Assembly (NCBI GenBank): GCA_016178785.1
Contig: JACOSO010000085.1
Span: 62,001-126,000, forward strand
Length of the DNA stretch: 64,000 nt
From: Bacteroidota bacterium
Lineage (GTDB): Bacteria > Bacteroidota > Bacteroidia > Cytophagales > Cyclobacteriaceae
Direction: 5' to 3'
Part shown: positions 1-64,000 of the stretch, piece after piece
Position numbering within the stretch: position 1 is the stretch's first letter
Layout of the letters: each line of letters starts with the position of its first letter
Notes under the pieces: generated by a model
What the model was told of the DNA's origin: nothing
The model's input: only the letters and a program-made list of their open reading frames with translations
Databases searched by the model: none
Translations under genes and position numbers: made by a program

Positions 1-12
1 GAGTAACTGATC

Positions 13-1242
13 TCAACCTAACGCCTTCAATCTCTGCAACAACGGAGGGTGTGAGTAATGAAAGAAGACATAGGCCGGATGCGGGAATAAATTACTCAAT
101 GAATCGACTGACAATTTTTTAAGAGCTGAAGCAAGTGCTTCCCCGCCAAATGTTTCTTTGGCGTAGGCATCAGCTTCGAATTCATTTTTTCTACTGAGGA
201 TGCTCATCCCTAAACCGGTAATACCAGAAATGGGAGAGAACAGAATTCCAAACGCAAGCAGGTTTAAATGAATTGCCTGCTGATTTCCCCCCAAAGCCAG
301 CGAGAGATTTGAGTTGTAAATCATCAACGACAAAACAAAAAGCATAAAGAAGATCTGACCAACAGAAATCACATAACTCCAAACAATATGCCTTTTCTTG
401 AAATGACCCACTTCGTGCGCCAGCACGGCAACCAATTCTTCGGTTGAGTGATTTTCGATCAGGGTGTCGTACAACACAATTTTCTTTTTCTTGCCTATCC
501 CTGAAAAAAAAGCGTTTGCTTTCTTCGATCGTTTCGATCCGTCTATTACAAAAATATTGTCGAGAGGGAATTTTACTTTTTGGGTGAATTGCTGAATAGC
601 TTTTTTTAATTCACCCTCTGGTAGTGGAGTCAGCTTATTGAACAACGGAAGAATGAGCGAGGTGTAAAACATGTTCATGAACAGAACAAAGGAAGAGGCA
701 ATGACTCCGAACCAAATCCAGAAGGTCGGCCCGATCTGATTCACGGAGAAAATCAACAATGACAATAATGCTCCTCCAATTAATGCGCCCAAAATATACC
801 CTTTGAGTTTGTCGGTGAAGAAAATTTTGATCGTGGTTTTGTTGAAGCCAAACTTTTCCTCGATCACAAAAGTAGAATACAGTTGGAAAGGTAGCGTTAG
901 TAAATCTGAGGCAAGAAAAATTATTCCGAAGTAGGAAAGCGCCAGCAAGGTTGGATTTGAAATGAAAGGCCGAAGCAGATGATCAATCCATCCGAAGCCC
1001 CCCAGACTTAGCATCAGCAGTGAAGCTGCAAAGCTGATTCCGCTTGTCAAAAAGGAAAATCGTGTTTGAGTGCGGTTATACTCGATTGACCTTTGGTATT
1101 TCTCCTGATCATAAAATACCCTAACTTCTTCTGGAATATCCTTTCGATAAAATTTTAAATTCAGGAGGTCAAGTAGTTGGCTGAAAAGATATGAAACAAT
1201 GGTGATGCCAATAATAATGTAGAGAATAATTTGTGGTGTCAT
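13..1242 (-). CDS. M48 family metallopeptidase, Ste24/CAAX prenyl protease type
   Basis: Integral-membrane zinc protease, 409 aa, the usual Ste24 length. The zinc motif HEVGH is at residues 276-280 and the third ligand lies in the NEFEAD segment near residue 357. Hydrophobic segments lie at about 5-25, 63-82, 97-120, 148-168, 174-200 and 288-310, as expected for a multi-spanning protease. Family members cleave prenylated substrates in eukaryotes; in bacteria they act in membrane-protein quality control, and the substrate here is unknown. The gene is divergent from the DUF2721 gene, with a 48-base gap between the start codons. The fold call is firm; the substrate is not determinable. Confidence 0.93.
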   Translation of the reverse strand: MTPQIILYIIIGITIVSYLFSQLLDLLNLKFYRKDIPEEVRVFYDQEKYQRSIEYNRTQTRFSFLTSGISFAASLLMLSLGGFGWIDHLLRPFISNPTLLALSYFGIIFLASDLLTLPFQLYSTFVIEEKFGFNKTTIKIFFTDKLKGYILGALIGGALLSLLIFSVNQIGPTFWIWFGVIASSFVLFMNMFYTSLILPLFNKLTPLPEGELKKAIQQFTQKVKFPLDNIFVIDGSKRSKKANAFFSGIGKKKKIVLYDTLIENHSTEELVAVLAHEVGHFKKRHIVWSYVISVGQIFFMLFVLSLMIYNSNLSLALGGNQQAIHLNLLAFGILFSPISGITGLGMSILSRKNEFEADAYAKETFGGEALASALKKLSVDSLSNLFPHPAYVFFHYSHPPLLQRLKALG

Positions 1243-1290
1243 GTCTGGTCTATACTTTCGGATTGCAAATTAGAACATAGAAAACTGACT

Positions 1291-1686
1291 ATGCAATTTT
1301 CAATTAATACTCCTGCTTTGCTTTTTCCGGCAATTACATTGCTTATGCTGGCTTATACCAATCGATTTCTGGCTTTGGCAACACTGATTCGTAACCTTCA
1401 TACTAAATACCAACAGATTTCAGAGGAGAGAAGTACTATTCACGAGCAGATTAAAAACCTGAAACGAAGGTTGGTATTGATCAAACAAATGCAGGCTTCA
1501 GGCATTATCAGTTTTTTTCTTTGTGTGCTCAGTATGCTTTTTATCTATCTGGGATATGAAGTGTGGGCCATTAGTTCGTTCGGCTTGAGTTTGGGGTTTT
1601 TATTGCTTTCCCTTGCAGTTTCATTAAATGAGATTTTGATTAGTACCCGTGCACTGGAGCTCGAGTTGAAGGACATGGAAAGCTAG
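1291..1686 (+). CDS. DUF2721 family membrane protein
   Basis: Small membrane protein of 131 aa. Residues about 5-35 (LLFPAITLLMLAYTNRFLAL) carry the recognisable DUF2721 N-terminal signature. A charged, likely coiled region spans about 38-70, and two more membrane segments lie at about 77-98 and 102-124. I chose the ATG at 1291: an upstream in-frame ATG at 1231 would add 20 residues that overlap the divergent protease start and do not resemble the family. No function is established for the family. The stop is 6 bases from the end of argH, which converges from the right. Confidence 0.75.
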   Translation: MQFSINTPALLFPAITLLMLAYTNRFLALATLIRNLHTKYQQISEERSTIHEQIKNLKRRLVLIKQMQASGIISFFLCVLSMLFIYLGYEVWAISSFGLSLGFLLLSLAVSLNEILISTRALELELKDMES

Positions 1687-1691
1687 AATTC

Positions 1692-3023
1692 CTATCCAAT
1701 CAATTTTTGTAAAGCAGTGTTCACCTGATTGAACGGAAAAACAGCAATGGCTCTATCCATCATTAGAGATATTTCCTTGAGGTTGAGATTGCCAATGCTT
1801 CCTTCGTGTGTGTGACTGATCTTTGTTGAATAGGTAAATTTTCCTTCTTCAATATCCTTCCCGATTTTTTTATAAGCATCGCGAAAGGGCATTCCCGACA
1901 AAACCAGTTTATTCACCTCCTCAACGCTGAATAAGTATTTGTATTTCTCATCGTCAAGGATGTTGTCTTTGATTTTAATGTTTGAGAGCATCAGCACTGC
2001 CATTTGCAGACAGTCACTCAATACTTTAAACGCTGGAAATAGTTTTTCTTTCAGCAACTGTAAATCGCGATGATAACCTGACGGCAAATTTGCGGTAACT
2101 AATGATATTTCATTCGGAAGGGCAATCAGTGTGTTGCACTTGGCACGAATCAACTCAAACACGTCAGGGTTTTTTTTGTGGGGCATGATGCTGCTTCCGG
2201 TCGTGAGGTCATCCGGAAAACTAATGAATCCAAAATTCTGATTCAAAAACAAGCATGTATCCATTGAAAGTTTAGAAAGAGTTGCAGCAACATTTGAAAT
2301 TGCGGAAGCAACAATGCGTTCCGTTTTGCCTCTACCCATCTGCGCGTATACCACATTGTAATTCAACTCAGCGAAGCCGAGAAGTTCGGTTGTCATTTTT
2401 CGATTCAATGGAAAAGAAGAGCCATAACCGGCAGCCGAGCCCAACGGATTTTTATTCGCAACTTGATAGGCAGCCTGCAATGTGATCACATCATCAACCA
2501 AGCTTTCGGCATAAGCACCAAACCAAAGTCCGAACGAAGAGGGCATCGCCAATTGCAAATGGGTATAGCCCGGAAGTAATTTGTCTTTGTGCTCATTGCT
2601 TAGTTTAATCAATAGGTCAAAAAGCGTCTTTGTTTCATTAACAAGCTCCTCGATCTGGTAACGCATGAAGACTTTGATATCTACTAATACCTGATCATTT
2701 CGTGAACGGCCGCTGTGGATTTTTTTCCCTACGTCACCAAGCTTTCTCGTAAGAAGCAATTCTATTTGAGAATGAATATCCTCAACTCCGGATTCAATTT
2801 GAAAACTCCCTTTTTCGATTTCTTTATAAATATTTTTTAGCTCCAAGCTTAATGATGCTAATTCATCTTTGGTAATTAAGTTGATTGATTGCAACATTTG
2901 AATGTGGGCGAGTGAACCCAGCACATCAAAACTTGCGAGGTAAAGATCCATTTCCTGATCCTTACCTGTGGTGAATTCGGTCACTTCTTTGAGGGAGTCT
3001 TTGTCTTTTTGCCAGAGTTTCAT
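1692..3023 (-). CDS. argH: argininosuccinate lyase
   Basis: Last step of arginine synthesis: splits argininosuccinate into arginine and fumarate in the cytoplasm. The 443-aa protein has the fumarase/aspartase superfamily signature GSSIMPHKKNPD (residues 276-287, holding the catalytic serine loop), SGRSRND at 104-110 and GYTHLQ at 152-157. It is the last gene of the minus-strand arginine operon, separated from nudK by a roughly 310-base spacer bounded by inverted repeats, so it may have its own promoter or be transcriptionally buffered. The length fits Bacteroidota ArgH (a little shorter than the 457-aa E. coli enzyme). Confidence 0.96.
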   Translation of the reverse strand: MKLWQKDKDSLKEVTEFTTGKDQEMDLYLASFDVLGSLAHIQMLQSINLITKDELASLSLELKNIYKEIEKGSFQIESGVEDIHSQIELLLTRKLGDVGKKIHSGRSRNDQVLVDIKVFMRYQIEELVNETKTLFDLLIKLSNEHKDKLLPGYTHLQLAMPSSFGLWFGAYAESLVDDVITLQAAYQVANKNPLGSAAGYGSSFPLNRKMTTELLGFAELNYNVVYAQMGRGKTERIVASAISNVAATLSKLSMDTCLFLNQNFGFISFPDDLTTGSSIMPHKKNPDVFELIRAKCNTLIALPNEISLVTANLPSGYHRDLQLLKEKLFPAFKVLSDCLQMAVLMLSNIKIKDNILDDEKYKYLFSVEEVNKLVLSGMPFRDAYKKIGKDIEEGKFTYSTKISHTHEGSIGNLNLKEISLMMDRAIAVFPFNQVNTALQKLIG

Positions 3024-3331
3024 AAGTAGTTTCCAGTTTCCGGTTGCTGGTTTCCGGTTTTTAAAGCAGAGAAATCGTTGAGATTGTCTTCAACCCATTA
3101 AACGAATTTATTTATTCGCATGCTTAACGAGTCGTATTCATTTCTTAATCGTAACAGATTTTGATGATCTTCAAATTTGTCCTTCTTCATAGATTTCAAA
3201 TTTAGGAGTGATAAGGATACTTTATGAACTCAATCGCTAATCGTTTCGATTCTTTGTAAATTTCTAATCTCTATAACTTTTCATAATCCGTTTTTCTCGG
3301 TTCCAGCTACCGGTAACTTGAAACCGGCACC
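3024..3331. repeat. argH-nudK spacer bounded by an inverted ~22-base repeat
   Basis: No gene is visible here. Plus-strand 3303-3324 begins CCAGCTACCGGTAACTTG. The minus strand across 3050-3029 reads CCAGCAACCGGAAACTGG, then GAAAC in both; 19 of 22 positions agree. The two arms face each other at the ends of the spacer, about 250 bases apart. A further CCGG/GAAA word follows the argH-side arm (3051-3060). The interior is AT-rich with no reading frame I would defend. The arrangement could be a short non-autonomous element, or a repeat that folds in the mRNA between nudK and argH. Confidence 0.6.
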
Positions 3332-3907
3332 TTACTGAGAAAACAAATTCAATTTCGCGTACTGGAGAAGCATGATCGTTTTTCCATCTTTTATTTCTCC
3401 TGTTTCGATCATCGAATAGGCCTGATCAAATTCCATTTCGAGTACATCAATGTCTTCGTGGCCCTCAACACCACCACCTTCGGCCACTTTCATGTTCTTT
3501 GCGTATTCAGCTACGAAGAAATAAAGTATTTCAGTAACAGAGCCCGGTGACATGTAGGCCTCAAAAATTCTCTTCACAGAAGATATTTTATAACCGGTCT
3601 CTTCCTCGGTCTCTTTGCGAATGCAGTCTTCCGGATTGTCGAGATCAAGAAGTCCCGCACAAGTTTCTATGAGCATTCCGGATTCGTTGCCATTAATATA
3701 GCTAGGCAGGCTGAATTGTTGCGTTAGAATTACAGTCTTACTTTCTTTATTGTAAAGAAGAATGGTTGCACCGTTTCCGCGATCATAGGCTTCTCGGTTT
3801 TGTGTAACCCACTCACCTTTTTTATTTTGATAGTCGAATGTAACTTTTTTTAAGGTATACCAGTTATTGGATAAGATTTCGGTTTTGGAGATTTTTACAC
3901 GCGTCAT
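3332..3907 (-). CDS. nudK: Nudix hydrolase, GDP-mannose pyrophosphatase NudK-like
   Basis: Hydrolyses a nucleotide sugar such as GDP-mannose to GMP plus sugar phosphate, by family. At 191 aa it equals the E. coli NudK (YffH) length and shares several remembered blocks: [34 protein letters not shown] and TGEIKDGKT. The Nudix box (about 104-126) is the NudK variant, with Asn where the first conserved Glu of the canonical box usually stands and KE in place of RE. It sits between argE (37-base gap) and argH on the same strand. It has no known role in arginine synthesis, so it is probably a passenger of the operon. Confidence 0.88.
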
Positions 3908-3944
3908 CGTTGAATAGTTTTTTCGCTGGTAACGTTTAAATTGA

Positions 3945-5006
3945 TTAGAGGTTTTCTATTAACTGAGTGTACGATTCAATCCCTGCCCGAATTTCATTCA
4001 AATAAATAAACTCGTCAGCGCTGTGTGATCTTGCCGAATCACCTGGCCCCATTTTAATAGATGACGTAGGTATTAGTGCCTGATCGGAAGTGGTAGGTGA
4101 GCCGTATAATTTCTTGCCCAATTTTTTAGCCGATAAGATCAATGGATGACTTTCGTTTATTCCCGAAGGCCTTAAACGAAGTGATCTTGGAGTTGCTACA
4201 CATTTTATATTTCGTTTTACAATTTCCAGTACTTCCTCCAACGAATAAGAATCCGTCACTCGAATATCGACAGTGAATTTGCATTCGGGCGGAACTTGGT
4301 TGTGCGCTTGTCCTGCATTAATCATTGTCACTGACATTTTCACTTTGCCCAGTGTAGAAGAAATTTTTGGAAACTCGAATGTTCGAAACCATTCAATGTC
4401 AGGTAACGCTTCGTAAAACGCATTCACCCCTTCTTCACGTGCGGCATGGCCGGCTTTGCCTTTGGCAATACAATCAAGAACCAGTAATCCCTTTTCGGCA
4501 ATGGCAATGTCAGTCAATGTTGGTTCACCCACAATAGCACAGTCTATTTTAGGTAAATCGTTCCATATACTTTCGATACCATTGAATCCGGAGATTTCTT
4601 CTTCGGCAGTTGCTGCGATAACAAGATTGTACTTCAAATCTTTTCGATCATGGAAAAACAAAAATGTTGCTATGAGCGACACGAGTGGTCCACCGGCATC
4701 GTTACTTCCCAATCCAAATAACTTATCGTCTTGAATTGTTGGCAAAAATGGATCACGTGTATAAGCAGGATTTGGTTTTACTGTATCGTGATGCGAGTTG
4801 AGGAGGAGAGTCGGTCTGGAATTATCAAAATATTGGCCGATTGCCCAGACGTTGTTTCCTTTTCTTTGAGATGGAATATTATGTTTGGTAAAAAGCTCTT
4901 GAATGATTTCAGCTGTTTTATTCTCTTCCTTACTAAACGAAGGAGTTGCAATCAGCTTTTTGAGCAGATCAACACTTTCCAAAAACAATTCTTCGGCATC
5001 TTTCAT
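3945..5006 (-). CDS. argE: M20 family deacylase, N-acyl-ornithine/citrulline deacylase (ArgE-type)
   Basis: Removes the N-acyl group from an arginine-pathway intermediate. With an ArgF'-type transcarbamylase in the same operon, the natural substrate is probably N-acetyl- or N-succinylcitrulline rather than acylornithine (inference). The 353-aa protein has M20 metal ligands: NSHHDT around 70-74, SNDAGG with D103, AEEE at 134-137, a GEPT loop, and RSHSADE near the C terminus. Its start overlaps the end of argB by 4 bases (ATGA), showing translational coupling. DapE-like activity cannot be excluded from sequence, but the neighbourhood favours arginine. Confidence 0.9.
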
Positions 5007-5794
5007 GATTTGGTGATCAGCGTGCCTTCGGTAGTTTCACGAATATTTTTGATAAGATCTTTTGCGTCGCCAATCAAAACCTCTTTCACCCCTGAATTGA
5101 TTGCTGAGAAAGCATTTTCAAGTTTGGGTAAAATGCCGTCCGCAAGCGCACCTTCTTTCAGTAGTTGCTGGTAAGTAGATTCATTCAGTTGGCGGATAAC
5201 TGAATTTTCGTCTTTGATGTTTTTGAGCACTCCTTTCTTTTCAAAGCAGAAAATCAAACGAGTTTCAAAATGTTTACTGAGCGAGATGGCAAGAACTGAC
5301 GCAATTGTGTCAGCATTTGTATTTAAGATTTCTCCGTTCGCGTGCGTGAGGGGTGCGAAGATGGGAATTACGTTTTGTTTGAGTAGAAAATACAAGAAAG
5401 TAGAATTAACATCGTCTGGTTTGATGTCACCCACATAGCCGTAGTCGATTTCACCTACCGGCCGTTTCACTGCTTTCAATAGATTTCCATCGGCACCAGT
5501 TATGCCAATCGCATTGCAGTGTAAGGTTTGCAATTGGGCTGTGAGTTGTTTGTTCAACAAACCGCCATAGACCATCGTTACCAAATCGCGAGTAGGCGCA
5601 TCGGTAATTCTTCTGCCATTAATATATTTTGATTCAATCCCAAGCTGATCTCCGATTTTGGTGGCGATCTTCCCTCCACCATGCACTAAAATTTTTGGGG
5701 CTTGAATGGATGCAAAATCTTTTAAGAAGGAATTAAGTCCTTGCTCATCGTCCAGCACATTGCCACCGATTTTTATGATGTATAATTTGTTCAT
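5003..5794 (-). CDS. argB: acetylglutamate (N-acylglutamate) kinase
   Basis: Phosphorylates the gamma-carboxylate of N-acylglutamate with ATP, the second step of arginine synthesis. The 263-aa amino-acid-kinase fold shows KIGGNVLDD at the N terminus, HGGGK around 38-42 for the phosphate loop, GGLLNK, and the NADT segment in the second half. It lacks the N-terminal helix extension that marks arginine-inhibited hexameric kinases, so feedback control may lie elsewhere (inference). It ends in an ATGA overlap with argE. Upstream, an 86-base hairpin-containing spacer separates it from argF'. Confidence 0.95.
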   Translation of the reverse strand: MNKLYIIKIGGNVLDDEQGLNSFLKDFASIQAPKILVHGGGKIATKIGDQLGIESKYINGRRITDAPTRDLVTMVYGGLLNKQLTAQLQTLHCNAIGITGADGNLLKAVKRPVGEIDYGYVGDIKPDDVNSTFLYFLLKQNVIPIFAPLTHANGEILNTNADTIASVLAISLSKHFETRLIFCFEKKGVLKNIKDENSVIRQLNESTYQQLLKEGALADGILPKLENAFSAINSGVKEVLIGDAKDLIKNIRETTEGTLITKS

Positions 5795-5811
5795 CTTTTT
5801 AGTCCTTAGCC

Positions 5812-5880
5812 GTTAGTCTTGAGTCTTGAGTCTTTGGTCTTAGAGTATATTTTAACTTAATACTCAGGACTGAAGACTCT
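5812..5880 (-). repeat. argF'-argB junction: AGTCTT word repeats forming a hairpin
   Basis: The spacer is built of AGTCTT/GAGTCTT words (5815-5840) followed by near-complements. GAGTAT (5843-5848) pairs with ATACTC (5860-5865) around an 11-base AT-rich loop, and AGTCTT (5829-5834) can extend the stem with AAGACT (5873-5878). The stem lies between the argF' stop and the argB start in the mRNA. It could stabilise or attenuate the transcript, or be only one of the word-like repeats seen at several junctions of this operon. Confidence 0.55.
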
Positions 5881-6837
5881 TTACTGAATACTTTTCAATA
5901 TTTCACTCAACACAGCCTGCGCTGCCCAAACACGATTGCCCGCTTGTTGCGTTACAAGGCTATTGCTATTATCCAGCACTTCATCACTCAGCTCCACGTT
6001 TCTCCTCACGGGAAGACAATGCATCACCTTAGCATGATTTGTGACTTCCATTTTCTTTTGTGTGAGCATCCAGCTTGGATCGTTGCTATAGATTTTTCCA
6101 TAGTCGTTGTAGGTGCTCCAATTTTTTACATAAACAAAGTCGGCCTCTTTCAACGCTTCTTTCTGATCATGTAAAATAGTTGCTCCATTTGTGAACTGCT
6201 CATCGAGCTCATAATCTTCCGGGTGGGTGATCACAAAATCGGCTTGACCCCAGGCGTTGATCCATTGCGCAAAACTATTGGCTACGCATTGCGGCAATAC
6301 TTTGACGTGGGGTGCCCACGTCAATACAATTTTTGGTTTTCTTTTTTCTTTGAATGACTCAGTGATGGTGATGATATCAGTTAAACTTTGCAACGGATGA
6401 AGGGTTGCGCTTTCCAGGCTTACCACAGGAACACCGGAGTATTTAATAAACTGCTGAATAAAAAATTCGCTGTAATCTTCTGCTTTATCTTTCAGCGTAG
6501 GGAAGGTGCGGACGCCAAGTACATCAAAGTATTTCCCAAGCACAGGCGCAGCATCTTTGACATGCTCAACTGTGTTTCCGCTCATGATTACTTCTTCTTC
6601 AAACTCAAGTGCCCAACCTTCATTGCTCACATTAAAGACAATTGCTTCCATGCCCAAATGCTTAGCTGCCAGTTGCGTACTGATGCGAGTCCGCATACTT
6701 GGATTGAGAAAGAGCATTCCTATGGTTTTGTTTATGCCAAGGCTTTTATCCTTAAATGGGTTTGCCTTGTAAGCCAATGCGCTTTCGATCAACGCAGGAA
6801 TCGAATAAGCATCTTTTACAGAAATGAATTTCTTCAT
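5881..6837 (-). CDS. argF': N-acylornithine carbamoyltransferase (ArgF' family)
   Basis: Transfers the carbamoyl group to N-acetyl- or N-succinylornithine. At 318 aa it aligns without gaps near the N terminus to the Bacteroides fragilis succinylornithine enzyme as I remember it. The carbamoyl-phosphate loop is SMRTR (47-51), HPLQSLTD carries the His-Pro-x-x-Gln motif, and MHCLPVRR is the second substrate loop. Residue 90, Pro in the succinyl-specific and Glu in the acetyl-specific enzymes, is Val here (SGNTVEH), so substrate preference cannot be read off. The start overlaps the argD stop (ATGA). Confidence 0.92.
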   Translation of the reverse strand: MKKFISVKDAYSIPALIESALAYKANPFKDKSLGINKTIGMLFLNPSMRTRISTQLAAKHLGMEAIVFNVSNEGWALEFEEEVIMSGNTVEHVKDAAPVLGKYFDVLGVRTFPTLKDKAEDYSEFFIQQFIKYSGVPVVSLESATLHPLQSLTDIITITESFKEKRKPKIVLTWAPHVKVLPQCVANSFAQWINAWGQADFVITHPEDYELDEQFTNGATILHDQKEALKEADFVYVKNWSTYNDYGKIYSNDPSWMLTQKKMEVTNHAKVMHCLPVRRNVELSDEVLDNSNSLVTQQAGNRVWAAQAVLSEILKSIQ

Positions 6838-7970
6838 GAGTGAGCAACTTCTTTTAGTTCAACAGACAAAGCTTCGAGCAAAATATCAGCTTCTGGTTTA
6901 CTCAGCGCCAATGAAGGGAGCAAGCGCACCGTGTTTGGTTTCGCTTCACCCGTGAAGATGTTGTGCTTGAACAATAAATCTTTGCGCAAGGAAGCGAGTG
7001 ATTCTGGTAAATCGAAACCAATCATTAACCCCAGGCCACGCACTTCTTTGATCGATTGATGATTTTTCAGTTGTTCCATCCAATGATTTCCGATTAAGAG
7101 TGCATTGTCCATCAACTTTTCAGATTCAATGACTTCAAGTACCGACAGCGCAGCAGCGCAGGCCAGATAATTTCCACCGAAAGTAGTTCCCAGCATTCCA
7201 CTCCAAGGCTTTATATTCGGATTGATCAGGACTCCTCCAACAGGAAAACCATTACCCATTCCTTTGGCAACGGTAATCAAATCTGGTTTTACCAACGAAT
7301 ATTGATGAGCGAAGAATTTTCCTGTTCGCCCATATCCTGATTGAATTTCATCCAGGATCAAGAGCGCCCCTGCCTCTTGGCATTTTTTTGAGAGCAATTC
7401 AAGGAATGAATTCGATGGGATATGAATTCCGCCAACCCCTTGGATGCCTTCAATGATGACGGCTGATACTTCTTTCGTAATTTTTTCCTCAGCATTCTTT
7501 AAATCATTGAATGGCAAAAACTCGATTTCATGATTAGCATTGAACGGAGCAACAATTTTTGGATTATCTGTAGCGGCCACAGCGCCTGAAGTTCTGCCAT
7601 GAAAAGCCTTTGTAAATGCAATTACTTTTTTTCTGCCCGTCACAAAACTGGCAAGCTTCAATGCATTTTCATTAGCTTCCGCGCCCGAGTTGCACAAGAA
7701 CAATTCATAATCCGGATAGCCAGAGAGTTCCCCAAGTTTCTCGGCAAGTTGCTCTTGCAGTGAATTTTTCACGCTGTTTGAATAGAACGAAATCTTATCT
7801 AACTGATCTTTCAATCGTTCGACAAAATGCGGATGGTTATGACCGATCGAAATCACGGCATGACCTCCGTAAAGATCTAAGTATTTTTTTCCTGCTTTAT
7901 CCCATAGCCATGAGCCTTCAGCCTTGACTGGTTCAATTGGAAAAAGAGGATAGACATCGAAGAGTTTCAT
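6834..7970 (-). CDS. argD: acetylornithine (N-acylornithine) aminotransferase
   Basis: PLP enzyme that makes N-acylornithine from the semialdehyde using glutamate. The 378-aa class III aminotransferase has SGAEANE (95-101) for cofactor phosphate binding, LDEIQSGYGRTGKF (206-219) with Asp207 contacting the pyridine nitrogen, and the Schiff-base lysine K236 in TVAKGMGNGF. It overlaps argF' downstream and proC upstream by 4 bases each, placing it in a tightly coupled run. A succinylornithine preference would be invisible at this level. Confidence 0.94.
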   Translation of the reverse strand: MKLFDVYPLFPIEPVKAEGSWLWDKAGKKYLDLYGGHAVISIGHNHPHFVERLKDQLDKISFYSNSVKNSLQEQLAEKLGELSGYPDYELFLCNSGAEANENALKLASFVTGRKKVIAFTKAFHGRTSGAVAATDNPKIVAPFNANHEIEFLPFNDLKNAEEKITKEVSAVIIEGIQGVGGIHIPSNSFLELLSKKCQEAGALLILDEIQSGYGRTGKFFAHQYSLVKPDLITVAKGMGNGFPVGGVLINPNIKPWSGMLGTTFGGNYLACAAALSVLEVIESEKLMDNALLIGNHWMEQLKNHQSIKEVRGLGLMIGFDLPESLASLRKDLLFKHNIFTGEAKPNTVRLLPSLALSKPEADILLEALSVELKEVAHS

Positions 7971-8764
7971 TTCTTTATATTATTAATACGATCAAATGAA
8001 GTGATGATTCCTTTAATTAAAGCCGAACTAAGGCCTTGATGCTCCATCTCATTTAGCCCGGCAATAGTGCAGCCCTCTGGCGTTGTTACTTTATCGATTT
8101 CCATTTCAGGATGAGACTCGCGCGACAAAAGGAGAGAAGCAGCCCCGCTCGCGGTTTGCGCTGCGATCAACTGTGCTTCTTCCGAGTCAAAGCCCATTTG
8201 AATTCCACCTTGCGTGGCTGCCCGGATGTACCTCATCGCAAAAGCGATTCCGCTTGCGGCAAGAACAGTTGCTGCTTTCATCAGCCGCTCTTCTATAACC
8301 AATGTTTCGCCCAATGCATTGAAAATCTTTTGTACTTCAGCCAGATGTTTTTCGTCTGCATCTTTGGCACAAAGACACGTCATCGATTTTCCGATAGCAA
8401 TTGCAGTGTTAGGCATTGCACGCACAATGGGGATTTTTTTTCCTAAATGAGCCGCTATTTCTTCTGTTGAAACGCCTGTGATTGTCGAGACAAGAATTTG
8501 CTTCGCATTAAGCGATGACTTGATTTCATTTAAAAGATTTGCAATTTGTTTGGGCTGCACGCAAAGAAAAACAAGGGATGCATTTTTAGTCGCTTTAACA
8601 TTATCTGTGGCAAGTTGAAATCCTTCTTTTTTTAGATGATCAATTTTCGCAAGATTCCTTCTTGTGATAATTATGTCGGAAGCTTTTGTTTTTGACTTGA
8701 GTAGTCCCAAGGCAATGGCTGATCCTAAATTCCCTCCTCCGATGATTGCAATTTTCGATGTCAT
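7967..8764 (-). CDS. proC: pyrroline-5-carboxylate reductase
   Basis: Final step of proline synthesis: NAD(P)H reduction of pyrroline-5-carboxylate. The 265-aa protein starts with a Rossmann motif (IIGGGNLGSAIA, 6-17) and carries the P5CR C-terminal signature TPEGCTIAGLNEMEHQGL near 227-244. It lies between argC (1-base gap) and argD (4-base overlap), so it is co-translated with arginine enzymes. The placement ties proline output to arginine/ornithine-pathway expression. A specialised reductase acting on an arginine-pathway semialdehyde is possible but unsupported. Confidence 0.94.
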   Translation of the reverse strand: MTSKIAIIGGGNLGSAIALGLLKSKTKASDIIITRRNLAKIDHLKKEGFQLATDNVKATKNASLVFLCVQPKQIANLLNEIKSSLNAKQILVSTITGVSTEEIAAHLGKKIPIVRAMPNTAIAIGKSMTCLCAKDADEKHLAEVQKIFNALGETLVIEERLMKAATVLAASGIAFAMRYIRAATQGGIQMGFDSEEAQLIAAQTASGAASLLLSRESHPEMEIDKVTTPEGCTIAGLNEMEHQGLSSALIKGIITSFDRINNIKK

Positions 8765-8765
8765 A

Positions 8766-9752
8766 TTAAAAGCCGGTTGATTTAAGTTTAAGTCCTACAG
8801 TTTCATCGAATCCAAACATCAGATTCATATTCTGGATTGCCTGACCACTTGCCCCCTTCAACAAATTATCAAGGGCCGAATGAACAACTAATTTATTTCC
8901 TTCTTTCTCAAGATAGATCAAACACTTGTTCGTGTTTACCACTTGTTTGAGGTCAATCATCGAGTCGGTTACATGGGTGAACGGATGTGTGGAATAAAAA
9001 TCTTTGTAAAGCCGATTCAACTCATCCAACGATTTCTCAGATTCAATAATCGAGCTCACGAAAATTCCTCGAGTGAAGTCACCGCGCCAAGGCACGAAAT
9101 TCACATCTGATTTATAATTAGGCTGAAGCGATTTCAAGGTTTGGTTGATCTCGCCCAAATGCTGATGCGTTAAAGTTTTGTACGCAGAGATGTTATTCGC
9201 TCTCCACGTGAAGTGTGTGGTCTCTTGCAACTTTTGCCCGGCACCGGTGCTACCGGTGATCCCAACGGTATTTACTTCACCAAGAAGCGATGCCTTTGCC
9301 AAAGGCAGCAGCCCCAGTTGAATTGTAGTTGCGAAACATCCCGGGTTAGCAATATTATTAGCTTTCTTGATTTCTTCTCTCCGGTATTCTGGAAGGCCAT
9401 AAACAAAATTTCTGCCCGTTACTGAATCTCCTAAACGGAAATCATTTCCTAAATCAATAATTTTAGTCGTTGATGAAAAAGTATTTTCAGTCAAAAACTT
9501 TTTACTCTCACCATGACTCAGGCAAAGAAATACGACATCAATATTTTTGTCGAACGATGAAGTGAATTTTAAAGAGGTCTCTCCAATCAGATCTGCGTGA
9601 ACTTCGTACAAAAGCTTTCCTTCCTGACTTCTACTCTGAACAAAAATCAATTCTGCATCCGGATGATTAAGAAGCAAACGAACTGTTTCTCCTCCAGTGT
9701 ATCCTGCACCTCCGATGATCCCCGCTTTTATTTTATGTGTTGATGTGTTCAC
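8766..9752 (-). CDS. argC: N-acetyl-gamma-glutamyl-phosphate reductase
   Basis: Reduces N-acylglutamyl phosphate to the semialdehyde. The NADP-binding motif AGIIGGAGYTGGE is close to the N terminus, and the catalytic Cys lies in NPGCFATTIQLGLLPL. The start is unusual: there is no ATG near the conserved core. The GTG at 9750-9752 (Val-Asn-Thr-Ser-Thr-His-Lys-Ile-Lys) gives 328 aa, a normal ArgC length. The only upstream ATG (9864-9866) would give 366 aa, overlap argG by 59 bases and translate word-like repeat DNA. I therefore prefer GTG, with moderate certainty about the start only. Confidence 0.9.
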   Translation of the reverse strand: MNTSTHKIKAGIIGGAGYTGGETVRLLLNHPDAELIFVQSRSQEGKLLYEVHADLIGETSLKFTSSFDKNIDVVFLCLSHGESKKFLTENTFSSTTKIIDLGNDFRLGDSVTGRNFVYGLPEYRREEIKKANNIANPGCFATTIQLGLLPLAKASLLGEVNTVGITGSTGAGQKLQETTHFTWRANNISAYKTLTHQHLGEINQTLKSLQPNYKSDVNFVPWRGDFTRGIFVSSIIESEKSLDELNRLYKDFYSTHPFTHVTDSMIDLKQVVNTNKCLIYLEKEGNKLVVHSALDNLLKGASGQAIQNMNLMFGFDETVGLKLKSTGF

Positions 9753-9830
9753 GTGATGTGTTGAAGTATCTGTGTTTCTGTCTTGAATACTGCCTACTGG
9801 TTTCTGTCTACTGCTTACTTTTAGCTTCTT
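9753..9830 (-). repeat. word-like repeats across the argG-argC junction
   Basis: Read on the minus strand, the junction has CAGTAGACAG / CAGTAGGCAGTA words over the argG stop, then ACTTCAACACATCACG and AACACATCAACACA at the argC start. The same junction thus holds two families of short near-repeats, resembling in style (not in sequence) those at the argF'-argB and nudK-argH junctions. They may be decayed copies of short dispersed repeats. Confidence 0.4.
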
Positions 9831-11079
9831 TGACAACCTGATGATAAATTGACACCTGGTTTCCAAAAATCTTCGTGAACCCTTTCACATCCTCGCCAGT
9901 CCAGCCTAAATTCATTTCGCCATACTTTCCAAACTTTGATGACATCAGATCATAAGGAGATACAATTCCATTGATAACAAACCGATGGGGATAAAGCGAA
10001 ATGGAAACTTCACCGATTACATTTTGCTGCGAACTCGTTAAGAAAGATTCCATATCGCGCATCACCGGATCGAGATATTGACCTTCATGAAGCCAGTTGC
10101 CATAGAATTGTGCCAGTTGGTCTTTCCAACTTAATTGCCATTTGGTGAGCACATGTTTCTCTAATGCATGATGAGCTTTGATCATTAATACAGGAGCAGC
10201 AGCCTCAAACCCAACCCGACCTTTAATTCCGATGATTGTGTCGCCCACATGTATATCGCGACCGATACCGAATGGCCCAGCAATTTCTTGCAATGTTTGA
10301 ATGGCTTCTGTTGGATGAGAATATTTCTTGCCATTCACTTTTACTAATTCTCCTTTCTCGAATCCCAGGGTTACATCTTCTTTTTCTTGTTTGGTCACTT
10401 GAGTAGGCCATGCCTCTTCGGGCAACATGCCTAGAGAATTTAAAGTCTCTTTTCCTCCAACCGATGTTCCCCAGATTCCTTTATTAATAGAGTACTTCGC
10501 CTTTTCGAAGTTCATTGCAACTCCATTTTTTTTTAGGTATTCAATTTCTGCTTCACGGCTCAATTGCATATCGCGAATGGGCGTGATGATCTCGATACCT
10601 GGAGCAAGAATCTGAATCACCATATCGAACCGAACCTGATCATTACCTGCACCGGTACTACCATGGGCAACTGCATCGGCTTTTAATTCACGAGCATAGT
10701 TTGCAGCAGCTAATGCCTGTGACATGCGTTCGGCACTCACACTCAGTGGATACGTTCCGTTCTTCAATACGTTTCCGAATACTAAATACTTAATGACTTT
10801 GTCATAGTAGTTTTTGGTCTCATCTACCGTTTTGTGCGATTTAACCCCGAGACTTAACGCACGGCTCTCAATCGCGCGAATTTCTATTTCAGAAAATCCA
10901 CCTGTGTTCACCGTGAGAGTATGCACTTCATAGCCTAACTCTTTTGTTAGATAGATGGCGCAGTATGAGGTATCAAGGCCTCCGCTAAATGCAAGAACGA
11001 CTTTTTTCGCCTCACCCCCCGACCCCCTCTCCAGAGGAGAGGTGGAGGAGCCTTGGACTAGGTTTGCAGTTTTATTCAT
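9808..11079 (-). CDS. argG: argininosuccinate synthase
   Basis: Joins citrulline and aspartate with ATP to give argininosuccinate. The ATP-pyrophosphatase loop LAFSGGLDTSY lies at about 29-40, with HGSTGAGNDQVRF and the SVGGKETL segment downstream. The protein is 423 aa, about 20 longer than usual. The extra residues are an N-terminal stretch containing SPLERGSGGEAKK, which is the in-frame translation of a dispersed palindromic repeat (see 11010-11042). No alternative start lies between this repeat and the conserved core, so the repeat is probably translated. Confidence 0.95.
   Translation of the reverse strand: MNKTANLVQGSSTSPLERGSGGEAKKVVLAFSGGLDTSYCAIYLTKELGYEVHTLTVNTGGFSEIEIRAIESRALSLGVKSHKTVDETKNYYDKVIKYLVFGNVLKNGTYPLSVSAERMSQALAAANYARELKADAVAHGSTGAGNDQVRFDMVIQILAPGIEIITPIRDMQLSREAEIEYLKKNGVAMNFEKAKYSINKGIWGTSVGGKETLNSLGMLPEEAWPTQVTKQEKEDVTLGFEKGELVKVNGKKYSHPTEAIQTLQEIAGPFGIGRDIHVGDTIIGIKGRVGFEAAAPVLMIKAHHALEKHVLTKWQLSWKDQLAQFYGNWLHEGQYLDPVMRDMESFLTSSQQNVIGEVSISLYPHRFVINGIVSPYDLMSSKFGKYGEMNLGWTGEDVKGFTKIFGNQVSIYHQVVKEAKSKQ
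11010..11042. repeat. dispersed palindromic repeat, copy 1 (inside argG)
   Basis: The element begins CCTCACCCCCCGACC and ends in a perfect inverted repeat: CCTCTCC (11026-11032), AGA, GGAGAGG (11036-11042). It encodes the SPLERGSGGEA stretch of ArgG. Copies 2 and 3 at 11130 and 14213 share the CCTCA-C-C head and the CTCC/GGAG palindrome. I recall similar C-rich palindromic repeats being common in Bacteroidota intergenic regions and turning up in predicted proteins as SPLERG-like peptides. Confidence 0.75.
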
Positions 11080-11129
11080 AAACTTATTTTCATAATCGAT
11101 GTCTTAAAAATTACTGATCTCGTACAAGT

Positions 11130-11161
11130 CCTTCTCCTCTGGAGAAGGATTTAGGATGAGG
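11130..11161. repeat. dispersed palindromic repeat, copy 2 (inverted, 5' leader of argG)
   Basis: Perfect inverted repeat CCTTCTCC (11130-11137), TCT, GGAGAAGG (11141-11148), followed by GGATGAGG, which is the head of the element read in reverse. It is therefore inverted relative to copy 1, and the two bracket the argG start codon about 90 bases apart. Its outer end abuts the stop codon of the upstream GNAT gene. Confidence 0.7.
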
Positions 11162-11911
11162 TCACCAGAAAAACAAGAAACTCAGAAACGATGATTTCTT
11201 CGTTTCATCGCCATCTTTCTTTCTCCAGCCCTTGAGCAGCACAAATTGCTTGAAGTGCACCCAGCGTTCGAACAATCTTAGATTTCCTTTGAAATGTCTG
11301 CGTTCAGGATGCAGCTCATGCACTGGCCTATGGGCAATTGCTGCTTCTTGCTTTTCTTGTTCTTCTTTTACTTTTTCCTCTGGATCGAAGAGCATCGCTG
11401 TACACATGCAATTTTTGCGTTCTTTGCTCATCAGTATGTCATAGTTCACACAGCTCTGGCATCCTTTCCAGAATTCATCATCGGTGGTCAGTTCTGAATA
11501 GGTTACTGGTTCATAGCCGAGGTCAGAATTGATTTTCATTACGGCCAACCCTGTAGTTAGGCCGAAAATTTTTGCATTGGGATATTTTTTACGCGACAAT
11601 GCGAAAATTTTCTTCTTGATCATAGTTGCTACCCCATGCTTTCGAAAAGCAGGCGATACCACTAGCCCGCTATTAGCCACAAACTTTTCGTGCTGCCACG
11701 ATTCGATGTAGCAGAAACCAACCCATTCGCCTGTATCGGTCAAGGCTATCACGGCTTTACCTTCTTCCATTTTTAATTTCACATACTCAGGCGACCGTTT
11801 GGCTATACCCGTGCCACGAGCCTTGGCCGATTCGGCCATCTCATTAGTAATTGTCTCTGCCCAGTGCGCATCGGCTGGAATAGCCTCACGCACAATTATA
11901 TTAGTGTTCAC
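11162..11911 (-). CDS. GNAT family N-acyltransferase, candidate N-acylglutamate synthase
   Basis: First gene of the arginine operon, 249 aa. The acyl-CoA loop is VVSPAFRKHGVATMI (84-98), the R-x-x-G-x-A form, followed by the usual GNAT beta-strand with GLTTGLAVMKINSDLGY. No classical argA or argJ occurs in the operon, so by position this enzyme probably makes the N-acylglutamate precursor (inference). The C terminus departs from plain GNAT: a four-cysteine group C151-x2-C154 and C168-x-C170, then a charged helical stretch (about 177-195) and a basic tail. The cysteines suggest metal binding. The GNAT fold is clear; the glutamate-acylating role is a guess from context. Confidence 0.82.
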   Translation of the reverse strand: MNTNIIVREAIPADAHWAETITNEMAESAKARGTGIAKRSPEYVKLKMEEGKAVIALTDTGEWVGFCYIESWQHEKFVANSGLVVSPAFRKHGVATMIKKKIFALSRKKYPNAKIFGLTTGLAVMKINSDLGYEPVTYSELTTDDEFWKGCQSCVNYDILMSKERKNCMCTAMLFDPEEKVKEEQEKQEAAIAHRPVHELHPERRHFKGNLRLFERWVHFKQFVLLKGWRKKDGDETKKSSFLSFLFFW

Positions 11912-12307
11912 TGTAATTCTAAGTTAGTCGTTTAAAAAATACGATAAGCATGAATAGACAAAACACCCTTGGTATTTTGCCAGAGCATTAATTAAAATGC
12001 CGGTATCAGATTCGGATGCGCCTCACGGGTCGTTTACCTGTGCTGGCGGTAGAAAGGTGGGGTATGTACAGCCCTTGACGGCTGCCAGAGATTTGTGCTG
12101 AGAAAGAGCACGTTTCGAGGGTTAAGAATTCTTTTTCCAATTCGCGTTAGTAGTTTTGACGTTAGATAAAAGGCATTCAGTTAAAATTTGTTTTCGCAAA
12201 ATTAAGCGTTAAAATTTTAAATAAGTCAATAACTTTGCTAAGTTTTTATTAAATCTACCCTTTCGACCGTTAGGTAGGGGAAATTTGAAACATAAAATAT
12301 TGAAGAT
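11912..12307. other. divergent regulatory region between the arginine operon and kdsA, with two hairpins
   Basis: No protein gene is seen in these 396 bases. The middle (about 12010-12125) is richer in G+C than its flanks and holds two adjacent hairpins: CAGCC (12069-12073)/GGCTG (12080-12084) and GTGCT (12095-12099)/AGCAC (12107-12111). This could be a structured leader or small RNA of either divergent transcript. I could not match it to a known riboswitch or to an arginine-repressor site. Confidence 0.4.
12230..12237 (+). promoter_or_regulatory. candidate -7 promoter element for kdsA
   Basis: TAACTTTG matches the Bacteroidota -7 consensus TAnnTTTG exactly and lies 70 bases before the kdsA start codon. 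No clear TTG/TTTG -33 box stands at the usual 19-21 base spacing. The surrounding DNA is AT-rich. Confidence 0.45.
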
Positions 12308-13159
12308 ATGAACAAGAAAATAGTTCGCGTGGGCGCTATCGAGTGCGGTGCCGATGAGCTTTTCCTCATCTCCGGACCGTGCGTGATTGAAGAAGAGAAA
12401 ATCATGATGCAGACGGCCGAGAAACTGAAAGAAGTTTCGGAGCGCCTGAAAATTAAGATCATTTATAAGTCGTCTTTCCAAAAAGACAACCGCAGTAGTT
12501 TAAAATATTACAACGGCCCCGGCCTGGACAAGGGAGTGAAGCTCCTGGCTAAGATTAAAGAACAATTTGGTTTCCCTCTGCTCACAGATATTCATTATCC
12601 GGAGCAGGCTGCTGCCGCTGCTCCTGTAGTCGATGTACTTCAGATCCCCGCTTACCTGTGCATGCAAACCTCACTGATGGTGGCTGCGGCTAAAACGGGA
12701 AGAGTAATTAATATCAAGCACGGACAGTTCCTCGCTCCAGATAACATGAAACACCCCGTAACAAAGTGTGTGGAAGCAGGCAATGATCAAATCATTTTGA
12801 CTGAGCGTGGCTATACTTTTGGATACAATGATCTGATTGTTGATCCTCGCAGTTTCTACCACATGAACAAAATTGGTTACCCCGTAGTATTTGATGTTAC
12901 CCACGCGATCCGTAAATACGGAATCCCAAGTGCCGATGCGAAGGGTGGAGCAAGAGAATTTTTGCCTGTGCTTTCACGCGCGGGTGTGGCTGCTGGCGTG
13001 GATGGCGTTTTTATTGAAACTCACCCTGATCCTGAAAAGGCATTATGCGATGCTGCAAGCCAGCTTTGCGTTTATGACCTTGAAGAATTTTTGAAACCTT
13101 TGCTCGAACTTCATGCGATTGAAGTGAAATACCGTGAGCAAACTCCTGTATTGAAATAA
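12308..13159 (+). CDS. kdsA: 3-deoxy-8-phosphooctulonate synthase (KDO-8-P synthase)
   Basis: Condenses arabinose-5-phosphate with phosphoenolpyruvate to Kdo-8-phosphate, for lipopolysaccharide inner core. The 283-aa protein shows SGPCVIE (21-27), the KSSFQKDNRSS phosphate loop (57-67), the ILTERG motif (about 160-165) and DVTHAIRKYG, all KdsA hallmarks. It opens a plus-strand cluster whose next gene starts 27 bases downstream. The ATG at 12308 begins MNKKIVRVG, as expected for the family. Confidence 0.95.
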   Translation: MNKKIVRVGAIECGADELFLISGPCVIEEEKIMMQTAEKLKEVSERLKIKIIYKSSFQKDNRSSLKYYNGPGLDKGVKLLAKIKEQFGFPLLTDIHYPEQAAAAAPVVDVLQIPAYLCMQTSLMVAAAKTGRVINIKHGQFLAPDNMKHPVTKCVEAGNDQIILTERGYTFGYNDLIVDPRSFYHMNKIGYPVVFDVTHAIRKYGIPSADAKGGAREFLPVLSRAGVAAGVDGVFIETHPDPEKALCDAASQLCVYDLEEFLKPLLELHAIEVKYREQTPVLK

Positions 13160-13186
13160 ACTTTATTAAACCAGAAAATACACTTT

Positions 13187-14200
13187 ATGGAATTGTACTT
13201 AGACTCAGCCGACCTCAAAGAAATTGAAGACGCATTTAAACTCGGATTTCTTACGGGGCTTACCACAACACCTACCTTCATGCATCGCGGTGGTGTTACT
13301 GATATTGACGGCCTCATCGTAAAACTTTCAAAGATCGTTCCTGTGCTTCAGATCGAAGCGCTTGGCGATACTGCGGAAGATGTGCTGAAAGAAGCGAAGC
13401 GTCAGTTGGCGTTGGGTCTTGATCCAAAGAAAACCGTTTTCAAAATTCCTGTTTCGCTGGAGGGAGTGAAGGCATGTAATTTTTTGAGAAGAGAAGGATT
13501 GCTAGTGAATGTGCATTTGATTTATACACTTCAGCAAGCTTACATGGCGATGCAAGCGGGGGCTTCTTATGTTTGCCCGTTAGTTGGTCGTTTGCAAGAT
13601 CAGGGGCACGATGCACTTGATTTAGTAGAACAGTGCGTATTTGCAGTAAATCACTATGGTTACGATACCAAAGTGATGTTCTCATCTGTGCGTAATGCCG
13701 AACATGTACGCAACGCGATCAATGCAGGTGCTCATACCATCACTGTACCATGGAAAATTATGAAGGCATTAACCGAAAATAATTTTACATCATTGGGTAC
13801 GCAGCAATTCATTGAGCACACACGCCTGATGACTGTGAGGGTGAAAGATGCGATCAATAAAGTGAATCCAATTGTAACAGCAGATACTAATTTGTCAGAT
13901 GCCATTGTGAAGATGACTGAGTTTGGATTTGGAGCAGTTACTATAACCAACGGCAGCGGACAAGTGCTTGGCGTTTTCACTGATGGAGATCTCCGCAGAA
14001 AATTGCAACAGGATGGACGTAACGTGCTAGGCCAGAAAATGGGGGACTTCAAATACAATACTCCGATCTCAGTTGATGCGAATTCATTGTTGACAGACGC
14101 AGCCGATATTTTCAAAAAATCAAAAGTGGATACCATCCTTGTTACTGAAAACGGCAAGCCATCAGGAATGCTGGATATTCAGGATTTGGAGGGAGATTAG
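13187..14200 (+). CDS. transaldolase/fructose-6-phosphate-aldolase-like domain fused to a CBS pair
   Basis: A two-part protein of 337 aa. Residues 1-215 align with the short transaldolase/FSA family: MELYLD at the start with Asp6, TTTP (26-29; FSA has TTNP), the Schiff-base lysine K86 in VFKIPVSLEG, and YVCPLVGR where FSA has YVAPYVNR, so the FSA general-acid Tyr is Leu here. E57 takes the place of FSA Gln59 and resembles the Glu of TalB. Residues about 220-335 form two CBS domains; FGAVTITN and GVFTDGDLRR are typical of the CBS tail of the arabinose-5-phosphate isomerase KdsD. It lies between kdsA and a kdsC-like gene, where KdsD would be expected. A role in supplying arabinose-5-phosphate is inference. 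Confidence 0.88.
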   Translation: MELYLDSADLKEIEDAFKLGFLTGLTTTPTFMHRGGVTDIDGLIVKLSKIVPVLQIEALGDTAEDVLKEAKRQLALGLDPKKTVFKIPVSLEGVKACNFLRREGLLVNVHLIYTLQQAYMAMQAGASYVCPLVGRLQDQGHDALDLVEQCVFAVNHYGYDTKVMFSSVRNAEHVRNAINAGAHTITVPWKIMKALTENNFTSLGTQQFIEHTRLMTVRVKDAINKVNPIVTADTNLSDAIVKMTEFGFGAVTITNGSGQVLGVFTDGDLRRKLQQDGRNVLGQKMGDFKYNTPISVDANSLLTDAADIFKKSKVDTILVTENGKPSGMLDIQDLEGD

Positions 14201-14212
14201 TCTCCGCAAATT

Positions 14213-14265
14213 CCTCACCCCGTCCTTCGAACACCCCTCTCCCTGGGGAGTGGGGCAGGGGAGGG
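14213..14265. repeat. dispersed palindromic repeat, copy 3
   Basis: CCTCACCCCGTCC opens the element, followed by the imperfect palindrome CCCCTCTCC CTG GGGAGTGGGG (about 14235-14255). It begins 13 bases after the stop of the transaldolase/CBS gene and lies between it and the kdsC-like gene. It is in the same orientation as copy 1 inside argG. Confidence 0.65.
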
Positions 14266-14290
14266 ATTAAGTCGAAACCTGACTTATAAA

Positions 14291-14986
14291 ATGGACAATA
14301 CAGAAATTATTTTTACAGAACTGGGCGGCACATTTTGCCGCCCTTTTGTTGAATTCAAAGATCGATTTTCAAAAATCAAGGCTTACATTTTTGATTGGGA
14401 TGGTGTGTTCAATGATGGAGTCAAGTCGGCCCAAGGAGGAAGTCCGTTCAGTGAAGTTGATTCAATGGGCACCAATATGCTGCGCTTCGGTCATTGGCTG
14501 AAACACAAAACACTTCCTGCTGTGGCTGTGATCACAGGCGAAGAAAACCCTGCAGCTCAGCATTTATCACAACGCGAGCGTTTTCATGCTGTCTATTTTA
14601 AATCGACTAACAAATTGGTTGCGTTCGAGCACTTTTTGAAAGCCAATAATCTTAAGGCAAACGAGGTCGCTTTTCTCTATGATGATGTACTCGATCTGGG
14701 TGTTGCCGAAAAATGCGGGCTCCGATTTTTGGTGAGGCATCATGCTTCGCCATTGTTTCAAAACTATTCGGTCAAAAATCAGGTAGCAGATTATATCACT
14801 TCGACAGATGATCACGCTGTTCGCGAAGTTTGCGAATTACTTTTAGGTGCGAACGAGAATTTTGATGAGGCGATACGAAAACGTAGTCAGTTTGACGAAA
14901 CCTATCAACGATATCTCAATGAAAGAAATCAAGTCACCACTATGACCTATTTCTTGAAGGATGGAAAAGTGATTGAGGAGAGGTAA
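14291..14986 (+). CDS. HAD family phosphatase, KdsC-like
   Basis: Likely Kdo-8-phosphate phosphatase or a close relative, 231 aa. The HAD nucleophile motif is DWDGVFNDG (about 35-43; KdsC normally has D-x-DGVLTDG). VITGEE supplies the motif II Thr, and LYDDVLDLGVAEKCGL is the motif III/IV acidic block in the KdsC spacing. It differs from standard KdsC by an extra 30-residue N-terminal segment, an insertion after motif I, and a C-terminal extension of about 40 residues. The 90-base gap from the preceding gene holds a repeat copy. The cluster supports a Kdo role, but the divergence leaves room for another sugar phosphate. Confidence 0.75.
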   Translation: MDNTEIIFTELGGTFCRPFVEFKDRFSKIKAYIFDWDGVFNDGVKSAQGGSPFSEVDSMGTNMLRFGHWLKHKTLPAVAVITGEENPAAQHLSQRERFHAVYFKSTNKLVAFEHFLKANNLKANEVAFLYDDVLDLGVAEKCGLRFLVRHHASPLFQNYSVKNQVADYITSTDDHAVREVCELLLGANENFDEAIRKRSQFDETYQRYLNERNQVTTMTYFLKDGKVIEER

Positions 14987-15053
14987 TTGGTATTCTTATG
15001 TATTTTATTAATTTTCGTGCTTTGTAGGCGCTCAATCATTTCCAAACGCTACA

Positions 15054-16754
15054 ATGACACTGGATTCTCTTAACATCAACCACAAAGCAAAAAAGCAAAA
15101 TACCTTCGATGCTATTGTTATTGGGTCGGGCATCAGCGGGGGCTGGGCTGTCAAGGAGCTTTGTGAAAAAGGGTTGAAAGTATTGATGCTCGAAAGGGGC
15201 TCGAACGTGGTTCATCCGAATTATCTGACAGCAACAAAAGATCCGTGGGAATTCAAATACAAATTCAACTTAACAATTGAAGACAAAGAAAAGCATCATG
15301 TGCAGAGCAGGCACTGGTCGTTTCGCGAAGATAACAAGCACTATTACATCAATGACCTGGAAAACCCTTACGATGAGACGAAACGATTTGATTGGATCAG
15401 GGGGGACATTGTCGGAGGGAGGTCCTTACTGTGGTCGCGTGCTTGCTATCGTTGGAGTGATCTCGACTTTGAAGCCAACTTAAAAGAAGGCATCGCCATT
15501 GACTGGCCAATCCGGTACAAAGACATAGCGCCATGGTATGATTATGTAGAGTCATTTATTGGTGTGAGCGGGCAACATGATGGGATTCCTCATTTACCTG
15601 ACGGAAATTTTCTTCCACCGTTTGAAATGAATTGCGTTGAGAAAGATTTCAAAAGCAAAATTGAAAATCATTTTCACGACCGAAAAGTTATTATTGGAAG
15701 AACGGCTAACCTCACGCAGGCGGTGAAAGGTCGAGGACAATGCCAGGCGCGCGATCTATGTCATCGCGGTTGCCCGTATGGCGCTTACTTCAGCACGAAT
15801 GCCAGCACTATGCCGGCTGCTTTTGCAACAGGCAATCTCACCCTGCGGCCACACTCGCTCGTAAACAAGGTGCTGTATAATGAGCAAAAACAGAAAGCGT
15901 CTGGTGTGGAAATTATCGACACAGAAACCAATGAGGCGATCGAGTTTTATGCACGATTGATTTTTATCAATGCTGCTACTGTTGGCACGGCATCAATTCT
16001 GCTGAATTCTATTTCTCCCCGTTTTCCAAATGGCCTTGGCAACGACAGTGATCAGGTAGGGCGCAATCTCATGGATCACCACAAAGGACTTTACGCAACA
16101 GCAAATGTGGAGGGCTATGAAGACTCTTATTATTACGGACGCAGACCAACGAGCATTTATATCCCACGTTTCAGAAACGTAAAAAAGAAAGACACTGATT
16201 TTCTTCGCGGATATAATATTGGTGGTGGTGCTTATCGCAAGAAGCAAAATGACAGCAGTGAAATCGGTGCACCACTTAAACAAGTGATGTCCGTGCCGGG
16301 TGGCTGGCAAATGAGCCTCTATGCTTTTGGCGAGTGCCTGCCTTATGCCGATAACAGAGTGACTTTGAATCACGGTAAAAAAGATAAATGGGGCCGGCCG
16401 GCAATAACCCTCGATTGCGAATTCAAGGAAAATGAGCGATCGATGAACAAAGATATCAGCGACACAGCGCAAGAAATTCTCGAAGCCGCAGGGTTTAAAG
16501 ACCTTAATGTACGAAACACCATTTCATTTCCTGGAAATGCAAACCATGAAATGGGCACTGCGCGAATGGGCAGAGACCCGAAGGCAGCCGTACTCAACGC
16601 CTTCAACCAAATGCACGGAGTAAAAAATGTGTTCGTCACTGATGGCTCGTGCATGACCTCAAGTTCGTGTGTCAATCCATCGCTTACTTACATGGCACTG
16701 ACCGCTCGCGCCTGTGATTATGCGGTAAAAGAAATGAACAAGTTGAATATTTGA
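15054..16754 (+). CDS. GMC family FAD-dependent oxidoreductase
   Basis: Flavoprotein dehydrogenase of 566 aa acting on an alcohol or sugar; the substrate is unknown. The FAD-binding Rossmann motif VIGSGISGGWAVKELCEKG lies at 22-40 with the acidic LERG end at 46-49. The GMC C-terminal domain contains NHEMGTARMG and ends with the second FAD contact near VTDGSCMTSSSCVNPSLTY. Three cysteines, C230, C236 and C240 (CQARDLCHRGCPYGA), recall the iron-sulfur-type cysteine motif of membrane-linked gluconate/fructose/glucose dehydrogenase large subunits. No small subunit or cytochrome partner is adjacent. No signal peptide is seen. Confidence 0.88.
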   Translation: MTLDSLNINHKAKKQNTFDAIVIGSGISGGWAVKELCEKGLKVLMLERGSNVVHPNYLTATKDPWEFKYKFNLTIEDKEKHHVQSRHWSFREDNKHYYINDLENPYDETKRFDWIRGDIVGGRSLLWSRACYRWSDLDFEANLKEGIAIDWPIRYKDIAPWYDYVESFIGVSGQHDGIPHLPDGNFLPPFEMNCVEKDFKSKIENHFHDRKVIIGRTANLTQAVKGRGQCQARDLCHRGCPYGAYFSTNASTMPAAFATGNLTLRPHSLVNKVLYNEQKQKASGVEIIDTETNEAIEFYARLIFINAATVGTASILLNSISPRFPNGLGNDSDQVGRNLMDHHKGLYATANVEGYEDSYYYGRRPTSIYIPRFRNVKKKDTDFLRGYNIGGGAYRKKQNDSSEIGAPLKQVMSVPGGWQMSLYAFGECLPYADNRVTLNHGKKDKWGRPAITLDCEFKENERSMNKDISDTAQEILEAAGFKDLNVRNTISFPGNANHEMGTARMGRDPKAAVLNAFNQMHGVKNVFVTDGSCMTSSSCVNPSLTYMALTARACDYAVKEMNKLNI

Positions 16755-16856
16755 GACCGCGCTCTTAGCCTGTTTCTTTTAATTTGTTCAATTATTTCCC
16801 GCTTCTTGTAAGAATCCATTCCTTTATTAGTACTAATAGTCAAATAATCAATCGAA

Positions 16857-17363
16857 GTGACTGAAAAGGAACAGCAACATATTTTTGAAACCTGGCTTGG
16901 TCAGTATAAAGCACTGATCTTTAAAATAGTCCGGGCTTATGCATATACATCTATGGATCAGGATGACCTTTTTCAGGAGATCATCATTCAGGTATGGCAC
17001 TCCATTCCCGCTTTCCGTAAAGAATCTTCAGTCATTACATGGTTGTATCGTGTATCGCTTAATACTGCTATTAAATGGACAAGAAAAGAACGAAAACATT
17101 ATCAGGATGAAACCCTCGACAACGTTCAGCACATTTTACAAGAGAGTAAGTCAATTGACGAGCGGCTGACTTGGCTTTACGAAGAAATTTATAAACTCGA
17201 TGAAATCGATCGCTCTATCACTTTGCTATTGTTGGATGGGTTCAGTTACAAAGAGATGTCTGCCATTCTTGGCATCACCGAATCCAATGTGGGCGTTAAA
17301 ATCAATCGCGTCAAAAAACTACTGATCACCAAATCAAAAAAATATGATTACCATGGAATTTGA
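16857..17363 (+). CDS. ECF-type RNA polymerase sigma factor
   Basis: Alternative sigma factor of 168 aa, starting at GTG. Region 2 covers about 10-75 (DQDDLFQEIIIQVWHSI, TWLYRVSLNTAI), and region 4 covers about 110-160 (LLLDGFSYKEMSAILGITESNVGVKINRVKK, helix-turn-helix). It overlaps the next gene by 20 bases, a typical sigma/membrane-partner pair of Bacteroidota. Target genes are unknown. The small secreted protein and GH172 gene downstream are plausible neighbours but not proven targets. Confidence 0.9.
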   Translation: MTEKEQQHIFETWLGQYKALIFKIVRAYAYTSMDQDDLFQEIIIQVWHSIPAFRKESSVITWLYRVSLNTAIKWTRKERKHYQDETLDNVQHILQESKSIDERLTWLYEEIYKLDEIDRSITLLLLDGFSYKEMSAILGITESNVGVKINRVKKLLITKSKKYDYHGI

Positions 17364-17916
17364 AGAACTGCAACAAATCTGGGATTCACAAAACAATCGA
17401 CCTCTCTATGCCATCAATGAGGAGGCCCTGCACAAACGCATCGAGTCAAAAAAGAATCAGGTTCGACATATTACGAATATCAGTGAGCTACTATTGATCA
17501 TTGTCAATATCGGTTCGGGCAGCTTAATTCTTGGTATGAATTTTTCAGGCCAAATTTTTATGTACCTATTGGCCGCCTGGATGTTTGTGACCGCATTGTA
17601 TGTCCTCATCAGCCGAATAAAAAGAATAAAAGGGAACAATCGCTTTGACCGGTCTATGCGTGGTGATCTCACTCAAGCCATTTCAGTGGCAACTTACCAG
17701 GTGCGTCTTTCTCAACTCATGCGGTGGAACATTATTCCCATTGGAACCCTTATACTTCTTGGAGTTTGGGATGGTGGAAAGTCGGTTTGGGTAGCCGTGG
17801 GCTTAGTGGTCTTTTTTGCCATAGCCTACTTAGCGGGAGGATGGGAGCATAGCATTTACAAGTCCAAAAAACGTGAACTTGAAATCTTACAAGACAAATT
17901 AGAAAAAGAGAATTAA
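17344..17916 (+). CDS. membrane protein partner of the ECF sigma factor (putative anti-sigma)
   Basis: 190 aa, beginning with a short cytoplasmic segment (EFEELQQIWDSQNN) that I recognise as recurring in Bacteroidota proteins encoded just after ECF sigma genes. Four hydrophobic segments lie at about 50-66, 68-88, 132-147 and 149-168, and the C terminus is charged and helical. The coding overlap with the sigma gene suggests coupled translation. A second ATG at 17353 is also possible. Anti-sigma activity is inferred from position; no zinc-binding anti-sigma motif is present. Confidence 0.7.
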   Translation: MITMEFEELQQIWDSQNNRPLYAINEEALHKRIESKKNQVRHITNISELLLIIVNIGSGSLILGMNFSGQIFMYLLAAWMFVTALYVLISRIKRIKGNNRFDRSMRGDLTQAISVATYQVRLSQLMRWNIIPIGTLILLGVWDGGKSVWVAVGLVVFFAIAYLAGGWEHSIYKSKKRELEILQDKLEKEN

Positions 17917-18049
17917 GGACGATACACCCGTTCTTGAGCTAATCACCAAAACAAAATCTCTCTTGAATTTTTTGGATAGAAATATTCATGAGAGAGGTGC
18001 GTTCAATTTTAAAACTGAAAAACTTATAACCAACTAAAACCATAAAAAA

Positions 18050-18427
18050 ATGAAAACACTTGCGCAAATGATCGTTCTGATTTTGATGTCCTCTACACTG
18101 TATGGTCAAGATATCAAAGGTCAATGGAACGGGGTAATCAATATTCAGGGATCTGATTACAGAATTGTTTTTCACATTTCTAAAACTGATAAACAATACA
18201 AGGCGACATTGGATAGTCCTGATCAGAATGCAACCGGCATTCCTGTAACGACTGTAAGTTTAAATAATCCAAACGTGAAGTTCGAGATTTCAAACATCGG
18301 AATGGTTTATGAAGGCATCCTGTCGGATAATAGTATCACAGGTAAATGGACGCAAGCCGGCCAGGCTTTTCCACTTGTCTTATTGAAAACTGAAAATCTT
18401 CTTGATGAAAACAATAAAAAGAAATAA
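18050..18427 (+). CDS. small secreted lipocalin-like domain protein
   Basis: 125-aa exported protein with a signal peptide (about 1-19, ending LYGQ). The mature part (DIKGQWNG, YKATLDSPDQNATGIPV, EISNIGMVYEGIL, ITGKWTQAGQAFPL) matches the beta-sheet domain often found before the catalytic domain of exported alpha/beta hydrolases in Bacteroidota. Here it stands alone, with no hydrolase following. It may bind a ligand or be a domain orphaned from a larger gene. Catalytic activity is unlikely. Confidence 0.7.
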   Translation: MKTLAQMIVLILMSSTLYGQDIKGQWNGVINIQGSDYRIVFHISKTDKQYKATLDSPDQNATGIPVTTVSLNNPNVKFEISNIGMVYEGILSDNSITGKWTQAGQAFPLVLLKTENLLDENNKKK

Positions 18428-18463
18428 GTACACAGTTTGAAAACCAAACGTTCATTTTAATTC

Positions 18464-18494
18464 TTGAGTTAGAATTTAAATTTTGGTAGCTTGT
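18464..18494 (+). promoter_or_regulatory. candidate promoter for the GH172 gene
   Basis: TTG (18464-18466), a 20-base spacer, then TAGCTTGT (18487-18494), which resembles the -7 consensus TAnnTTTG with two mismatches. It lies about 20 bases before the ATG of the GH172 gene. Confidence 0.3.
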
Positions 18495-18512
18495 TTAGCC
18501 TAATTTATTGTC

Positions 18513-19670
18513 ATGAAAAAGCTAACAACCATAATCGCATTCACTTTCTGTTTTCATTTTGGTTTCAGTCAAAGCTTCAACGGACTGGGCGTAGGTATTG
18601 ACAATCTTTATCGTCTTTCTAAGGCTAAATCGAGATCAATAAGTGCGGAAAATCCTACCGGTGAAAAGGGGAGAGGAGGAATGGCCAAAGACGGAGTTGC
18701 TTCCGGTCCTGCAAAAGAATTAGGACAAGGCTGGAAAGTGAATCCCTATGTTGTCATCGAACCTGGCAAAACACTAACGCTGGCGGAAATCACGGGTCCT
18801 GGAGCCGTTCAACACATCTGGCTCACACCTACAGGCATTTGGCGTTTCTCGATTTTACGAATGTATTGGGATGATGAATCACAGCCTTCGGTAGAAGTGC
18901 CTCTTGGAGATTTTTTTGGAATGGGATGGAATGAATATTCTCCGCTCAATTCTATTGCAGTTTGTGTAAATCCGGGGAGCGCTTTCAATAGTTATTGGGT
19001 TATGCCTTTCCGTAAAAAATGTAAAATCACCATCGAGAATATCAACACGGAGAAAGTGACCATCTTCTACCAGGTGGATTACGCACTCACTGATGTGCCC
19101 GATGATGCTGCCTATTTTCATGCGCAATTCAAAAGAACCAACCCGGTGAAATACAAGGATGTTTACACGATCGTAGACAATATTTCTGGTCGGGGGCATT
19201 ACGTGGGCACGTATTTGGCATGGAGCGTGCACAACAACGGATGGTGGGGTGAAGGAGAAATAAAATTCTATATTGATGGCGACAAAGAATTCCCGACTAT
19301 CAATGGCACGGGAACTGAAGATTATTTTTGCGGGTCGTATGATTTTGATACGCGCAAGAAAATCAGTGACGGAGTCTCAGTGATAAATTATACTGAGTTT
19401 TCAACGCCTTACAGCGGACTTCATCAAGTTCTTCGAGGGGATGGACACTACAAAGTGATGCAACGATTCGGAATGTATCGTTGGCATATTACCGATCCCA
19501 TTCGGTTCGAACAGGATTTGAGAGTTACAATCCAGGATTTAGGATGGCGATATGACGGACGTTATCTTCCCCAGCAATCAGATATTTCTTCGGTTGCGTT
19601 TTGGTATCAGACAGAACCACATCATTCATTTCCAAAACTTCCCTCAAAAGATGAATTAGAAGTTAACTAA
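18513..19670 (+). CDS. glycoside hydrolase family 172 (DUF2961) protein
   Basis: Exported 385-aa protein with a signal peptide (about 1-19, ending GFSQ). The sequence NGLGVGIDNLYRLSKAKSRS, the LAEITGPGAVQHIWLT strand, NGTGTEDYFCGSYDF and the YRWHITDPIRFEQDLRVTIQ segment are characteristic of the DUF2961 family, now GH172, whose characterised members act on fructofuranosides and arabinofuranosides. Its likely task is trimming an exogenous furanose-containing glycan in the periplasm. No SusC/SusD pair is nearby. The substrate is unknown. Confidence 0.87.
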   Translation: MKKLTTIIAFTFCFHFGFSQSFNGLGVGIDNLYRLSKAKSRSISAENPTGEKGRGGMAKDGVASGPAKELGQGWKVNPYVVIEPGKTLTLAEITGPGAVQHIWLTPTGIWRFSILRMYWDDESQPSVEVPLGDFFGMGWNEYSPLNSIAVCVNPGSAFNSYWVMPFRKKCKITIENINTEKVTIFYQVDYALTDVPDDAAYFHAQFKRTNPVKYKDVYTIVDNISGRGHYVGTYLAWSVHNNGWWGEGEIKFYIDGDKEFPTINGTGTEDYFCGSYDFDTRKKISDGVSVINYTEFSTPYSGLHQVLRGDGHYKVMQRFGMYRWHITDPIRFEQDLRVTIQDLGWRYDGRYLPQQSDISSVAFWYQTEPHHSFPKLPSKDELEVN

Positions 19671-19680
19671 CACCGCAATC

Positions 19681-20385
19681 ATGAAAACCGCATTAATCAC
19701 CGGAGGAAATAAAGGAATCGGTTATGCTATAGCTGAGATCCTTATTCGCGAAGATTGGAAAGTTGCTATAACTGGCCGCAAGGCAAAAGATGTAGAGGAA
19801 GCCGTGAAGAAATTGAATGCGATCAAGAACAGTAATGCTATTGGTTTTGTGGCTGACGTTCGAAATTTTGATCAGCAGAAAGAGGCCGTAGAAAAAATGC
19901 TTCGTACGTTCGGTCAACTGGATGCGCTTATAGCAAATGCGGGTGTTGGTTTCTTTGGTTCAATCGAGACGCTCGAACCCAAACACTGGCACGATACGAT
20001 TGACACGAATTTGACAGGGGTATTTTACAGTATCAAAGCATGTTATGAAGCTTTGAAGAAATCAAAGGGCTACATTATTACGATGGGAAGTTTGGCAGGT
20101 GCAAATTTCTTTGCCGGAGGAAGTTCATACAATGCCAGTAAGTTTGGACTTCTGGGCTTTACTCAGGCTGTAATGTTGGATGCACGTGCTCATCAAATAA
20201 AAGTGAGTACAATCATGCCTGGTTCGGTAGCTACTAATTTCAACGACCATAACCCCAATGAACAAGACGCATGGAAGATTCAACCGGAAGATATTGGTAA
20301 ACTCGTTTTTGATTTGCTTACAATGAATCCACGCACTTTGCCGAGTAAGATTGAAGTGAGGCCATCGTTGCCTCCCGGAAAATAA
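19681..20385 (+). CDS. short-chain dehydrogenase/reductase
   Basis: Classical SDR of 234 aa. The cofactor motif TGGNKGIG is at 7-14, NAGVG follows the fourth strand, and the catalytic Ser (in MGSLAG) and YNASK are present. R33 in ITGRKAK suggests NADP preference. The gene follows the GH172 gene by 10 bases and may be co-transcribed with it. The substrate is unknown: 3-ketoacyl-ACP reductase-like by family, but not specific. Confidence 0.88.
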   Translation: MKTALITGGNKGIGYAIAEILIREDWKVAITGRKAKDVEEAVKKLNAIKNSNAIGFVADVRNFDQQKEAVEKMLRTFGQLDALIANAGVGFFGSIETLEPKHWHDTIDTNLTGVFYSIKACYEALKKSKGYIITMGSLAGANFFAGGSSYNASKFGLLGFTQAVMLDARAHQIKVSTIMPGSVATNFNDHNPNEQDAWKIQPEDIGKLVFDLLTMNPRTLPSKIEVRPSLPPGK

Positions 20386-20425
20386 TTTAATTTAAAAGGG
20401 TGCGGTGAATCTATTCGCGCAATCT

Positions 20426-20884
20426 TTACTCGATGTTGATTCGATAGACGTCCGTTTTGTTGCGCGTAATATTCTTTACCAGGAAACCACCGGGCTGAGG
20501 AATTTCCTCGACTAAGTCAAACATTGTACAAGACTTTGGAAGGGCCGAGAAGATGAGCAAAAAGGAATACATTCCTCTATCGGGCACCATCGTCCACTGA
20601 GGAGCATACGAAATGTTTTCAGCGTGAATAAGCTGTGACTGCCCTGAAGAATGACAATCTTTTAGCACCGTGGTTTTCCAAATGCGGATAAGCATACCAG
20701 GCGTTGGAATGGGAAACTCGCAATGAACATATACATAAGAGTCTTCCAAAATATCTGGATCAATGGAAGCTAGCGTGTCAACACCTACGAGAATTTTTTT
20801 CTCAGGTGTCAATGTGTGGCTCGACTGAGGTAAGTGGTGGATCATTCTGTTGACAAAGTTATTGCTGAAATAGGAAATGATCAA
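20426..20884 (-). CDS. hypothetical protein
   Basis: A 152-aa protein that I do not assign to a family. The N-terminal part (about 20-110) looks like beta-strand sequence with VYVHCEFPIPTPGMLIRIW and SYAPQWTMVPDRGMYSFLLI. The C terminus (ALPKSCTMFDLVEEI, NITRNKTDVYRINIE) resembles short C-terminal strands in other Bacteroidota hypotheticals. No signal peptide or membrane segment is evident. The start could instead be the Met at residue 13. It is convergent with the SDR gene. Confidence 0.6.
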   Translation of the reverse strand: MIISYFSNNFVNRMIHHLPQSSHTLTPEKKILVGVDTLASIDPDILEDSYVYVHCEFPIPTPGMLIRIWKTTVLKDCHSSGQSQLIHAENISYAPQWTMVPDRGMYSFLLIFSALPKSCTMFDLVEEIPQPGGFLVKNITRNKTDVYRINIE

Positions 20885-20941
20885 ATAGGTGTATACTAAA
20901 AACGAGGCTATTTAACCGTCTTACCGTTCAACACTCCAAGC

Positions 20942-20971
20942 TTGTTAGATTCGATATGGATTTTATCTTTG
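20942..20971 (+). promoter_or_regulatory. promoter of the oligopeptidase gene
   Basis: TTG (20942-20944), a 19-base spacer, then TATCTTTG (20964-20971): an exact match to the Bacteroidota TTG-N19-TAnnTTTG arrangement, 20 bases before the ATG. Confidence 0.6.
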
Positions 20972-20991
20972 ATGCATAACCATCTGTCTCC

Positions 20992-23139
20992 ATGAAAAAA
21001 TTAGCTTTGTTTATTTTGTCATCAGCCCTCTTGGTTGCCTGCTCACCAAAGACATCTGAGACAAATGAAGATGTAAAACCGCCTGTTGCTGAAAAGGTCG
21101 AGCACAAGTTGCGCAATGATCGCAACGATAATTACTATTGGATGAAACTTACCGAGCAACAAAAAACTGCCAAGGTCAAAGATGAGCAAACGCAGAAAGT
21201 GCTCAACTACCTGAATGCAGAGAACGATTACCTCAAGACCAAGATGGAGCACACTGAGGACTTGCAAGAAAAAATTTACAAAGAAATAATTGATCGCATA
21301 AAACAGACTGATGAATCGGTGCCTTACCGGGACAATGGATACTGGTATTACAATCGGTTCGAAGAAGGAAAGGAGTATCCTATTTATTGCAGGAAAAAAG
21401 GCTCGATGGATGCCAAAGAAGAAATCCTCCTCAATGTAAATGAGATGGCCAAAGGCCACAACTATTATTCGATTACCGGTCTGGCTGTAAGTGAAGATAA
21501 AAACTTGCTGGCATATTCAGAGGACAGTGTAAGCAGAAGAAGATACACCGTGTATGTGAAAGATTTGAGCACAGGTAAAATTGTTGGTACTCCAATTCCC
21601 AATACCACAGGCGGGGTTACTTGGGCGAATGACAATAAAACATTTTTCTATACTCGAAAGGATTCTGTCACACTTCGCACACGTTGGATTGTAAAACACA
21701 AGCTGGGTGAAGATCCCTCAAAAGATCGGCCTGTATTCGAAGAAAAGGACGAAACTTTCTATACCGGAATAGACAAAACCAAGTCAAAGAAGTATTTAGT
21801 AATCTGGTCGGGCAGCACACTAACAAACGACTATCAAATATTGAATGCCAATACACCTGATGGCAAATGGCAAAACTTCAGCCCGCGCGAACATGGATTA
21901 GAATACTCAATCGATCATTATCAGGATAAATTTTATGTGGTTACCAATTGGGATGCACAAAACTTCCGGCTGATGGAAACACCAGATACAAAAACAGTAA
22001 AGATCAATTGGAAGGAAAAGATTGCGCATCGAAAAGACACTTTGCTGCAAGGCATTGAGATATTTAAAGACTATTTAGTATTGAACGAACGTGCCAAAGC
22101 GAATAAGTTGATGAGAGTTATTGACCAAACTACAGGCAAAAAACATTACCTCGATTTTGGAGAACCTGCCTACACCATTTATTCTTCCATAAACCTCGAG
22201 TTCAATACTGACTTGATCCGATACAGTTATACATCAATGACAACACCTTTCTCTACACTTGACTACAATATGAAAACGCGCGAGCGAAAATTATTGAAGC
22301 AGCAGGAAATTGTTGGCGGCTACAATTCAGCAGAATACCAAACTGAACGCCTATGGGCAACGGCTGATGATGGCACCGAGGTTCCGATGTCGATAGTCTA
22401 TAAGAAGGGAATTAAGAAAGAGGGTGGCAACCCAACTCTGCTGTATGGTTATGGATCATATGGGTCGAGCACAGATCCTACATTCTCGATCACTCGTTTA
22501 AGTCTTCTTAATCGTGGATTTGTCTTTGCAATTGCGCACGTCCGTGGTGGACAGGAAATGGGCCGTCAATGGTACGATGACGGCAAAATGTTTAAAAAGA
22601 AAAACACGTTCACCGATTTCATTGACTGTGCAGAATTTTTGATTTCAGAAAAATATACCAGCCCTGATAAATTATTTGCGCTGGGTGGAAGTGCTGGTGG
22701 TTTATTGATGGGCGCTGTGGTAAATATGAAGCCCGAGCTATTCAAAGGCGTTATTGCGAAAGTTCCTTTTGTTGATGTTGTTACTACTATGGAAGACGAA
22801 AGCATCCCGTTGACGACCGGAGAATTTGATGAATGGGGAAATCCCAAAAAACCAGAATCATATATGTATATGTTGAAGTACTCACCTTATGATCAGGTGA
22901 AGCCGCAGAACTACCCAAACATGTTAGTCACCACCGGCCTTCACGATAGCCAGGTTCAATACTGGGAACCTGCGAAGTGGGTGGCCAAGCTCCGCGAGAT
23001 GAAAACCGATAATAATACTCTATTACTTCGAACGAATATGGAAACAGGTCACGGAGGAACCACGGGTAGATTTAAAATTTACAGAGAGACCGCGCAAGAG
23101 TGGGCTTTCATTGTTGACTTGGCAGGTATTAAAAAATAA
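20992..23139 (+). CDS. S9 family peptidase, oligopeptidase B-like lipoprotein
   Basis: Serine oligopeptidase of 715 aa. The N terminus is a lipoprotein signal (LLVACSP, lipidated Cys17). A beta-propeller-type region covers about 60-430, followed by an alpha/beta-hydrolase domain: GYGSYGSSTDP, the nucleophile Ser567 in GGSAGG, VTTGLHDSQVQYWEP around the catalytic Asp, and His in METGHGGTTGR. This matches oligopeptidase B (PtrB), which cleaves after basic residues in short peptides. Lipid anchoring makes it envelope-bound rather than cytoplasmic like the enterobacterial enzyme. Confidence 0.93.
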   Translation: MKKLALFILSSALLVACSPKTSETNEDVKPPVAEKVEHKLRNDRNDNYYWMKLTEQQKTAKVKDEQTQKVLNYLNAENDYLKTKMEHTEDLQEKIYKEIIDRIKQTDESVPYRDNGYWYYNRFEEGKEYPIYCRKKGSMDAKEEILLNVNEMAKGHNYYSITGLAVSEDKNLLAYSEDSVSRRRYTVYVKDLSTGKIVGTPIPNTTGGVTWANDNKTFFYTRKDSVTLRTRWIVKHKLGEDPSKDRPVFEEKDETFYTGIDKTKSKKYLVIWSGSTLTNDYQILNANTPDGKWQNFSPREHGLEYSIDHYQDKFYVVTNWDAQNFRLMETPDTKTVKINWKEKIAHRKDTLLQGIEIFKDYLVLNERAKANKLMRVIDQTTGKKHYLDFGEPAYTIYSSINLEFNTDLIRYSYTSMTTPFSTLDYNMKTRERKLLKQQEIVGGYNSAEYQTERLWATADDGTEVPMSIVYKKGIKKEGGNPTLLYGYGSYGSSTDPTFSITRLSLLNRGFVFAIAHVRGGQEMGRQWYDDGKMFKKKNTFTDFIDCAEFLISEKYTSPDKLFALGGSAGGLLMGAVVNMKPELFKGVIAKVPFVDVVTTMEDESIPLTTGEFDEWGNPKKPESYMYMLKYSPYDQVKPQNYPNMLVTTGLHDSQVQYWEPAKWVAKLREMKTDNNTLLLRTNMETGHGGTTGRFKIYRETAQEWAFIVDLAGIKK

Positions 23140-23212
23140 TTCTTTTTTATGTCGAACCATCTAAGGCGATGGTATGTTGTAGCTTCATTAAAAAAACTAA
23201 ACATATTCTCAC

Positions 23213-23683
23213 ATGACCACACTCGACATTTGCCTGCTTCAATGGAATACGTACAACACCAGAATGCAAAAAGTATTTGAAACCATCTCAGACGAAAATT
23301 TCAATAAGCCCATTACATCCAATGGTAATTCGCCTTCCTGGATCATGGGCCACCTGGCCGACACTGATGATGCCTTGCTCGAACTTTTCGGGATTGGCAG
23401 TCGCAAACATCCTGAATTGAAAACGATATATCACCATGAGAAGGGGACAAACCAAACAGGCCATCTATCTAAAAGCGATTTGATGAACAAATGGAAATCC
23501 ATCACTGGCGAACTTGACAAAGCATTTAAATCATGGAGCGAAAGCGATTGGTTGAGCAGACATACAGCTGTGAGTGAAGAAGATTTCAAAAAAGAACCAC
23601 ACCGCAACAAACTTAATGTGATGTTATCGCGTGTCGGTCACAGGGCTTCCCACCTCGGGCAGATAGCGATGCAGTCAAAGTAA
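23213..23683 (+). CDS. DinB family protein
   Basis: Four-helix DinB/YfiT-like protein of 156 aa. Metal-binding histidines are visible at GHLADTDDALL (helix 2) and GHRASHLGQIAM (last helix). Families of this fold include thiol transferases and damage-induced proteins; the reaction here is unknown. It stands alone between the oligopeptidase and DUF2214 genes. Confidence 0.82.
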   Translation: MTTLDICLLQWNTYNTRMQKVFETISDENFNKPITSNGNSPSWIMGHLADTDDALLELFGIGSRKHPELKTIYHHEKGTNQTGHLSKSDLMNKWKSITGELDKAFKSWSESDWLSRHTAVSEEDFKKEPHRNKLNVMLSRVGHRASHLGQIAMQSK

Positions 23684-23792
23684 ATGACCCAAGATTTTTT
23701 CGTTGAGTAAACATAGTTGAGCGCGAAGATGACTTGCGTTAATTCGAAATTATGTTGAAGTTTCTGAAAAAAATTAACACAAAATCTAATTT

Positions 23793-24239
23793 ATGAATTT
23801 AGAAATCATCTTACGTTACGTTCACTTCATAAGTATTTTTACGATTGTTGGCACCCTGGCATCTGAGCATTTGATTTTAAAAAAAGAATTGAAACGCGCT
23901 GAAATAGGAAAGCTCGCCAGAATCGATATGGTTTACGGGCTTGCTGCAATGACTTTGCTAATAGTGGGATTGACTTTGTGGTTTGGTAGTGTGGGTAAAC
24001 CTGCAGTTTATTATACCAAGAACTGGATATTCCATACCAAGCTTACGTTGTTTCTGATAGTAGGATTACTTTCGATTTACCCAACCATATTCTTCGTCAA
24101 AAACAGGAAGGGAAATCCCGAAGAAATTGTTGCTATACCGAAAACAATTTTTATGATGTTGAGGATGGAACTGCTGCTGCTTTTCATCATTCCGATGTTG
24201 GCTGGACTGATGTCTCGGGGAATTGGGTTCTTCGGTTGA
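23793..24239 (+). CDS. DUF2214 family membrane protein
   Basis: 148-aa protein with four predicted membrane helices (about 5-23, 45-65, 78-100 and 118-140). The RYVHFISIFTIVGTLASEH start and RIDMVYGLAA match DUF2214 as I recall it. The conserved histidines H11, H25 and H80 hint at haem or metal contact, but the function is not known. Its stop is 5 bases from the convergent dienelactone hydrolase gene. Confidence 0.72.
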   Translation: MNLEIILRYVHFISIFTIVGTLASEHLILKKELKRAEIGKLARIDMVYGLAAMTLLIVGLTLWFGSVGKPAVYYTKNWIFHTKLTLFLIVGLLSIYPTIFFVKNRKGNPEEIVAIPKTIFMMLRMELLLLFIIPMLAGLMSRGIGFFG

Positions 24240-24244
24240 TCAGC

Positions 24245-25099
24245 CTACGCAAGTTCTTTTTTGAATAAAGCTATCGCCCGACTCCAGGCGAGTTTGGCGG
24301 CAGCTTCATTGTAACGTGTGGGAGCCGTATCGTTATGGAAAGCGTGTTGCGCTCCTTCATAAATAAAAATCTCGTAATGCACTCCTGCCTTTTTCAATGC
24401 TTCTTCAAATGCAGGTATGCCCGCGTTAATTCGTTCGTCCAAGGAACCGTAGTGACATTGCAAAACCGCCTTGATCTTCGGCACGTCAGCAGCGTCAGGT
24501 TGACGCCCATAAAATGGAATAGCCACTTTGAGATTAGATGCATTTACTGCGAGTTGATTAGTCAGCGCACCTCCCCAGCAAAAACCGATGCAACCAAATT
24601 TGCCTGAACAATCTTTTCTGGTAGACAGATAGTCAAATCCCTTGATGAAATTTTGCAGGTTGGCAGTAGCATCAAGTTTACTGAACATATCTCTTGCCTT
24701 ATCAGTATCAGTAGGAGTTCCTCCTTGCGGTGTAAGGGCATCGGGAGCGAAGGCTAAAAAACCTTCGAGCGCCATTCGTCTTGTTACATCTTCAATATGT
24801 GCGTTCAATCCCCGGTTTTCATGGATGACCATCACAGCAGGATATTTTTTCTCCTCTTTTGGCCGGGCAACGTAGGCCTTCATTTCTGATTGCCCCTGGT
24901 AAGTAACGCGCTCGGTAAACAATCGTGGATCACCTTCTTGGATGGTTTGAGCTTGGGCGTAGTTCACTTCGATAAACGGAAGCACAGCCATGGCGGCTGC
25001 GGTACTGCCGGTGAGTGCAATCAGTTTTTTGAGAAATACTTCACGCGAGAGTGGCTTGTGTGTGTATTCGTCATAAAGGTTGATGATGCGCTGATCCAT
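24245..25099 (-). CDS. dienelactone hydrolase family protein, exported
   Basis: Alpha/beta hydrolase of 284 aa. The nucleophile cysteine sits in GFCWGG, with the catalytic His in GAQHAFHND near the C terminus and the Asp contributed by the preceding strand. Residues 1-50 form an export region ending AQAQ, with a hydrophobic stretch after a KK pair, resembling the Tat-like leaders seen on this family in Bacteroidota. Dienelactone hydrolase activity on chlorocatechol intermediates is not implied; the substrate is unknown. Confidence 0.87.
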   Translation of the reverse strand: MDQRIINLYDEYTHKPLSREVFLKKLIALTGSTAAAMAVLPFIEVNYAQAQTIQEGDPRLFTERVTYQGQSEMKAYVARPKEEKKYPAVMVIHENRGLNAHIEDVTRRMALEGFLAFAPDALTPQGGTPTDTDKARDMFSKLDATANLQNFIKGFDYLSTRKDCSGKFGCIGFCWGGALTNQLAVNASNLKVAIPFYGRQPDAADVPKIKAVLQCHYGSLDERINAGIPAFEEALKKAGVHYEIFIYEGAQHAFHNDTAPTRYNEAAAKLAWSRAIALFKKELA

Positions 25100-25239
25100 G
25101 ACTTAGCATTTAGTAAAACGAAGTTAAATGAAATGCCTATTTAGCCCATTAAAAAATGACCATCGGTTAAATTAAGATTTACGAGATAGGATCGATCTTA
25201 TTTACCATTTGATTTTGGAGCTAAATTATGTAAAAAAGA

Positions 25240-25259
25240 AACCTGCCAAATAGCAGGTT
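25240..25259 (-). terminator. rho-independent terminator of the glycosyltransferase gene
   Basis: Perfect 7-base stem AACCTGC (25240-25246)/GCAGGTT (25253-25259) with a 6-base loop. On the minus strand it is followed by TTCTTTTTTA, a good U-tract, about 37 bases after the stop at 25296. It may also slow transcription from the other side. Confidence 0.75.
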
Positions 25260-25295
25260 CTTGAAGGACGGTGATATTATTGAAACTCTAAATCT

Positions 25296-26438
25296 TCATG
25301 AAGCTTCTTTTAAAAGGGATGCCGGCATGTGCACGTGATTATTCAGTACATTGATCGCGTCCAAATATTTGGTTGCCACAACAGTATCGCTGAATTCAAC
25401 TTCCATTTTCCTTCGACCACGTTCACCCATCTGTTGTCTGATTTGAGATGGAATTTTGGACATGATCAACATTTTAGCTGCAAGATCTCCAGCGTCTTGT
25501 ACATTGCAAAGTAACCCGTTGAATCCATCTTCAACGATCTGGCGACAGCCAGGCACATCAGTTGCTACGATAGGTTTGGCCATGCAAGCTGCTTCCATCA
25601 ATGATCGGGGTGAACCTTCCCGATAAGAGGGCAAGACAACGCAATCTGCCTGATTGATGTAAGGGCGAACATCATCCGTTTTTCCGAGGTATTCTATATA
25701 ACCTTCTTTTACCCACGCGTTAATGACCTCCACAGGTAATCCTCTTTTATGTTTTGGATCTTTCGCACCTAATAACTGAAAGCGGGCGGAGATACCGAAT
25801 TCTCTTAATGTTTTAATCGCCTCAATGTATTCAACAATTCCCTTATCGTAAATGAGTCGGGAGATGAATAAGAATGTGAAGACTTCATTTTTTACAGGTG
25901 CAGGAGTGAATTCTGATACATTAATTCCTGAACCTGGCAATACATCTGTAACGCATGTGGTTACGAGTTTTTTATCAATGAAAAGCTGTTTGTCTTCCGG
26001 ATTCTGGAAAAATACTCTTTGAGGGAAACGGAATGAGATCTTGTACAATAACTTAGCAATCTTCGACACGATGCCCTCTTTTAAGAATACCGTTCCGAGA
26101 CCGCACACATTGTTAATCACGGGAATACGAAGAACAGCTGCAGCCAAAGTACCATAAATATTTGGCTTGACTGTAAAATGCAAAACGACATCCGGTTTTA
26201 ACTTGAAGTAAATTAGACCCAATTCGAATATCAGTGCCAGGTCTTTGATAATATTAGCGCCCCGGCTATCCATTTTTACATCGTGATGCTTACAGCCTGC
26301 TTCGATAAGGCGATAAGTGTAGTGATCAAATGGAGCAATCGTATGTACTTCGTGCCCCTGATCCAACAAAGCCTTTACCAAATTCATCCTGAAATTGTAA
26401 ATGTTCCAGGAGGTATTAAGAACAATCGCCACTCTCAT
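25296..26438 (-). CDS. glycosyltransferase family 4, PglA/WbaZ-like
   Basis: Retaining GT-B glycosyltransferase of 380 aa. The N-terminal half begins VAIVLNTSWNIYNFRMNLV (GT4 glycine-poor start). The C-terminal nucleotide-sugar domain has FLFISRLIYDKGI, the ADCVVLPSYREGSPRSLMEA acidic motif (E-x7-E) and GCRQIVEDGFNGLL. It most resembles enzymes adding GalNAc or Gal to lipid-linked glycans. No glycan cluster is adjacent, so the target (O-antigen, capsule or protein glycan) cannot be specified. Confidence 0.88.
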   Translation of the reverse strand: MRVAIVLNTSWNIYNFRMNLVKALLDQGHEVHTIAPFDHYTYRLIEAGCKHHDVKMDSRGANIIKDLALIFELGLIYFKLKPDVVLHFTVKPNIYGTLAAAVLRIPVINNVCGLGTVFLKEGIVSKIAKLLYKISFRFPQRVFFQNPEDKQLFIDKKLVTTCVTDVLPGSGINVSEFTPAPVKNEVFTFLFISRLIYDKGIVEYIEAIKTLREFGISARFQLLGAKDPKHKRGLPVEVINAWVKEGYIEYLGKTDDVRPYINQADCVVLPSYREGSPRSLMEAACMAKPIVATDVPGCRQIVEDGFNGLLCNVQDAGDLAAKMLIMSKIPSQIRQQMGERGRRKMEVEFSDTVVATKYLDAINVLNNHVHMPASLLKEAS

Positions 26439-26573
26439 AAGACCAACTTTGACAATGGGCTATCAATTATGGAACCATCTCGATTTGAGCTAAAATAAGA
26501 GGTTTTTGGTCAGTAGAAGTCTTATTCCGAAACTGGTTTTCCCATTTGGGGAGAGCTTGGATAATGGAAAGCC

Positions 26574-28610
26574 TTAAACCGGTTTCTCGGTTTTCTTTTC
26601 TTCCTTTTTTTCTTGTTGAGGAACAGCAGGAGGATGTTCTCCAATTTTCGTCTTTTGAATTCCGAAGAGATGATAAGCGATTAATTTGCCGGCATCACTG
26701 AAGTCACTTCTCTCTACACGAAATGTTCCGTGCTGCACTTCTTCTCCCAACATTTGCACGTTGTAGCTGATATCCATTGCATCTGCTCTTTTTGTAAATG
26801 ATAATGTTACAGCAGGTGCATTTTCATCATTTGTGAAATCAATCCGCGTTTTCTTCAATTGCTCTATTATCTCTTCTTGCTCATCACTCAATTGTCCTTG
26901 TGTTTCTAACCGAAATTGCATGGTAAGATCAGTGAAGGGAATGAGCTGCGGGTAAATTCTGTACAATCGTTCAATCGCAGTCTTTTGTTTTCTCCCGCTG
27001 CTTGCTAGCGCAAGTCCTTCATAAGTACGAGCCATAAGAAGCGTTTGAAATGGATCGGCACTGTCCGGATCGCCCATTACTTCTCCAAAATATTCGGCAG
27101 CTTCTTTGTCTTTTCCTTCGGCCAGGTAAAGTTTACCTAACACATACCGGTAATATTTTTTCAATCGGGGCCGCTTGTCATTGTTCAGGCGGTGTTTATA
27201 CATCTTGATAAAATATTCATTGCCGAATCCCTCCATCACCGACCACACTTCATCAAATGTGATTAGGTTCTCTGGTGAGAATAACGAATAGATTACCTGA
27301 TCGCGTTCAGGATTTTCTGCCACCAACGATGCAAGCAACATTTTGTGATGACGTATCTCGATCGTGTATTTTACCCAGCGATACCAATTCACCGGGTTAA
27401 GCCAGAAATACCATTCGTCATGCTCGAACATGTATTCCCTTTTGAAGTTGAGCTGATTGAGGTATTGAAGGGAGGCAACGGCCAGATTGTACTGCTCTTG
27501 TCCCCACGTTGTACCAATGTGCAACTCCTGAAAACGCGCAGCTTTGTTGATGCGCTCTTGGCTTTCTGCAGTGAGTCCTTCATAGTGTTGTGCTCGGGCA
27601 AGGCCAATACAGTGCCATCCGTAACCGGGAGTACTACCCTGTTGTTGTAAAACTTTATTCAATAATGTGTCCGCTTCCTCCGGGTGCCCTCGGTAAGTGG
27701 CTAATGTTCCACGCATGTAAAAATATTCTTTTGTAGTTTTTTCTACATTCTGTTCACGCTCTTCTGCCTGCCGGAAAAATAATTCAGCTTGCTCCATTTC
27801 ACCCATGGCCAGTTTGAACTCTGCATAGTTGTTGGCAGAGTATGCTCCGTTTTGGATCAGTTGGTCATAATAATAATTGGCAGAGTCGATGTCCAATAAA
27901 TAATCATGGATCATCGCTTTGTAATGAAACGTACTTAGATATTGTCGGTTGAGGAAATGAGGATCATATATTCCGTTGTTTACAGGCAAGTCATTCTGAA
28001 TTTTACGCAATGCAGAATCCAAACAACGATTTGCAGCCGCAACATTTTCTTTGACTGAATTTTTTAGAAAAGAATATTTTTTCGAAGTATAAACGCGATT
28101 ACGGTGATATAACCATGCCATGGTGTTGTAGGAGTCCATGTTGATCTCCAGCTGGAAGTCGCGGTCGCGGATGTGTTTCAATACCTCCATCGCTTTGTCT
28201 TGGTCTTCTACATTTTGATAACAACGATTGAGAAAGTAGGCGATCAATCCATAATCATACTGGTATTTGTAATTGGCACTATAAGTAGAGTAATTGCTGG
28301 TGCGTATTCGCAAAAGCGGATCAAAATCATATTCAATTTTATCTAGCGCTTTTTTTAATGGGGCAATTGCCTTTGTAAATCCCAGCTCATCATTTGCTCG
28401 AAAAAATAAATACCCACCTTCCAGTAAGTAGCCCACATAGTAGGTGCTATCTCTACGAATAAAGCTGCGCGCTTTCTCGTACATCTTACCGTCTAAAAAA
28501 GATCCGGCAGTCACCCGCTCTTGATCCAATTGCTCACGGATTTTGTTTTGAGCGAAAGAGTTTATTTTGAAAACCAATACTAATAGAGTCAATAAAGTGA
28601 AGCGCATCAT
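26574..28610 (-). CDS. secreted tetratricopeptide-rich protein
   Basis: 678-aa protein with a signal peptide (about 1-20, ending SFAQ). It contains helical TPR-like repeats throughout (for example LAMGEMEQAELFFRQAEE, AEGKDKEAAEYFGEVMGDP) and a short beta-rich segment (about 600-660), followed by a lysine/glutamate-rich tail. It is probably periplasmic. It lies downstream of the toxin-antitoxin relic and MoxR cluster on the same strand. The function is unknown; scaffolding is a reasonable guess for TPR proteins. Confidence 0.72.
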   Translation of the reverse strand: MMRFTLLTLLVLVFKINSFAQNKIREQLDQERVTAGSFLDGKMYEKARSFIRRDSTYYVGYLLEGGYLFFRANDELGFTKAIAPLKKALDKIEYDFDPLLRIRTSNYSTYSANYKYQYDYGLIAYFLNRCYQNVEDQDKAMEVLKHIRDRDFQLEINMDSYNTMAWLYHRNRVYTSKKYSFLKNSVKENVAAANRCLDSALRKIQNDLPVNNGIYDPHFLNRQYLSTFHYKAMIHDYLLDIDSANYYYDQLIQNGAYSANNYAEFKLAMGEMEQAELFFRQAEEREQNVEKTTKEYFYMRGTLATYRGHPEEADTLLNKVLQQQGSTPGYGWHCIGLARAQHYEGLTAESQERINKAARFQELHIGTTWGQEQYNLAVASLQYLNQLNFKREYMFEHDEWYFWLNPVNWYRWVKYTIEIRHHKMLLASLVAENPERDQVIYSLFSPENLITFDEVWSVMEGFGNEYFIKMYKHRLNNDKRPRLKKYYRYVLGKLYLAEGKDKEAAEYFGEVMGDPDSADPFQTLLMARTYEGLALASSGRKQKTAIERLYRIYPQLIPFTDLTMQFRLETQGQLSDEQEEIIEQLKKTRIDFTNDENAPAVTLSFTKRADAMDISYNVQMLGEEVQHGTFRVERSDFSDAGKLIAYHLFGIQKTKIGEHPPAVPQQEKKEEKKTEKPV

Positions 28611-28622
28611 CGTTCTTGAGTT

Positions 28623-28935
28623 TTATCTCCTTTCTTTTCGTTTAGACCAAATTTTAGGATTTCTGCTGGTATGAAACACAGCAAAGATTTCAATCAAATG
28701 CTTTCTTTTGTCAATGATAAAATGAACCAGATAGGGAAATTTTGAAACCAACATGCATCTGACCTCCTCATATCGAATGGCGTACATTGAGCCATTTTTC
28801 TTTAGTGAGTAAATCTGAGTCTTTACCTGTTGCTGAAAGCGAACCTAATCCAGGAAGTTGTTCATTGTACCAATCAGTTGCTTGTTGTATGTCCTGCAAA
28901 GCATCTGGGTCAATTGAAATCTTATAATTCTTCAT
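28623..28935 (-). pseudogene. ParE/RelE-superfamily toxin, frameshifted
   Basis: From the ATG at 28935 the frame reads MKNYKISIDPDALQDIQQ through WYNEQLPGLGS, then loses its frame and stops early. One base over, the protein resumes (RFQQQVKTQIYSLKK, YAIRYEEVRCMLVSKFPY, HTSRNPKIW) to a stop at 28623. Joined, they give a normal ParE/RelE toxin of about 103 aa. The shift lies at about 28838-28845, and the total length (313 bases) is one more than a multiple of three. The start is one base after the antitoxin stop, in the usual antitoxin-toxin order. A sequencing error is the alternative explanation. Confidence 0.85.
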
Positions 28936-28936
28936 T

Positions 28937-29164
28937 TCACGGCCTCAATGTTTTGGCCGCTTTCTCCCAGTCCAACATTCTACTTGGGTTTTGTCTAGAT
29001 TTTTTGACTCGTTCCATTACCAATTTTTTATGCTCTTCCGGGATCTCCATCTTCTCGTCCCAAATAGCTTCGTTTATTTTTAATTTATCAGAGGGAGAAA
29101 GTTGCTTGACAATAGAAGTCAATTGCTTAAGATTCAAATTTATTTTTACATCGAGGGTTTCCAT
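28937..29164 (-). CDS. antitoxin of a ParE/RelE-type addiction module
   Basis: 75-aa helical protein, with a short start (METLDVKINLNLKQLTSIV) followed by SDKLKINEAIWDEKME and a C terminus (SRQNPSRMLDWEKAAKTLRP) resembling small addiction-module antitoxins paired with RelE/ParE toxins. It is intact while its toxin partner, immediately downstream, carries a frameshift. It lies 28 bases after the moxR stop on the same strand, so it may be read through from the MoxR operon. The family call rests mostly on the paired toxin. Confidence 0.7.
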   Translation of the reverse strand: METLDVKINLNLKQLTSIVKQLSPSDKLKINEAIWDEKMEIPEEHKKLVMERVKKSRQNPSRMLDWEKAAKTLRP

Positions 29165-29191
29165 AATAAAACAATTTACAAATTTTCTTGC

Positions 29192-30178
29192 TTACTTCTT
29201 TGCTTGTATCCCCATCTTCGCCAACCGATTCACTTCCTGATCAACTACCTGGTGCAATGCAGTACGCGATGCTTCTCGGTTGCGGAAGATCATGCGGTGA
29301 TGCAACACGGGTTGTGCCAATGTGCGCAGATCATCTTCGATCACATAATCTCGCTGGTTAACAAGCGCCCACGCTTTCAGGCATTTGATGAACGTAATTC
29401 CACCGCGTGTTGAGCAACCCAATGCGATCTCCTGATGGTTGCGTGTTCCCTGCACAATGCGAACGATTCCTTTAACCAACTCAGGATGAATATAAACTTT
29501 CTCTGCTTCTTGTTGTAAATGAATAATATCATTGTAAGTAAGAACTTGCTTCACGGTATCCTTGCCATTGTTGATAGCGATATAGTTGGAGTAGATATCA
29601 AACTCAACAGCATCACTTACATAGCCGAAAGAAATTTTCATGTAGAAGCGATCGAGTTGCGCGGCTGGCAAGGGATAGGTTCCTTCCATCTCAATCGGGT
29701 TTTGAGTTGCGATCGTGAAGAAAAATTTATCTAGTTGAAAGGTGGTTTCACCAGCAGTGATTTGGTTTTCAGCCATGCACTCAAGTAATGCACTTTGCAC
29801 CTTAGGTGAGGCTCTGTTGATCTCATCGGCCAGCAACACGTGAGTGAAGAGCGGCCCTTTTTTAAATACAAAATCTTTTTTCGATTCGTCATAGATGTGT
29901 GAACCAATCAAATCCATTGGCAATAAATCAGGCGTGAATTGAATTCGTTTGAACGCAACGCCTCCGTTGGCCGAATGAAAGTCAATGGTTCCTTCTGAGA
30001 TGGATTGGGCCAACGTTTTTGCCAATACTGTTTTTCCTGCACCCGGATTGTCTTCCAGTAAAATGTGACCACGGGCAAGAAGTGCTGCCACTACATATTT
30101 TATTTCCTGGGGCTTACCTCGAATGATCGTTTCGATGTTGTTGGTAAGGGTCTTTAGTTTCGTAGTTGAGTCGTTCAT
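29192..30178 (-). CDS. MoxR family AAA+ ATPase
   Basis: 328-aa ATPase that typically acts as a chaperone with DUF58/VWA proteins. Walker A is EDNPGAGKTVLAKTLA (residues about 38-53), Walker B VLLADEINRASPKVQ, and sensor/arginine-finger sequences ATQNPIEMEGTYPLPAAQLDR follow. The start overlaps the transglutaminase gene by 4 bases, so the DUF58 - transglutaminase - MoxR order is one transcription unit. The client protein is not known. Confidence 0.93.
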   Translation of the reverse strand: MNDSTTKLKTLTNNIETIIRGKPQEIKYVVAALLARGHILLEDNPGAGKTVLAKTLAQSISEGTIDFHSANGGVAFKRIQFTPDLLPMDLIGSHIYDESKKDFVFKKGPLFTHVLLADEINRASPKVQSALLECMAENQITAGETTFQLDKFFFTIATQNPIEMEGTYPLPAAQLDRFYMKISFGYVSDAVEFDIYSNYIAINNGKDTVKQVLTYNDIIHLQQEAEKVYIHPELVKGIVRIVQGTRNHQEIALGCSTRGGITFIKCLKAWALVNQRDYVIEDDLRTLAQPVLHHRMIFRNREASRTALHQVVDQEVNRLAKMGIQAKK

Positions 30179-32868
30179 AGCGAAATGGTTTCGTTGTCTG
30201 TTGATTGAGGTCGCTGAAAGTAGCGGATCGCCCGCAATAGGTTAAAATAATTTAAAGTTGTTTTAATAAGTCCATTCTTCCTGCGGATAGCTGGGCCCGC
30301 GTTGCTTGAGAATCGTTTGATGATCTCATGATCTTCTGCTCTTAAATTTCCTTGCGCGTATTTCAGTCGCAAGTAAGTGCGCATAAACTCCTCGAAAGTT
30401 GTTGCAAGGAATGGATCTACTTTTGCTTGTGCGTATTCCAATGGAGTTTCGCTTTCGCGTTCCAGCCCAGCCATGTGGAGGCGATACAATGCTGCGCGAT
30501 AAACATGATCTGCTTTGGTGGTACCCTCGCGAGCGAATGTAACTCGAATCAATCGATAAGCCAGATAAAGCATAGGGAATAGAAGCAGCAGTAGAATTAT
30601 TCCAGAAGATATTTTGGCTGCAAGCCAGCCAATTTCCTGCCAGGTCATTTTCTTTTCTTGTTGCTTCAGAGTCTTGCCGGTCTTCCCGTCTTTTTTTGCC
30701 TCTTTATCTTTTCCACGAATGTGAATTTCGTCTGCAATAATGGGGGTAGGAAATTTTTCAACTTGACTCTCAATAGAAACTCCCGCTACAGGCTGCGGAA
30801 TTTTCTTAGCTTCATCTTTATACGAAACGATGATGAGCGAATCGCCTGGTTTGATAGCAGCGAAGGTAGTATCTCTTTTATTATAAAGTACTCTGCATAG
30901 CGAGGCATCAATTGGTCGTGTGAAAGTTTTATTCAATAGATAAGGCGAGTTGAAATAGATTAAGCTGCCAAACGAAGCATCGAGTTGCTTTTTCTCTTTC
31001 GAAACAGATTCCGCTTTTGCATTGAGCACGAGCCAAGGTTCAGGCGGTGGAAGGGGAGGAGTGCCATCGGGCTTCGGTGCACTTTGCTGGTCTTCATTGC
31101 CGATGGTCATGTCAAAGTCGAGCCAGCCGTAGCCGGGGAAATAAACTTGTGTCCATGCATGGGCCTGACTTGCATAAAACCAATACCATCCTTTGTTTTT
31201 GTCACTGCGGTTGATGGTTGCAAACCCTGTAGTGAAACGAGTCGGTACTCCGAGTGCGCGCAACATGAAGAGCGAAGCGCCCGCATAATAAGTACAGTAA
31301 CCAGCGTGTGTTTTGAATAAAAAATCATAGAGCATTTTGGAGCTGGGAATGTTAGGATCATCTACAGCTCCTGCTTTTAATGTATAACGAAAAATTCTTT
31401 TGCCATTTTCATTTCGTTTCAGAAAGAAATCACGCACAGCAATCACCTTATCTACCGGTTTGCTTGCTTTAGATCTAAGGCTCAGTGCCAGCTTTGCAAT
31501 CGAATCGTATATGCCTCCTGAAGGATAGTCGGTGTAATAGTCAACGAATTTTTTATTGACGAATCGATAGTCATTTACATTGCGCAGTTCATCATGTCGC
31601 TGCTCCTGAATTTTCTCCAGCATCGGGCTGGCCGAAATGTTGTAAACAAAATAAGCGTTGTTCAATTCGGAAGTGAACGAGTAAATTTTATAGGCGGAAA
31701 GAAAAGTCTTTTGAAAATCTTTTTCTACTGGAATAGTTTGTACAGAAAAAACACTTGAGGGCCCGAGCACGGCATGTTTCCAGGTGTTCTCAGAAAGATA
31801 CACTTGTGCCTCAGTGACTTTGCGCAGTTTGTTCGCCATCGATTTCCGTATCACCGATGTATCGATGTAGGAATAATACATGGGTATCTTAGCCGGATCA
31901 ACTTCGATCTCATCAAACGAAGGAACGTTCACATCGCGTGTAAAACTTTCCTTCTCCCGATCGTAACGTGTTAAATAGTGAAAAACAAAATAGAGTGGGG
32001 CAGGCGATCCATCCGGAAAATAATTATCAAGCCTGCTGCAAAACATCAACTTATCCGATTGGCTCATCTTCGAGTTGACGCGCATAGTGTCTTTCAACCG
32101 ATAGCCATCATCCGTTTTGTCCATCAACCCATTTCGGTCATCGTATCCATCATCTTTGTTTGATCCATCCTGATTGTTCTTGCCTTTTGCACCACGGGCA
32201 GCAAGCTCTTTTTCTACTGCTTTGAGATCGCCTGTGAATAATCTCTCAGTGATAAAGAACGCGAGGAGAATGAGAAGGGCAAACAATCCAACTCTAATAA
32301 AAAATTTCCCTGATCTCTTGAAATCGATTTCAATTCGCTCAGTAAGCAATGGTGATAAGAAAAGCATGTAGAGCCCATACACCACAACGGGAGAGAGGTG
32401 AAGCAAAATATAAGAAAGACTTATATCGATGGTATTTGAAGTGGAGACAAGTGTAACAGTGGTCAATACACCAAATAGAATGAGGTAAGCCCAGCGCACG
32501 CGCACCAACAGAAAGCCAAAGACCCAACCGAAAATGAAAAGTGTTGAGTACAACTGAAAGCGAGCGGTTGCATAGAATACATCAAACTCTCCTGGCAGTC
32601 GATTAATCATTCGTTCAACTAACAAATACAGCAGCCAGAGAATAATAAAGGAGACAATCCATCGTGCTCCATAATAATAGAGTGAATAGGCAAGGAGAAG
32701 TCCCAGCGAAAAATAGACTGTTTGACTAACAATGCCTGTGTTCAGGGATGTGTATGAAAAATTCAGGAATCGTAACGTGATGTATCCAATTGCAATGGTA
32801 GGCATGACCACCAATACCCAGCGTATGAGCAGTTGCTGAAACCGTTCTTGTTTATACCCGCTATCCAT
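30175..32868 (-). CDS. transglutaminase-domain membrane protein, TgpA-like
   Basis: 897-aa protein. Membrane segments occupy about 15-35, 50-85, 105-122, 126-142, 150-173 and 190-208, and one more lies near 745-770. The periplasmic core has a transglutaminase-like triad: C525 in GYCTYYAG, H570 in QAHAWTQVYFPG and D586 in LDFDMT. The cytoplasmic end carries the TgpA-type C-terminal helix region. Homologues are encoded with MoxR and DUF58 genes, as here. A cysteine-protease or transglutaminase role in the envelope is inferred; the substrate is unknown. Confidence 0.88.
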   Translation of the reverse strand: MDSGYKQERFQQLLIRWVLVVMPTIAIGYITLRFLNFSYTSLNTGIVSQTVYFSLGLLLAYSLYYYGARWIVSFIILWLLYLLVERMINRLPGEFDVFYATARFQLYSTLFIFGWVFGFLLVRVRWAYLILFGVLTTVTLVSTSNTIDISLSYILLHLSPVVVYGLYMLFLSPLLTERIEIDFKRSGKFFIRVGLFALLILLAFFITERLFTGDLKAVEKELAARGAKGKNNQDGSNKDDGYDDRNGLMDKTDDGYRLKDTMRVNSKMSQSDKLMFCSRLDNYFPDGSPAPLYFVFHYLTRYDREKESFTRDVNVPSFDEIEVDPAKIPMYYSYIDTSVIRKSMANKLRKVTEAQVYLSENTWKHAVLGPSSVFSVQTIPVEKDFQKTFLSAYKIYSFTSELNNAYFVYNISASPMLEKIQEQRHDELRNVNDYRFVNKKFVDYYTDYPSGGIYDSIAKLALSLRSKASKPVDKVIAVRDFFLKRNENGKRIFRYTLKAGAVDDPNIPSSKMLYDFLFKTHAGYCTYYAGASLFMLRALGVPTRFTTGFATINRSDKNKGWYWFYASQAHAWTQVYFPGYGWLDFDMTIGNEDQQSAPKPDGTPPLPPPEPWLVLNAKAESVSKEKKQLDASFGSLIYFNSPYLLNKTFTRPIDASLCRVLYNKRDTTFAAIKPGDSLIIVSYKDEAKKIPQPVAGVSIESQVEKFPTPIIADEIHIRGKDKEAKKDGKTGKTLKQQEKKMTWQEIGWLAAKISSGIILLLLLFPMLYLAYRLIRVTFAREGTTKADHVYRAALYRLHMAGLERESETPLEYAQAKVDPFLATTFEEFMRTYLRLKYAQGNLRAEDHEIIKRFSSNAGPAIRRKNGLIKTTLNYFNLLRAIRYFQRPQSTDNETISL

Positions 32869-34267
32869 TGTTCAAATCTAACGTATCAGTGAGCCAGCAA
32901 TTTTCGCGGTCGCGAAGTGCATTTTCGATTTCAGCTTCATTGTGTAGCAACGATTTTCTCAATGAGGAAAACAGCCACGGCTGGCGAAGTTTGTCTGATG
33001 GCTTTTTTTCTGGTCGGAAGAAAATGTCTTTTACACTCATTTGGAAAGGTGAAGGAATTGCTGTTGATAATTTTACAATTACCAAAGGTATTGCTTGTGG
33101 CAGGTTTCGAGCAATCAATTCTATTTCGCTTGCAGGTATTAGTGACGATAGGCAAACGAAGGCGGCTTTGTTATACTTCACGTAAACCGATGGTGCATTT
33201 TTATCTTGCCATGATGCTGCAGTGATCTGGAAGAGCTCAATCTTTTTATCGCCAAGCCCTGAGATTTTGGGCACTTCCTGGTCTTGAGGGATGCGCACAT
33301 CATAGCCATTGCGTTGCACTGCTTCAAATAAGTTTCGCACAAAGTCTTTATATATATTAAGTAGTTCCGTTTCGAAGACACCTTCGTTCATGTTGAAGCC
33401 ATGAAAGAAGCTTACATATAAATAAAGGTGTGACGCATATGGATCTTTTATCTCCGGAATTCTAACTACCAGCTGACCGCTCTTGGCATAGATCTTCCAG
33501 ACGATGCGCTGAATGTTGTCTCCCGTTTCAAACTCTTTGTAGTTGACGTGCTCGCCCTCCACTCGCTTAGGAATTTCAATACGGTGTTTTTGCTCTTCGG
33601 TGCTGTGCGGTTGCGCATTCACATTTTTTTCTGAGAGCGGCTGAGGAAGAGTATAAAGCTGCTTAGTGAAAGGAATGGTGCATGGAAGTGATAACAACCC
33701 CAACATATCACAGACAGAAACCAGCACTTTTTCTACATCGTAAATGCCACGATCGTGCAATAAAGTTTGTCCTCTTCCGCGAATAGCAAATCGCCAGAGA
33801 TGCCTTGGCTTTATGATGTTCGTATCGAGGATGATTCGTTCTGAAATTCTTTTTTGAGTAAAAACCAAACGAGCCTGAATTGTTCCAAGCAATGGTCGTA
33901 ACACGGGGCCGGAGATCGCTACCGACAATGGCACCCAACCAGCTTCCGCTTTTTGGCCGTCACCGAAATTTACCTGAAGAGTCACTTTTTTGTTTCTGAC
34001 CAGTGTAAGAAAGTACACCCATGTTGTTAATGCAGTAAGCAGACTCAAAACAAACAATCCGATGATAGTCAACTGCATAAATTGTAAAAAGAGTTTCATC
34101 ACCAACCATAAGTTGGAGTCCTCGCTGCCGTATTCATTTTTTAACCAGAAACTTGTCAGCCAAAGAATTATCAAAGACAAAATAAATGGCCACCGCACGC
34201 CTGCCAGTTTCGACCAGTACGAGGAGGATTTTATATAAGAGGATAGGGAAATGGTGCTCATGCTCAA
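32861..34267 (-). CDS. DUF58 domain membrane protein
   Basis: 468 aa with two membrane segments (about 25-42 and 53-80), then a beta-rich domain and the DUF58 signature YKEFETGDNIQRIVWKIYAK (around 245-265) followed by VRIPE. DUF58 proteins resemble von Willebrand A domains and function with MoxR ATPases. The gene overlaps the transglutaminase gene by 8 bases and heads the three-gene unit. The upstream 189-base region separates it from the divergent histidine kinase. Confidence 0.9.
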   Translation of the reverse strand: MSMSTISLSSYIKSSSYWSKLAGVRWPFILSLIILWLTSFWLKNEYGSEDSNLWLVMKLFLQFMQLTIIGLFVLSLLTALTTWVYFLTLVRNKKVTLQVNFGDGQKAEAGWVPLSVAISGPVLRPLLGTIQARLVFTQKRISERIILDTNIIKPRHLWRFAIRGRGQTLLHDRGIYDVEKVLVSVCDMLGLLSLPCTIPFTKQLYTLPQPLSEKNVNAQPHSTEEQKHRIEIPKRVEGEHVNYKEFETGDNIQRIVWKIYAKSGQLVVRIPEIKDPYASHLYLYVSFFHGFNMNEGVFETELLNIYKDFVRNLFEAVQRNGYDVRIPQDQEVPKISGLGDKKIELFQITAASWQDKNAPSVYVKYNKAAFVCLSSLIPASEIELIARNLPQAIPLVIVKLSTAIPSPFQMSVKDIFFRPEKKPSDKLRQPWLFSSLRKSLLHNEAEIENALRDRENCWLTDTLDLNNG

Positions 34268-34456
34268 CTTGGAACGACAAGAAAGGAAAATATTTTCAAT
34301 TAAGGGAGATGAGTTTTTTCAAAAATGTAACCGGACGACCAGAAGGTAAAGAAGTCGAGCTGTGTTCCCTGTGGCTAAAAAGGTGAATTCAAGCACAAGG
34401 CTAGCAGATATGCCGAACTTTATAATTAACTTATACTTGGTTGGTTCATTTTGTCT

Positions 34457-36970
34457 ATGAGCACAAAAATAAATAAGGAAACATCTTGGCCGATAGATGA
34501 GGTACTTCCTTCTAATCACGCCAGGTGTTTTTTATTTCTTTTTTTTTATTGGATTTCTCAGACACCTTTATCAGCTCAAGTGAATCAATCAGACAGCCTT
34601 CAAATAGCGAAGATCATATCACAATCTCACGAGCGATTGATTCAGCATAATTACCAGGAAGCGGCAGGCATCGCACAGAAAGGTCTCGATAAATCTACTA
34701 AACTCAATTTTAAATGGGGTCTCATCAACAGCTTGCTTGTCATTGCACAAGCGCAAAAATCATTGTCAAATTATCCTGCGAGCTTGAATTATTATTTGCA
34801 AGCTTTATCTGAAATCCAAAAGCAAAATGATAAGAAAACGCTGGCTTGGGTCAATCTGAAAATAGGAGAGTTGTTTCAAGAGTGGGGCGTACCGGAAAAA
34901 GCTTTGCCTTATTATAATACTGTTTTAGCTCTTCAATCAGAAAAATCAGGGGAGAGTTATTCTCAATTGATTGAGCATATTGCAGATGCACATCTTAGCC
35001 TTAGTCAAAAAGAGCAATCCATGAAAATGTATTTGGAACTGCTCGATATCAGGCGTAAAAAAAGTGACATTGTACAAACCAAAAAGATACTTGAAAAAAT
35101 TGCTTCCATTTATTCGATGTCGAATGACGCTGAGAACTCCCTAAAGTACCGCCTTCAGATACTGGAAATCAACAAACAACTAAAAGACACTGTACAGATA
35201 GCCTCTGCCCTAAGTGTCATAGGTAAGCACTACATAGACTTGAAAAATCTTGACAAGGCCTTAGAGAGTTATCAAGCAGCCTTGGCGATGAACCGACAAA
35301 TCAACAGGAAAGGCCTGAATGATAACAATGTGGTAACGAACCTGATTAATATTGGCACCATTTTTCAATCGCGTGGCGACACGCGAAATTCAATCAAATA
35401 CTTTAATGATGCTTTGCAAATCAAAGAAAAAAAAGGCACACCCATTGAGGTTGCAGTGATGCATAATTATCTGGCTTCACTTTATCTCGCCCAGGCAAAT
35501 TATCCGGAAGCTGAAGATCAAACGAAAGAAGCTATATCACTTTTGAGCGGAACAGATAACAAGCGGGTATTGGCCACGAGTTACAAACGACTATCTGATA
35601 TTTATATGAAGCAGGGCAGTTATGAAAAATCGCTGACAAGCTATCAGACCTATTCCATGCTGAAGGATAGTTTGCTTTACCGTGAGCAACTGGCGCAGGA
35701 GCAAGAAAAGTTGAAAGAGTATGCTATCGAAACGGCTGAGAAGGAAGCCAAACTCAGTTTGATTGACCATGAAATGCAGGCACTGGAGTTGCGCAACGAA
35801 AAAGAAATTGCCGAGCGGGAAAAACAGAAAATAGCATTGCTGCTCAAAGAAAAGGAATTGCAGAATGTGTTTTTGCAAAAAGAGCAATCAGAACAGGCAC
35901 GTGCAGTACAACAACTTCAACTTCAGCAAGGCAAAGTAGAAAAAGAAAGGCAAGCCCAGGAAATACTTTTGCTCGAACAGAAACGGGATTTGCAAAATGC
36001 AGAAATCCAGAAAAAGGAGCTACAGGAAAAAGAACGTCAAAAAGAGATCGATTATAAAAATACAAAGCTTGCGTTGCAGCAGTCTCAGCTGGAGCGCGTG
36101 GGTATTCGACAGCAATACCTCACGTTTATTTCTGTTTTGTTCTTTGCCTTGATTCTCTTAACGCTTTTGGCCTATTTGATCAAGCGAAGGGACAACCAAA
36201 AACTACAAACCCAGTACCATGAAATTAACAATCAGAAAGAACAAATAGAGTCAATCAATAAAACATTAGTTGAACTCAATGAAGAAAAAAACGATTTGAT
36301 AGGCATTGTAGCTCACGATTTAAAAAGCCCGCTCAATCAGATCAGTGGCATGTTAGAAATCATAAAGCTCACAACAAAAGACCAGCCTGAGGAACAGCAA
36401 TCATATACTTCGCAAATGGAGAAGGCAGCCAACCGACTTAAAAATATGGTGACAAAAATATTAGATGTGAGTGCTATTGAGTCGAAAGCTCTGAACATCA
36501 CTCTGGAGAGAATCAATATTACAGAAGCGCTCGATGAAATTGTGAACCGGTTTGGCGACATTGCAGCGAAAAAGAACATTTCAATAAAGAAAGAATTTGA
36601 ATCGGGTATTCCATCTATTGAAAGTGACATGGGTTATGTATCTGAGGTACTGGAAAATCTAATGTCAAATGCGGTTAAGTATTCTCCTCTTGGAAAGCAG
36701 GTAACGATAAAGCTAAGTCAGCAAGGTGGTTTTGTGCGTATCGAATTCATCGATCAGGGGCAGGGAATTAACCAAAAGGACATGAAGAACTTGTTTGGCA
36801 AATATCATAAGTTGACCGCAAGACCAACTGCGGGTGAAGATTCTACCGGGCTGGGTTTATCAATTGTGAAGAAGTACATACTGGCGCTGAATGGAAGAGT
36901 CTGGTGTGAGAGTGAAGAAGGAAAGGGCTCCGATTTTATAGTGGAGCTTCCAGTTCCTTCAACTATTTAA
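34457..36970 (+). CDS. TPR sensor histidine kinase, membrane-bound
   Basis: Two-component sensor of 837 aa starting at ATG (a TTG two codons earlier is possible). A signal-type hydrophobic stretch is at about 24-40. TPR repeats lie at 55-400, in the periplasm by topology, followed by a long glutamine/glutamate-rich coiled coil (405-550), a membrane helix at about 555-576 and the kinase core: H-box with H620 in VAHDLKSPLNQ, N-box VLENLMSNAVKYSP, G-boxes DQGQGI and GLGLSI. No response regulator is adjacent. Its core is very similar to the soluble kinase at 62294. Confidence 0.92.
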   Translation: MSTKINKETSWPIDEVLPSNHARCFLFLFFYWISQTPLSAQVNQSDSLQIAKIISQSHERLIQHNYQEAAGIAQKGLDKSTKLNFKWGLINSLLVIAQAQKSLSNYPASLNYYLQALSEIQKQNDKKTLAWVNLKIGELFQEWGVPEKALPYYNTVLALQSEKSGESYSQLIEHIADAHLSLSQKEQSMKMYLELLDIRRKKSDIVQTKKILEKIASIYSMSNDAENSLKYRLQILEINKQLKDTVQIASALSVIGKHYIDLKNLDKALESYQAALAMNRQINRKGLNDNNVVTNLINIGTIFQSRGDTRNSIKYFNDALQIKEKKGTPIEVAVMHNYLASLYLAQANYPEAEDQTKEAISLLSGTDNKRVLATSYKRLSDIYMKQGSYEKSLTSYQTYSMLKDSLLYREQLAQEQEKLKEYAIETAEKEAKLSLIDHEMQALELRNEKEIAEREKQKIALLLKEKELQNVFLQKEQSEQARAVQQLQLQQGKVEKERQAQEILLLEQKRDLQNAEIQKKELQEKERQKEIDYKNTKLALQQSQLERVGIRQQYLTFISVLFFALILLTLLAYLIKRRDNQKLQTQYHEINNQKEQIESINKTLVELNEEKNDLIGIVAHDLKSPLNQISGMLEIIKLTTKDQPEEQQSYTSQMEKAANRLKNMVTKILDVSAIESKALNITLERINITEALDEIVNRFGDIAAKKNISIKKEFESGIPSIESDMGYVSEVLENLMSNAVKYSPLGKQVTIKLSQQGGFVRIEFIDQGQGINQKDMKNLFGKYHKLTARPTAGEDSTGLGLSIVKKYILALNGRVWCESEEGKGSDFIVELPVPSTI

Positions 36971-37017
36971 GCCTACTGTATTTAGGATTCTTCAATAGAA
37001 ATCAGGCTTCTTTTTTT
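36969..37017 (+). terminator. candidate terminator after the TPR kinase
   Basis: AAGCCT (36969-36974) can pair with AGGCTT (37004-37009), followed by CTTTTTTT. The loop is long (29 bases) with weak internal pairing, so the stem is only moderate. Confidence 0.4.
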
Positions 37018-37068
37018 ACTAACTTAATGATTGAAACCGTTAGTTGGGTTAAACCAAAACAAAAAAAC

Positions 37069-37704
37069 ATGAAAAGAAACCTATGTATTATCGCTATGGT
37101 TGCGCTACCTTTTATTTTGATGGCACAAAAAGGGAACTGGTATGTTGGGGGCGTTGTAGGCTATGCCTCTAATACCCTTAAGTCCGCCAGTGGATTTAAA
37201 ACAGTGAATTCCAGCTGGGCTTTTGGACCGGAGGCAGGAACTTTTTTGCAAGATGATATTCAATTGGGCTTGGCGCTCGGGGTGAGCGGCTCATCCAGCA
37301 AAAATGATAACGGTAAGATCCAAACTACTTCCAGTGTTAGCCCTACTGCATACGTCAGGAAGTTCTTCAAAGTCACCGATGACTTAAGCATGTTTGCGGG
37401 CTTTTATTTGAACTATTCCAGTGGAACTACCACTGACTATACCGCAACGCCTTCAGTGAAGAGTACTGATTCAGGAGTCGGCTTGCGACTGGGCGTTGGA
37501 ATTGCTTATGCCTTGTCCGAGCGATTTACCGCTGTAGGGCAATACGGCCTGATGGGTTATCAAACGGTAAGCCTCAACAATGCAGGGAGCAATTCAAGTT
37601 TTAATTTTGGCGTCAACACTGTTGGAAGCAGTACCCTGAGCCAGGGGAATGGATCAGGGGCAGTTTTTAACATCGGACTTTACTACACATTTAAAAAGGG
37701 GTAG
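37069..37704 (+). CDS. outer-membrane beta-barrel (porin-family) protein
   Basis: 211 aa with a signal peptide (KRNLCIIAMVALPFILMAQ, 2-20) and alternating aromatic/glycine strands (WYVGGVVGYASNT, SWAFGPEAGTF, GVGLRLGVGIAYA), ending in FNIGLYYTFKKG, a beta-barrel-like C-terminal strand. I chose the ATG at 37069 because it begins a proper signal peptide; the earlier in-frame start at 37027 adds 14 unrelated residues. The role is unknown; it may be a small eight-stranded outer-membrane protein. Confidence 0.8.
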   Translation: MKRNLCIIAMVALPFILMAQKGNWYVGGVVGYASNTLKSASGFKTVNSSWAFGPEAGTFLQDDIQLGLALGVSGSSSKNDNGKIQTTSSVSPTAYVRKFFKVTDDLSMFAGFYLNYSSGTTTDYTATPSVKSTDSGVGLRLGVGIAYALSERFTAVGQYGLMGYQTVSLNNAGSNSSFNFGVNTVGSSTLSQGNGSGAVFNIGLYYTFKKG

Positions 37705-37723
37705 CGATCGAGAGCATAAGACC

Positions 37724-37745
37724 CGGGTAGGCAAGTACCCGTTTT
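37724..37745 (+). terminator. terminator of the porin-like gene
   Basis: Stem CGGGTA (37724-37729)/TACCCG (37736-37741) with a 6-base loop, followed by TTTTCGATTTT, 20 bases after the stop codon. Confidence 0.65.
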
Positions 37746-37784
37746 CGATTTTGAGTGCTTATTCTTGTTGTGCTAATTTTTCTC

Positions 37785-38471
37785 TCATACAAATTCGTAA
37801 CCATGATTGTTCAGTGGCAATGAGCGAATGCGTTTTGCGGAGGCTGCAAAAATAGCGTTGGTCAATGCCGGAGCTATTGGCGGAGTGCCGGGCTCACCTA
37901 CTCCGCCCGGAGCTTCATCACTCTCCATAATATGTACTACAATATGAGGCATCGTGCGCATTGTCACCATTTGGTAATTAGGGAAATTACTCTGTACAAT
38001 TTTTCCATCTTTCACAGAGATCTCACCATAGAGTGCTGCCGTCAGCCCGTAAACAATTCCGCTTTGCATTTGGCTTTCAATGATTCGTGGGTTAACGGTC
38101 TTGCCGCAATCAATTACACAAAAGACCTTTTCTACTTTGATATTCCTATTGGTGAGAGTGATCTCGGCCACTTCTGCAACGATAGAGCCAAACGATTCAT
38201 GAAGGGCAATGCCTCGAAATTTTCCTTCCGTTCTTTCGCCCCACTTGCTCATCTCCGCTACTTTATTCAACACTGCTAAATGACGAGGTGAATTTTTTAG
38301 TAATTCTTTCCGGAGTTCATAGGGATCGCGATTGAGAGTTAAGGCACATTCGTCCATAAACGATTCTGAGAAAAAAGCATTGTGCGAATGCCCCACACTT
38401 CTCCAGGTTCCAACCTTCACGGGCAGATCCTTTCCGGAAGTCAGGTTGGAAGACTGACAGGCCGGTAAAAA
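37785..38471 (-). pseudogene. C-terminal remnant of a molybdenum hydroxylase large subunit (IorB/aldehyde-oxidase type)
   Basis: The open frame runs from an in-frame stop (TAG at 38472-38474) to 37785. The first possible start is a GTG at 38420, giving 211 aa. The readable part matches the last ~200 residues of isoquinoline 1-oxidoreductase/xanthine dehydrogenase large subunits: WRSVGHSHNAFFSESFMDE, VFCVIDCGKTVNPRIIE, SQMQSGIVYGL, and GGVGEPGTPPIAPAL, which holds the active-site Glu. Full proteins are roughly 700 aa or more, and the N-terminal two-thirds is absent from the flanking DNA. No small [2Fe-2S] subunit is nearby. It cannot be a working enzyme by itself. Confidence 0.85.
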
Positions 38472-38538
38472 CTATAGAATTTATAGATTACAAAATTTCT
38501 TTATTGGTATATTGAACTAACAATCAAAAACAATCGCC

Positions 38539-38976
38539 ATGAAAGCTCACCTTCCTTTTTACATTTTGATTTTTCTGGTCACTTGTGCAGTGAGCACTTT
38601 TGGTCAGGCAAAACCTGACGCCACCTTTACAGTTGAAAATTATTATAAAGTGAAATGGGGTTATGCGGATGAGTTCATCAGTCTTTATAAAAAAAACCAT
38701 TATCCCTTACTCAAGAAAGCACAGGAAAAAGGCGATATCCTTCAAATCATTGCTGAAAAACCGAGGCTTCATGATTCAGAAGAAAGCCGGTGGGACTTTC
38801 GGGTGACGCTGGTGTTTAAAAATGTACAAACAGCCGTAGACCCCAACTTAACAGAACCATACAAGAAGGTGTTGTATCCAAACCTGGATCAACTTGTCAA
38901 AGAGGAGCAGCATCGTTTTGAACTGCTTCTCGCTCATTGGGATATCGAAGTGCAAACACTGGATATAGAAAAATAA
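38539..38976 (+). CDS. hypothetical secreted protein
   Basis: 145 aa with a signal peptide (about 1-23, ending TFGQA). The mature part (ENYYKVKWGYADEFISLYKKNHYPLLKKAQEKG) reads like a ferredoxin-like/dimeric alpha-beta barrel domain. I have no named family. It is monocistronic, with convergent VOC and AraC genes downstream. Confidence 0.6.
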   Translation: MKAHLPFYILIFLVTCAVSTFGQAKPDATFTVENYYKVKWGYADEFISLYKKNHYPLLKKAQEKGDILQIIAEKPRLHDSEESRWDFRVTLVFKNVQTAVDPNLTEPYKKVLYPNLDQLVKEEQHRFELLLAHWDIEVQTLDIEK

Positions 38977-39059
38977 TCGTTAGCCAACTCCTCGGGGACA
39001 GAAAAAAAACACCGGCCCGGCACCCTGCAGTACCAAGCCGATACTATCAATCTGTTTCT

Positions 39060-39485
39060 TCAGGCTTCTTGCAACGCCTTGATGTTAAATTTTTTCATTT
39101 TCATATAAGCCTGCATTACGTTTTGTGCTTTGCCGGGATTACTTAAAAGTGTCGGCAAGATGGTCGGAACGATCTGCCACGAAACTCCGAACTGGTCTTT
39201 TAGCCAACCACACATGCTCTCGCTTCCACCATCTGCGGTTAGCTTCTCCCAATAGAAGTCTATTTCTTCCTGCGTGTCGCAATTGACTACAAACGAAATG
39301 GCTTCGTTGAATTTGAATTGTGGTCCTGCGTTAAGTCCCATAAACTGTTTTCCGTTCAGTTCAAAGGTTACAACCATTTGATTATCGGCTGTGATTTTTG
39401 AGTTCTTAAAAATGCTGCAGTAAAATTTTGCAGCGGCCTGGGCCTGACCGTCAAACCAAAGGCAAGGATAAATCTGATTTTTCAT
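39060..39485 (-). CDS. VOC family protein, PhnB-like
   Basis: 141 aa with the glyoxalase/bleomycin-resistance fold. The start IYPCLWFDGQAQAAAKFYCSIF and the FVVNCDTQEEIDFYWEKLTADG and GWLKDQFGVSWQIVP segments are typical of the PhnB subgroup (also labelled 3-demethylubiquinone methyltransferase-like). The enzymatic role in this subgroup is mostly unknown. It lies 81 bases downstream of the AraC gene on the same strand, so the two may be linked. Confidence 0.83.
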   Translation of the reverse strand: MKNQIYPCLWFDGQAQAAAKFYCSIFKNSKITADNQMVVTFELNGKQFMGLNAGPQFKFNEAISFVVNCDTQEEIDFYWEKLTADGGSESMCGWLKDQFGVSWQIVPTILPTLLSNPGKAQNVMQAYMKMKKFNIKALQEA

Positions 39486-39566
39486 TTTGTTGTTGGTTTA
39501 AAATTGTAAGGCAAAGGTGTGCAAGCCGCAAAACTCAAAATTGTATGAAACCGACATTTTTCACCT

Positions 39567-40340
39567 TCAAGAGTCGCCACCAAATTTGAGATATTCTTTT
39601 GGCGTAACGTGGGTGAATTCTTTGAATGCCCTAATGAAATGACTTTGGTCTGAATATCCGTTTCCAAAGGCAACATCGGTAAGTTTATGGAAGCGCCTGG
39701 TATTAAGTTGCTGAAAGGCTGCATTGAATTGACAAATCCGCCTGAAGAGGTTGGGAGAGATGCCGATATTCTTGTCAAACAATCGCTCAAAGGTTCTTTC
39801 GGTCATGCATAGTTTATCTTGAACCGTAAGCAAGCTTTCCTTCGAGGGATTTTTTGAAATGAGTGTGGTTGCCAATTTTATTATTTCTGTCTCCGATTTA
39901 CTCTTCGTGATCAGGCTGAAAATATAATCGTCAAGAAGAGACAGTAGCTCATTTGTTGTTGCTGCGTTAAGCAATCGTTCCCTTAACTCATTCGCTTTGG
40001 TTGGATGGAGCAAATTCAGGTCGATCGGGTAGTCGGTTAGTTCTTTTGCCGAAACTCCAAAAAGGGAAAACAAGGAGAACGGCTTGAAGAAGTAGGCAAT
40101 TAAAGTGAAATCGGTTTTGATAGTGAGCGATTCAGGAAATACAGTTTGCCCGAATAAGGTGAGGTAGTTTGTTGCCTTGTCTTTGATGGTAGCCTTTGTA
40201 GACAGAAACAGAAGGGTAGGAGTTCCGTTAGCAAATAAAGGCAAGGTAAAAGAATTGGTGACACTGAAATTCTCAATAACTAATATCCTTTCCACATAGT
40301 CGGAAATACGATCTGCCGGTATTGGGTAAGTTATTTTCAT
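39567..40340 (-). CDS. AraC family transcriptional regulator
   Basis: 257 aa. The N-terminal region (1-150) is a ligand-sensing domain of unclear type (ADRISDYVERILVIENFSV, GQTVFPESLTIK). The C-terminal double helix-turn-helix spans about 160-252, with MTERTFERLFDKNIGISPNLFRR and SDQSHFIRAFKEFTHVTPKEY. It may regulate the downstream VOC gene. The effector is unknown. Confidence 0.87.
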   Translation of the reverse strand: MKITYPIPADRISDYVERILVIENFSVTNSFTLPLFANGTPTLLFLSTKATIKDKATNYLTLFGQTVFPESLTIKTDFTLIAYFFKPFSLFSLFGVSAKELTDYPIDLNLLHPTKANELRERLLNAATTNELLSLLDDYIFSLITKSKSETEIIKLATTLISKNPSKESLLTVQDKLCMTERTFERLFDKNIGISPNLFRRICQFNAAFQQLNTRRFHKLTDVAFGNGYSDQSHFIRAFKEFTHVTPKEYLKFGGDS

Positions 40341-40625
40341 CGACCTTATTGTGATTCTAAATTAACAGATTTTCCTTTCTCGTTTATTTAGTCAAGAATG
40401 AACTCATCAAAGATGGGGTATCCTTTTGTAACACCTCTCCCAGCAGGGCGATGCGATGGTCAGTTTTCTTTCGACACGCATGGGGCATCATCCATTCCGA
40501 GAAACAATACGAAAAGAGATTTTCTTTCATACTTATTGGTCAAGGACGGGACCTAGGAGTTTCTTCTATTATAGTAGGAGGCTTGTGAGCCAAAATACAT
40601 TGCTTTATCGTTTATTTTTATCCAT
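40341..40625. other. non-coding stretch upstream of the patatin gene
   Basis: No reading frame, repeat or clear promoter motif is evident in this part of the 452-base gap between the AraC and patatin genes. Confidence 0.4.
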
Positions 40626-40727
40626 ATGATTATAGCAGCAAAATTCATTTCACTTTTGGTGTTACTCGTCCTGAGCTACTCGATTGTTCAAGCAGTTTAT
40701 TCAGTATACAATCGAAAGAAAAACTAA
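40626..40727 (+). CDS. possible 33-aa single-helix membrane peptide
   Basis: ATG at 40626, stop TAA at 40725-40727. The peptide begins MIIAAKFISLLVLLVLSYSI, giving one clear hydrophobic helix, and ends with a basic tail (YNRKKN). It lies 65 bases before the patatin gene. No Shine-Dalgarno sequence is visible, but these are often absent in Bacteroidota. It could be a real small protein or chance. Confidence 0.3.
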   Translation: MIIAAKFISLLVLLVLSYSIVQAVYSVYNRKKN

Positions 40728-40792
40728 CAGGGACCTCGCAGCGAGGAAGACTCTTCAAAAAAAAGAAATTATTTTATTAAGATGTAAAAGCT

Positions 40793-41935
40793 ATGAAAAC
40801 AATTTTCAAATCGATAGCCGGTTGCTTGCTGCTGATAGGGGGCTGCTCTGCTGCCTTCGCACAAGGCGACAGAATTGCTGTGATCTCGGGTGGTGGCGCA
40901 TATGGTGCCTGGGGTGCAGGCCTATGCCAAAGACTTCATGACGTTGATCACTACGATTACAAAATTGTTATTGGCACCAGCACCGGTTCGCTCATGGCTC
41001 CACTTGTTCTGCAGAATAATTATACGTTGCTGAAAACGGCCTATACTTCGGTAACACAGGGGGATATTTTTAGTGTGAACCCGTTTAAGCCAAACGGACA
41101 GATCAGGGGCTTAGTGGCGGGGTGGAGATTCATTTTCAACAACAGCCTGGGCGAAACTTATCCGCTCCGCAAGCTCATTAAGAAATGGTATACGCAGAGC
41201 GACTACGATGCCATCAAGCAGCAGGGAAAAGAGCTCATTGTGACTGTGGCAAATATGTCGGATGGAGAACCGTACTACATGTCATCCAATAAGTATGACT
41301 ATGATGACAGCGACCCGAAATCTGGCGGCAAGCGCCACAACTGGAACAGCATGGTCAACTGGATTTGGGCATCGGCCAATGAGCCGGTTTTCATGTCCAT
41401 TTTTAAAACCGCCAGGTTTGACACCGCAACAAAACTCCTGCGCAAGGATGCGAATGGAAAGCCAACGAAAGAAGTTTATGTATGGCAGGATGGTGGCATC
41501 ACGCAGGCAGTAAGCGTCATGGAGGGTTTTAAGAAAGCCTTTGAACGCAAGATTTACAATGTAGACGTGATTGTGCATGGCATAGCAAAAAGTGAGGTGA
41601 CCGATTACAACGGCCACGGCACATTCACCGGCCTTATGCGCACGATAGGAATACTGACCCATACTGTAAAATTTCAAAACATACAGATGGGTTTGTTGCA
41701 GGAACAGGCCAACAAGGCAAGTTGCGCAGTGCCTACAAAGGATTTTACGATCACCATCTATTATATGAGAGATGCGGAGTATAAACTGCAGCCCAACACA
41801 AACGAACTGGTTTTTGATAAGCAGACGATGCTGAAATTATACGAAGCCGGATTTGCAGGCAAAGCCGATAAGCAGTCGTTTACTGTGCCCGTGGCTGCGA
41901 TGGATACCATGATCAAAATGATGCAACTGAAATAA
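40793..41935 (+). CDS. patatin-like phospholipase, exported
   Basis: 380 aa with a signal peptide ending AFAQ (about 1-24). The oxyanion loop is SGGGAYGAWGAG (32-43), the nucleophile S63 sits in GTSTG (61-65), and the catalytic Asp is D233 in QDGG. It lacks the extended domains of surface esterase-type patatins. Likely a lipid acyl hydrolase acting in the periplasm or outside the cell. Confidence 0.9.
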   Translation: MKTIFKSIAGCLLLIGGCSAAFAQGDRIAVISGGGAYGAWGAGLCQRLHDVDHYDYKIVIGTSTGSLMAPLVLQNNYTLLKTAYTSVTQGDIFSVNPFKPNGQIRGLVAGWRFIFNNSLGETYPLRKLIKKWYTQSDYDAIKQQGKELIVTVANMSDGEPYYMSSNKYDYDDSDPKSGGKRHNWNSMVNWIWASANEPVFMSIFKTARFDTATKLLRKDANGKPTKEVYVWQDGGITQAVSVMEGFKKAFERKIYNVDVIVHGIAKSEVTDYNGHGTFTGLMRTIGILTHTVKFQNIQMGLLQEQANKASCAVPTKDFTITIYYMRDAEYKLQPNTNELVFDKQTMLKLYEAGFAGKADKQSFTVPVAAMDTMIKMMQLK

Positions 41936-42266
41936 AAAAGGACATCATTAGGAGATTTAGATTGTTGGTCAGGGATTTTCACCACCGGATCAGCATCACC
42001 GTTGATAACAACAAGGTGGATATTTTATAGGGAAGTAAAAAAGGTAACTGTCATACCGACTGAAATGTAGGGGGTGTGTGAGTTCCGGTATCCATAAGGA
42101 TTGCTCCGTATTGGGGGATCGCGTAAGTCGTTCGAGTCGATTTTCTCATTTGTAAATGAGAGCTCTTCCGCGATAATAGTAACAATAAAAAGGGAAGTAT
42201 TTTAATGCGGAATTAATCAGCAGAATCGAACGGGGCCGCAAGGACGGATTATCTTTGTTACGCCAA
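41936..42266. promoter_or_regulatory. non-coding region with an 18-base perfect palindrome
   Basis: No gene is seen in these 331 bases. TCTCATTT-GT-AAATGAGA at 42144-42161 is a perfect inverted repeat with a 2-base centre, well suited to a dimeric repressor. TATCTTTG at 42250-42257 matches the -7 consensus but lies only 9-16 bases before the next ATG, so a transcript from it would have almost no leader. Confidence 0.4.
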
Positions 42267-42593
42267 ATGAAAAGATATAATTCGCATAGAGTCCTTCAAT
42301 TGTGCATGTTAGTTTCTATCCTGGCATTGATGTCCGTGTCGGTTGCCACAAGATTGAATGCAGCGAATCATGTGTCCGAAAAGAATCCTTTTCACCAAAA
42401 TGCCCCAGATGATGAGGAAAATGATCCCGGTTCCTCGGAAGACAATGAAAGTGACGGTGAGAACGATTCAGTAATAGTTGAAACAGGATTTATGCTAAGG
42501 TCGCCTTCCACTCTAAAACATAATTTATTAATAGACGTGAATTCATGGGTGGGGCACTTTCCGAAGATTGCTGCACCGCCTCCAAGATCATAA
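42267..42593 (+). CDS. small acidic exported protein, unknown
   Basis: 108 aa. The N-terminal hydrophobic stretch LCMLVSILALMSVSVAT (about 12-28) is a signal peptide or anchor. Residues 45-75 are strongly acidic (DDEEND, SSEDNESDGENDS), and the rest is short and unremarkable, ending PKIAAPPPRS. I chose the ATG at 42267, four codons after an in-frame TTG. It precedes the SulP/carbonic anhydrase pair but has its own terminator between. Confidence 0.5.
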   Translation: MKRYNSHRVLQLCMLVSILALMSVSVATRLNAANHVSEKNPFHQNAPDDEENDPGSSEDNESDGENDSVIVETGFMLRSPSTLKHNLLIDVNSWVGHFPKIAAPPPRS

Positions 42594-42594
42594 T

Positions 42595-42620
42595 AATGTC
42601 TTAGCCCTAAGACATTTTTT
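42595..42620 (+). terminator. rho-independent terminator after the small acidic protein
   Basis: Perfect 10-base stem AATGTCTTAG (42595-42604)/CTAAGACATT (42607-42616), followed by TTTT, two bases after the stop codon. It separates this gene from the SulP gene. Confidence 0.75.
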
Positions 42621-42705
42621 GGCTCAGGCCATTTCTGATTTCTAACGCTGACTGCTTACCGAAGAATTTTTTCCATTTGGTGATCCTTATTTAATGTGTC
42701 TTAAA

Positions 42706-44250
42706 ATGAACGTCAAAGATTTTTTTAAATATGATTTTCCTGCTTCGGTAGTAGTATTCTTAGTTGCCCTACCACTGTGTTTAGGGATTGCCCTGGCATC
42801 GGGAGCTCCTCTTTTTTCCGGTTTAATTGCAGGTGTAGTGGGTGGAATAGTTGTGGGCTTACTGAGTGGCTCCTCTCTTAGCGTAAGTGGGCCGGCTGCG
42901 GGCTTAACCGTGATCGTGTACCTGGCCATTTCAAAACTTGGCTCCTATGAAGCATTTTTATTGAGCGTCTTCTTAGCCGGAATAATACAGCTTGGCTTCG
43001 GATTGGTAAGAGCCGGTTCAATCGGTAATTTTTTTCCAGTTTCTGTTGTCAAAGGTTTGCTGGCCGCTGTAGGTCTGATTCTTATCCTTAAACAAATTCC
43101 CCATGCCGTAGGATACGATATGAATTTTGAGGGAGACGAAAGTTTTATTCAGCGAGACGGCCGCAATACTTTTTCCACAGTACTCGATGCATTGGACGCA
43201 TTAACACCCGGAGCGATCGTCATCTGCCTGCTCTCGTTATTGATTCTGTTTTTATGGGAAAGGCCGGCATTTAAGAAACATAGACTCTTTGGATTGCTTC
43301 CAGGCTCCATCGTAGTTGTGGTGTTCGCTATTTTTCTCAATTGGTTATTCTCCGGGATTCCTTTTCTTTTGCTGGAAGAAAAACATCGGGTGTCGGTTCC
43401 TTTGCTTTCGGAGGCTAACGGATTTTCATCCTATTTTATCCATCCCGATTTTTCAATGTGGGAAAACCCGAAGGTATACGTTACAGCCTTGACCATTGCT
43501 ATTGTTGCCAGCCTGGAAACTCTTTTAAGTATTGAGGCCTGCGATAAGTTAGATCCTCATCGCAGAATAACGCCACTCAATCGGGAGTTGAAAGCACAAG
43601 GTGTGGCTAATGCTGTATCCGGATTGCTCGGTGGGCTACCGGTTACTTCGGTAATCGTGCGTAGTTCAGTTAACGTGACTGCAGGCGCAAGAAGCAAAGC
43701 CTCGGCAGTAATACACAGTGTTATTCTCCTTTTCTCCATCCTTGTCATCCCCGAGATACTCCGGATGATTCCGCTCGCCTGTCTTGCCGCTTTACTTATG
43801 TCTGTGGGGTACAAATTGGCAAAGCCCGAACTCTTCCGCGAAATGTATCATAAAGGGTTATCTCAATTTTTGCCTTTCCTGGCAACGGTTGTCATGGTGG
43901 TTTTCACTGATCTTTTACAGGGTGTGTTTTGGGGTATTATCGTGGCGGTGTTTTTCATACTCAAAACCAATTTCCATCAGAGCATGATACTGGTGAGCAG
44001 CAGAAATAGTTATCTCCTGAAATTTACCAAGGACGTTTCTTTTCTTAGCAAATCAACACTTCGTAATATTTTTCTGACGATCCCGCCCAATTCGAAAATG
44101 ATGATCGATGGATCTCATTCCAATTTTATTGATCAGGATATTAAGGAAACAATCAGTGACTTCCTTAAATTCTGTAAAGCGAACAACATTGAAGTTGAAC
44201 TAAAAAACATTTCCTTACCAATTAAGAACCAGAGATATGGAACGAATTGA
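42706..44250 (+). CDS. SulP family inorganic anion transporter (probable bicarbonate)
   Basis: 514-aa multi-spanning transporter (from 42706; an in-frame ATG at 42694 adds four residues). The start FKYDFPASVVVFLVALPLCL and the SGSSLSVSGPAAGLTVIV and GLLGGLPVTSVIVRSSVN stretches are SulP signatures. A short STAS-like end (about 450-514: KMMIDGSHSNFIDQDIKE) follows. It overlaps the carbonic anhydrase gene by 14 bases. SulP proteins next to carbonic anhydrases commonly move bicarbonate, so bicarbonate uptake is the likely role (inference). Confidence 0.9.
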   Translation: MNVKDFFKYDFPASVVVFLVALPLCLGIALASGAPLFSGLIAGVVGGIVVGLLSGSSLSVSGPAAGLTVIVYLAISKLGSYEAFLLSVFLAGIIQLGFGLVRAGSIGNFFPVSVVKGLLAAVGLILILKQIPHAVGYDMNFEGDESFIQRDGRNTFSTVLDALDALTPGAIVICLLSLLILFLWERPAFKKHRLFGLLPGSIVVVVFAIFLNWLFSGIPFLLLEEKHRVSVPLLSEANGFSSYFIHPDFSMWENPKVYVTALTIAIVASLETLLSIEACDKLDPHRRITPLNRELKAQGVANAVSGLLGGLPVTSVIVRSSVNVTAGARSKASAVIHSVILLFSILVIPEILRMIPLACLAALLMSVGYKLAKPELFREMYHKGLSQFLPFLATVVMVVFTDLLQGVFWGIIVAVFFILKTNFHQSMILVSSRNSYLLKFTKDVSFLSKSTLRNIFLTIPPNSKMMIDGSHSNFIDQDIKETISDFLKFCKANNIEVELKNISLPIKNQRYGTN

Positions 44251-44887
44251 AAAATTATTATTGCAAAACAAAGCATGGGTCGAGCAAAGGAATCAGGCTG
44301 ACCCCAACTTCTTCCACCGTTTATCCAACATTCAAACGCCACAGTTTCTCTGGATCGGATGCTCAGACAGTCGTGTTCCTGCCAATGAAATCACGGGCAC
44401 TGACCCTGGAGAAATGTTTGTGCACCGGAACATTGCCAACATGGTTATTCACACAGACATGAGCCTTTTGAGCGTTCTTGACTACGCGGTAAATGTACTT
44501 CACGTAGCTCATGTTATTGTGTGTGGTCACTATGGTTGTGGGGGTATAAAAGCTGCCATGAGCGATAAACAATTCGGACTCATCGATAATTGGATAAGAC
44601 ACATTAAGGACGTCTATCGTCTCCATCGGGATGAGTTGGACTCCATAGAGAATATACAACAACGGGAGAACCGGCTTATCGAGCTCAATGTGATTGAACA
44701 GGTCAATGATCTGACCAAGACCTCCATCATCCAAAACGCATGGACATCGCGCGAAAGCCCGTTCGTGCACGGTTGGGTATATGACATTCGAAACGGATTG
44801 ATTAAAGATTTGCAAGTGACCGTGCGAGATAATAATAAGCCGTTGGATAACCGTAAGTACAGATCAAATTCAAATTTGAAAACGTAA
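44237..44887 (+). CDS. beta-class carbonic anhydrase
   Basis: 216 aa. Zinc ligands are C42, H98 and C101, with the catalytic dyad D44/R46 in CSDSRVPAN, and VCGHYGCGGI at 95-104. It catalyses CO2/bicarbonate interconversion in the cytoplasm. The overlap with the SulP gene indicates coupled translation, suggesting a bicarbonate import and conversion module. Confidence 0.95.
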   Translation: MERIEKLLLQNKAWVEQRNQADPNFFHRLSNIQTPQFLWIGCSDSRVPANEITGTDPGEMFVHRNIANMVIHTDMSLLSVLDYAVNVLHVAHVIVCGHYGCGGIKAAMSDKQFGLIDNWIRHIKDVYRLHRDELDSIENIQQRENRLIELNVIEQVNDLTKTSIIQNAWTSRESPFVHGWVYDIRNGLIKDLQVTVRDNNKPLDNRKYRSNSNLKT

Positions 44888-44917
44888 ACAGATTATTTAC
44901 AAATGAATCGTGTGTTG

Positions 44918-45568
44918 CTATTTTATTTTTTTTGTACACCATACCTTGTATGCCAGGCCAAACTCAATCGCATAAAAACGATCACCTAAATCCGCATGTA
45001 TTTGATGGTAATTCGATTTGTTAATATTTCCACTTAGAAATACAACTAAGTATTGCCCCGGAGACTTTTCAAAATACTTATTAATTGAAATACCAACGGT
45101 ATACCCTTTTGAAAATTCAGAGGCAAAACGTTGAGTTGGATGAGCTAATGAATAGTGAGTCACCAAACCCCCGATGTATGGTTCAAGCGAGAAATTTTTT
45201 GACAACTCAATTTTATATCCAATAAAATAAATTCCATTGATCAGATGAAAGTCTTGATGAGTGTGTAACGTATATTGATCAAAAAACAAAGAGTCTTTCG
45301 AATTCAAAGTGGTAGGGCGGAGGCCGAAGCCACCAATGAAATTTTTGTAATAGAAATTTAAACGAATAGCGGGGCTCCAATAATTTCCAAAGTATTTCTC
45401 TGTCTTACGATCAAATAAATATTTAGCCGCTCCAGAATTTAACTGCACTCCAAAATTAGTGAGCTTATACTTTACAGCATCAACTACTATGGTCTCACTT
45501 ATTCTTTGCTGAGAATTTGAATAAAAGGAGATGATTCCAAAAAGTGCAGCGAGTGAAATGATTTTCAT
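44918..45568 (-). CDS. hypothetical outer-membrane beta-barrel-like protein
   Basis: 216 aa from the ATG at 45568 (a longer start at 45589 adds MYLSMFT). Signal peptide about 1-20 (FYSNSQQ). The mature part is beta-rich with alternating aromatics (AIRLNFYYKNFIGGFGLRP, GIYFIGYKIELSKNFSLEPYIG, AIEFGLAYKVW), suggesting an outer-membrane barrel. The function is unknown. It is convergent with the carbonic anhydrase gene and divergent from the response regulator. Confidence 0.6.
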   Translation of the reverse strand: MKIISLAALFGIISFYSNSQQRISETIVVDAVKYKLTNFGVQLNSGAAKYLFDRKTEKYFGNYWSPAIRLNFYYKNFIGGFGLRPTTLNSKDSLFFDQYTLHTHQDFHLINGIYFIGYKIELSKNFSLEPYIGGLVTHYSLAHPTQRFASEFSKGYTVGISINKYFEKSPGQYLVVFLSGNINKSNYHQIHADLGDRFYAIEFGLAYKVWCTKKIK

Positions 45569-45692
45569 GGTGAACATACTAAGGTACACTCCTGCAGAAC
45601 TTACACCGCGTGCCGGGATATGATTTAATTGAAACTTAAGGTTGCTTTTATCCTGTTTTAATATGTGTTCTCATCTATGGCAGTAAGTTTGA

Positions 45693-45700
45693 TAACTTTG
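45693..45700 (+). promoter_or_regulatory. candidate -7 promoter element for the response regulator operon
   Basis: TAACTTTG, an exact TAnnTTTG match, 26 bases before the TTG start at 45726. No clear -33 box at standard spacing. Confidence 0.45.
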
Positions 45701-45725
45701 CCAGTTGAAACTTTTGAAGATCCCT

Positions 45726-46412
45726 TTGAAAATTCTCGTTATCGAAGATGAACAAAAAGTGGCGGCCTTTATTAAAAGCGGCCTGGAGCAGCATGGCCAT
45801 ACTGTGGATCTGGCTTACGATGGATTCATCGGTAAAAAATTTGTTGCCACCGGAGATTATCATATCATCTTGCTTGACATCATTATACCGGTTGTGAATG
45901 GCATCGAATTATGCAAACACATCAAACAGCAAAACCCCAATCTTCCGGTTCTTATGCTTACCGCGCTTGGTACTACTGCAGACAAAGTAGTTGGGTTTGA
46001 AGCAGGTGCTGATGATTATTTGGTTAAGCCATTCGAATTTGAAGAGCTTTTAGTTCGAATAAAAGCATTGACCAAGCGAATGGGACAGGTACCCTACCAA
46101 CCGAATAATACCATTCTCCAGGTGAGTGACCTTAAGCTTGATCTTGATAAAAAGATTGCCTACCGAGCAGGCAAATCAATTTCCCTTACTGCGAAGGAAT
46201 TCGACTTGTTGGAATATTTTATGCGTAACGAAGGACGAGTTATTTCCAAGCCTGAGCTCGCAGAGAAAGTCTGGGAGATCACGTTCGATACAGGCACCAA
46301 CGTGGTTGAGGTTTATATCAATATTTTAAGAAAAAAAATTGATAGGGATTTCATACCAAAGTTACTCCACACTCGTATCGGCTTGGGTTACGTGCTTAAC
46401 AGCGAGCGATGA
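45726..46412 (+). CDS. OmpR/PhoB-family response regulator
   Basis: DNA-binding response regulator of 228 aa. The receiver domain has acidic residues in VIEDEQK, phosphoacceptor D51 in LLDIIIP and K in VKPFEF. The winged-helix output domain covers about 130-225, with SLTAKEFDLLEYFMRN and RVISKPELAEKVW. I take TTG at 45726 because it begins KILVIEDE as in homologues; TTG at 45705 would add seven residues. It overlaps the kinase gene by 4 bases. Confidence 0.92.
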   Translation: MKILVIEDEQKVAAFIKSGLEQHGHTVDLAYDGFIGKKFVATGDYHIILLDIIIPVVNGIELCKHIKQQNPNLPVLMLTALGTTADKVVGFEAGADDYLVKPFEFEELLVRIKALTKRMGQVPYQPNNTILQVSDLKLDLDKKIAYRAGKSISLTAKEFDLLEYFMRNEGRVISKPELAEKVWEITFDTGTNVVEVYINILRKKIDRDFIPKLLHTRIGLGYVLNSER

Positions 46413-47800
46413 ATATCCGCAATAAATTAATAATCCTGTTTGTTTCTATTGTCGCCCTCATTTCGATAATAACCTCTCTTGCCATCTATTTCTTTGCTTC
46501 CGACTACAGGCAAGATGAATTTTACAGGCGCCTTGAAAACAAAGGAAGAATTACTGCAAAATTATTGATTGAAGTAGACGAGGTGAGTGATGCACTTCTA
46601 AAAAAGATTGAAAAGGACAATCCCATAAATCTTTATAATGAGAAGATGATCATTTATGATTTTAACAATAAGGTATTGTACAGTTCGGACGAGGAGAGCA
46701 TAATTAAAGTTGACAAAGGAATTCTGGATAAGGCCAGGCATGAAGGGCTCGTAAGATTTCAGCAAAACGATTATGAATCAGTGGGATTTTTATATACTGA
46801 TAAATATGATCGATTTGTGGTGATTGTGGCTGCCATCGACATCTACGGGTTGACAGCCCTAAAAGACTTGCAGACCATTATGATCGTAGTCTTTGTCGCC
46901 AGTATTATCATCATACTTATCTCCGGTTATTTATATGTGGGCAATGCACTAAAGCCAATTTCTAAAGTAATAAGGGAAGTGGATGACATTTCAGCGACAA
47001 GCCTCTACCGGAGAGTCGATGAAGGAAATGGGAACGATGAAATTTCCAGGTTGGCCCATACTTTTAACAGTATGCTGGGTCGACTTGAAACGGCATTCAC
47101 CACTCAAAAACTATTTATCGCCAATGCATCACATGAATTAAGAAATCCACTGACAGCGATTCTCGGGCAAATTGATGTTTGTCTCCTTAGCGAAAGGCCG
47201 CCACAAGAATATCAGGAGGTTCTCAAATCTTTGAGGGAGGACATAACCAACCTGAATATCGTTTCCAACAGGCTTTTACTTTTAACTCAGGCAAGCATTG
47301 AAGATTCTGAGAAAGGGTTTACCATTCAGCGATCAGACCAATTACTTTGGGAAGCCAAGTCTGAGCTAAATGAACTGCACCCTGATTATTTAATCTCAAT
47401 CGAATTGGATTCATTAATTGACGATGGCTCCAGGCTTAATGTATTTGCGGATGAGCAGCTGTTAAAAAGTGCCCTCGTAAATATTATGGATAACGGCTGC
47501 AAATATTCTAGTGATCATAAAGTCAATGTCAGGTTATCCCACGGTTCCGACAACAAAATCATTTTGCAGTTCAAGGATAATGGAGTGGGGATATCGGATG
47601 AAGATAAGCCACACATTTTTGAGCCCTTTTACAGAGGCAAGAATGCTAAAAATATCAAGGGTAATGGCATTGGGTTGTCCCTTGTTTATCGGATAATACG
47701 AAGTCACCGGGGAAAGATCGAAATCAATTCATCAGTGAAATCGGGAACCAATGTTACTGTTACCTTACCCATTGCTAATCATAAGCACCCTGCAGTTTAA
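46409..47800 (+). CDS. sensor histidine kinase with HAMP domain
   Basis: 463 aa. Membrane segments at about 8-30 and 154-177 enclose a periplasmic sensor of roughly 120 residues. HAMP covers about 178-232, the H-box has H242 in ASHELRNPLTAILGQ, and the N-box IMDNGCKYSS, FKDNGVGIS and GNGIGLSLVYRII complete the core. It is cognate to the response regulator immediately upstream (ATGA overlap). The architecture resembles CusS-type metal or envelope-stress sensors; the signal is unknown. Confidence 0.93.
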   Translation: MNIRNKLIILFVSIVALISIITSLAIYFFASDYRQDEFYRRLENKGRITAKLLIEVDEVSDALLKKIEKDNPINLYNEKMIIYDFNNKVLYSSDEESIIKVDKGILDKARHEGLVRFQQNDYESVGFLYTDKYDRFVVIVAAIDIYGLTALKDLQTIMIVVFVASIIIILISGYLYVGNALKPISKVIREVDDISATSLYRRVDEGNGNDEISRLAHTFNSMLGRLETAFTTQKLFIANASHELRNPLTAILGQIDVCLLSERPPQEYQEVLKSLREDITNLNIVSNRLLLLTQASIEDSEKGFTIQRSDQLLWEAKSELNELHPDYLISIELDSLIDDGSRLNVFADEQLLKSALVNIMDNGCKYSSDHKVNVRLSHGSDNKIILQFKDNGVGISDEDKPHIFEPFYRGKNAKNIKGNGIGLSLVYRIIRSHRGKIEINSSVKSGTNVTVTLPIANHKHPAV

Positions 47801-47872
47801 GTCAATTTTAATTTGACATTAATCTCAGATTTATCTGGCTGTCGTTACTTGCAATAGGTCTGAAATGTAATT

Positions 47873-48100
47873 ATGAAAAAATTTCTGCTTCCTATTTTAG
47901 TTTTACTCCTCTCAGTAGGCATTGCCGGCATATTAGGTTTTAATATTGGTGTAAATTTTGTAAACGAGAATATTATAATTAACCATTCAGAAGGCTCAAC
48001 TTATACTTCAAAAGTATTGCACATTCTGTCGGCTTTTCTTTTAGTAGTTTGTATTGCGGCATCACATTTCAGTACTTTAAAAGTCAATAAGCCTGAATAA
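47873..48100 (+). CDS. small two-helix membrane protein
   Basis: 75 aa with two hydrophobic segments (FLLPILVLLLSVGIAGILGF, 4-23; LHILSAFLLVVCIAA, about 49-63), and an Asn-rich connecting loop. No named family. It lies downstream of the histidine kinase, 72 bases after its stop, and overlaps the 3' end of the ArsR relic on the other strand. Confidence 0.5.
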   Translation: MKKFLLPILVLLLSVGIAGILGFNIGVNFVNENIIINHSEGSTYTSKVLHILSAFLLVVCIAASHFSTLKVNKPE

Positions 48101-48335
48101 TAAACACCTTGCTGTTCTTCACAAATAAAAGCGGATTGGTTTTTAATTGGTTTCGCAATTTGAATTGTGCCTGCTTGATGAGCTGACAATCGGTGAGTAT
48201 TTTAATATGCTTCGATGGGGCTTGTCGGCTGGAGTCAAAGTGATCGACCAGAGCATTAGGTGTCGGCTTGTAAAGCAATAAGGCCAATGATGGCCCGTCT
48301 AGGGGCGCAATTGCTTGGAATACATCGCGTCTCAT
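48084..48335 (-). pseudogene. ArsR-family transcriptional regulator relic
   Basis: The frame begins MRRDVFQAIA, as in SdpR-like ArsR regulators, where DPTRRAII normally follows. Here that segment is out of frame: shifted by one base it reads PRRAIIGLIAL, and the original frame returns at TPNALVDHFDSSRQ, PSKHIKILTDCQLIKQ (recognition-helix region). After that the similarity fades, and a fragment EQQGVYYSG of the expected wing appears in another frame. Two compensating shifts plus a damaged C terminus argue for decay rather than a working repressor. Confidence 0.75.
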
Positions 48336-48356
48336 GGTGTTGGGTTAGTTATATTG

Positions 48357-48372
48357 GCAATCAATCGGTTGC
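48357..48372. promoter_or_regulatory. operator-like palindrome upstream of the ArsR relic
   Basis: GCAATCAATCGGTTGC: outer half-sites GCAA/TTGC around an 8-base centre, 21 bases before the relic's start codon. ArsR regulators of this subgroup bind short palindromes near their own start. This copy looks partly degenerate. Confidence 0.35.
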
Positions 48373-48488
48373 AACTATATACAACATCTTTCACATATTC
48401 CTGAATTGAAGGTTTTCATGAAAAGCAAAAACGGGTCATGAATGTATGTTGGTTAAAACGTGGGCTGGGTGTTATGAAGTTGGAGTGC

Positions 48489-49295
48489 TCAGTTTTTCTT
48501 CGGATCGCGGATCAGAATTTCAACCCGCCTGTTCTTGCCTCTGCCTTCCTCAGTTTCATTACCACTGACTGGCCGTGAGCTACCATACCCTTCAAAGAGA
48601 ATTTTTTCATCACTAACCCCTTTGTTAATCAGGTACTGGGCAACAACTTCGGCCCTTTGTGCGGACAGAGTCACATTATGACGTTCATTTCCGGTGTTGT
48701 CGGTATGGCCTGAAACGCTGACCTCAAGAACCGAGTGGGTTAGTAGAAACTTACTGAGAGAATCCAATTGGGAAAAATGTTTTTCTTTTAGTTTGTAGCT
48801 ATCTCGTTCAAACAAAAATTCGCTCAACGTGATCAGGCTATCTGCTTTTAGTATCGGGGGCTTAACACCGGGCACGGGTTTTGTACTTGCGATTCGTACT
48901 GTATCTTTTACTATCACGATAGTATCTCGCTTTTGTTTTGTGATTGGTACGGGAATTATGCTCTTATAAGCACCCCTCTTTGCATTTTTTGCAATTCGTT
49001 TTTTGAATGCCTTAAAACTGATGGCACGTAATGTTGTTCTTCGCCCAATCATTTTGCGACACGGATAGTTAAAACAAACTATTTTCTGAAAGAAGTTATG
49101 CGGCTTTGAGCGTGCCAGCGCCCATTGATTTTTTTCAGGCAGGTGAGACACCACCCAGGGTGTTGTTGGATTGCCGTACTCGCGACCAACATTCACCGGA
49201 ACAAATGGACGCGTGACGCACGAACCCAGGAGTGCGGCAAGAGATAGGATAAGTAAGACGAGTCTTAAGGAACATGAGTAAGAGGAAGAGCTCAT
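48489..49295 (-). CDS. OmpA family lipoprotein
   Basis: 268 aa with a lipoprotein signal (LAALLGSC, lipidated Cys about 26). A variable middle contains basic segments (KAFKKRIAKNAKRGAYKS). The OmpA peptidoglycan-binding domain covers about 155-262 with LEVSVSGHTDNTGNERHN, RAEVVAQYL and GKNRRVEILI. It probably ties the outer membrane to peptidoglycan. Confidence 0.88.
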   Translation of the reverse strand: MSSSSYSCSLRLVLLILSLAALLGSCVTRPFVPVNVGREYGNPTTPWVVSHLPEKNQWALARSKPHNFFQKIVCFNYPCRKMIGRRTTLRAISFKAFKKRIAKNAKRGAYKSIIPVPITKQKRDTIVIVKDTVRIASTKPVPGVKPPILKADSLITLSEFLFERDSYKLKEKHFSQLDSLSKFLLTHSVLEVSVSGHTDNTGNERHNVTLSAQRAEVVAQYLINKGVSDEKILFEGYGSSRPVSGNETEEGRGKNRRVEILIRDPKKN

Positions 49296-49447
49296 CTATT
49301 CAATTATCACAAAAGCTAACGGGACTACTTGCATCGAATTGTGTACCAGAGGCAATGTTTTATTGGAGCACCGTTCCTTAAGGGCGACCAACATTAACTA
49401 TTGGAGCAACAGATATACAGAAACGCTCTTCCTCACGTTAACTTTAA

Positions 49448-50103
49448 ATGAAACTCCTCCTGACCTTTGGCATTGTATTTTTTGTAAACGATTGTTTTGC
49501 TCAACCACACAACTCTCCGGAATTCTATTTTAAAGCCAAGCGAAAGAAAATTGCTGTCATTATGAAGGCAGCTGACTTTCGACCGAATGAGGTGATTGCT
49601 GATGTTGGAGCGGGCGAGGGGTGGTTTGATGCGGCCCTTGGTGTTCATGTGGATAGTTTACATTTCAATCTGGAAGAACTCGATAGCGCGTCTATCAAAA
49701 ACGGAAAGTTAAAAGAAGCTATCACTGCTTATTCTAAAATAAAAGCCAGGCCCATAACCTGCACCTACATACAGACGGTTGGTTCTAAGAAGAGCACCAA
49801 GTTGCCAAGTGATTCTTTTGACAAGGTTCTCCTCATTGACTCGTATCATCACCTTGACTTCCGAGATGAGATGATTGCTGATATAAAGAGGATATGAAAG
49901 CCCATGGAAAGCTGGTGGTGTATGAAGCTGTTGCGCGGAAGCCGGGAGAAAAATACAGATCTTGTAAGTCAATTATCTATACGCGTGAGCAAATCATTGA
50001 GACTTTTGCAAAAAATGGATTTCAACTGGATCAGGTTTATAAGACAGTTAATAGTAACCGCTCGAGGGTTAGGGTCTTTACATTCTATAAAAAGGGAGAT
50101 TAG
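49448..50103 (+). pseudogene. exported class I SAM-dependent methyltransferase split by a frameshift
   Basis: Frame one (49448-49897, 149 aa) has a signal peptide ending CFAQ and the SAM-binding motif IADVGAGEGWFDAALG, and stops after DEMIADIKRI. Frame two (49894-50103, 69 aa) starts at an ATG overlapping that stop (ATGA) and continues the expected sequence (KAHGKLVVYEAVARKPGEKY, EQIIETFAKNGFQLDQVY). A single base missing near 49893-49896 (ATATGA where ATATTGA would keep the frame) accounts for the split. It could be a pseudogene, a sequencing error, or a two-piece protein made by stop-restart translation. Confidence 0.8.
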
Positions 50104-50136
50104 TTGATGGCTTGAAAATTATTCAACCTAAAAATG

Positions 50137-50172
50137 AAAACGGGAACTACAATTGCTTGCAGTTCCCGTTTT
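50137..50172 (+). terminator. strong terminator after the methyltransferase
   Basis: Perfect 12-base stem AAAACGGGAACT (50137-50148)/AGTTCCCGTTTT (50161-50172) with a 12-base loop, followed by GTTTTG. It lies 34 bases after the stop of the second half, so the whole gene is still one transcript. Confidence 0.8.
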
Positions 50173-50680
50173 GTTTTGCCATCGACCGTAGTCTTTGTAA
50201 AACGCTAACTCTCGTATCATAAAACCAAAACTTGCCTCAACTGTCTTGCGACAGCCGTTCTGGGTCTTGTGCCGTTGGCAGTTACCCGAAGGCCCTTACC
50301 GTGAGCACAATCTGTTAACTCCGGATTTTTTGTCAACCACTTTCCAGAGAAAGTAATCTTTTGTTTTCCGGTGTTTACTGATCTGTTTGTCAGTGACTGA
50401 ATTAGTGATATGAAGATATGTTGTAGAGTCTCATCTGCATAATATTTTAAGAAAAAGTACTCAACAACTTTCCAACGAAGTTGTTCACAAAAATTTATGC
50501 GATTGCTTACTTATTTTTAGCTCGATGTGGATAAATGAAAACTGATGTGGGTAAAGTTAGATACAATTCCTCGCAGGAAATCAATAGAATTCAATACGTG
50601 CAGGTTTTACTTTATTGATTACTACAGTTGTAGTTTCAGATATCATTTTTCTCAAGTCGATTTGCGGTGAAAGATGCCTA
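50173..50680. other. non-coding stretch with structured DNA and DnaA-box-like sites
   Basis: No protein gene that I can defend. Its elements in order: a G+C-richer segment at 50205-50319 with hairpin CTGTC-TTGC-GACAG (50240-50253); an inverted repeat AACAACTT (50463-50470)/AAGTTGTT (50478-50485); then an AT-rich run holding TGTGGATAA (50526-50534), the exact DnaA-box consensus on one strand, and TGTGGGTAA (50546-50554), a one-base variant 20 bases further on. The purpose is unknown. Confidence 0.5.
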
Positions 50681-52060
50681 TTATTCTAAGCTTCGGATTA
50701 TTTCAGAGACGAATTTATTCATGTCGAAGTCCGTTTTGGTGAGGCCGAGTCTTACGACCACCAATTTCTTTGACGGTACAATAAAAATATTCTGACCTTC
50801 GAATCCCTCTGCGAGATAGGCATCAACAGGAACATCCGGATAGGGGCGGTTGGATGGATTATTTTTCTCTCCGGCATTGGTCCACCACTGTGCCCCGTAT
50901 TGTCCTTGCTTGGCGCCAACCGGAGGAGTGAATGAAAACTTCACCCAACCTTCAGGAAGAATACGTTCCCCATTCCAGATACCATCATTAGAATAGAGCA
51001 AACCAAAACGCGCGAAATCACGGGCAGTTGCAAAAGAATAGGAAGAGCCAACAAAGGTGCCACCTGCATCGGGCTCCAGCACAATGCTGTGCATTCCTAT
51101 TTTGCTAAATAATTCTTTGTAAGGAAATTGATAATAATTTTCGTCACCTACTTTTTCACGAACAATTCGCGAGATGATATTGGTGGTGCCGCTGGAATAT
51201 TCAAACACCTCTCCCGGTTTGGATTCAAGTTTGGATTCGGCAGCATAGACGCCCATATCTTTTTTCTTGAAGAGCATGTTGGTAGCGCCACTGGGGCCGC
51301 CATAGTTTTCTTCCCACTTAAGTCCGCTGCTCATGTGCATCATATCAGCCAGGGTTATGTTTTTTCGGACGTCATTCTTCCAGGCTACAACAGGTGTCGG
51401 ATCTTCCAGTTTTAATTTTCCTTGCCTTACCAAAATTCCCACAAGAGCGTTAGTAATACTCTTGGTCATTGACCAGCCAATCTGCTTTGAGTTTCTGTCA
51501 AAGCCGGTTGCATATTTTTCTCCCACAAGAATTCCATCATACAAAACAACCACTGCGCGCGTTCTTTTTTGCTTAGCCTTAATGGTATCCGTCTCGACAA
51601 ATGCATTACTTATTGCTGTTTGCAATTTTTCCTTGTTGATTTTTTCTGAGATCGTGTCGGGTAATTTGTCTCCTTGTGGCCAGGCAATAGAATCTGTATT
51701 TATTTTTTGCCTTCGATACAAATTCATTTTCTGATTTCGCAATCCATCTTCACTCATCTCTACAATTAGAGTGCAACCGAGTCCTTTACGAAACACTGCT
51801 TTTCTTTTGGCCAGGCCAAAGACACTTCCTGTGGAAGAAGAATCTTTATAGTCAACAGCGAATGATCCATACTTGAGAGGAGTGCTGTTCAGTTCATTTT
51901 CGATTACATTTTTCGGATCACGACCCGCGATGAAAACGCACGAACAAATGTCTTTCGCTCCATAACCGCTAAGTATTGGAAGCGCTCGCCAGGCATACTG
52001 TGCTGCATACACTATTATAATAAGGAGTATAGTTAAGAGCGTGCGTTTGAAGATTTTCAC
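50681..52060 (-). CDS. serine hydrolase, beta-lactamase/class C family
   Basis: 459 aa with an N-terminal membrane anchor or signal (about 8-24). The nucleophile motif S-x-x-K is SMTK in GWSMTKSITNALVG, and the Y-x-N-type motif is YSSGTTN in FEYSSGTTNIISRI; the rest matches the esterase/D-peptidase-like branch of class C beta-lactamases. Likely a periplasmic esterase or peptidase. The substrate is unknown and drug resistance is not implied. Confidence 0.88.
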   Translation of the reverse strand: MKIFKRTLLTILLIIIVYAAQYAWRALPILSGYGAKDICSCVFIAGRDPKNVIENELNSTPLKYGSFAVDYKDSSSTGSVFGLAKRKAVFRKGLGCTLIVEMSEDGLRNQKMNLYRRQKINTDSIAWPQGDKLPDTISEKINKEKLQTAISNAFVETDTIKAKQKRTRAVVVLYDGILVGEKYATGFDRNSKQIGWSMTKSITNALVGILVRQGKLKLEDPTPVVAWKNDVRKNITLADMMHMSSGLKWEENYGGPSGATNMLFKKKDMGVYAAESKLESKPGEVFEYSSGTTNIISRIVREKVGDENYYQFPYKELFSKIGMHSIVLEPDAGGTFVGSSYSFATARDFARFGLLYSNDGIWNGERILPEGWVKFSFTPPVGAKQGQYGAQWWTNAGEKNNPSNRPYPDVPVDAYLAEGFEGQNIFIVPSKKLVVVRLGLTKTDFDMNKFVSEIIRSLE

Positions 52061-52241
52061 GATGATGTTTAGTTAAGTCGAGAAAATTAGCAAAAGCATT
52101 TACTCTCGGCAAGCAAAGAGCGAATTGAGTTTCGAGGATCAGGTTGTTTCGTGAAGATCAATACATACAGTATAATGTTTGGTCGGGCTATAAAGCAATC
52201 GTCAAATAGAGAAGTCATTAGCACGCCCCTCTTTTATTAAC

Positions 52242-52249
52242 TACCTTTG
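52242..52249 (+). promoter_or_regulatory. candidate -7 promoter element for the DEAD-box helicase
   Basis: TACCTTTG, an exact TAnnTTTG match 18 bases before the ATG at 52267, in an AT-rich leader. Confidence 0.45.
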
Positions 52250-52266
52250 CGCCTTAATAATAAGTA

Positions 52267-53994
52267 ATGAAATCATTTGATGCCCTGGGACTCTCCGGGG
52301 AACTGGTGGAATCAATCCGCCAATTGGGCTTTGAAACGCCCACACCCATTCAGGAAAAAGCAATTCCCATCTTGCTTCAGGGCGATACCGACTTGGTTGG
52401 ACTCGCTCAAACAGGAACTGGCAAGACTGCAGCCTTTGGTTTGCCATTGATTCAACTAGTCGATGAAAAAAACCGCTCCACGCAAGCGTTGATAGTAGCG
52501 CCAACACGTGAACTAAGTGTGCAAATCACCAGCGACCTCGAACGGTTTATGGTTAAAGTGAAGCGCCTTAATATTGTTACTGTCTATGGTGGTGCCAGTA
52601 TTTCGGATCAGATACGCAAAGTGCGTCAGGGGGCACAGATTATTGTTGCTACTCCAGGTCGTTTGATCGACTTGCTTTCTCGAAAGGTAGTTGACCTCAC
52701 CCATATTCAATTTGTAGTACTCGATGAAGCCGATGAGATGCTGAACATGGGCTTCAAAGAAGATATTGACGATATCCTCTCAACAACTCCGGACAGCAAA
52801 AAAGTATGGCTCTTCTCGGCTACGATGCCTCGCGAAGTGCGCGAGATTGCCAGCAACTACATGAGCAACCCGAAAGAGCTCACCATGGAAGGCCGCCAGT
52901 CGGGCAATGAAAATATCGACCATCAGTTTGTCGTTGTTGATGATCGCGACAAGTATCTCGCATTGAAACGTTTTGTGGATTATACGCCCGATATTTTTGG
53001 TGTTATATTTTGCCGCACCAAAGTGGATACTCAAAAAATTGCCGAACATCTAATCAAAGACGGCTACAATGCCGATTCACTCCATGGCGATCTTACACAA
53101 GCTCAGCGCGATCGTGTGATGAAGAATTTCAAAAATAAGACCTTGCAGATTCTTGTTGCAACTGATGTGGCTGCACGTGGTATTGATGTGAACAACATCA
53201 CACACGTGATCCACATGAACATGCCTGACGAGATGGAATTCTATACGCACAGAAGCGGTCGTACCGCACGAGCCGGCAAAAAGGGAATTTCCCTGGCCAT
53301 CGTTTCCAAGAAAGAAGTCGGGCGCATCAGTCAAGTAGAAAAAAGTTTGAAGAGGAAGTTCACCAAAATGCTTGTGCCCACAGGCGATGAAGTATGTCAG
53401 CAAAAGATTGTTGGCCTTGTTCACAAAGTGCGTCATGTGGAAGTGAACGAAGAAGAAATCGATTCATTCTTACCAGAAGTTTATCATGAGCTAAAAGACC
53501 TGAGTAAAGAAGACATCATCAAGCGTTTTGCATCGATAGAGTTTAATCGGTTTTTGGAATACTACCGAGACGCGCGCGACCTTAATAAATCAGAAAAGAA
53601 AACATTTTTTGATGACGGAGGTAGTGGCTCAGAAGGAGCTTACTCTACTGGCGACCGCATCTTTATCAATATTGGAAAGATGGATGGTCTCGAAAAAGGA
53701 ACATTGCTTGCGATGATTTGCGATTATGGTGATGTGCGCAAAGACAAAGTAGGTAAAATTGATTTGAAGGGCGCCTACTCTTTCTTTGAAGTCGAGAAAG
53801 AATTCACCGATCAAATCATGAAAGGCTTTGAAGGCGTAGAAGTTCGCGGCCGAAAAGTAAGGTTGGAAATGACAGGAGGCAGACGTGAAAGAAGTTCCGA
53901 TAATGGAGATGGAGGCGGAAAGAAGCGAAGATTCTCCGGCAAGAAACGTGAAGAATTTTGGGGAGGCAAGAAGAAATCATCAAAGAGGTATTGA
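52267..53994 (+). CDS. DEAD-box RNA helicase, DeaD/CsdA-like
   Basis: RNA-unwinding ATPase of 575 aa. Motifs: Q motif and FETPTPIQ near 20, Walker A AQTGTGKTAA (about 44-53), PTRELSVQ, DEADEMLNMGF, SATMP, ARGIDV and HRSGRTARAG. After the helicase core is a DbpA-like RNA-binding domain (about 455-535: GDRIFINIGKMDGLEKG), then a glycine/lysine/arginine-rich tail. Probably assists ribosome assembly or mRNA turnover, often cold-induced. Confidence 0.95.
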   Translation: MKSFDALGLSGELVESIRQLGFETPTPIQEKAIPILLQGDTDLVGLAQTGTGKTAAFGLPLIQLVDEKNRSTQALIVAPTRELSVQITSDLERFMVKVKRLNIVTVYGGASISDQIRKVRQGAQIIVATPGRLIDLLSRKVVDLTHIQFVVLDEADEMLNMGFKEDIDDILSTTPDSKKVWLFSATMPREVREIASNYMSNPKELTMEGRQSGNENIDHQFVVVDDRDKYLALKRFVDYTPDIFGVIFCRTKVDTQKIAEHLIKDGYNADSLHGDLTQAQRDRVMKNFKNKTLQILVATDVAARGIDVNNITHVIHMNMPDEMEFYTHRSGRTARAGKKGISLAIVSKKEVGRISQVEKSLKRKFTKMLVPTGDEVCQQKIVGLVHKVRHVEVNEEEIDSFLPEVYHELKDLSKEDIIKRFASIEFNRFLEYYRDARDLNKSEKKTFFDDGGSGSEGAYSTGDRIFINIGKMDGLEKGTLLAMICDYGDVRKDKVGKIDLKGAYSFFEVEKEFTDQIMKGFEGVEVRGRKVRLEMTGGRRERSSDNGDGGGKKRRFSGKKREEFWGGKKKSSKRY

Positions 53995-54065
53995 AGTAGT
54001 CGATAGTCCATTATCTATAGTTATTGTTGATGAATTCGTTCGATAGGGAAAAAGTTAAGTAAAGC

Positions 54066-55361
54066 TCACTCCTTTATCTTTTCCAATGCAGCGATGCACA
54101 TTTTCACTTCTTCCTCATTATTGATAATGCTCGGTGTTAGCCGTGCGTAGCTTATCGGATAAGGAGCAGCGCTTCCAATTATTTTCTTTGTCGATAATTT
54201 CTTAATCGCTTCTTCTGAAGTCATTCCTTCCACCTCAAAACAATTGATGCCGGATGAAAGCTCAGTTGAAACAGGAGTATGAAGTTTTATGTGATTGACT
54301 CCTCTCAACCCTTCTTTGAGCATTGATCCTAATTGATGTGTTCGATCAGCTACTTTTTTCTTTCCGATCTGCATATGAAAATCAAAAGCTTCTTTTAATG
54401 CCCACCGGTTTTCGAATGAATGAAATCCTCCAGGGGAATGCAGATCGCAGAAGTTGAGCTTCCCTTGCGGAATCATTCCCAACCACATACCGTAAGCAGG
54501 ATAGGAGAAAGCAGGAATTGTAGGAACTACCTTGTTCCATGCGTCTTTGCGTCCCCACAAAATGCCCGTGCCGCGCGGCCCAAAAATCCACTTATGTGTA
54601 CTCGCTGCAAAAAAGTCACAACCTAAATCAGCCATTGTTACGTCTTCAACACCAAAGCCGTGTACACCGTCAACGCAAAAATAAATTCTGTCCTGATCAG
54701 AGCGGTTGCTGTTTATTGACTTGATCGCATCAGCAATTGTACGAATTGGTAACTTCATTCCCGAGACTGAATGCACCCATGTTACAGCCACTAACTTTGT
54801 GTTTGGTTGAATGGCTTTAGTTAATGTGCCCACCATTTCATCAGCAGTTGCATTACTTGCTTCCTTATATAAGGTAACCCTGCGAATAGTTGCTTTGTTT
54901 TTCGCTGCTGCGTACTCAAGCGACTTATCTGTTGCATAGTGGTCGTGTGTTGTACTGAGAATGTCGTCACCTTCTTTCAACTGAAATCCTGTGTACAAGA
55001 GTCCTAGACCCATCGTTGTGCTATCAGTCAACGCAACTTCGGTTGGGTCGGCCTGAATGTAATTTGCAGCTGCCTTGCACATTTCCGGCTCCATCGTTTT
55101 CCAGTTGTGCTCCCAATATTCTACCGGACTTTCGTCAAACATTTTTCGGTGATGATCAATGGCATCGCGGACAGGCTTTGGGTGTGATGCGAGAAACATC
55201 TGCGCCATATGAATTCGCTTTGGATCTAATAAAAATTGCGATCGTACATTGGCCCACGAATCCAAAGAGACGTTTGATGGGGAGGTGAAAGAGAGCGAAG
55301 GCAGAACTGCGCCTGCACCAAGTGCAAGCCCTGTTCTTCTTAAGAAACTTCTGCGTTGCAT
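54066..55361 (-). CDS. class V aminotransferase-fold PLP enzyme with Tat signal
   Basis: 431 aa. The N terminus RRSFLRRTGLALGAGAVLPS is a twin-arginine export signal, so the folded enzyme is sent to the periplasm. The class V fold has STTMGLGLLYTGF, CVDGVHGFGVEDV (Asp to the pyridine ring) and the Schiff-base lysine in AASTHKWIFGPRG. It is close to the CefD/SufS-like branch: isopenicillin N epimerase or cysteine desulfurase relatives. The reaction is unknown. Confidence 0.87.
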   Translation of the reverse strand: MQRRSFLRRTGLALGAGAVLPSLSFTSPSNVSLDSWANVRSQFLLDPKRIHMAQMFLASHPKPVRDAIDHHRKMFDESPVEYWEHNWKTMEPEMCKAAANYIQADPTEVALTDSTTMGLGLLYTGFQLKEGDDILSTTHDHYATDKSLEYAAAKNKATIRRVTLYKEASNATADEMVGTLTKAIQPNTKLVAVTWVHSVSGMKLPIRTIADAIKSINSNRSDQDRIYFCVDGVHGFGVEDVTMADLGCDFFAASTHKWIFGPRGTGILWGRKDAWNKVVPTIPAFSYPAYGMWLGMIPQGKLNFCDLHSPGGFHSFENRWALKEAFDFHMQIGKKKVADRTHQLGSMLKEGLRGVNHIKLHTPVSTELSSGINCFEVEGMTSEEAIKKLSTKKIIGSAAPYPISYARLTPSIINNEEEVKMCIAALEKIKE

Positions 55362-55450
55362 AGGATAGAGTTTAGGATGGATACCGAATTTACAATTTTT
55401 TGCCTTGTGATTGATGGAATACCTAAATTGTGAATTGTTTCGTCAGCGCT

Positions 55451-56344
55451 ATGACAATTCATAACCTCCCTCAAGACATTTTTCAGAATAAAAGAGACGC
55501 GGAAGAAAGTATCATCTTTCACGACTATTCTGCCATAGTTGGGTCATTCAAAGGGAAAAGTATTCTTCATAAAAATGCGATCAGCCTCGTGATTAGCGGA
55601 GAGAAGACTATGCATTTTGCCAACACTACGGTGAATATCAAGGACAATGAATTTCATTTTCTCTCAGCAGGCAATTGTTTAGCCTCAGTCAGCTTGTCGA
55701 AGAGAGATATTTTCAGAAGTATTTTGGTTTTCTTCGACAACAAAGTGCTCATCGATTTTTATTTGAAGTATTCCAAAACGATTGATCGATTAAGAAATGG
55801 AACGAAAATTAAAAGTGAAGGGTACATTTCTTTTCAAAAGGACGAATTCATTTACAACTATATCGACTCGTTAAGTTTGCTTTTTAAATCGACTTCAAAA
55901 ATTTCTGCCGGGATGAAACTGTTGAAATTTGAAGAGCTGATGTTGTATTTATTAGAAAAGTACCCGGCAAAAGTTTTATCGTTTCAATCATCGCAAGGCA
56001 AAAATTTTAATGACCTTGAAATCAGGAAAGCGGTAGAAGCAAACGTGACCAATTCGATTAGTCTGGAAGAGCTTGCTTTCTTGTGTAACATCAGTTTGTC
56101 TACTTTTAAAAGACGTTTTCAAAATATCTATGGTACTTCGCCAAGCAAATGGATGTTGCAGCGAAAAATGGAGATAGCAAAAAACCTTCTTCAACACTAT
56201 GACGAAAAGCCTAGCGAAGTTTATCATAAAGTCGGCTATGAGTCTCATTCAAGTTTTGCACAGTCTTTCAAGCAAACATACGGAGTCTCACCCAAAGAAT
56301 TTCAACTACAACAATTGACCGTTCAGCAATGGTTTTTGAGCTGA
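55451..56344 (+). CDS. AraC family transcriptional regulator
   Basis: 297 aa from the ATG at 55451; a GTG at 55430 adds seven residues. The N-terminal domain is cupin-like (SLVISGEKTMHFANTTVNIK). The C-terminal AraC helix-turn-helix pair covers about 190-290 with SLEELAFLCNISLSTFKRRF and SHSSFAQSFKQTYGVSPKEF. It is divergent from the aminotransferase gene (89 bases between the start codons) and just upstream of a SnoaL-like gene, either of which could be its target. Confidence 0.87.
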   Translation: MTIHNLPQDIFQNKRDAEESIIFHDYSAIVGSFKGKSILHKNAISLVISGEKTMHFANTTVNIKDNEFHFLSAGNCLASVSLSKRDIFRSILVFFDNKVLIDFYLKYSKTIDRLRNGTKIKSEGYISFQKDEFIYNYIDSLSLLFKSTSKISAGMKLLKFEELMLYLLEKYPAKVLSFQSSQGKNFNDLEIRKAVEANVTNSISLEELAFLCNISLSTFKRRFQNIYGTSPSKWMLQRKMEIAKNLLQHYDEKPSEVYHKVGYESHSSFAQSFKQTYGVSPKEFQLQQLTVQQWFLS

Positions 56345-56391
56345 TGGCTTTTTTTAAGCCAAGTAGTTTTGTATTCATAATTCAAACTGAT

Positions 56392-56811
56392 ATGCAAACT
56401 ATAATCGATCAAAACAAAAAGGCTGTGCTCAGATTTAATAGGGAATTTATCGAGCAGGGAAATTTGAATTCATTTAAAGAACTGGTGGCTGATGATGTGA
56501 TCAATCATTCGGCTCCTGTTGGTTCTCCACAAGGTCAGGAGAGCATGCTTTACTTTTTGCAATATATTTTACGCAAGGGTTTTCCCGACATGAAAGTAGA
56601 AATCTTTGATCAGGTGGCCGAAGGAGACAAAGTAACTACGCGCAAGGCAATTCATGCAACGCACCAAGGCGAGTTTATGGGGATTCCTGCGTCTAACAAG
56701 AAAGTAACAATCCAAGTGATCGACATTATCCGCTTGCGCGATGGAAAGTATGTTGAACATTGGGGCGTGAGTAACCTGGGCGAGATTATTTCACAGATTT
56801 CTTCTAATTAA
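56392..56811 (+). CDS. SnoaL-like ester cyclase family protein
   Basis: 139 aa from the ATG at 56392; the earlier start at 56329 adds 21 residues that overlap the AraC gene. The fold is recognised from LVADDVINHSAPVG, GFPDMKVEIFDQVAEGDKVT, HATHQGEFMGIPAS and IRLRDGKYVEHWGVSNLG. These cone-shaped NTF2-like proteins include polyketide cyclases, but most small stand-alone ones are of unknown activity. It is probably controlled with the preceding AraC gene. Confidence 0.85.
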   Translation: MQTIIDQNKKAVLRFNREFIEQGNLNSFKELVADDVINHSAPVGSPQGQESMLYFLQYILRKGFPDMKVEIFDQVAEGDKVTTRKAIHATHQGEFMGIPASNKKVTIQVIDIIRLRDGKYVEHWGVSNLGEIISQISSN

Positions 56812-56820
56812 CTTTGAATG

Positions 56821-56846
56821 CCCGGCTTCATGCGAATGTTGCCGGG
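56821..56846. terminator. hairpin between convergent genes
   Basis: CCCGGC (56821-56826) pairs with GCCGGG (56841-56846) around a 14-base loop, 10 bases after the SnoaL-like stop and 6 bases before the end of the convergent PorP gene. There is no U-tract on either strand, so it is only a possible bidirectional terminator. Confidence 0.4.
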
Positions 56847-56851
56847 ATTCT

Positions 56852-58411
56852 TCATTGCTTATCAGAGTACATAGTGATTTCAACGCGTCTGTTTTTTGAA
56901 CGTTCTTCTTCGGAGCTGTTATCGTTGAGCGGTTCAGACATGCCTTTCCCCTCTACTATTACCCTTTGAGGATCGATCCCTGTTTTGGCAAGGTATCTTT
57001 TTACTTCCTCAGCTCTTTTTAAGGAGAGGTGCAAATTGTATTTCTCGTTACCACGATTATCAGTGTGGCCTGTGATCTTCAACTTCAAATTCTCATTTTC
57101 AGTTAATGTTGCGCTTAGGTCGTTTAGGAATTTTTCGGTTTCGTCATCCAGATCAATACTATTGTATTCAAAATGAAAATGCAGTGTAATTTTTTCGATG
57201 ATTAAAGGTTCGTGTTTAATCTTTCCGGCTTTTGCTTCTGTGTTGATTGAATCATTTTTTTCAATTGTCACTGATGTAACGGAGTCATGAGGAAGGTTAC
57301 CTTCAGTTGAAGTAACTTTAGAAACTGAATCTTTCTTTAAAGTCTTTAAAGAAGGAGGACGTGCCATCGTTGATTTTTTGGTGGTGACAGATTTACTTGT
57401 CTGAATCGGCTTTTTAGCTTGTTTACTTTTAGCTTTTCTGTTTTTCGGATTTACAGGAGAGCGATATTCCAATCCAATTTCAAATGCCCCGGTATTCCCA
57501 TAGTTTTTGATAAAGACCGGGAAGTCATAGCTGAGACCAAACGAAAATTTTTCATTATGAAATTGAAGGCCGACCATTCCCGACCTACCCACGATATAAC
57601 GTGCGATCAAATCAACTTTATCGGTTAAACTTCGGGAGGAGGGATTGAGATCATATTGCCATCGTGCGCCAAAATTTAGTACCGCTTTGCCTGAGCCGTA
57701 CGTGAGGAGGACATCAGAGTACGTATTTAATTGAGCTTTTTTATTTAACAAGAGTGCTCCGTGTGTGACCAATGTTGAAGCGAGCTGACTATTATCATCT
57801 GTAAAGGAATTATTAGGCTTGTTAAAATCGAAGATGGCTCCGTCCAGTTGGCTGACCAGACTACCACGTCTGTCGGTTTTAGTCCAAAGAAGCCCTGTGC
57901 TAAACGTATTGTACCTGATATTTAGATTTCCGGCATTCTCCCCATTGAAAATAGATGGATCAAACCCTCGTCCGTCAATATATTGTGATCCTGTAACCAA
58001 TCCACTGTAGTCGATACGTTGTGATCTCATTAAACCCCGAAATCCAATCGAGAGGCTTTCATACTTTCCTGTCGAAATGTTTACGGCATAGCTCAATGAC
58101 GCTTCTTGCGTTTTGAAGATTCCTCCAGAACGATCATCCATCAGAGAAATTCCTACACCGGCCCACGGTGTCCCTGTACTTTGCCTCACGAGAGGATAAG
58201 CGACCGCAAAAAAATTACTATTAATGCTAAAGTCGCCACCGGTTTTTTGATTTCTGTAATCGAAATCTACGGTTACAAACTTGGTTAGTCCCAACCAGCC
58301 GGGATTGACACGTGTGGGAGTAAAATTATATTGACTAAACTGAAAGTATTGACAAAAAACAGTACAATGTCCTACTATTGCGAGAAGTATGGTCAACGAA
58401 AATTTCTTCAT
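56852..58411 (-). CDS. PorP/SprF-type outer membrane protein fused to an OmpA domain
   Basis: 519 aa. Signal peptide about 1-20 (ending FCQ). Residues about 21-320 form a PorP/SprF barrel (FSQYNFTPTRVNPGWLGLT, PWAGVGISLMDDRSGGIF, EIGLEYRSPVNPKNRK), the family that helps type B T9SS substrates reach the surface. A charged linker (about 320-405) leads to an OmpA peptidoglycan-binding domain (about 410-515) with KLKITGHTDNRGNEKYN and SKNRRVEITMYS. It follows the T9SS substrate gene by 3 bases and is the last gene of the four-gene operon. Confidence 0.9.
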   Translation of the reverse strand: MKKFSLTILLAIVGHCTVFCQYFQFSQYNFTPTRVNPGWLGLTKFVTVDFDYRNQKTGGDFSINSNFFAVAYPLVRQSTGTPWAGVGISLMDDRSGGIFKTQEASLSYAVNISTGKYESLSIGFRGLMRSQRIDYSGLVTGSQYIDGRGFDPSIFNGENAGNLNIRYNTFSTGLLWTKTDRRGSLVSQLDGAIFDFNKPNNSFTDDNSQLASTLVTHGALLLNKKAQLNTYSDVLLTYGSGKAVLNFGARWQYDLNPSSRSLTDKVDLIARYIVGRSGMVGLQFHNEKFSFGLSYDFPVFIKNYGNTGAFEIGLEYRSPVNPKNRKAKSKQAKKPIQTSKSVTTKKSTMARPPSLKTLKKDSVSKVTSTEGNLPHDSVTSVTIEKNDSINTEAKAGKIKHEPLIIEKITLHFHFEYNSIDLDDETEKFLNDLSATLTENENLKLKITGHTDNRGNEKYNLHLSLKRAEEVKRYLAKTGIDPQRVIVEGKGMSEPLNDNSSEEERSKNRRVEITMYSDKQ

Positions 58412-58414
58412 GAT

Positions 58415-60802
58415 TTATCTAACCAAAAGAAATGCGCCTGATTTTTTACCATTGAGAGTAAGCTGTTCTCCCAGATTGTTGTTTCCTTCCACTTTCCAGT
58501 AATATGTTCCTGAAGGTTGAGATTGCCCATTGGATATTCCCGACCACCCCCGATGCGTGGCAGCCACTACATCGTTTGTGTCAAACATCACATTGCCTTC
58601 GCGGTTGTAAATGGTGAACCTAAAGTTTGAGGCAGTGCTAAGCCCGAAAATTCTTAGTTCATCATTCTTTCCATCACCATTTGGAGTGAATAGGGTAGGG
58701 ATGAAGCCGGATTCCATTACCTCAACTACAATTTTCGCTGATGCTGTGCAACCAATAGTATCTGTTGCCACTACAGTGTATTCAGTTGTAGAGCTCGGTG
58801 ATGCTGTTGGGGATGAAATGGTTGCGTCATTTAATGTTTCTGAAGGCGACCAATTGTAACTGTCTCCACCACTTGCACTCAATTGAACACTGCCACCTTT
58901 GGCAATCTGGTATTGAGTGTCGGCCAATTTAAGGTTAGGTTTGCTGATGTTCAGGTTGAAGGTTTCTTTAAGGTGGCATCCGTGTGTATTACTGCCGAAG
59001 GCATTGAACACAACTTGCTTTTTTAATATTATTGGTAACTGGTTTCCTATTGAGACTGTCGCGTTAAGATTGTTTTTCCAGGTTACGTTTTTCCATTCAC
59101 TATCAATGGTCAATACATTCTGCGACCCTTCGCAATTCCAAATATTATGAGAGACTTTTAAAGTGTCAGATGTTGATACCTTGATATTGAATAGTTTGAT
59201 GCTTGAGCAAGACGGGTTGCTTGACGGATTGAAAGAGAAAATAGTGTCTGATTCAGACCTTTTTAAGCTTAAGCTATCATGAATTCCCAGGTAACCTTTG
59301 CTAAAAGAAAACCACATTGCTTTCGGTGATGATGGTTTGAGTGTGGCTGATGAACCCGGGCTGCACATCGTTATATTCTGTGCAGTGATGTTAACGCATC
59401 GAGAGCATGATCCGGAATACACCTTTTGCGCAACAAAGGAATTGTCAATCGATTGAACTTCGTATTGGTAAATCCGCGCAATCCGCTGGATTGAATAATT
59501 TGCAGTCCCGAGGTTTCCATGAGATACCAACAATCTTTGCATACTGGTTTTGTCATATTCAGACGAAATTATTTCAACGCTACTATCATAAACCTTGAGA
59601 TCGTAAGTAACGGAGGTGCTGTCAGTGTGATCATCCGTTGGTTTCTTCCAGTAGAAAAAAGTTCGATTGTAAATTTGCACGCCTAACGGATTTACGATTG
59701 GTACCGGCCCTTTGTTTATTGCGCTTAAATTATTTTTGAAAACGACTATTGAATCACCTCTCAACTGAACAAGGTCTAAATCTCCATCACGATCGTAATC
59801 TCCGTAATCTTGAGCCTTTACATTGGCAGCAGCCACAGATATTGAATCACCGGTAAATGTTTTGATCCAACTTACAGGATTCAAGTTGCTCTTCTTCCCC
59901 AGAAAACCGATGTCTGCTTTTCCATCGGAATTGAAATCTGCAATTTTCATGGCAACAGTATCCAAACCATTGATTGCTTTAAGCTGAACAAAACTCGTGT
60001 CATTGTTTTGGAAAATTCGTATGACTTGAGAGCCTGCTGAATCTCTGCCGGCAACGATTAGATCAAATAAACCATCGTGATTGAGATCACCCGCCTCCAA
60101 CGATCCATTGACATCTGACACTTGAACTTTGCTTAAAATTTTAAACTTGTCTTTCAGCAGCAAAGTAGCAGTAGTGGGCTGGGTGGTTGAATTCAAACCA
60201 CTAAATGCAATGTCATGAAATCCGTTAGAGTCAAAGTCGTATGACTTGATTGAAGTGGCCTGAACGGAAGTATCCATTCGCAAAATGAACTGCCCCGCTC
60301 TTTGCTCAAACAAGTATAAGCCATTAGCATCGGATGCAACCATGTCTTTGGAACCATCATTGTTCAGATCAGCGAAAAGAATTTCTGTGTATGCCTGTTC
60401 TTGTATTTTAGTTCCTGTTTTTTGAAAACTGAAATTTCCCTTGTTTAAGAAAACTTCTGTTCCATCTGTTCCTGATAAATTTCTTCCGGAAATGACAATG
60501 TCGATGTGATTGTCTTTATCAAAATCTGTAAGAAAGAAACTTCCATTTTGGTAACCTGTTGAAATCGTTTGGGCTAAACTAAATGAATTGGTTCCCAGGT
60601 TTCTCATGAAAGTAAGTTTTATTTCTCCCTGTGCTGAGTTTACGATCATCACATCAAGAAGACTATCGTTATTGGCATCCACCCATTGAATTTTGGAATT
60701 GCTCAACGCAAAGGGCGTTGCTACGTGGAATTTATCCTCAAAATTTTGACCCCAAGACTTGGTAGCAAAAAGGATCAAAACAACAGTCAGTACTTTTTTC
60801 AT
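58415..60802 (-). CDS. T9SS type B substrate: FG-GAP beta-propeller with gliding-type C-terminal domain
   Basis: 795 aa from the ATG at 60802 (an earlier one adds 13 residues). Signal peptide about 1-19 (KSWGQ). Seven Asp-rich FG-GAP/VCBS-type repeats (for example DFDKDNHIDIVISG, DFDSNGFHDIAFSG, DYDRDGDLDLVQL), each with calcium-binding spacing, form a likely seven-bladed propeller. Then come fibronectin/PKD-like segments and a C-terminal type B sorting domain (FTPNGDGKNDELRIFG, FTIYNREGNVMF, SGTYYWKVEG). It is secreted by T9SS, and the neighbouring PorP/SprF-OmpA protein probably retains it at the surface. Confidence 0.9.
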   Translation of the reverse strand: MKKVLTVVLILFATKSWGQNFEDKFHVATPFALSNSKIQWVDANNDSLLDVMIVNSAQGEIKLTFMRNLGTNSFSLAQTISTGYQNGSFFLTDFDKDNHIDIVISGRNLSGTDGTEVFLNKGNFSFQKTGTKIQEQAYTEILFADLNNDGSKDMVASDANGLYLFEQRAGQFILRMDTSVQATSIKSYDFDSNGFHDIAFSGLNSTTQPTTATLLLKDKFKILSKVQVSDVNGSLEAGDLNHDGLFDLIVAGRDSAGSQVIRIFQNNDTSFVQLKAINGLDTVAMKIADFNSDGKADIGFLGKKSNLNPVSWIKTFTGDSISVAAANVKAQDYGDYDRDGDLDLVQLRGDSIVVFKNNLSAINKGPVPIVNPLGVQIYNRTFFYWKKPTDDHTDSTSVTYDLKVYDSSVEIISSEYDKTSMQRLLVSHGNLGTANYSIQRIARIYQYEVQSIDNSFVAQKVYSGSCSRCVNITAQNITMCSPGSSATLKPSSPKAMWFSFSKGYLGIHDSLSLKRSESDTIFSFNPSSNPSCSSIKLFNIKVSTSDTLKVSHNIWNCEGSQNVLTIDSEWKNVTWKNNLNATVSIGNQLPIILKKQVVFNAFGSNTHGCHLKETFNLNISKPNLKLADTQYQIAKGGSVQLSASGGDSYNWSPSETLNDATISSPTASPSSTTEYTVVATDTIGCTASAKIVVEVMESGFIPTLFTPNGDGKNDELRIFGLSTASNFRFTIYNREGNVMFDTNDVVAATHRGWSGISNGQSQPSGTYYWKVEGNNNLGEQLTLNGKKSGAFLLVR

Positions 60803-60812
60803 ACGATGGTTT

Positions 60813-61532
60813 TTACCTTTTGATTTTGAACGTAAGTGCAATCGAAAGCCTGGTAGCTATAGGTTCACCATTGATTGTTGCCGGTTTCCAACCGGGCATC
60901 GATTTAATTATGCGAAGACATTCTTCATCGAAGGCTGCGCCTAACGAGTTTTCAATTTTAATGTGATCGGGCTTCCCTTCCTTATTGATAGCAAAGGAGA
61001 CTGTAACAACCCCCTCAATTGAATCTCGCACCCCTACAGGATATTTTAGTTCATGATCAAAGTATTCATACAATGCAGGATAGCCATGGATCGGTTCTGC
61101 TTCAGTAAATTGAGAAGGCGTTATTTTTTTATCCTTCTGAATTGGTAGTGAGTTATTCTGATCCTTTGCTTTTAGTGCCGTTTTAGATTGATGCGCTACT
61201 TTTTTCTCCTGCCTCTTCGATTTTGGCATTGCCCGAATGACTTCTTGTTTTTTAGATTTTGCAGAGCTATCCGGTACGGAAATTTCGATTGATTGAGAAG
61301 GTGTCTCATTGATACTATGGTCTGATCTTGGGATTAAGAAATAAAGTGCGGTCGAAATAATTAATACGCCTGACGCAACATAGCCTGCGATATAAAACCA
61401 TTTTCTTGAAGAGTTGATTGGCCCCGTGGCTTTGTATGTCTCCAGCAGCTTTTCGAATTGCATATGGCTGCGGATTTGTTCATCAGAAAGTTCTGGCTTC
61501 TTCATTATTTTAACGTTGATATCTTGATTCAT
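60813..61532 (-). CDS. TonB C-terminal domain membrane protein, possible anti-sigma or transducer
   Basis: 239 aa with an N-terminal cytoplasmic segment (about 1-43, SDEQIRSHMQFEKLLETY), one membrane helix (about 46-66), a lysine-rich periplasmic spacer, and a TonB-type C-terminal domain (about 150-237: GVVTVSFAINKEGKPDHIKI, SMPGWKPATINGEP). It overlaps the sigma gene by 4 bases and the T9SS substrate lies 10 bases downstream. The layout resembles anti-sigma/transducer proteins that join an envelope signal to an ECF sigma, but no anti-sigma family motif is visible; that role is inference. Confidence 0.78.
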   Translation of the reverse strand: MNQDINVKIMKKPELSDEQIRSHMQFEKLLETYKATGPINSSRKWFYIAGYVASGVLIISTALYFLIPRSDHSINETPSQSIEISVPDSSAKSKKQEVIRAMPKSKRQEKKVAHQSKTALKAKDQNNSLPIQKDKKITPSQFTEAEPIHGYPALYEYFDHELKYPVGVRDSIEGVVTVSFAINKEGKPDHIKIENSLGAAFDEECLRIIKSMPGWKPATINGEPIATRLSIALTFKIKR

Positions 61533-62098
61533 AAAAGTTTCAGAAATATTTTCTTCATTTTATCAATGATGCGGTATGTACGCACCTTTGCATAGATTTC
61601 AGAAATGTTGAGGATTTCGGCCACCATCTTAAATGGCATATCTTCAAAAAACCTTAGTTCGATGATCTGAAGTTCATCGGGTTGGAGCTGTTGAAGTACC
61701 AGATGGAGTTTATTCTCTAATTGACTTTGTGGATCTTCAGGGAACATTTCTTCAAACAGGTGGTGAAAGGGAATATCTTCTACATACACTACTTTAGACC
61801 TCTTGCTCCTCCTGAAATAATCAGTGCATTCGTTGATTGCAATTCTGTATAGCCAGGAAGAGAAGGGTAAGCCTCGAAAATTAAATTGATGAATTCGCTG
61901 CATTGCTTTTAAAAAGATTTGCGAAGTGAGATCTGAGGCCAGGTCTCTGTCCTCCACACGGTGATAGACAAAGAGAAATATTCTTTTGAAATATTTTTCA
62001 TAAAGGGTCCGAAACCGGGCCGGGTCATTTTTAGCGGCCTCAATGGTTTCAGTCTCTTCTGTCTTTAGTACCTCGTCTGGGGGATTGAAAGTTTTCAA
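61529..62098 (-). CDS. ECF-type RNA polymerase sigma factor
   Basis: 189 aa. Region 2 (about 25-95) has RDLASDLTSQIFLKAMQRIH and SWLYRIAINECTDYFRR; region 4 (about 125-185) has LQPDELQIIELRFFEDMPFK and EILNISEIYAKVRTYRIIDK. It heads the minus-strand four-gene operon. The next gene overlaps its stop by 4 bases. It may direct transcription of the operon itself; the promoter upstream of 62098 is not recognisable by eye. Confidence 0.92.
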   Translation of the reverse strand: MKTFNPPDEVLKTEETETIEAAKNDPARFRTLYEKYFKRIFLFVYHRVEDRDLASDLTSQIFLKAMQRIHQFNFRGLPFSSWLYRIAINECTDYFRRSKRSKVVYVEDIPFHHLFEEMFPEDPQSQLENKLHLVLQQLQPDELQIIELRFFEDMPFKMVAEILNISEIYAKVRTYRIIDKMKKIFLKLL

Positions 62099-62293
62099 AA
62101 GGAGGGTGATTTTTTAGTGGTCGAACATTTAACATAAAATCGTAATCAGAACGCCAGTTGCCTTTGAAAGATACAGCCCCTCTTGGATAATTTCTTAAGA
62201 TATTAAGACATACCCTCGTCTTTTAGCCCTTTGAAATCACCAATAAAGTAATAAAATTGTAGACTGATCGATTAATATAATCAAGCAGTTTGT

Positions 62294-63568
62294 ATGAAGG
62301 AATCAACAGGAGTATCAAAAATATTCCGCATTCTTAAAAAGAACATCCGTTTGCTTCGGTCAGGTGCTGTTGATACGATCAGGAAGATTGAAGCCACGGC
62401 AAAAAAGACAGGCGATGTGCAAGTCATTCGATTAAGCAAACAGGAGAAAAAAAACCTGAAGGCGAAAATCAATGAAATCAACGCGCTTGCTGATAACCTT
62501 CAAAAAGATTTGATTGCTGAAGTAAAAAACAATACCACCAAACTAAAAACGGAAATTGAGAATCTTAACCGACAGAGAGATGCAGCCGACTCCAACAGTT
62601 ACTTGCTGGAGTACAAGAAAAAAGATTTGTTGTTGAAGACGGAAGAGCTTGAAAGCGCTTACGATGAGATTTCGAACAAGAACAAGGAATTGATGATGCA
62701 GCGTCTTCAAATCGACCGACAAGCGGAAGAACTGAGAGTGGCCAATACAGAGCTCCGGTCAAAAACAGAATCGCTGCTTGATCAATCAGATTACCTGCAC
62801 GAGGCTAATGAAACAATTGCCAACATGGTAGGCAGGTTAGAGTTGCAGAACGAAGAAATTCTCCGCAAGAATGAAGAGCTGCTTAATCTCAATGTCGAGA
62901 AAAACAATTTGATCGGAATCGTAGCGCACGACCTTAAGAGCCCATTGAATCAAATCAAAGGTTTGCTTTCCGTTGTGAAATTGACGGGCAAGGTCGATGA
63001 GGAGTCGGCTAAGTACTTAGAGATGATGGAGCAGAGCGCTGTGCGTCTTAACGAGATGATTGCAAAAATCCTGGATGTAGAAGCGATAGAATCGCGGCAA
63101 TTGAATTTGAAAATGGAACGGATCAGTATCTCTGAAATTTTAGGTAGTATCACTAGTCGTTATGAAAATGATGCTGCTAAAAAGAATATTAAGATCATTT
63201 CTCAAATAACAAACAATGTATTTGCACAGGCAGACAAAGGTTATGCGGAGCAAGTGTTGGAAAATCTGCTCTCAAATGCGATCAAGTTTTCTCCCTTTGA
63301 GCGAAATGTGTTCTTGAACTTAACGACTCATGATGATAAAACCATTTGCGAGATCAAAGATCAAGGGCCGGGCTTAAGTGAGGAAGACAAGAAAAAACTA
63401 TTTGGCAAATACCAAAAGCTGAGCGCTAAGCCAACCGGCAACGAAATTTCTACGGGCCTCGGACTATCCATTGTTAAGAAATTTGTGGAAGCCATGAACG
63501 GAGAAATCTGGTGTGAGAGTGAATTGGGGCAGGGAGCAAGTTTTTTTGTGAAGTTCGAAAGCAAATAA
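62294..63568 (+). CDS. soluble histidine kinase with long coiled coil
   Basis: 424 aa with no signal peptide or membrane helix. Residues 50-205 are a long charged coiled coil without a recognisable sensor domain. The kinase core has the H-box with H212 in VAHDLKSPLNQ, N-box VLENLLSNAIKFSP, DQGPGLS and GLGLSI. The core matches the TPR kinase at 34457 closely (shared LFGKY-KL-A-PT run). No regulator is adjacent. It is divergent from the sigma operon and may get its signal through protein contact. Confidence 0.9.
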   Translation: MKESTGVSKIFRILKKNIRLLRSGAVDTIRKIEATAKKTGDVQVIRLSKQEKKNLKAKINEINALADNLQKDLIAEVKNNTTKLKTEIENLNRQRDAADSNSYLLEYKKKDLLLKTEELESAYDEISNKNKELMMQRLQIDRQAEELRVANTELRSKTESLLDQSDYLHEANETIANMVGRLELQNEEILRKNEELLNLNVEKNNLIGIVAHDLKSPLNQIKGLLSVVKLTGKVDEESAKYLEMMEQSAVRLNEMIAKILDVEAIESRQLNLKMERISISEILGSITSRYENDAAKKNIKIISQITNNVFAQADKGYAEQVLENLLSNAIKFSPFERNVFLNLTTHDDKTICEIKDQGPGLSEEDKKKLFGKYQKLSAKPTGNEISTGLGLSIVKKFVEAMNGEIWCESELGQGASFFVKFESK

Positions 63569-63579
63569 TCAGGTGGACA

Positions 63580-64000
63580 ATGAAAAATGAAATATTGTGG
63601 ATGCTCTGCCTTTTCACAACAGCGCAGAATTTAAGTGGGCAAAATTTTGAGCGAATTCAATTCAATGAGAAAAACAAGGATGAATATTATTTATCTCTTA
63701 AGCCTCAATCGGGAAAAATTGTCGGAGCCCTGGTACTGCTGCCAGGCTATGGTGGAAAAGCAGAAGAAAATTTTCCTGAAACAAAGCTGTTCAATGTGGC
63801 TTATCTCAATGATATACTAACGGTTTCACTTTCTGAAGGGGAAAAAATCTATCCTGATGAGCAAGTCACCGATCTATTGAATCGAACGCTAGCCGATGTA
63901 GTAAAGAGATATTCAGTTCCCCAAGACCAGTTTATCATCGGAGGTTTTTCTGCAGGTGGTACAATCTCCATGAGGTATGCAGAATATTGCGTTGAGAATT
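63580..64000 (+). CDS. exported alpha/beta hydrolase, cut by the window end
   Basis: The frame starts at the ATG at 63580 (12 bases after the kinase gene) and is still open at the last base, 140 codons in. It begins MKNEILWMLCLFTTAQNLSG, a signal peptide, followed by GALVLLPGYGGKAEENF and the nucleophile elbow GGFSAGGTISMRY, both typical of the alpha/beta hydrolase fold. The catalytic Asp and His would lie beyond the window. Probably co-transcribed with the kinase. Substrate unknown. Confidence 0.78.
   Translation, partial: MKNEILWMLCLFTTAQNLSGQNFERIQFNEKNKDEYYLSLKPQSGKIVGALVLLPGYGGKAEENFPETKLFNVAYLNDILTVSLSEGEKIYPDEQVTDLLNRTLADVVKRYSVPQDQFIIGGFSAGGTISMRYAEYCVEN

Follow-up and report, generated by a model that had tools for sequence, protein, structure and literature searches.

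Many Bacteroidota appear to have swapped KdsD, the isomerase that makes arabinose 5-phosphate (A5P), for an unrelated fold, a transaldolase-type barrel fused to a CBS pair, together with a KdsA lineage of its own. Most Gram-negative bacteria need Kdo for their lipopolysaccharide, and in textbooks Kdo synthesis starts with the formation of A5P by KdsD or GutQ. Sequence analysis and comparative genomics establish the architecture of the fusion, its conserved residues, its pathway context and its near-exclusion with KdsD. The explanation that best accounts for these data overall, and one we consider likely, is that the fusion would provide A5P for KdsA in KdsD-less genomes by a glycolaldehyde-type aldol route under CBS feedback. 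If true, this would be a clear example of an essential envelope pathway undergoing non-orthologous displacement. It would account for the absence of kdsD from these genomes, correct the transaldolase label suggested by profiles and give enzyme engineers a natural A5P synthase. Searches among open-access papers listed no description of such a fusion.

A Kdo gene cluster with a fusion gene

We analyzed a window of 64,000 nucleotides from a Bacteroidota genome. Its stretch 12308-14986 holds kdsA, the transaldolase-CBS fusion and a kdsC-like HAD gene, with open reading frames where the earlier note had placed them (Table 1). KdsA scores 339.2 bits against TIGR01362 (cut-off 314), confirming its identity, and the profile matches of the fusion include no SIS family, as had been claimed.

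Table 1. Features of the fusion locus (positions in the window)
Feature	Position	Strand	Description
kdsA	12308-13159	+	283 aa; Kdo-8-phosphate synthase; lineage accompanying the fusion
Transaldolase/FSA-fold barrel + CBS pair fusion	13187-14200	+	337 aa; PF00923, PF00571
Barrel domain of the fusion, residues 1-205	13187-13801	+	Residue comparison with standalone transaldolases
Lys86 (Schiff-base lysine) codon of the fusion	13442-13444	+	Aligned with the small transaldolase Lys; invariant
CBS pair of the fusion, residues 219-334	13841-14188	+	CBS at 219-273 plus a second stretch
KdsC-like HAD phosphatase	14291-14986	+	231 aa; extensions at both ends

We found 272 relatives of the fusion in genome contigs and kept the best 80, each of which spans at least residues 1-334 at 75-95% identity; the fusion is therefore not a chance product. 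Its cluster partners are kdsA, kdsC-like genes, kdsB and a homologue of the Kdo 8-oxidase KdnB. The proposed linkage to kdsA held for 60 of these 80 loci, which carry kdsA in the fetched flank of at most 6 kb, whereas the other 20 show no kdsA in that flank. When kdsC-like genes and kdsB are counted as well, 70 of the best 80 loci have at least one partner in the flank and 10 have none; when five genomes from those 10 loci were searched, four had kdsA elsewhere.

The downstream HAD had been called kdsC-like, which its predicted fold bears out (pLDDT 95.7): the best matches are YrbI/KdsC structures (best rows Z 21.0, 2.0 Å, 168 aligned). It shares with KdsC the catalytic Asp/Asp/Lys/Asp set, with Asp35 and Asp37 in 77/78 aligned rows and Lys108, Asp131, Asp132 and Asp135 in 78/78. 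Unlike KdsC, it is extended at both ends and falls below the family cut-offs of TIGR01670 (53.6 versus 106.95 bits) and PRK09484 (66.9 versus 208 bits). Judged by its predicted model, the phosphatase is a divergent KdsC.

Distribution of the fusion and KdsD

We looked for a standard kdsD elsewhere in the window's genome and did not find one. A full SIS search, which covered this one genome, returned four proteins: GlmS (named by reading its sequence), GmhA, MurQ and PGI/PMI. KdsA, KdsB and the WaaA-type transferase family PF04413 are all present over cut-off.

Across the same order, we scored the fusion and the accompanying KdsA lineage (fusion-type KdsA) at E below 1e-100 and KdsD over its cut-off, compiling the three-way table and the family contrasts by hand from genome rows. 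KdsA occurs in 165 of 192 genomes, of which 61 hold the fusion only, 101 KdsD only, two both and one neither; 26 of the 27 genomes lacking KdsA have neither enzyme. For this near-exclusion Fisher p is 1.1e-41 (kinship ignored), and both states occur inside eight of the 14 families holding the fusion. The fusion is cut by a contig end in G386 and split over two contigs in G455, and fusion-type KdsA is partial in G369, G435 and G466.

Among 296 genomes of the phylum, the fusion occurs in five, none of which has KdsD over cut-off, versus 208/296 overall (Fisher p 0.002). In 50 fusion genomes picked from the best 80 loci, mostly for their longer contigs, KdsD over cut-off is absent from 47 and KdsA present in 49 (G306 is seemingly the same genome as G146). 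Another 83 phylum genomes have neither the fusion nor KdsD over cut-off; of 25 picked, 21 also lack KdsA over cut-off.

Four genomes of one genus (G249, G393, G464 and G516) carry fusion-type KdsA with an adjoining kdsC-like gene, have no fusion and encode KdsD elsewhere. In the tree, their KdsA clusters with the KdsA of G190, a genome that has the fusion (support 100/98). In these genomes the same KdsA lineage is thus fed by KdsD, an indication that A5P is its substrate. Taken with the near-exclusion, this makes A5P very probably what the fusion supplies. The earlier note had placed the fusion in the stead of the isomerase, a proposal that now has strong support from the missing KdsD, the near-exclusion and the linkage.

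Five genomes hold both fusion and KdsD (G402, G413, G305, G311 and G321). G402 carries two modules, in one of which a standard KdsA sits next to KdsD and in the other a fusion-type KdsA next to the fusion; G321 has a single KdsA over cut-off, so two-enzyme genomes do not always have two KdsA genes. G335 carries two KdsA and no KdsD over cut-off. Three drafts depart from the pattern: in G432 fusion-type KdsA is accompanied by neither enzyme, G433 encodes KdsD but no KdsA, and G330, a fusion holder, lacks KdsA. Beyond the order, KdsA with no fusion and no KdsD over cut-off is seen in G268 and G023. G230 and G238, also lacking KdsD over cut-off, match TIGR00393 at 2.0e-44 and 2.5e-46. A single-domain SIS isomerase hidden in fusion genomes was considered and rejected on TIGR00393 scores, the best of which in the 61 fusion-only genomes is 2.5e-22, a CBS match, with the full SIS search covering the window's genome.

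Active site of the barrel and the CBS pair

Fusion residues 3-205 match PF00923 (TAL_FSA; E 1.1e-34, 120.5 bits versus a gathering score of 27), and profile score and TIM-barrel fold together place the protein in this superfamily. The closest solved structures are small transaldolases (3r8r, E 2.5e-35), E. coli fructose-6-phosphate aldolase (FSA; 1l6w) being less close at E 9.4e-16. The AlphaFold prediction (mean pLDDT 92.7, pTM 0.72) superposes on B. subtilis 3r8r with Z 30.2 (1.5 Å, 211 aligned) and on T. acidophilum 3s0c with Z 30.0 in a PDB fold search, which confirms folds only and barely covers the CBS half in its matched rows.

The earlier note had read Asp6, Glu57, Lys86, Thr28 (in TTTP) and Leu132 correctly; Thr110 is also replaced by His and Ser130 by Cys. 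We compared 104 distinct full-length fusions, a set drawn from the fetched loci. All of them keep the superfamily signature of a Schiff-base Lys with Asp and Glu/Gln partners, and Asp6, Glu57, Lys86, Asn108, Arg135, Ser167 and Arg169 are invariant (104/104). Small transaldolases share these catalytic residues and the phosphate site; what sets the fusion apart is the added CBS pair, the frequent position among Kdo genes, and a rebuilt donor/water site. Asn28, Thr110, Ser130 and Phe132, present in 25/25 standalone transaldolases, occur in 0/104 fusions, all of which carry Thr28, His110, Cys130 and Leu132. The window's genome encodes a separate standalone transaldolase-type frame of 226 aa with canonical TTNP, Thr110, Ser130 and Phe132.

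The fusion also differs from FSA, scoring 152.9 bits against the equivalog TIGR00875 (cut-off 245.95). In FSA, donor binding is assigned to Asn28 and Ala129 and the catalytic water to Gln59-Thr109-Tyr131 in passages of PMC13259622. With numbering carried over through the family alignment, the switched residues would correspond to these positions (Gln59 to Glu, Tyr131 to Leu, Thr109 to His and Asn28 to Thr). An excerpt of PMC3962226 describes the acceptor phosphate of TalB as bound by two Arg and one Ser, and the fusion keeps all three. A kept phosphate site with four switched donor/water residues is consistent with an acceptor that carries a phosphate, such as glyceraldehyde 3-phosphate (G3P), and a donor other than dihydroxyacetone. 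We know of no characterized FSA with the His110/Cys130/Leu132 set, so the chemistry of the fusion may not be the FSA reaction.

In its C-terminal half, PF00571 detects two CBS stretches (E 5.1e-15), and the motif TDGDLRR occurs in 70/82. The KpsF/GutQ model TIGR00393 aligns with residues 215-327 only (profile positions 153-265) and scores 63 bits against a cut-off of 203.7. The fusion shares with KdsD/GutQ/KpsF a C-terminal CBS pair, the same pathway gap and a proposed A5P supply to KdsA, whereas the SIS catalytic domain is replaced by a transaldolase-fold barrel. The best PDB match of the CBS part is 4o9k (E 1.3e-12), annotated as an arabinose 5-phosphate isomerase. In a 28-row phylogeny, in which long branches meet, the fusion CBS pairs form one clade that the tree does not position firmly with respect to KdsD or the remaining CBS pairs. 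Constraining fusion and KdsD CBS pairs together gave p-AU 0.37, neither rejecting nor demonstrating the grouping, so that descent of the pair from KdsD is a lead suggested by sequence. The ligand of 4o9k is CMP-Kdo. We lean towards the CBS pair being a feedback sensor of the Kdo pathway.

Possible routes to arabinose 5-phosphate

We consider it highly likely that A5P is the product of the fusion; that it arises from glycolaldehyde and G3P by aldol addition has, in our estimate, about an even chance. On this route Lys86 would form the imine and Asp6 and Glu57 would move protons, with Arg135, Ser167 and Arg169 holding the phosphate beside a rebuilt donor pocket. Glycolaldehyde, a C2 unit bound to Lys86 as enamine, would be added to G3P to give A5P in one step. 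KdsA would then condense A5P with PEP, the KdsC-like phosphatase would take off the phosphate and KdsB would activate Kdo, while the CBS pair would sense a late product, for example CMP-Kdo, and throttle the barrel. E. coli FSA, which shares the fold, offers a precedent: an excerpt of PMC6298115 reports that glycolaldehyde is the preferred donor of FsaA and FsaB with G3P, the product being A5P. No glycolaldehyde source was recognized in the Kdo cluster. Free glycolaldehyde is not known to be an abundant metabolite.

The same role could be filled by other chemistry, the barrel turning a pentose 5-phosphate of the cell into A5P, which we regard as possible but less likely. An aldose bound via C1 to Lys86 would set phosphate and imine four carbons apart, as fructose 6-phosphate does via C2. 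C2 would then be inverted, ribose 5-phosphate becoming A5P, by proton exchange (Glu57 and His110 being possible acid/base groups) or by retro-aldol and re-addition. This would assign a function to His110, newly invariant next to the imine, and make sense of the lost Asn28, and would draw on an abundant precursor without free glycolaldehyde. By its title, PDB 3upb is a transaldolase crystallized in covalent complex with arabinose-5-P, and all evidence for the role of the fusion holds equally. Against it, 104/104 fusions keep Asp6 and Glu57, the residues that the family uses for aldol chemistry, and we know of no Schiff-base aldose-phosphate 2-epimerase. In its most specific and more doubtful form, the fusion would be the first Schiff-base pentose-5-phosphate 2-epimerase, inverting C2 of ribose 5-phosphate through the Lys86 imine and His110, with carbon-unit exchange lost and the CBS pair reading CMP-Kdo.

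It is improbable that the fusion is an ordinary transaldolase/FSA or a regulator within a Kdo operon, with A5P coming from an unrecognized isomerase. The genomic evidence alone is compatible with such an isomerase, and PF00923 membership is clear. However, this isomerase would have to track the fusion and avoid KdsD (61 versus 101 genomes), the SIS proteins of the window's genome are GlmS, GmhA, MurQ and PGI/PMI, the four donor/water-site residues differ from those of transaldolases, and a canonical standalone transaldolase is already present. A purely regulatory role, which the earlier note had also entertained, is disfavored, since A5P would have no known source in genomes with KdsA.

The KdsA lineage raises one further alternative. 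Window KdsA has Met119 and His138 at the positions of Aquifex KdsA Arg106 and Lys125 (alignment to 1fwn). The Met/His pair occurs in 78/78 loci of this lineage, which forms its own clade, whereas 40/40 standard loci have Arg at the first site (two partial rows skipped, some loci from the same genome, and the second site unreadable in 4/40 standard rows). Together with the frequent nearby Kdo 8-oxidase homologue, this could suggest that the cluster makes a different octulosonate from another aldose phosphate supplied by the fusion, the least probable of the readings: KdsA exceeds the Kdo-8-P synthase equivalog cut-off, KdsB and a PF04413 (WaaA-type) protein are present, and KdnB acts on Kdo itself. 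Nor did we retain the Arg106-to-Met change, attractive at first, as evidence for a substrate other than A5P: this KdsA lineage is also found in relatives that have KdsD in the fusion's stead, and the one such locus that was read (L158) has the same Met/His pair.

Kdo genes in the window and its genome

Reading frames, profiles and predicted folds confirm the cluster proposed in the earlier note at 12308-14986, in which a fusion of a transaldolase-fold barrel to a CBS pair sits between kdsA and a KdsC-like phosphatase (table below). Only 27 bases separate kdsA from the fusion gene. Domain searches place TAL_FSA at fusion residues 3-205, with two CBS stretches besides, and the match to the KpsF/GutQ isomerase model, which represents the SIS-type isomerase KdsD, is confined to the CBS part. 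The AlphaFold model has a mean pLDDT of 92.7 and a pTM of 0.72, suggesting that the relative placing of the halves is less certain than each half. In a fold search, the barrel matched small transaldolases (3r8r, Z 30.2, 1.5 Å, 211 aligned). The phosphatase falls below the KdsC cut-offs, yet its fold and catalytic residues are KdsC-like.

Genes of the cluster in the window, with examples of kdnB-like genes near fusion genes in two fetched loci
Gene	Location	Direction	Features
kdsA	window 12308-13159	same as the next two genes	passes Kdo-8-phosphate synthase equivalog
fusion, 337 aa	window 13187-14200	same	TAL_FSA domain and two CBS stretches
HAD phosphatase, 231 aa	window 14291-14986	same	KdsC-like fold and catalytic residues
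kdnB-like	L028 4012-5085		near fusion gene
kdnB-like	L032 3330-4406		near fusion gene

A standard kdsD elsewhere in the genome (4.47 Mb, 100 contigs, 96% complete) would have spoken against the earlier reading; none of its proteins passed the KpsF/GutQ cut-off, and the top match was the fusion's own CBS part. Four proteins account for the five SIS matches: GlmS, with two domains, GmhA, MurQ and a phosphoglucose/phosphomannose isomerase. KdsA, KdsB (210 bits versus 155) and a PF04413 protein (the WaaA kind) are all present, so among the Kdo steps searched only the formation of D-arabinose 5-phosphate (A5P), the KdsA substrate, is without its usual enzyme. A separate standalone 226-aa frame on contig C85 has canonical transaldolase residues (TTNP, Thr110, Ser130, Phe132).

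Elsewhere in the window, the minus strand carries an arginine-type run at 3945-11079 (argininosuccinate synthase, an ornithine/aspartate carbamoyltransferase relative and an M20 peptidase), adjoined by genes that read from their sequence as argC-like and proC-like. Contig C24 of genome G000 encodes a nucleotidyltransferase (L093 781-1824) carrying a CBS pair (TDGDIRR) at its N-terminus; its neighbours read from their sequence as NeuA-like and UDP-GlcNAc-2-epimerase-like, and the group may be a nonulosonate cluster.

Fusion, KdsD and KdsA lineages across genomes

Across 296 Bacteroidota genomes, KdsD exceeded its cut-off in 208 and the fusion occurred in five, never together. Among 192 genomes of the window's order, those with KdsA had the fusion only (61), KdsD only (101), both (2) or neither (1, G432), and those without KdsA had neither (26) or KdsD only (1, G433). 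This near-exclusion gives a Fisher p of 1.1e-41 among the 165 KdsA-bearing genomes, uncorrected for kinship. Fourteen families of the order sample include fusion holders, eight of them with KdsD in other members, and both states occur within one genus once (g140). The 50 fusion genomes behind the fetched loci have KdsA in 49 cases and KdsD over cut-off in three. Neither enzyme was found in 83 genomes of the phylum; 21 of 25 picked from these also lack KdsA over cut-off, the exceptions being G230, G238, G268 and G023, the first two with KpsF-like scores near 1e-45. In the order sample, family f67 comprises small genomes (about 0.7-2.7 Mb) without KdsA, KdsD over cut-off or the fusion; the one exception, G504, carries the fusion and a fusion-type KdsA.

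KdsA itself forms two groups, with 79-100% or 42-51% identity to the window's copy (80 genomes, one without KdsA). The fusion-type group, which extends down to about 67% in the order sample, is present in all 63 fusion genomes there; it has Met at the position of Aquifex KdsA Arg106 and His at that of Lys125 in 78 of 78 loci read, a change also found in L158, from a genome without the fusion. Six order-sample genomes have this KdsA and no fusion, five of them with KdsD and the sixth being G432. In four of the six, which belong to a single genus, the cluster still contains kdsA and the kdsC-like gene; kdnB is there in three of the four, and kdsB lies within the stretch in three. KdsA from these four clusters with the copy of fusion holder G190 (support 100/98), and the fifth swap genome, G421, falls elsewhere, which implies at least two state changes on a tree where loss and gain of the fusion are indistinguishable. 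Of all the evidence, these natural swaps speak most strongly for the fusion and KdsD meeting the same need, and for fusion-type KdsA acting on A5P. The two order-sample genomes with both enzymes (G402 and G413, one genus) each have a second, standard KdsA, and in G402 the KdsD gene adjoins it, the fusion lying in another cluster with the fusion-type copy. A pair of KdsA genes also accompanies both enzymes in Chryseolinea serpens (G311) and G305; in G321 both enzymes go with a single KdsA over cut-off, and no KdsD passes the cut-off in G335, which has two KdsA genes.

Neighbourhood of fusion genes

We surveyed the best 80 of 272 fusion relatives, with flanks of up to 6 kb, several ended by contig ends. 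The anticipated linkage to kdsA held in 60 loci and was missing from the flanks of the other 20; kdsC-like genes were near in 62, kdnB-like in 38 and kdsB in 26. At least one of kdsA, kdsC-like and kdsB was found in 70 loci and none in 10; KdsA searches in five genomes of the latter located it elsewhere in four, and G330, a 2.2-Mb draft, gave no match. The KdnB homologues hint that at least some of these Bacteroidota may proceed to 8-amino-Kdo. The kdnB-like protein of L158 (2442-3542) matches the solved Kdo 8-oxidase KdnB (5k8c) with E 1.2e-127; no KdnB homologue was matched within the 64-kb window. In L031 (5220-5930) and L032 (5261-5923), kdsA and the fusion are separated by a gene whose 220-236-aa product looks from its sequence like a secreted or outer-membrane protein.

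Altogether, near-exclusion with KdsD, the swaps and the context support the central proposal of the earlier note, that the fusion stands in place of arabinose-5-phosphate isomerase, and its product is very probably A5P. Known domains are newly combined here, and a known pathway step would be filled by another fold.

Active site and proposed chemistry

We compared 104 distinct fusions from the fetched loci, the least similar at 57% identity, with 25 standalone small transaldolases from the same phylum. Asp6, Glu57, Lys86, Asn108, Arg135, Ser167 and Arg169 never vary among the fusions and are common to all 25 standalone proteins, whereas Thr28, His110, Cys130 and Leu132, equally invariant in the fusions, are Asn, Thr, Ser and Phe in every standalone protein. 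The invariant residues include the Lys86, Asp6 and Glu57 first read from the window, its Leu for the FSA Tyr and the changed Thr of its TTTP. In published work on FSA, Asn28 and Ala129 are assigned to the donor and Gln59-Thr109-Tyr131 to a catalytic water (PMC13259622); in TalB, two Arg and one Ser are assigned to the acceptor phosphate (PMC3962226). With numbering matched through the family alignment and inference, the kept phosphate-site residues and switched donor and water residues point to a retained acceptor side and a rebuilt donor side.

On the aldol route, the most likely mechanism at about an even chance, the barrel would join glycolaldehyde as donor to glyceraldehyde 3-phosphate (G3P) as acceptor, yielding A5P. 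The lost donor-site residues would presumably hold a hydroxymethyl group, which glycolaldehyde lacks. E. coli FsaA and FsaB reportedly favour glycolaldehyde as the donor and G3P as the acceptor and form A5P (KM 0.2 mM, kcat 16 per s; PMC6298115), and a transaldolase has been crystallised with covalently bound A5P, going by the title of PDB entry 3upb, so turning this scaffold into a dedicated A5P synthase would take a modest chemical change. The main difficulty is the source of glycolaldehyde, for which no gene was recognised in the cluster. That supply would be sidestepped, and His110 given a role, if the enzyme were an epimerase or isomerase using the same imine on a pentose phosphate, which we consider less likely. 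The CBS pair probably gives feedback, as in KdsD. In another genome, an open frame of 735 aa contains a transaldolase-like match (G030:C1:144710-145348) and may be a further transaldolase fusion.
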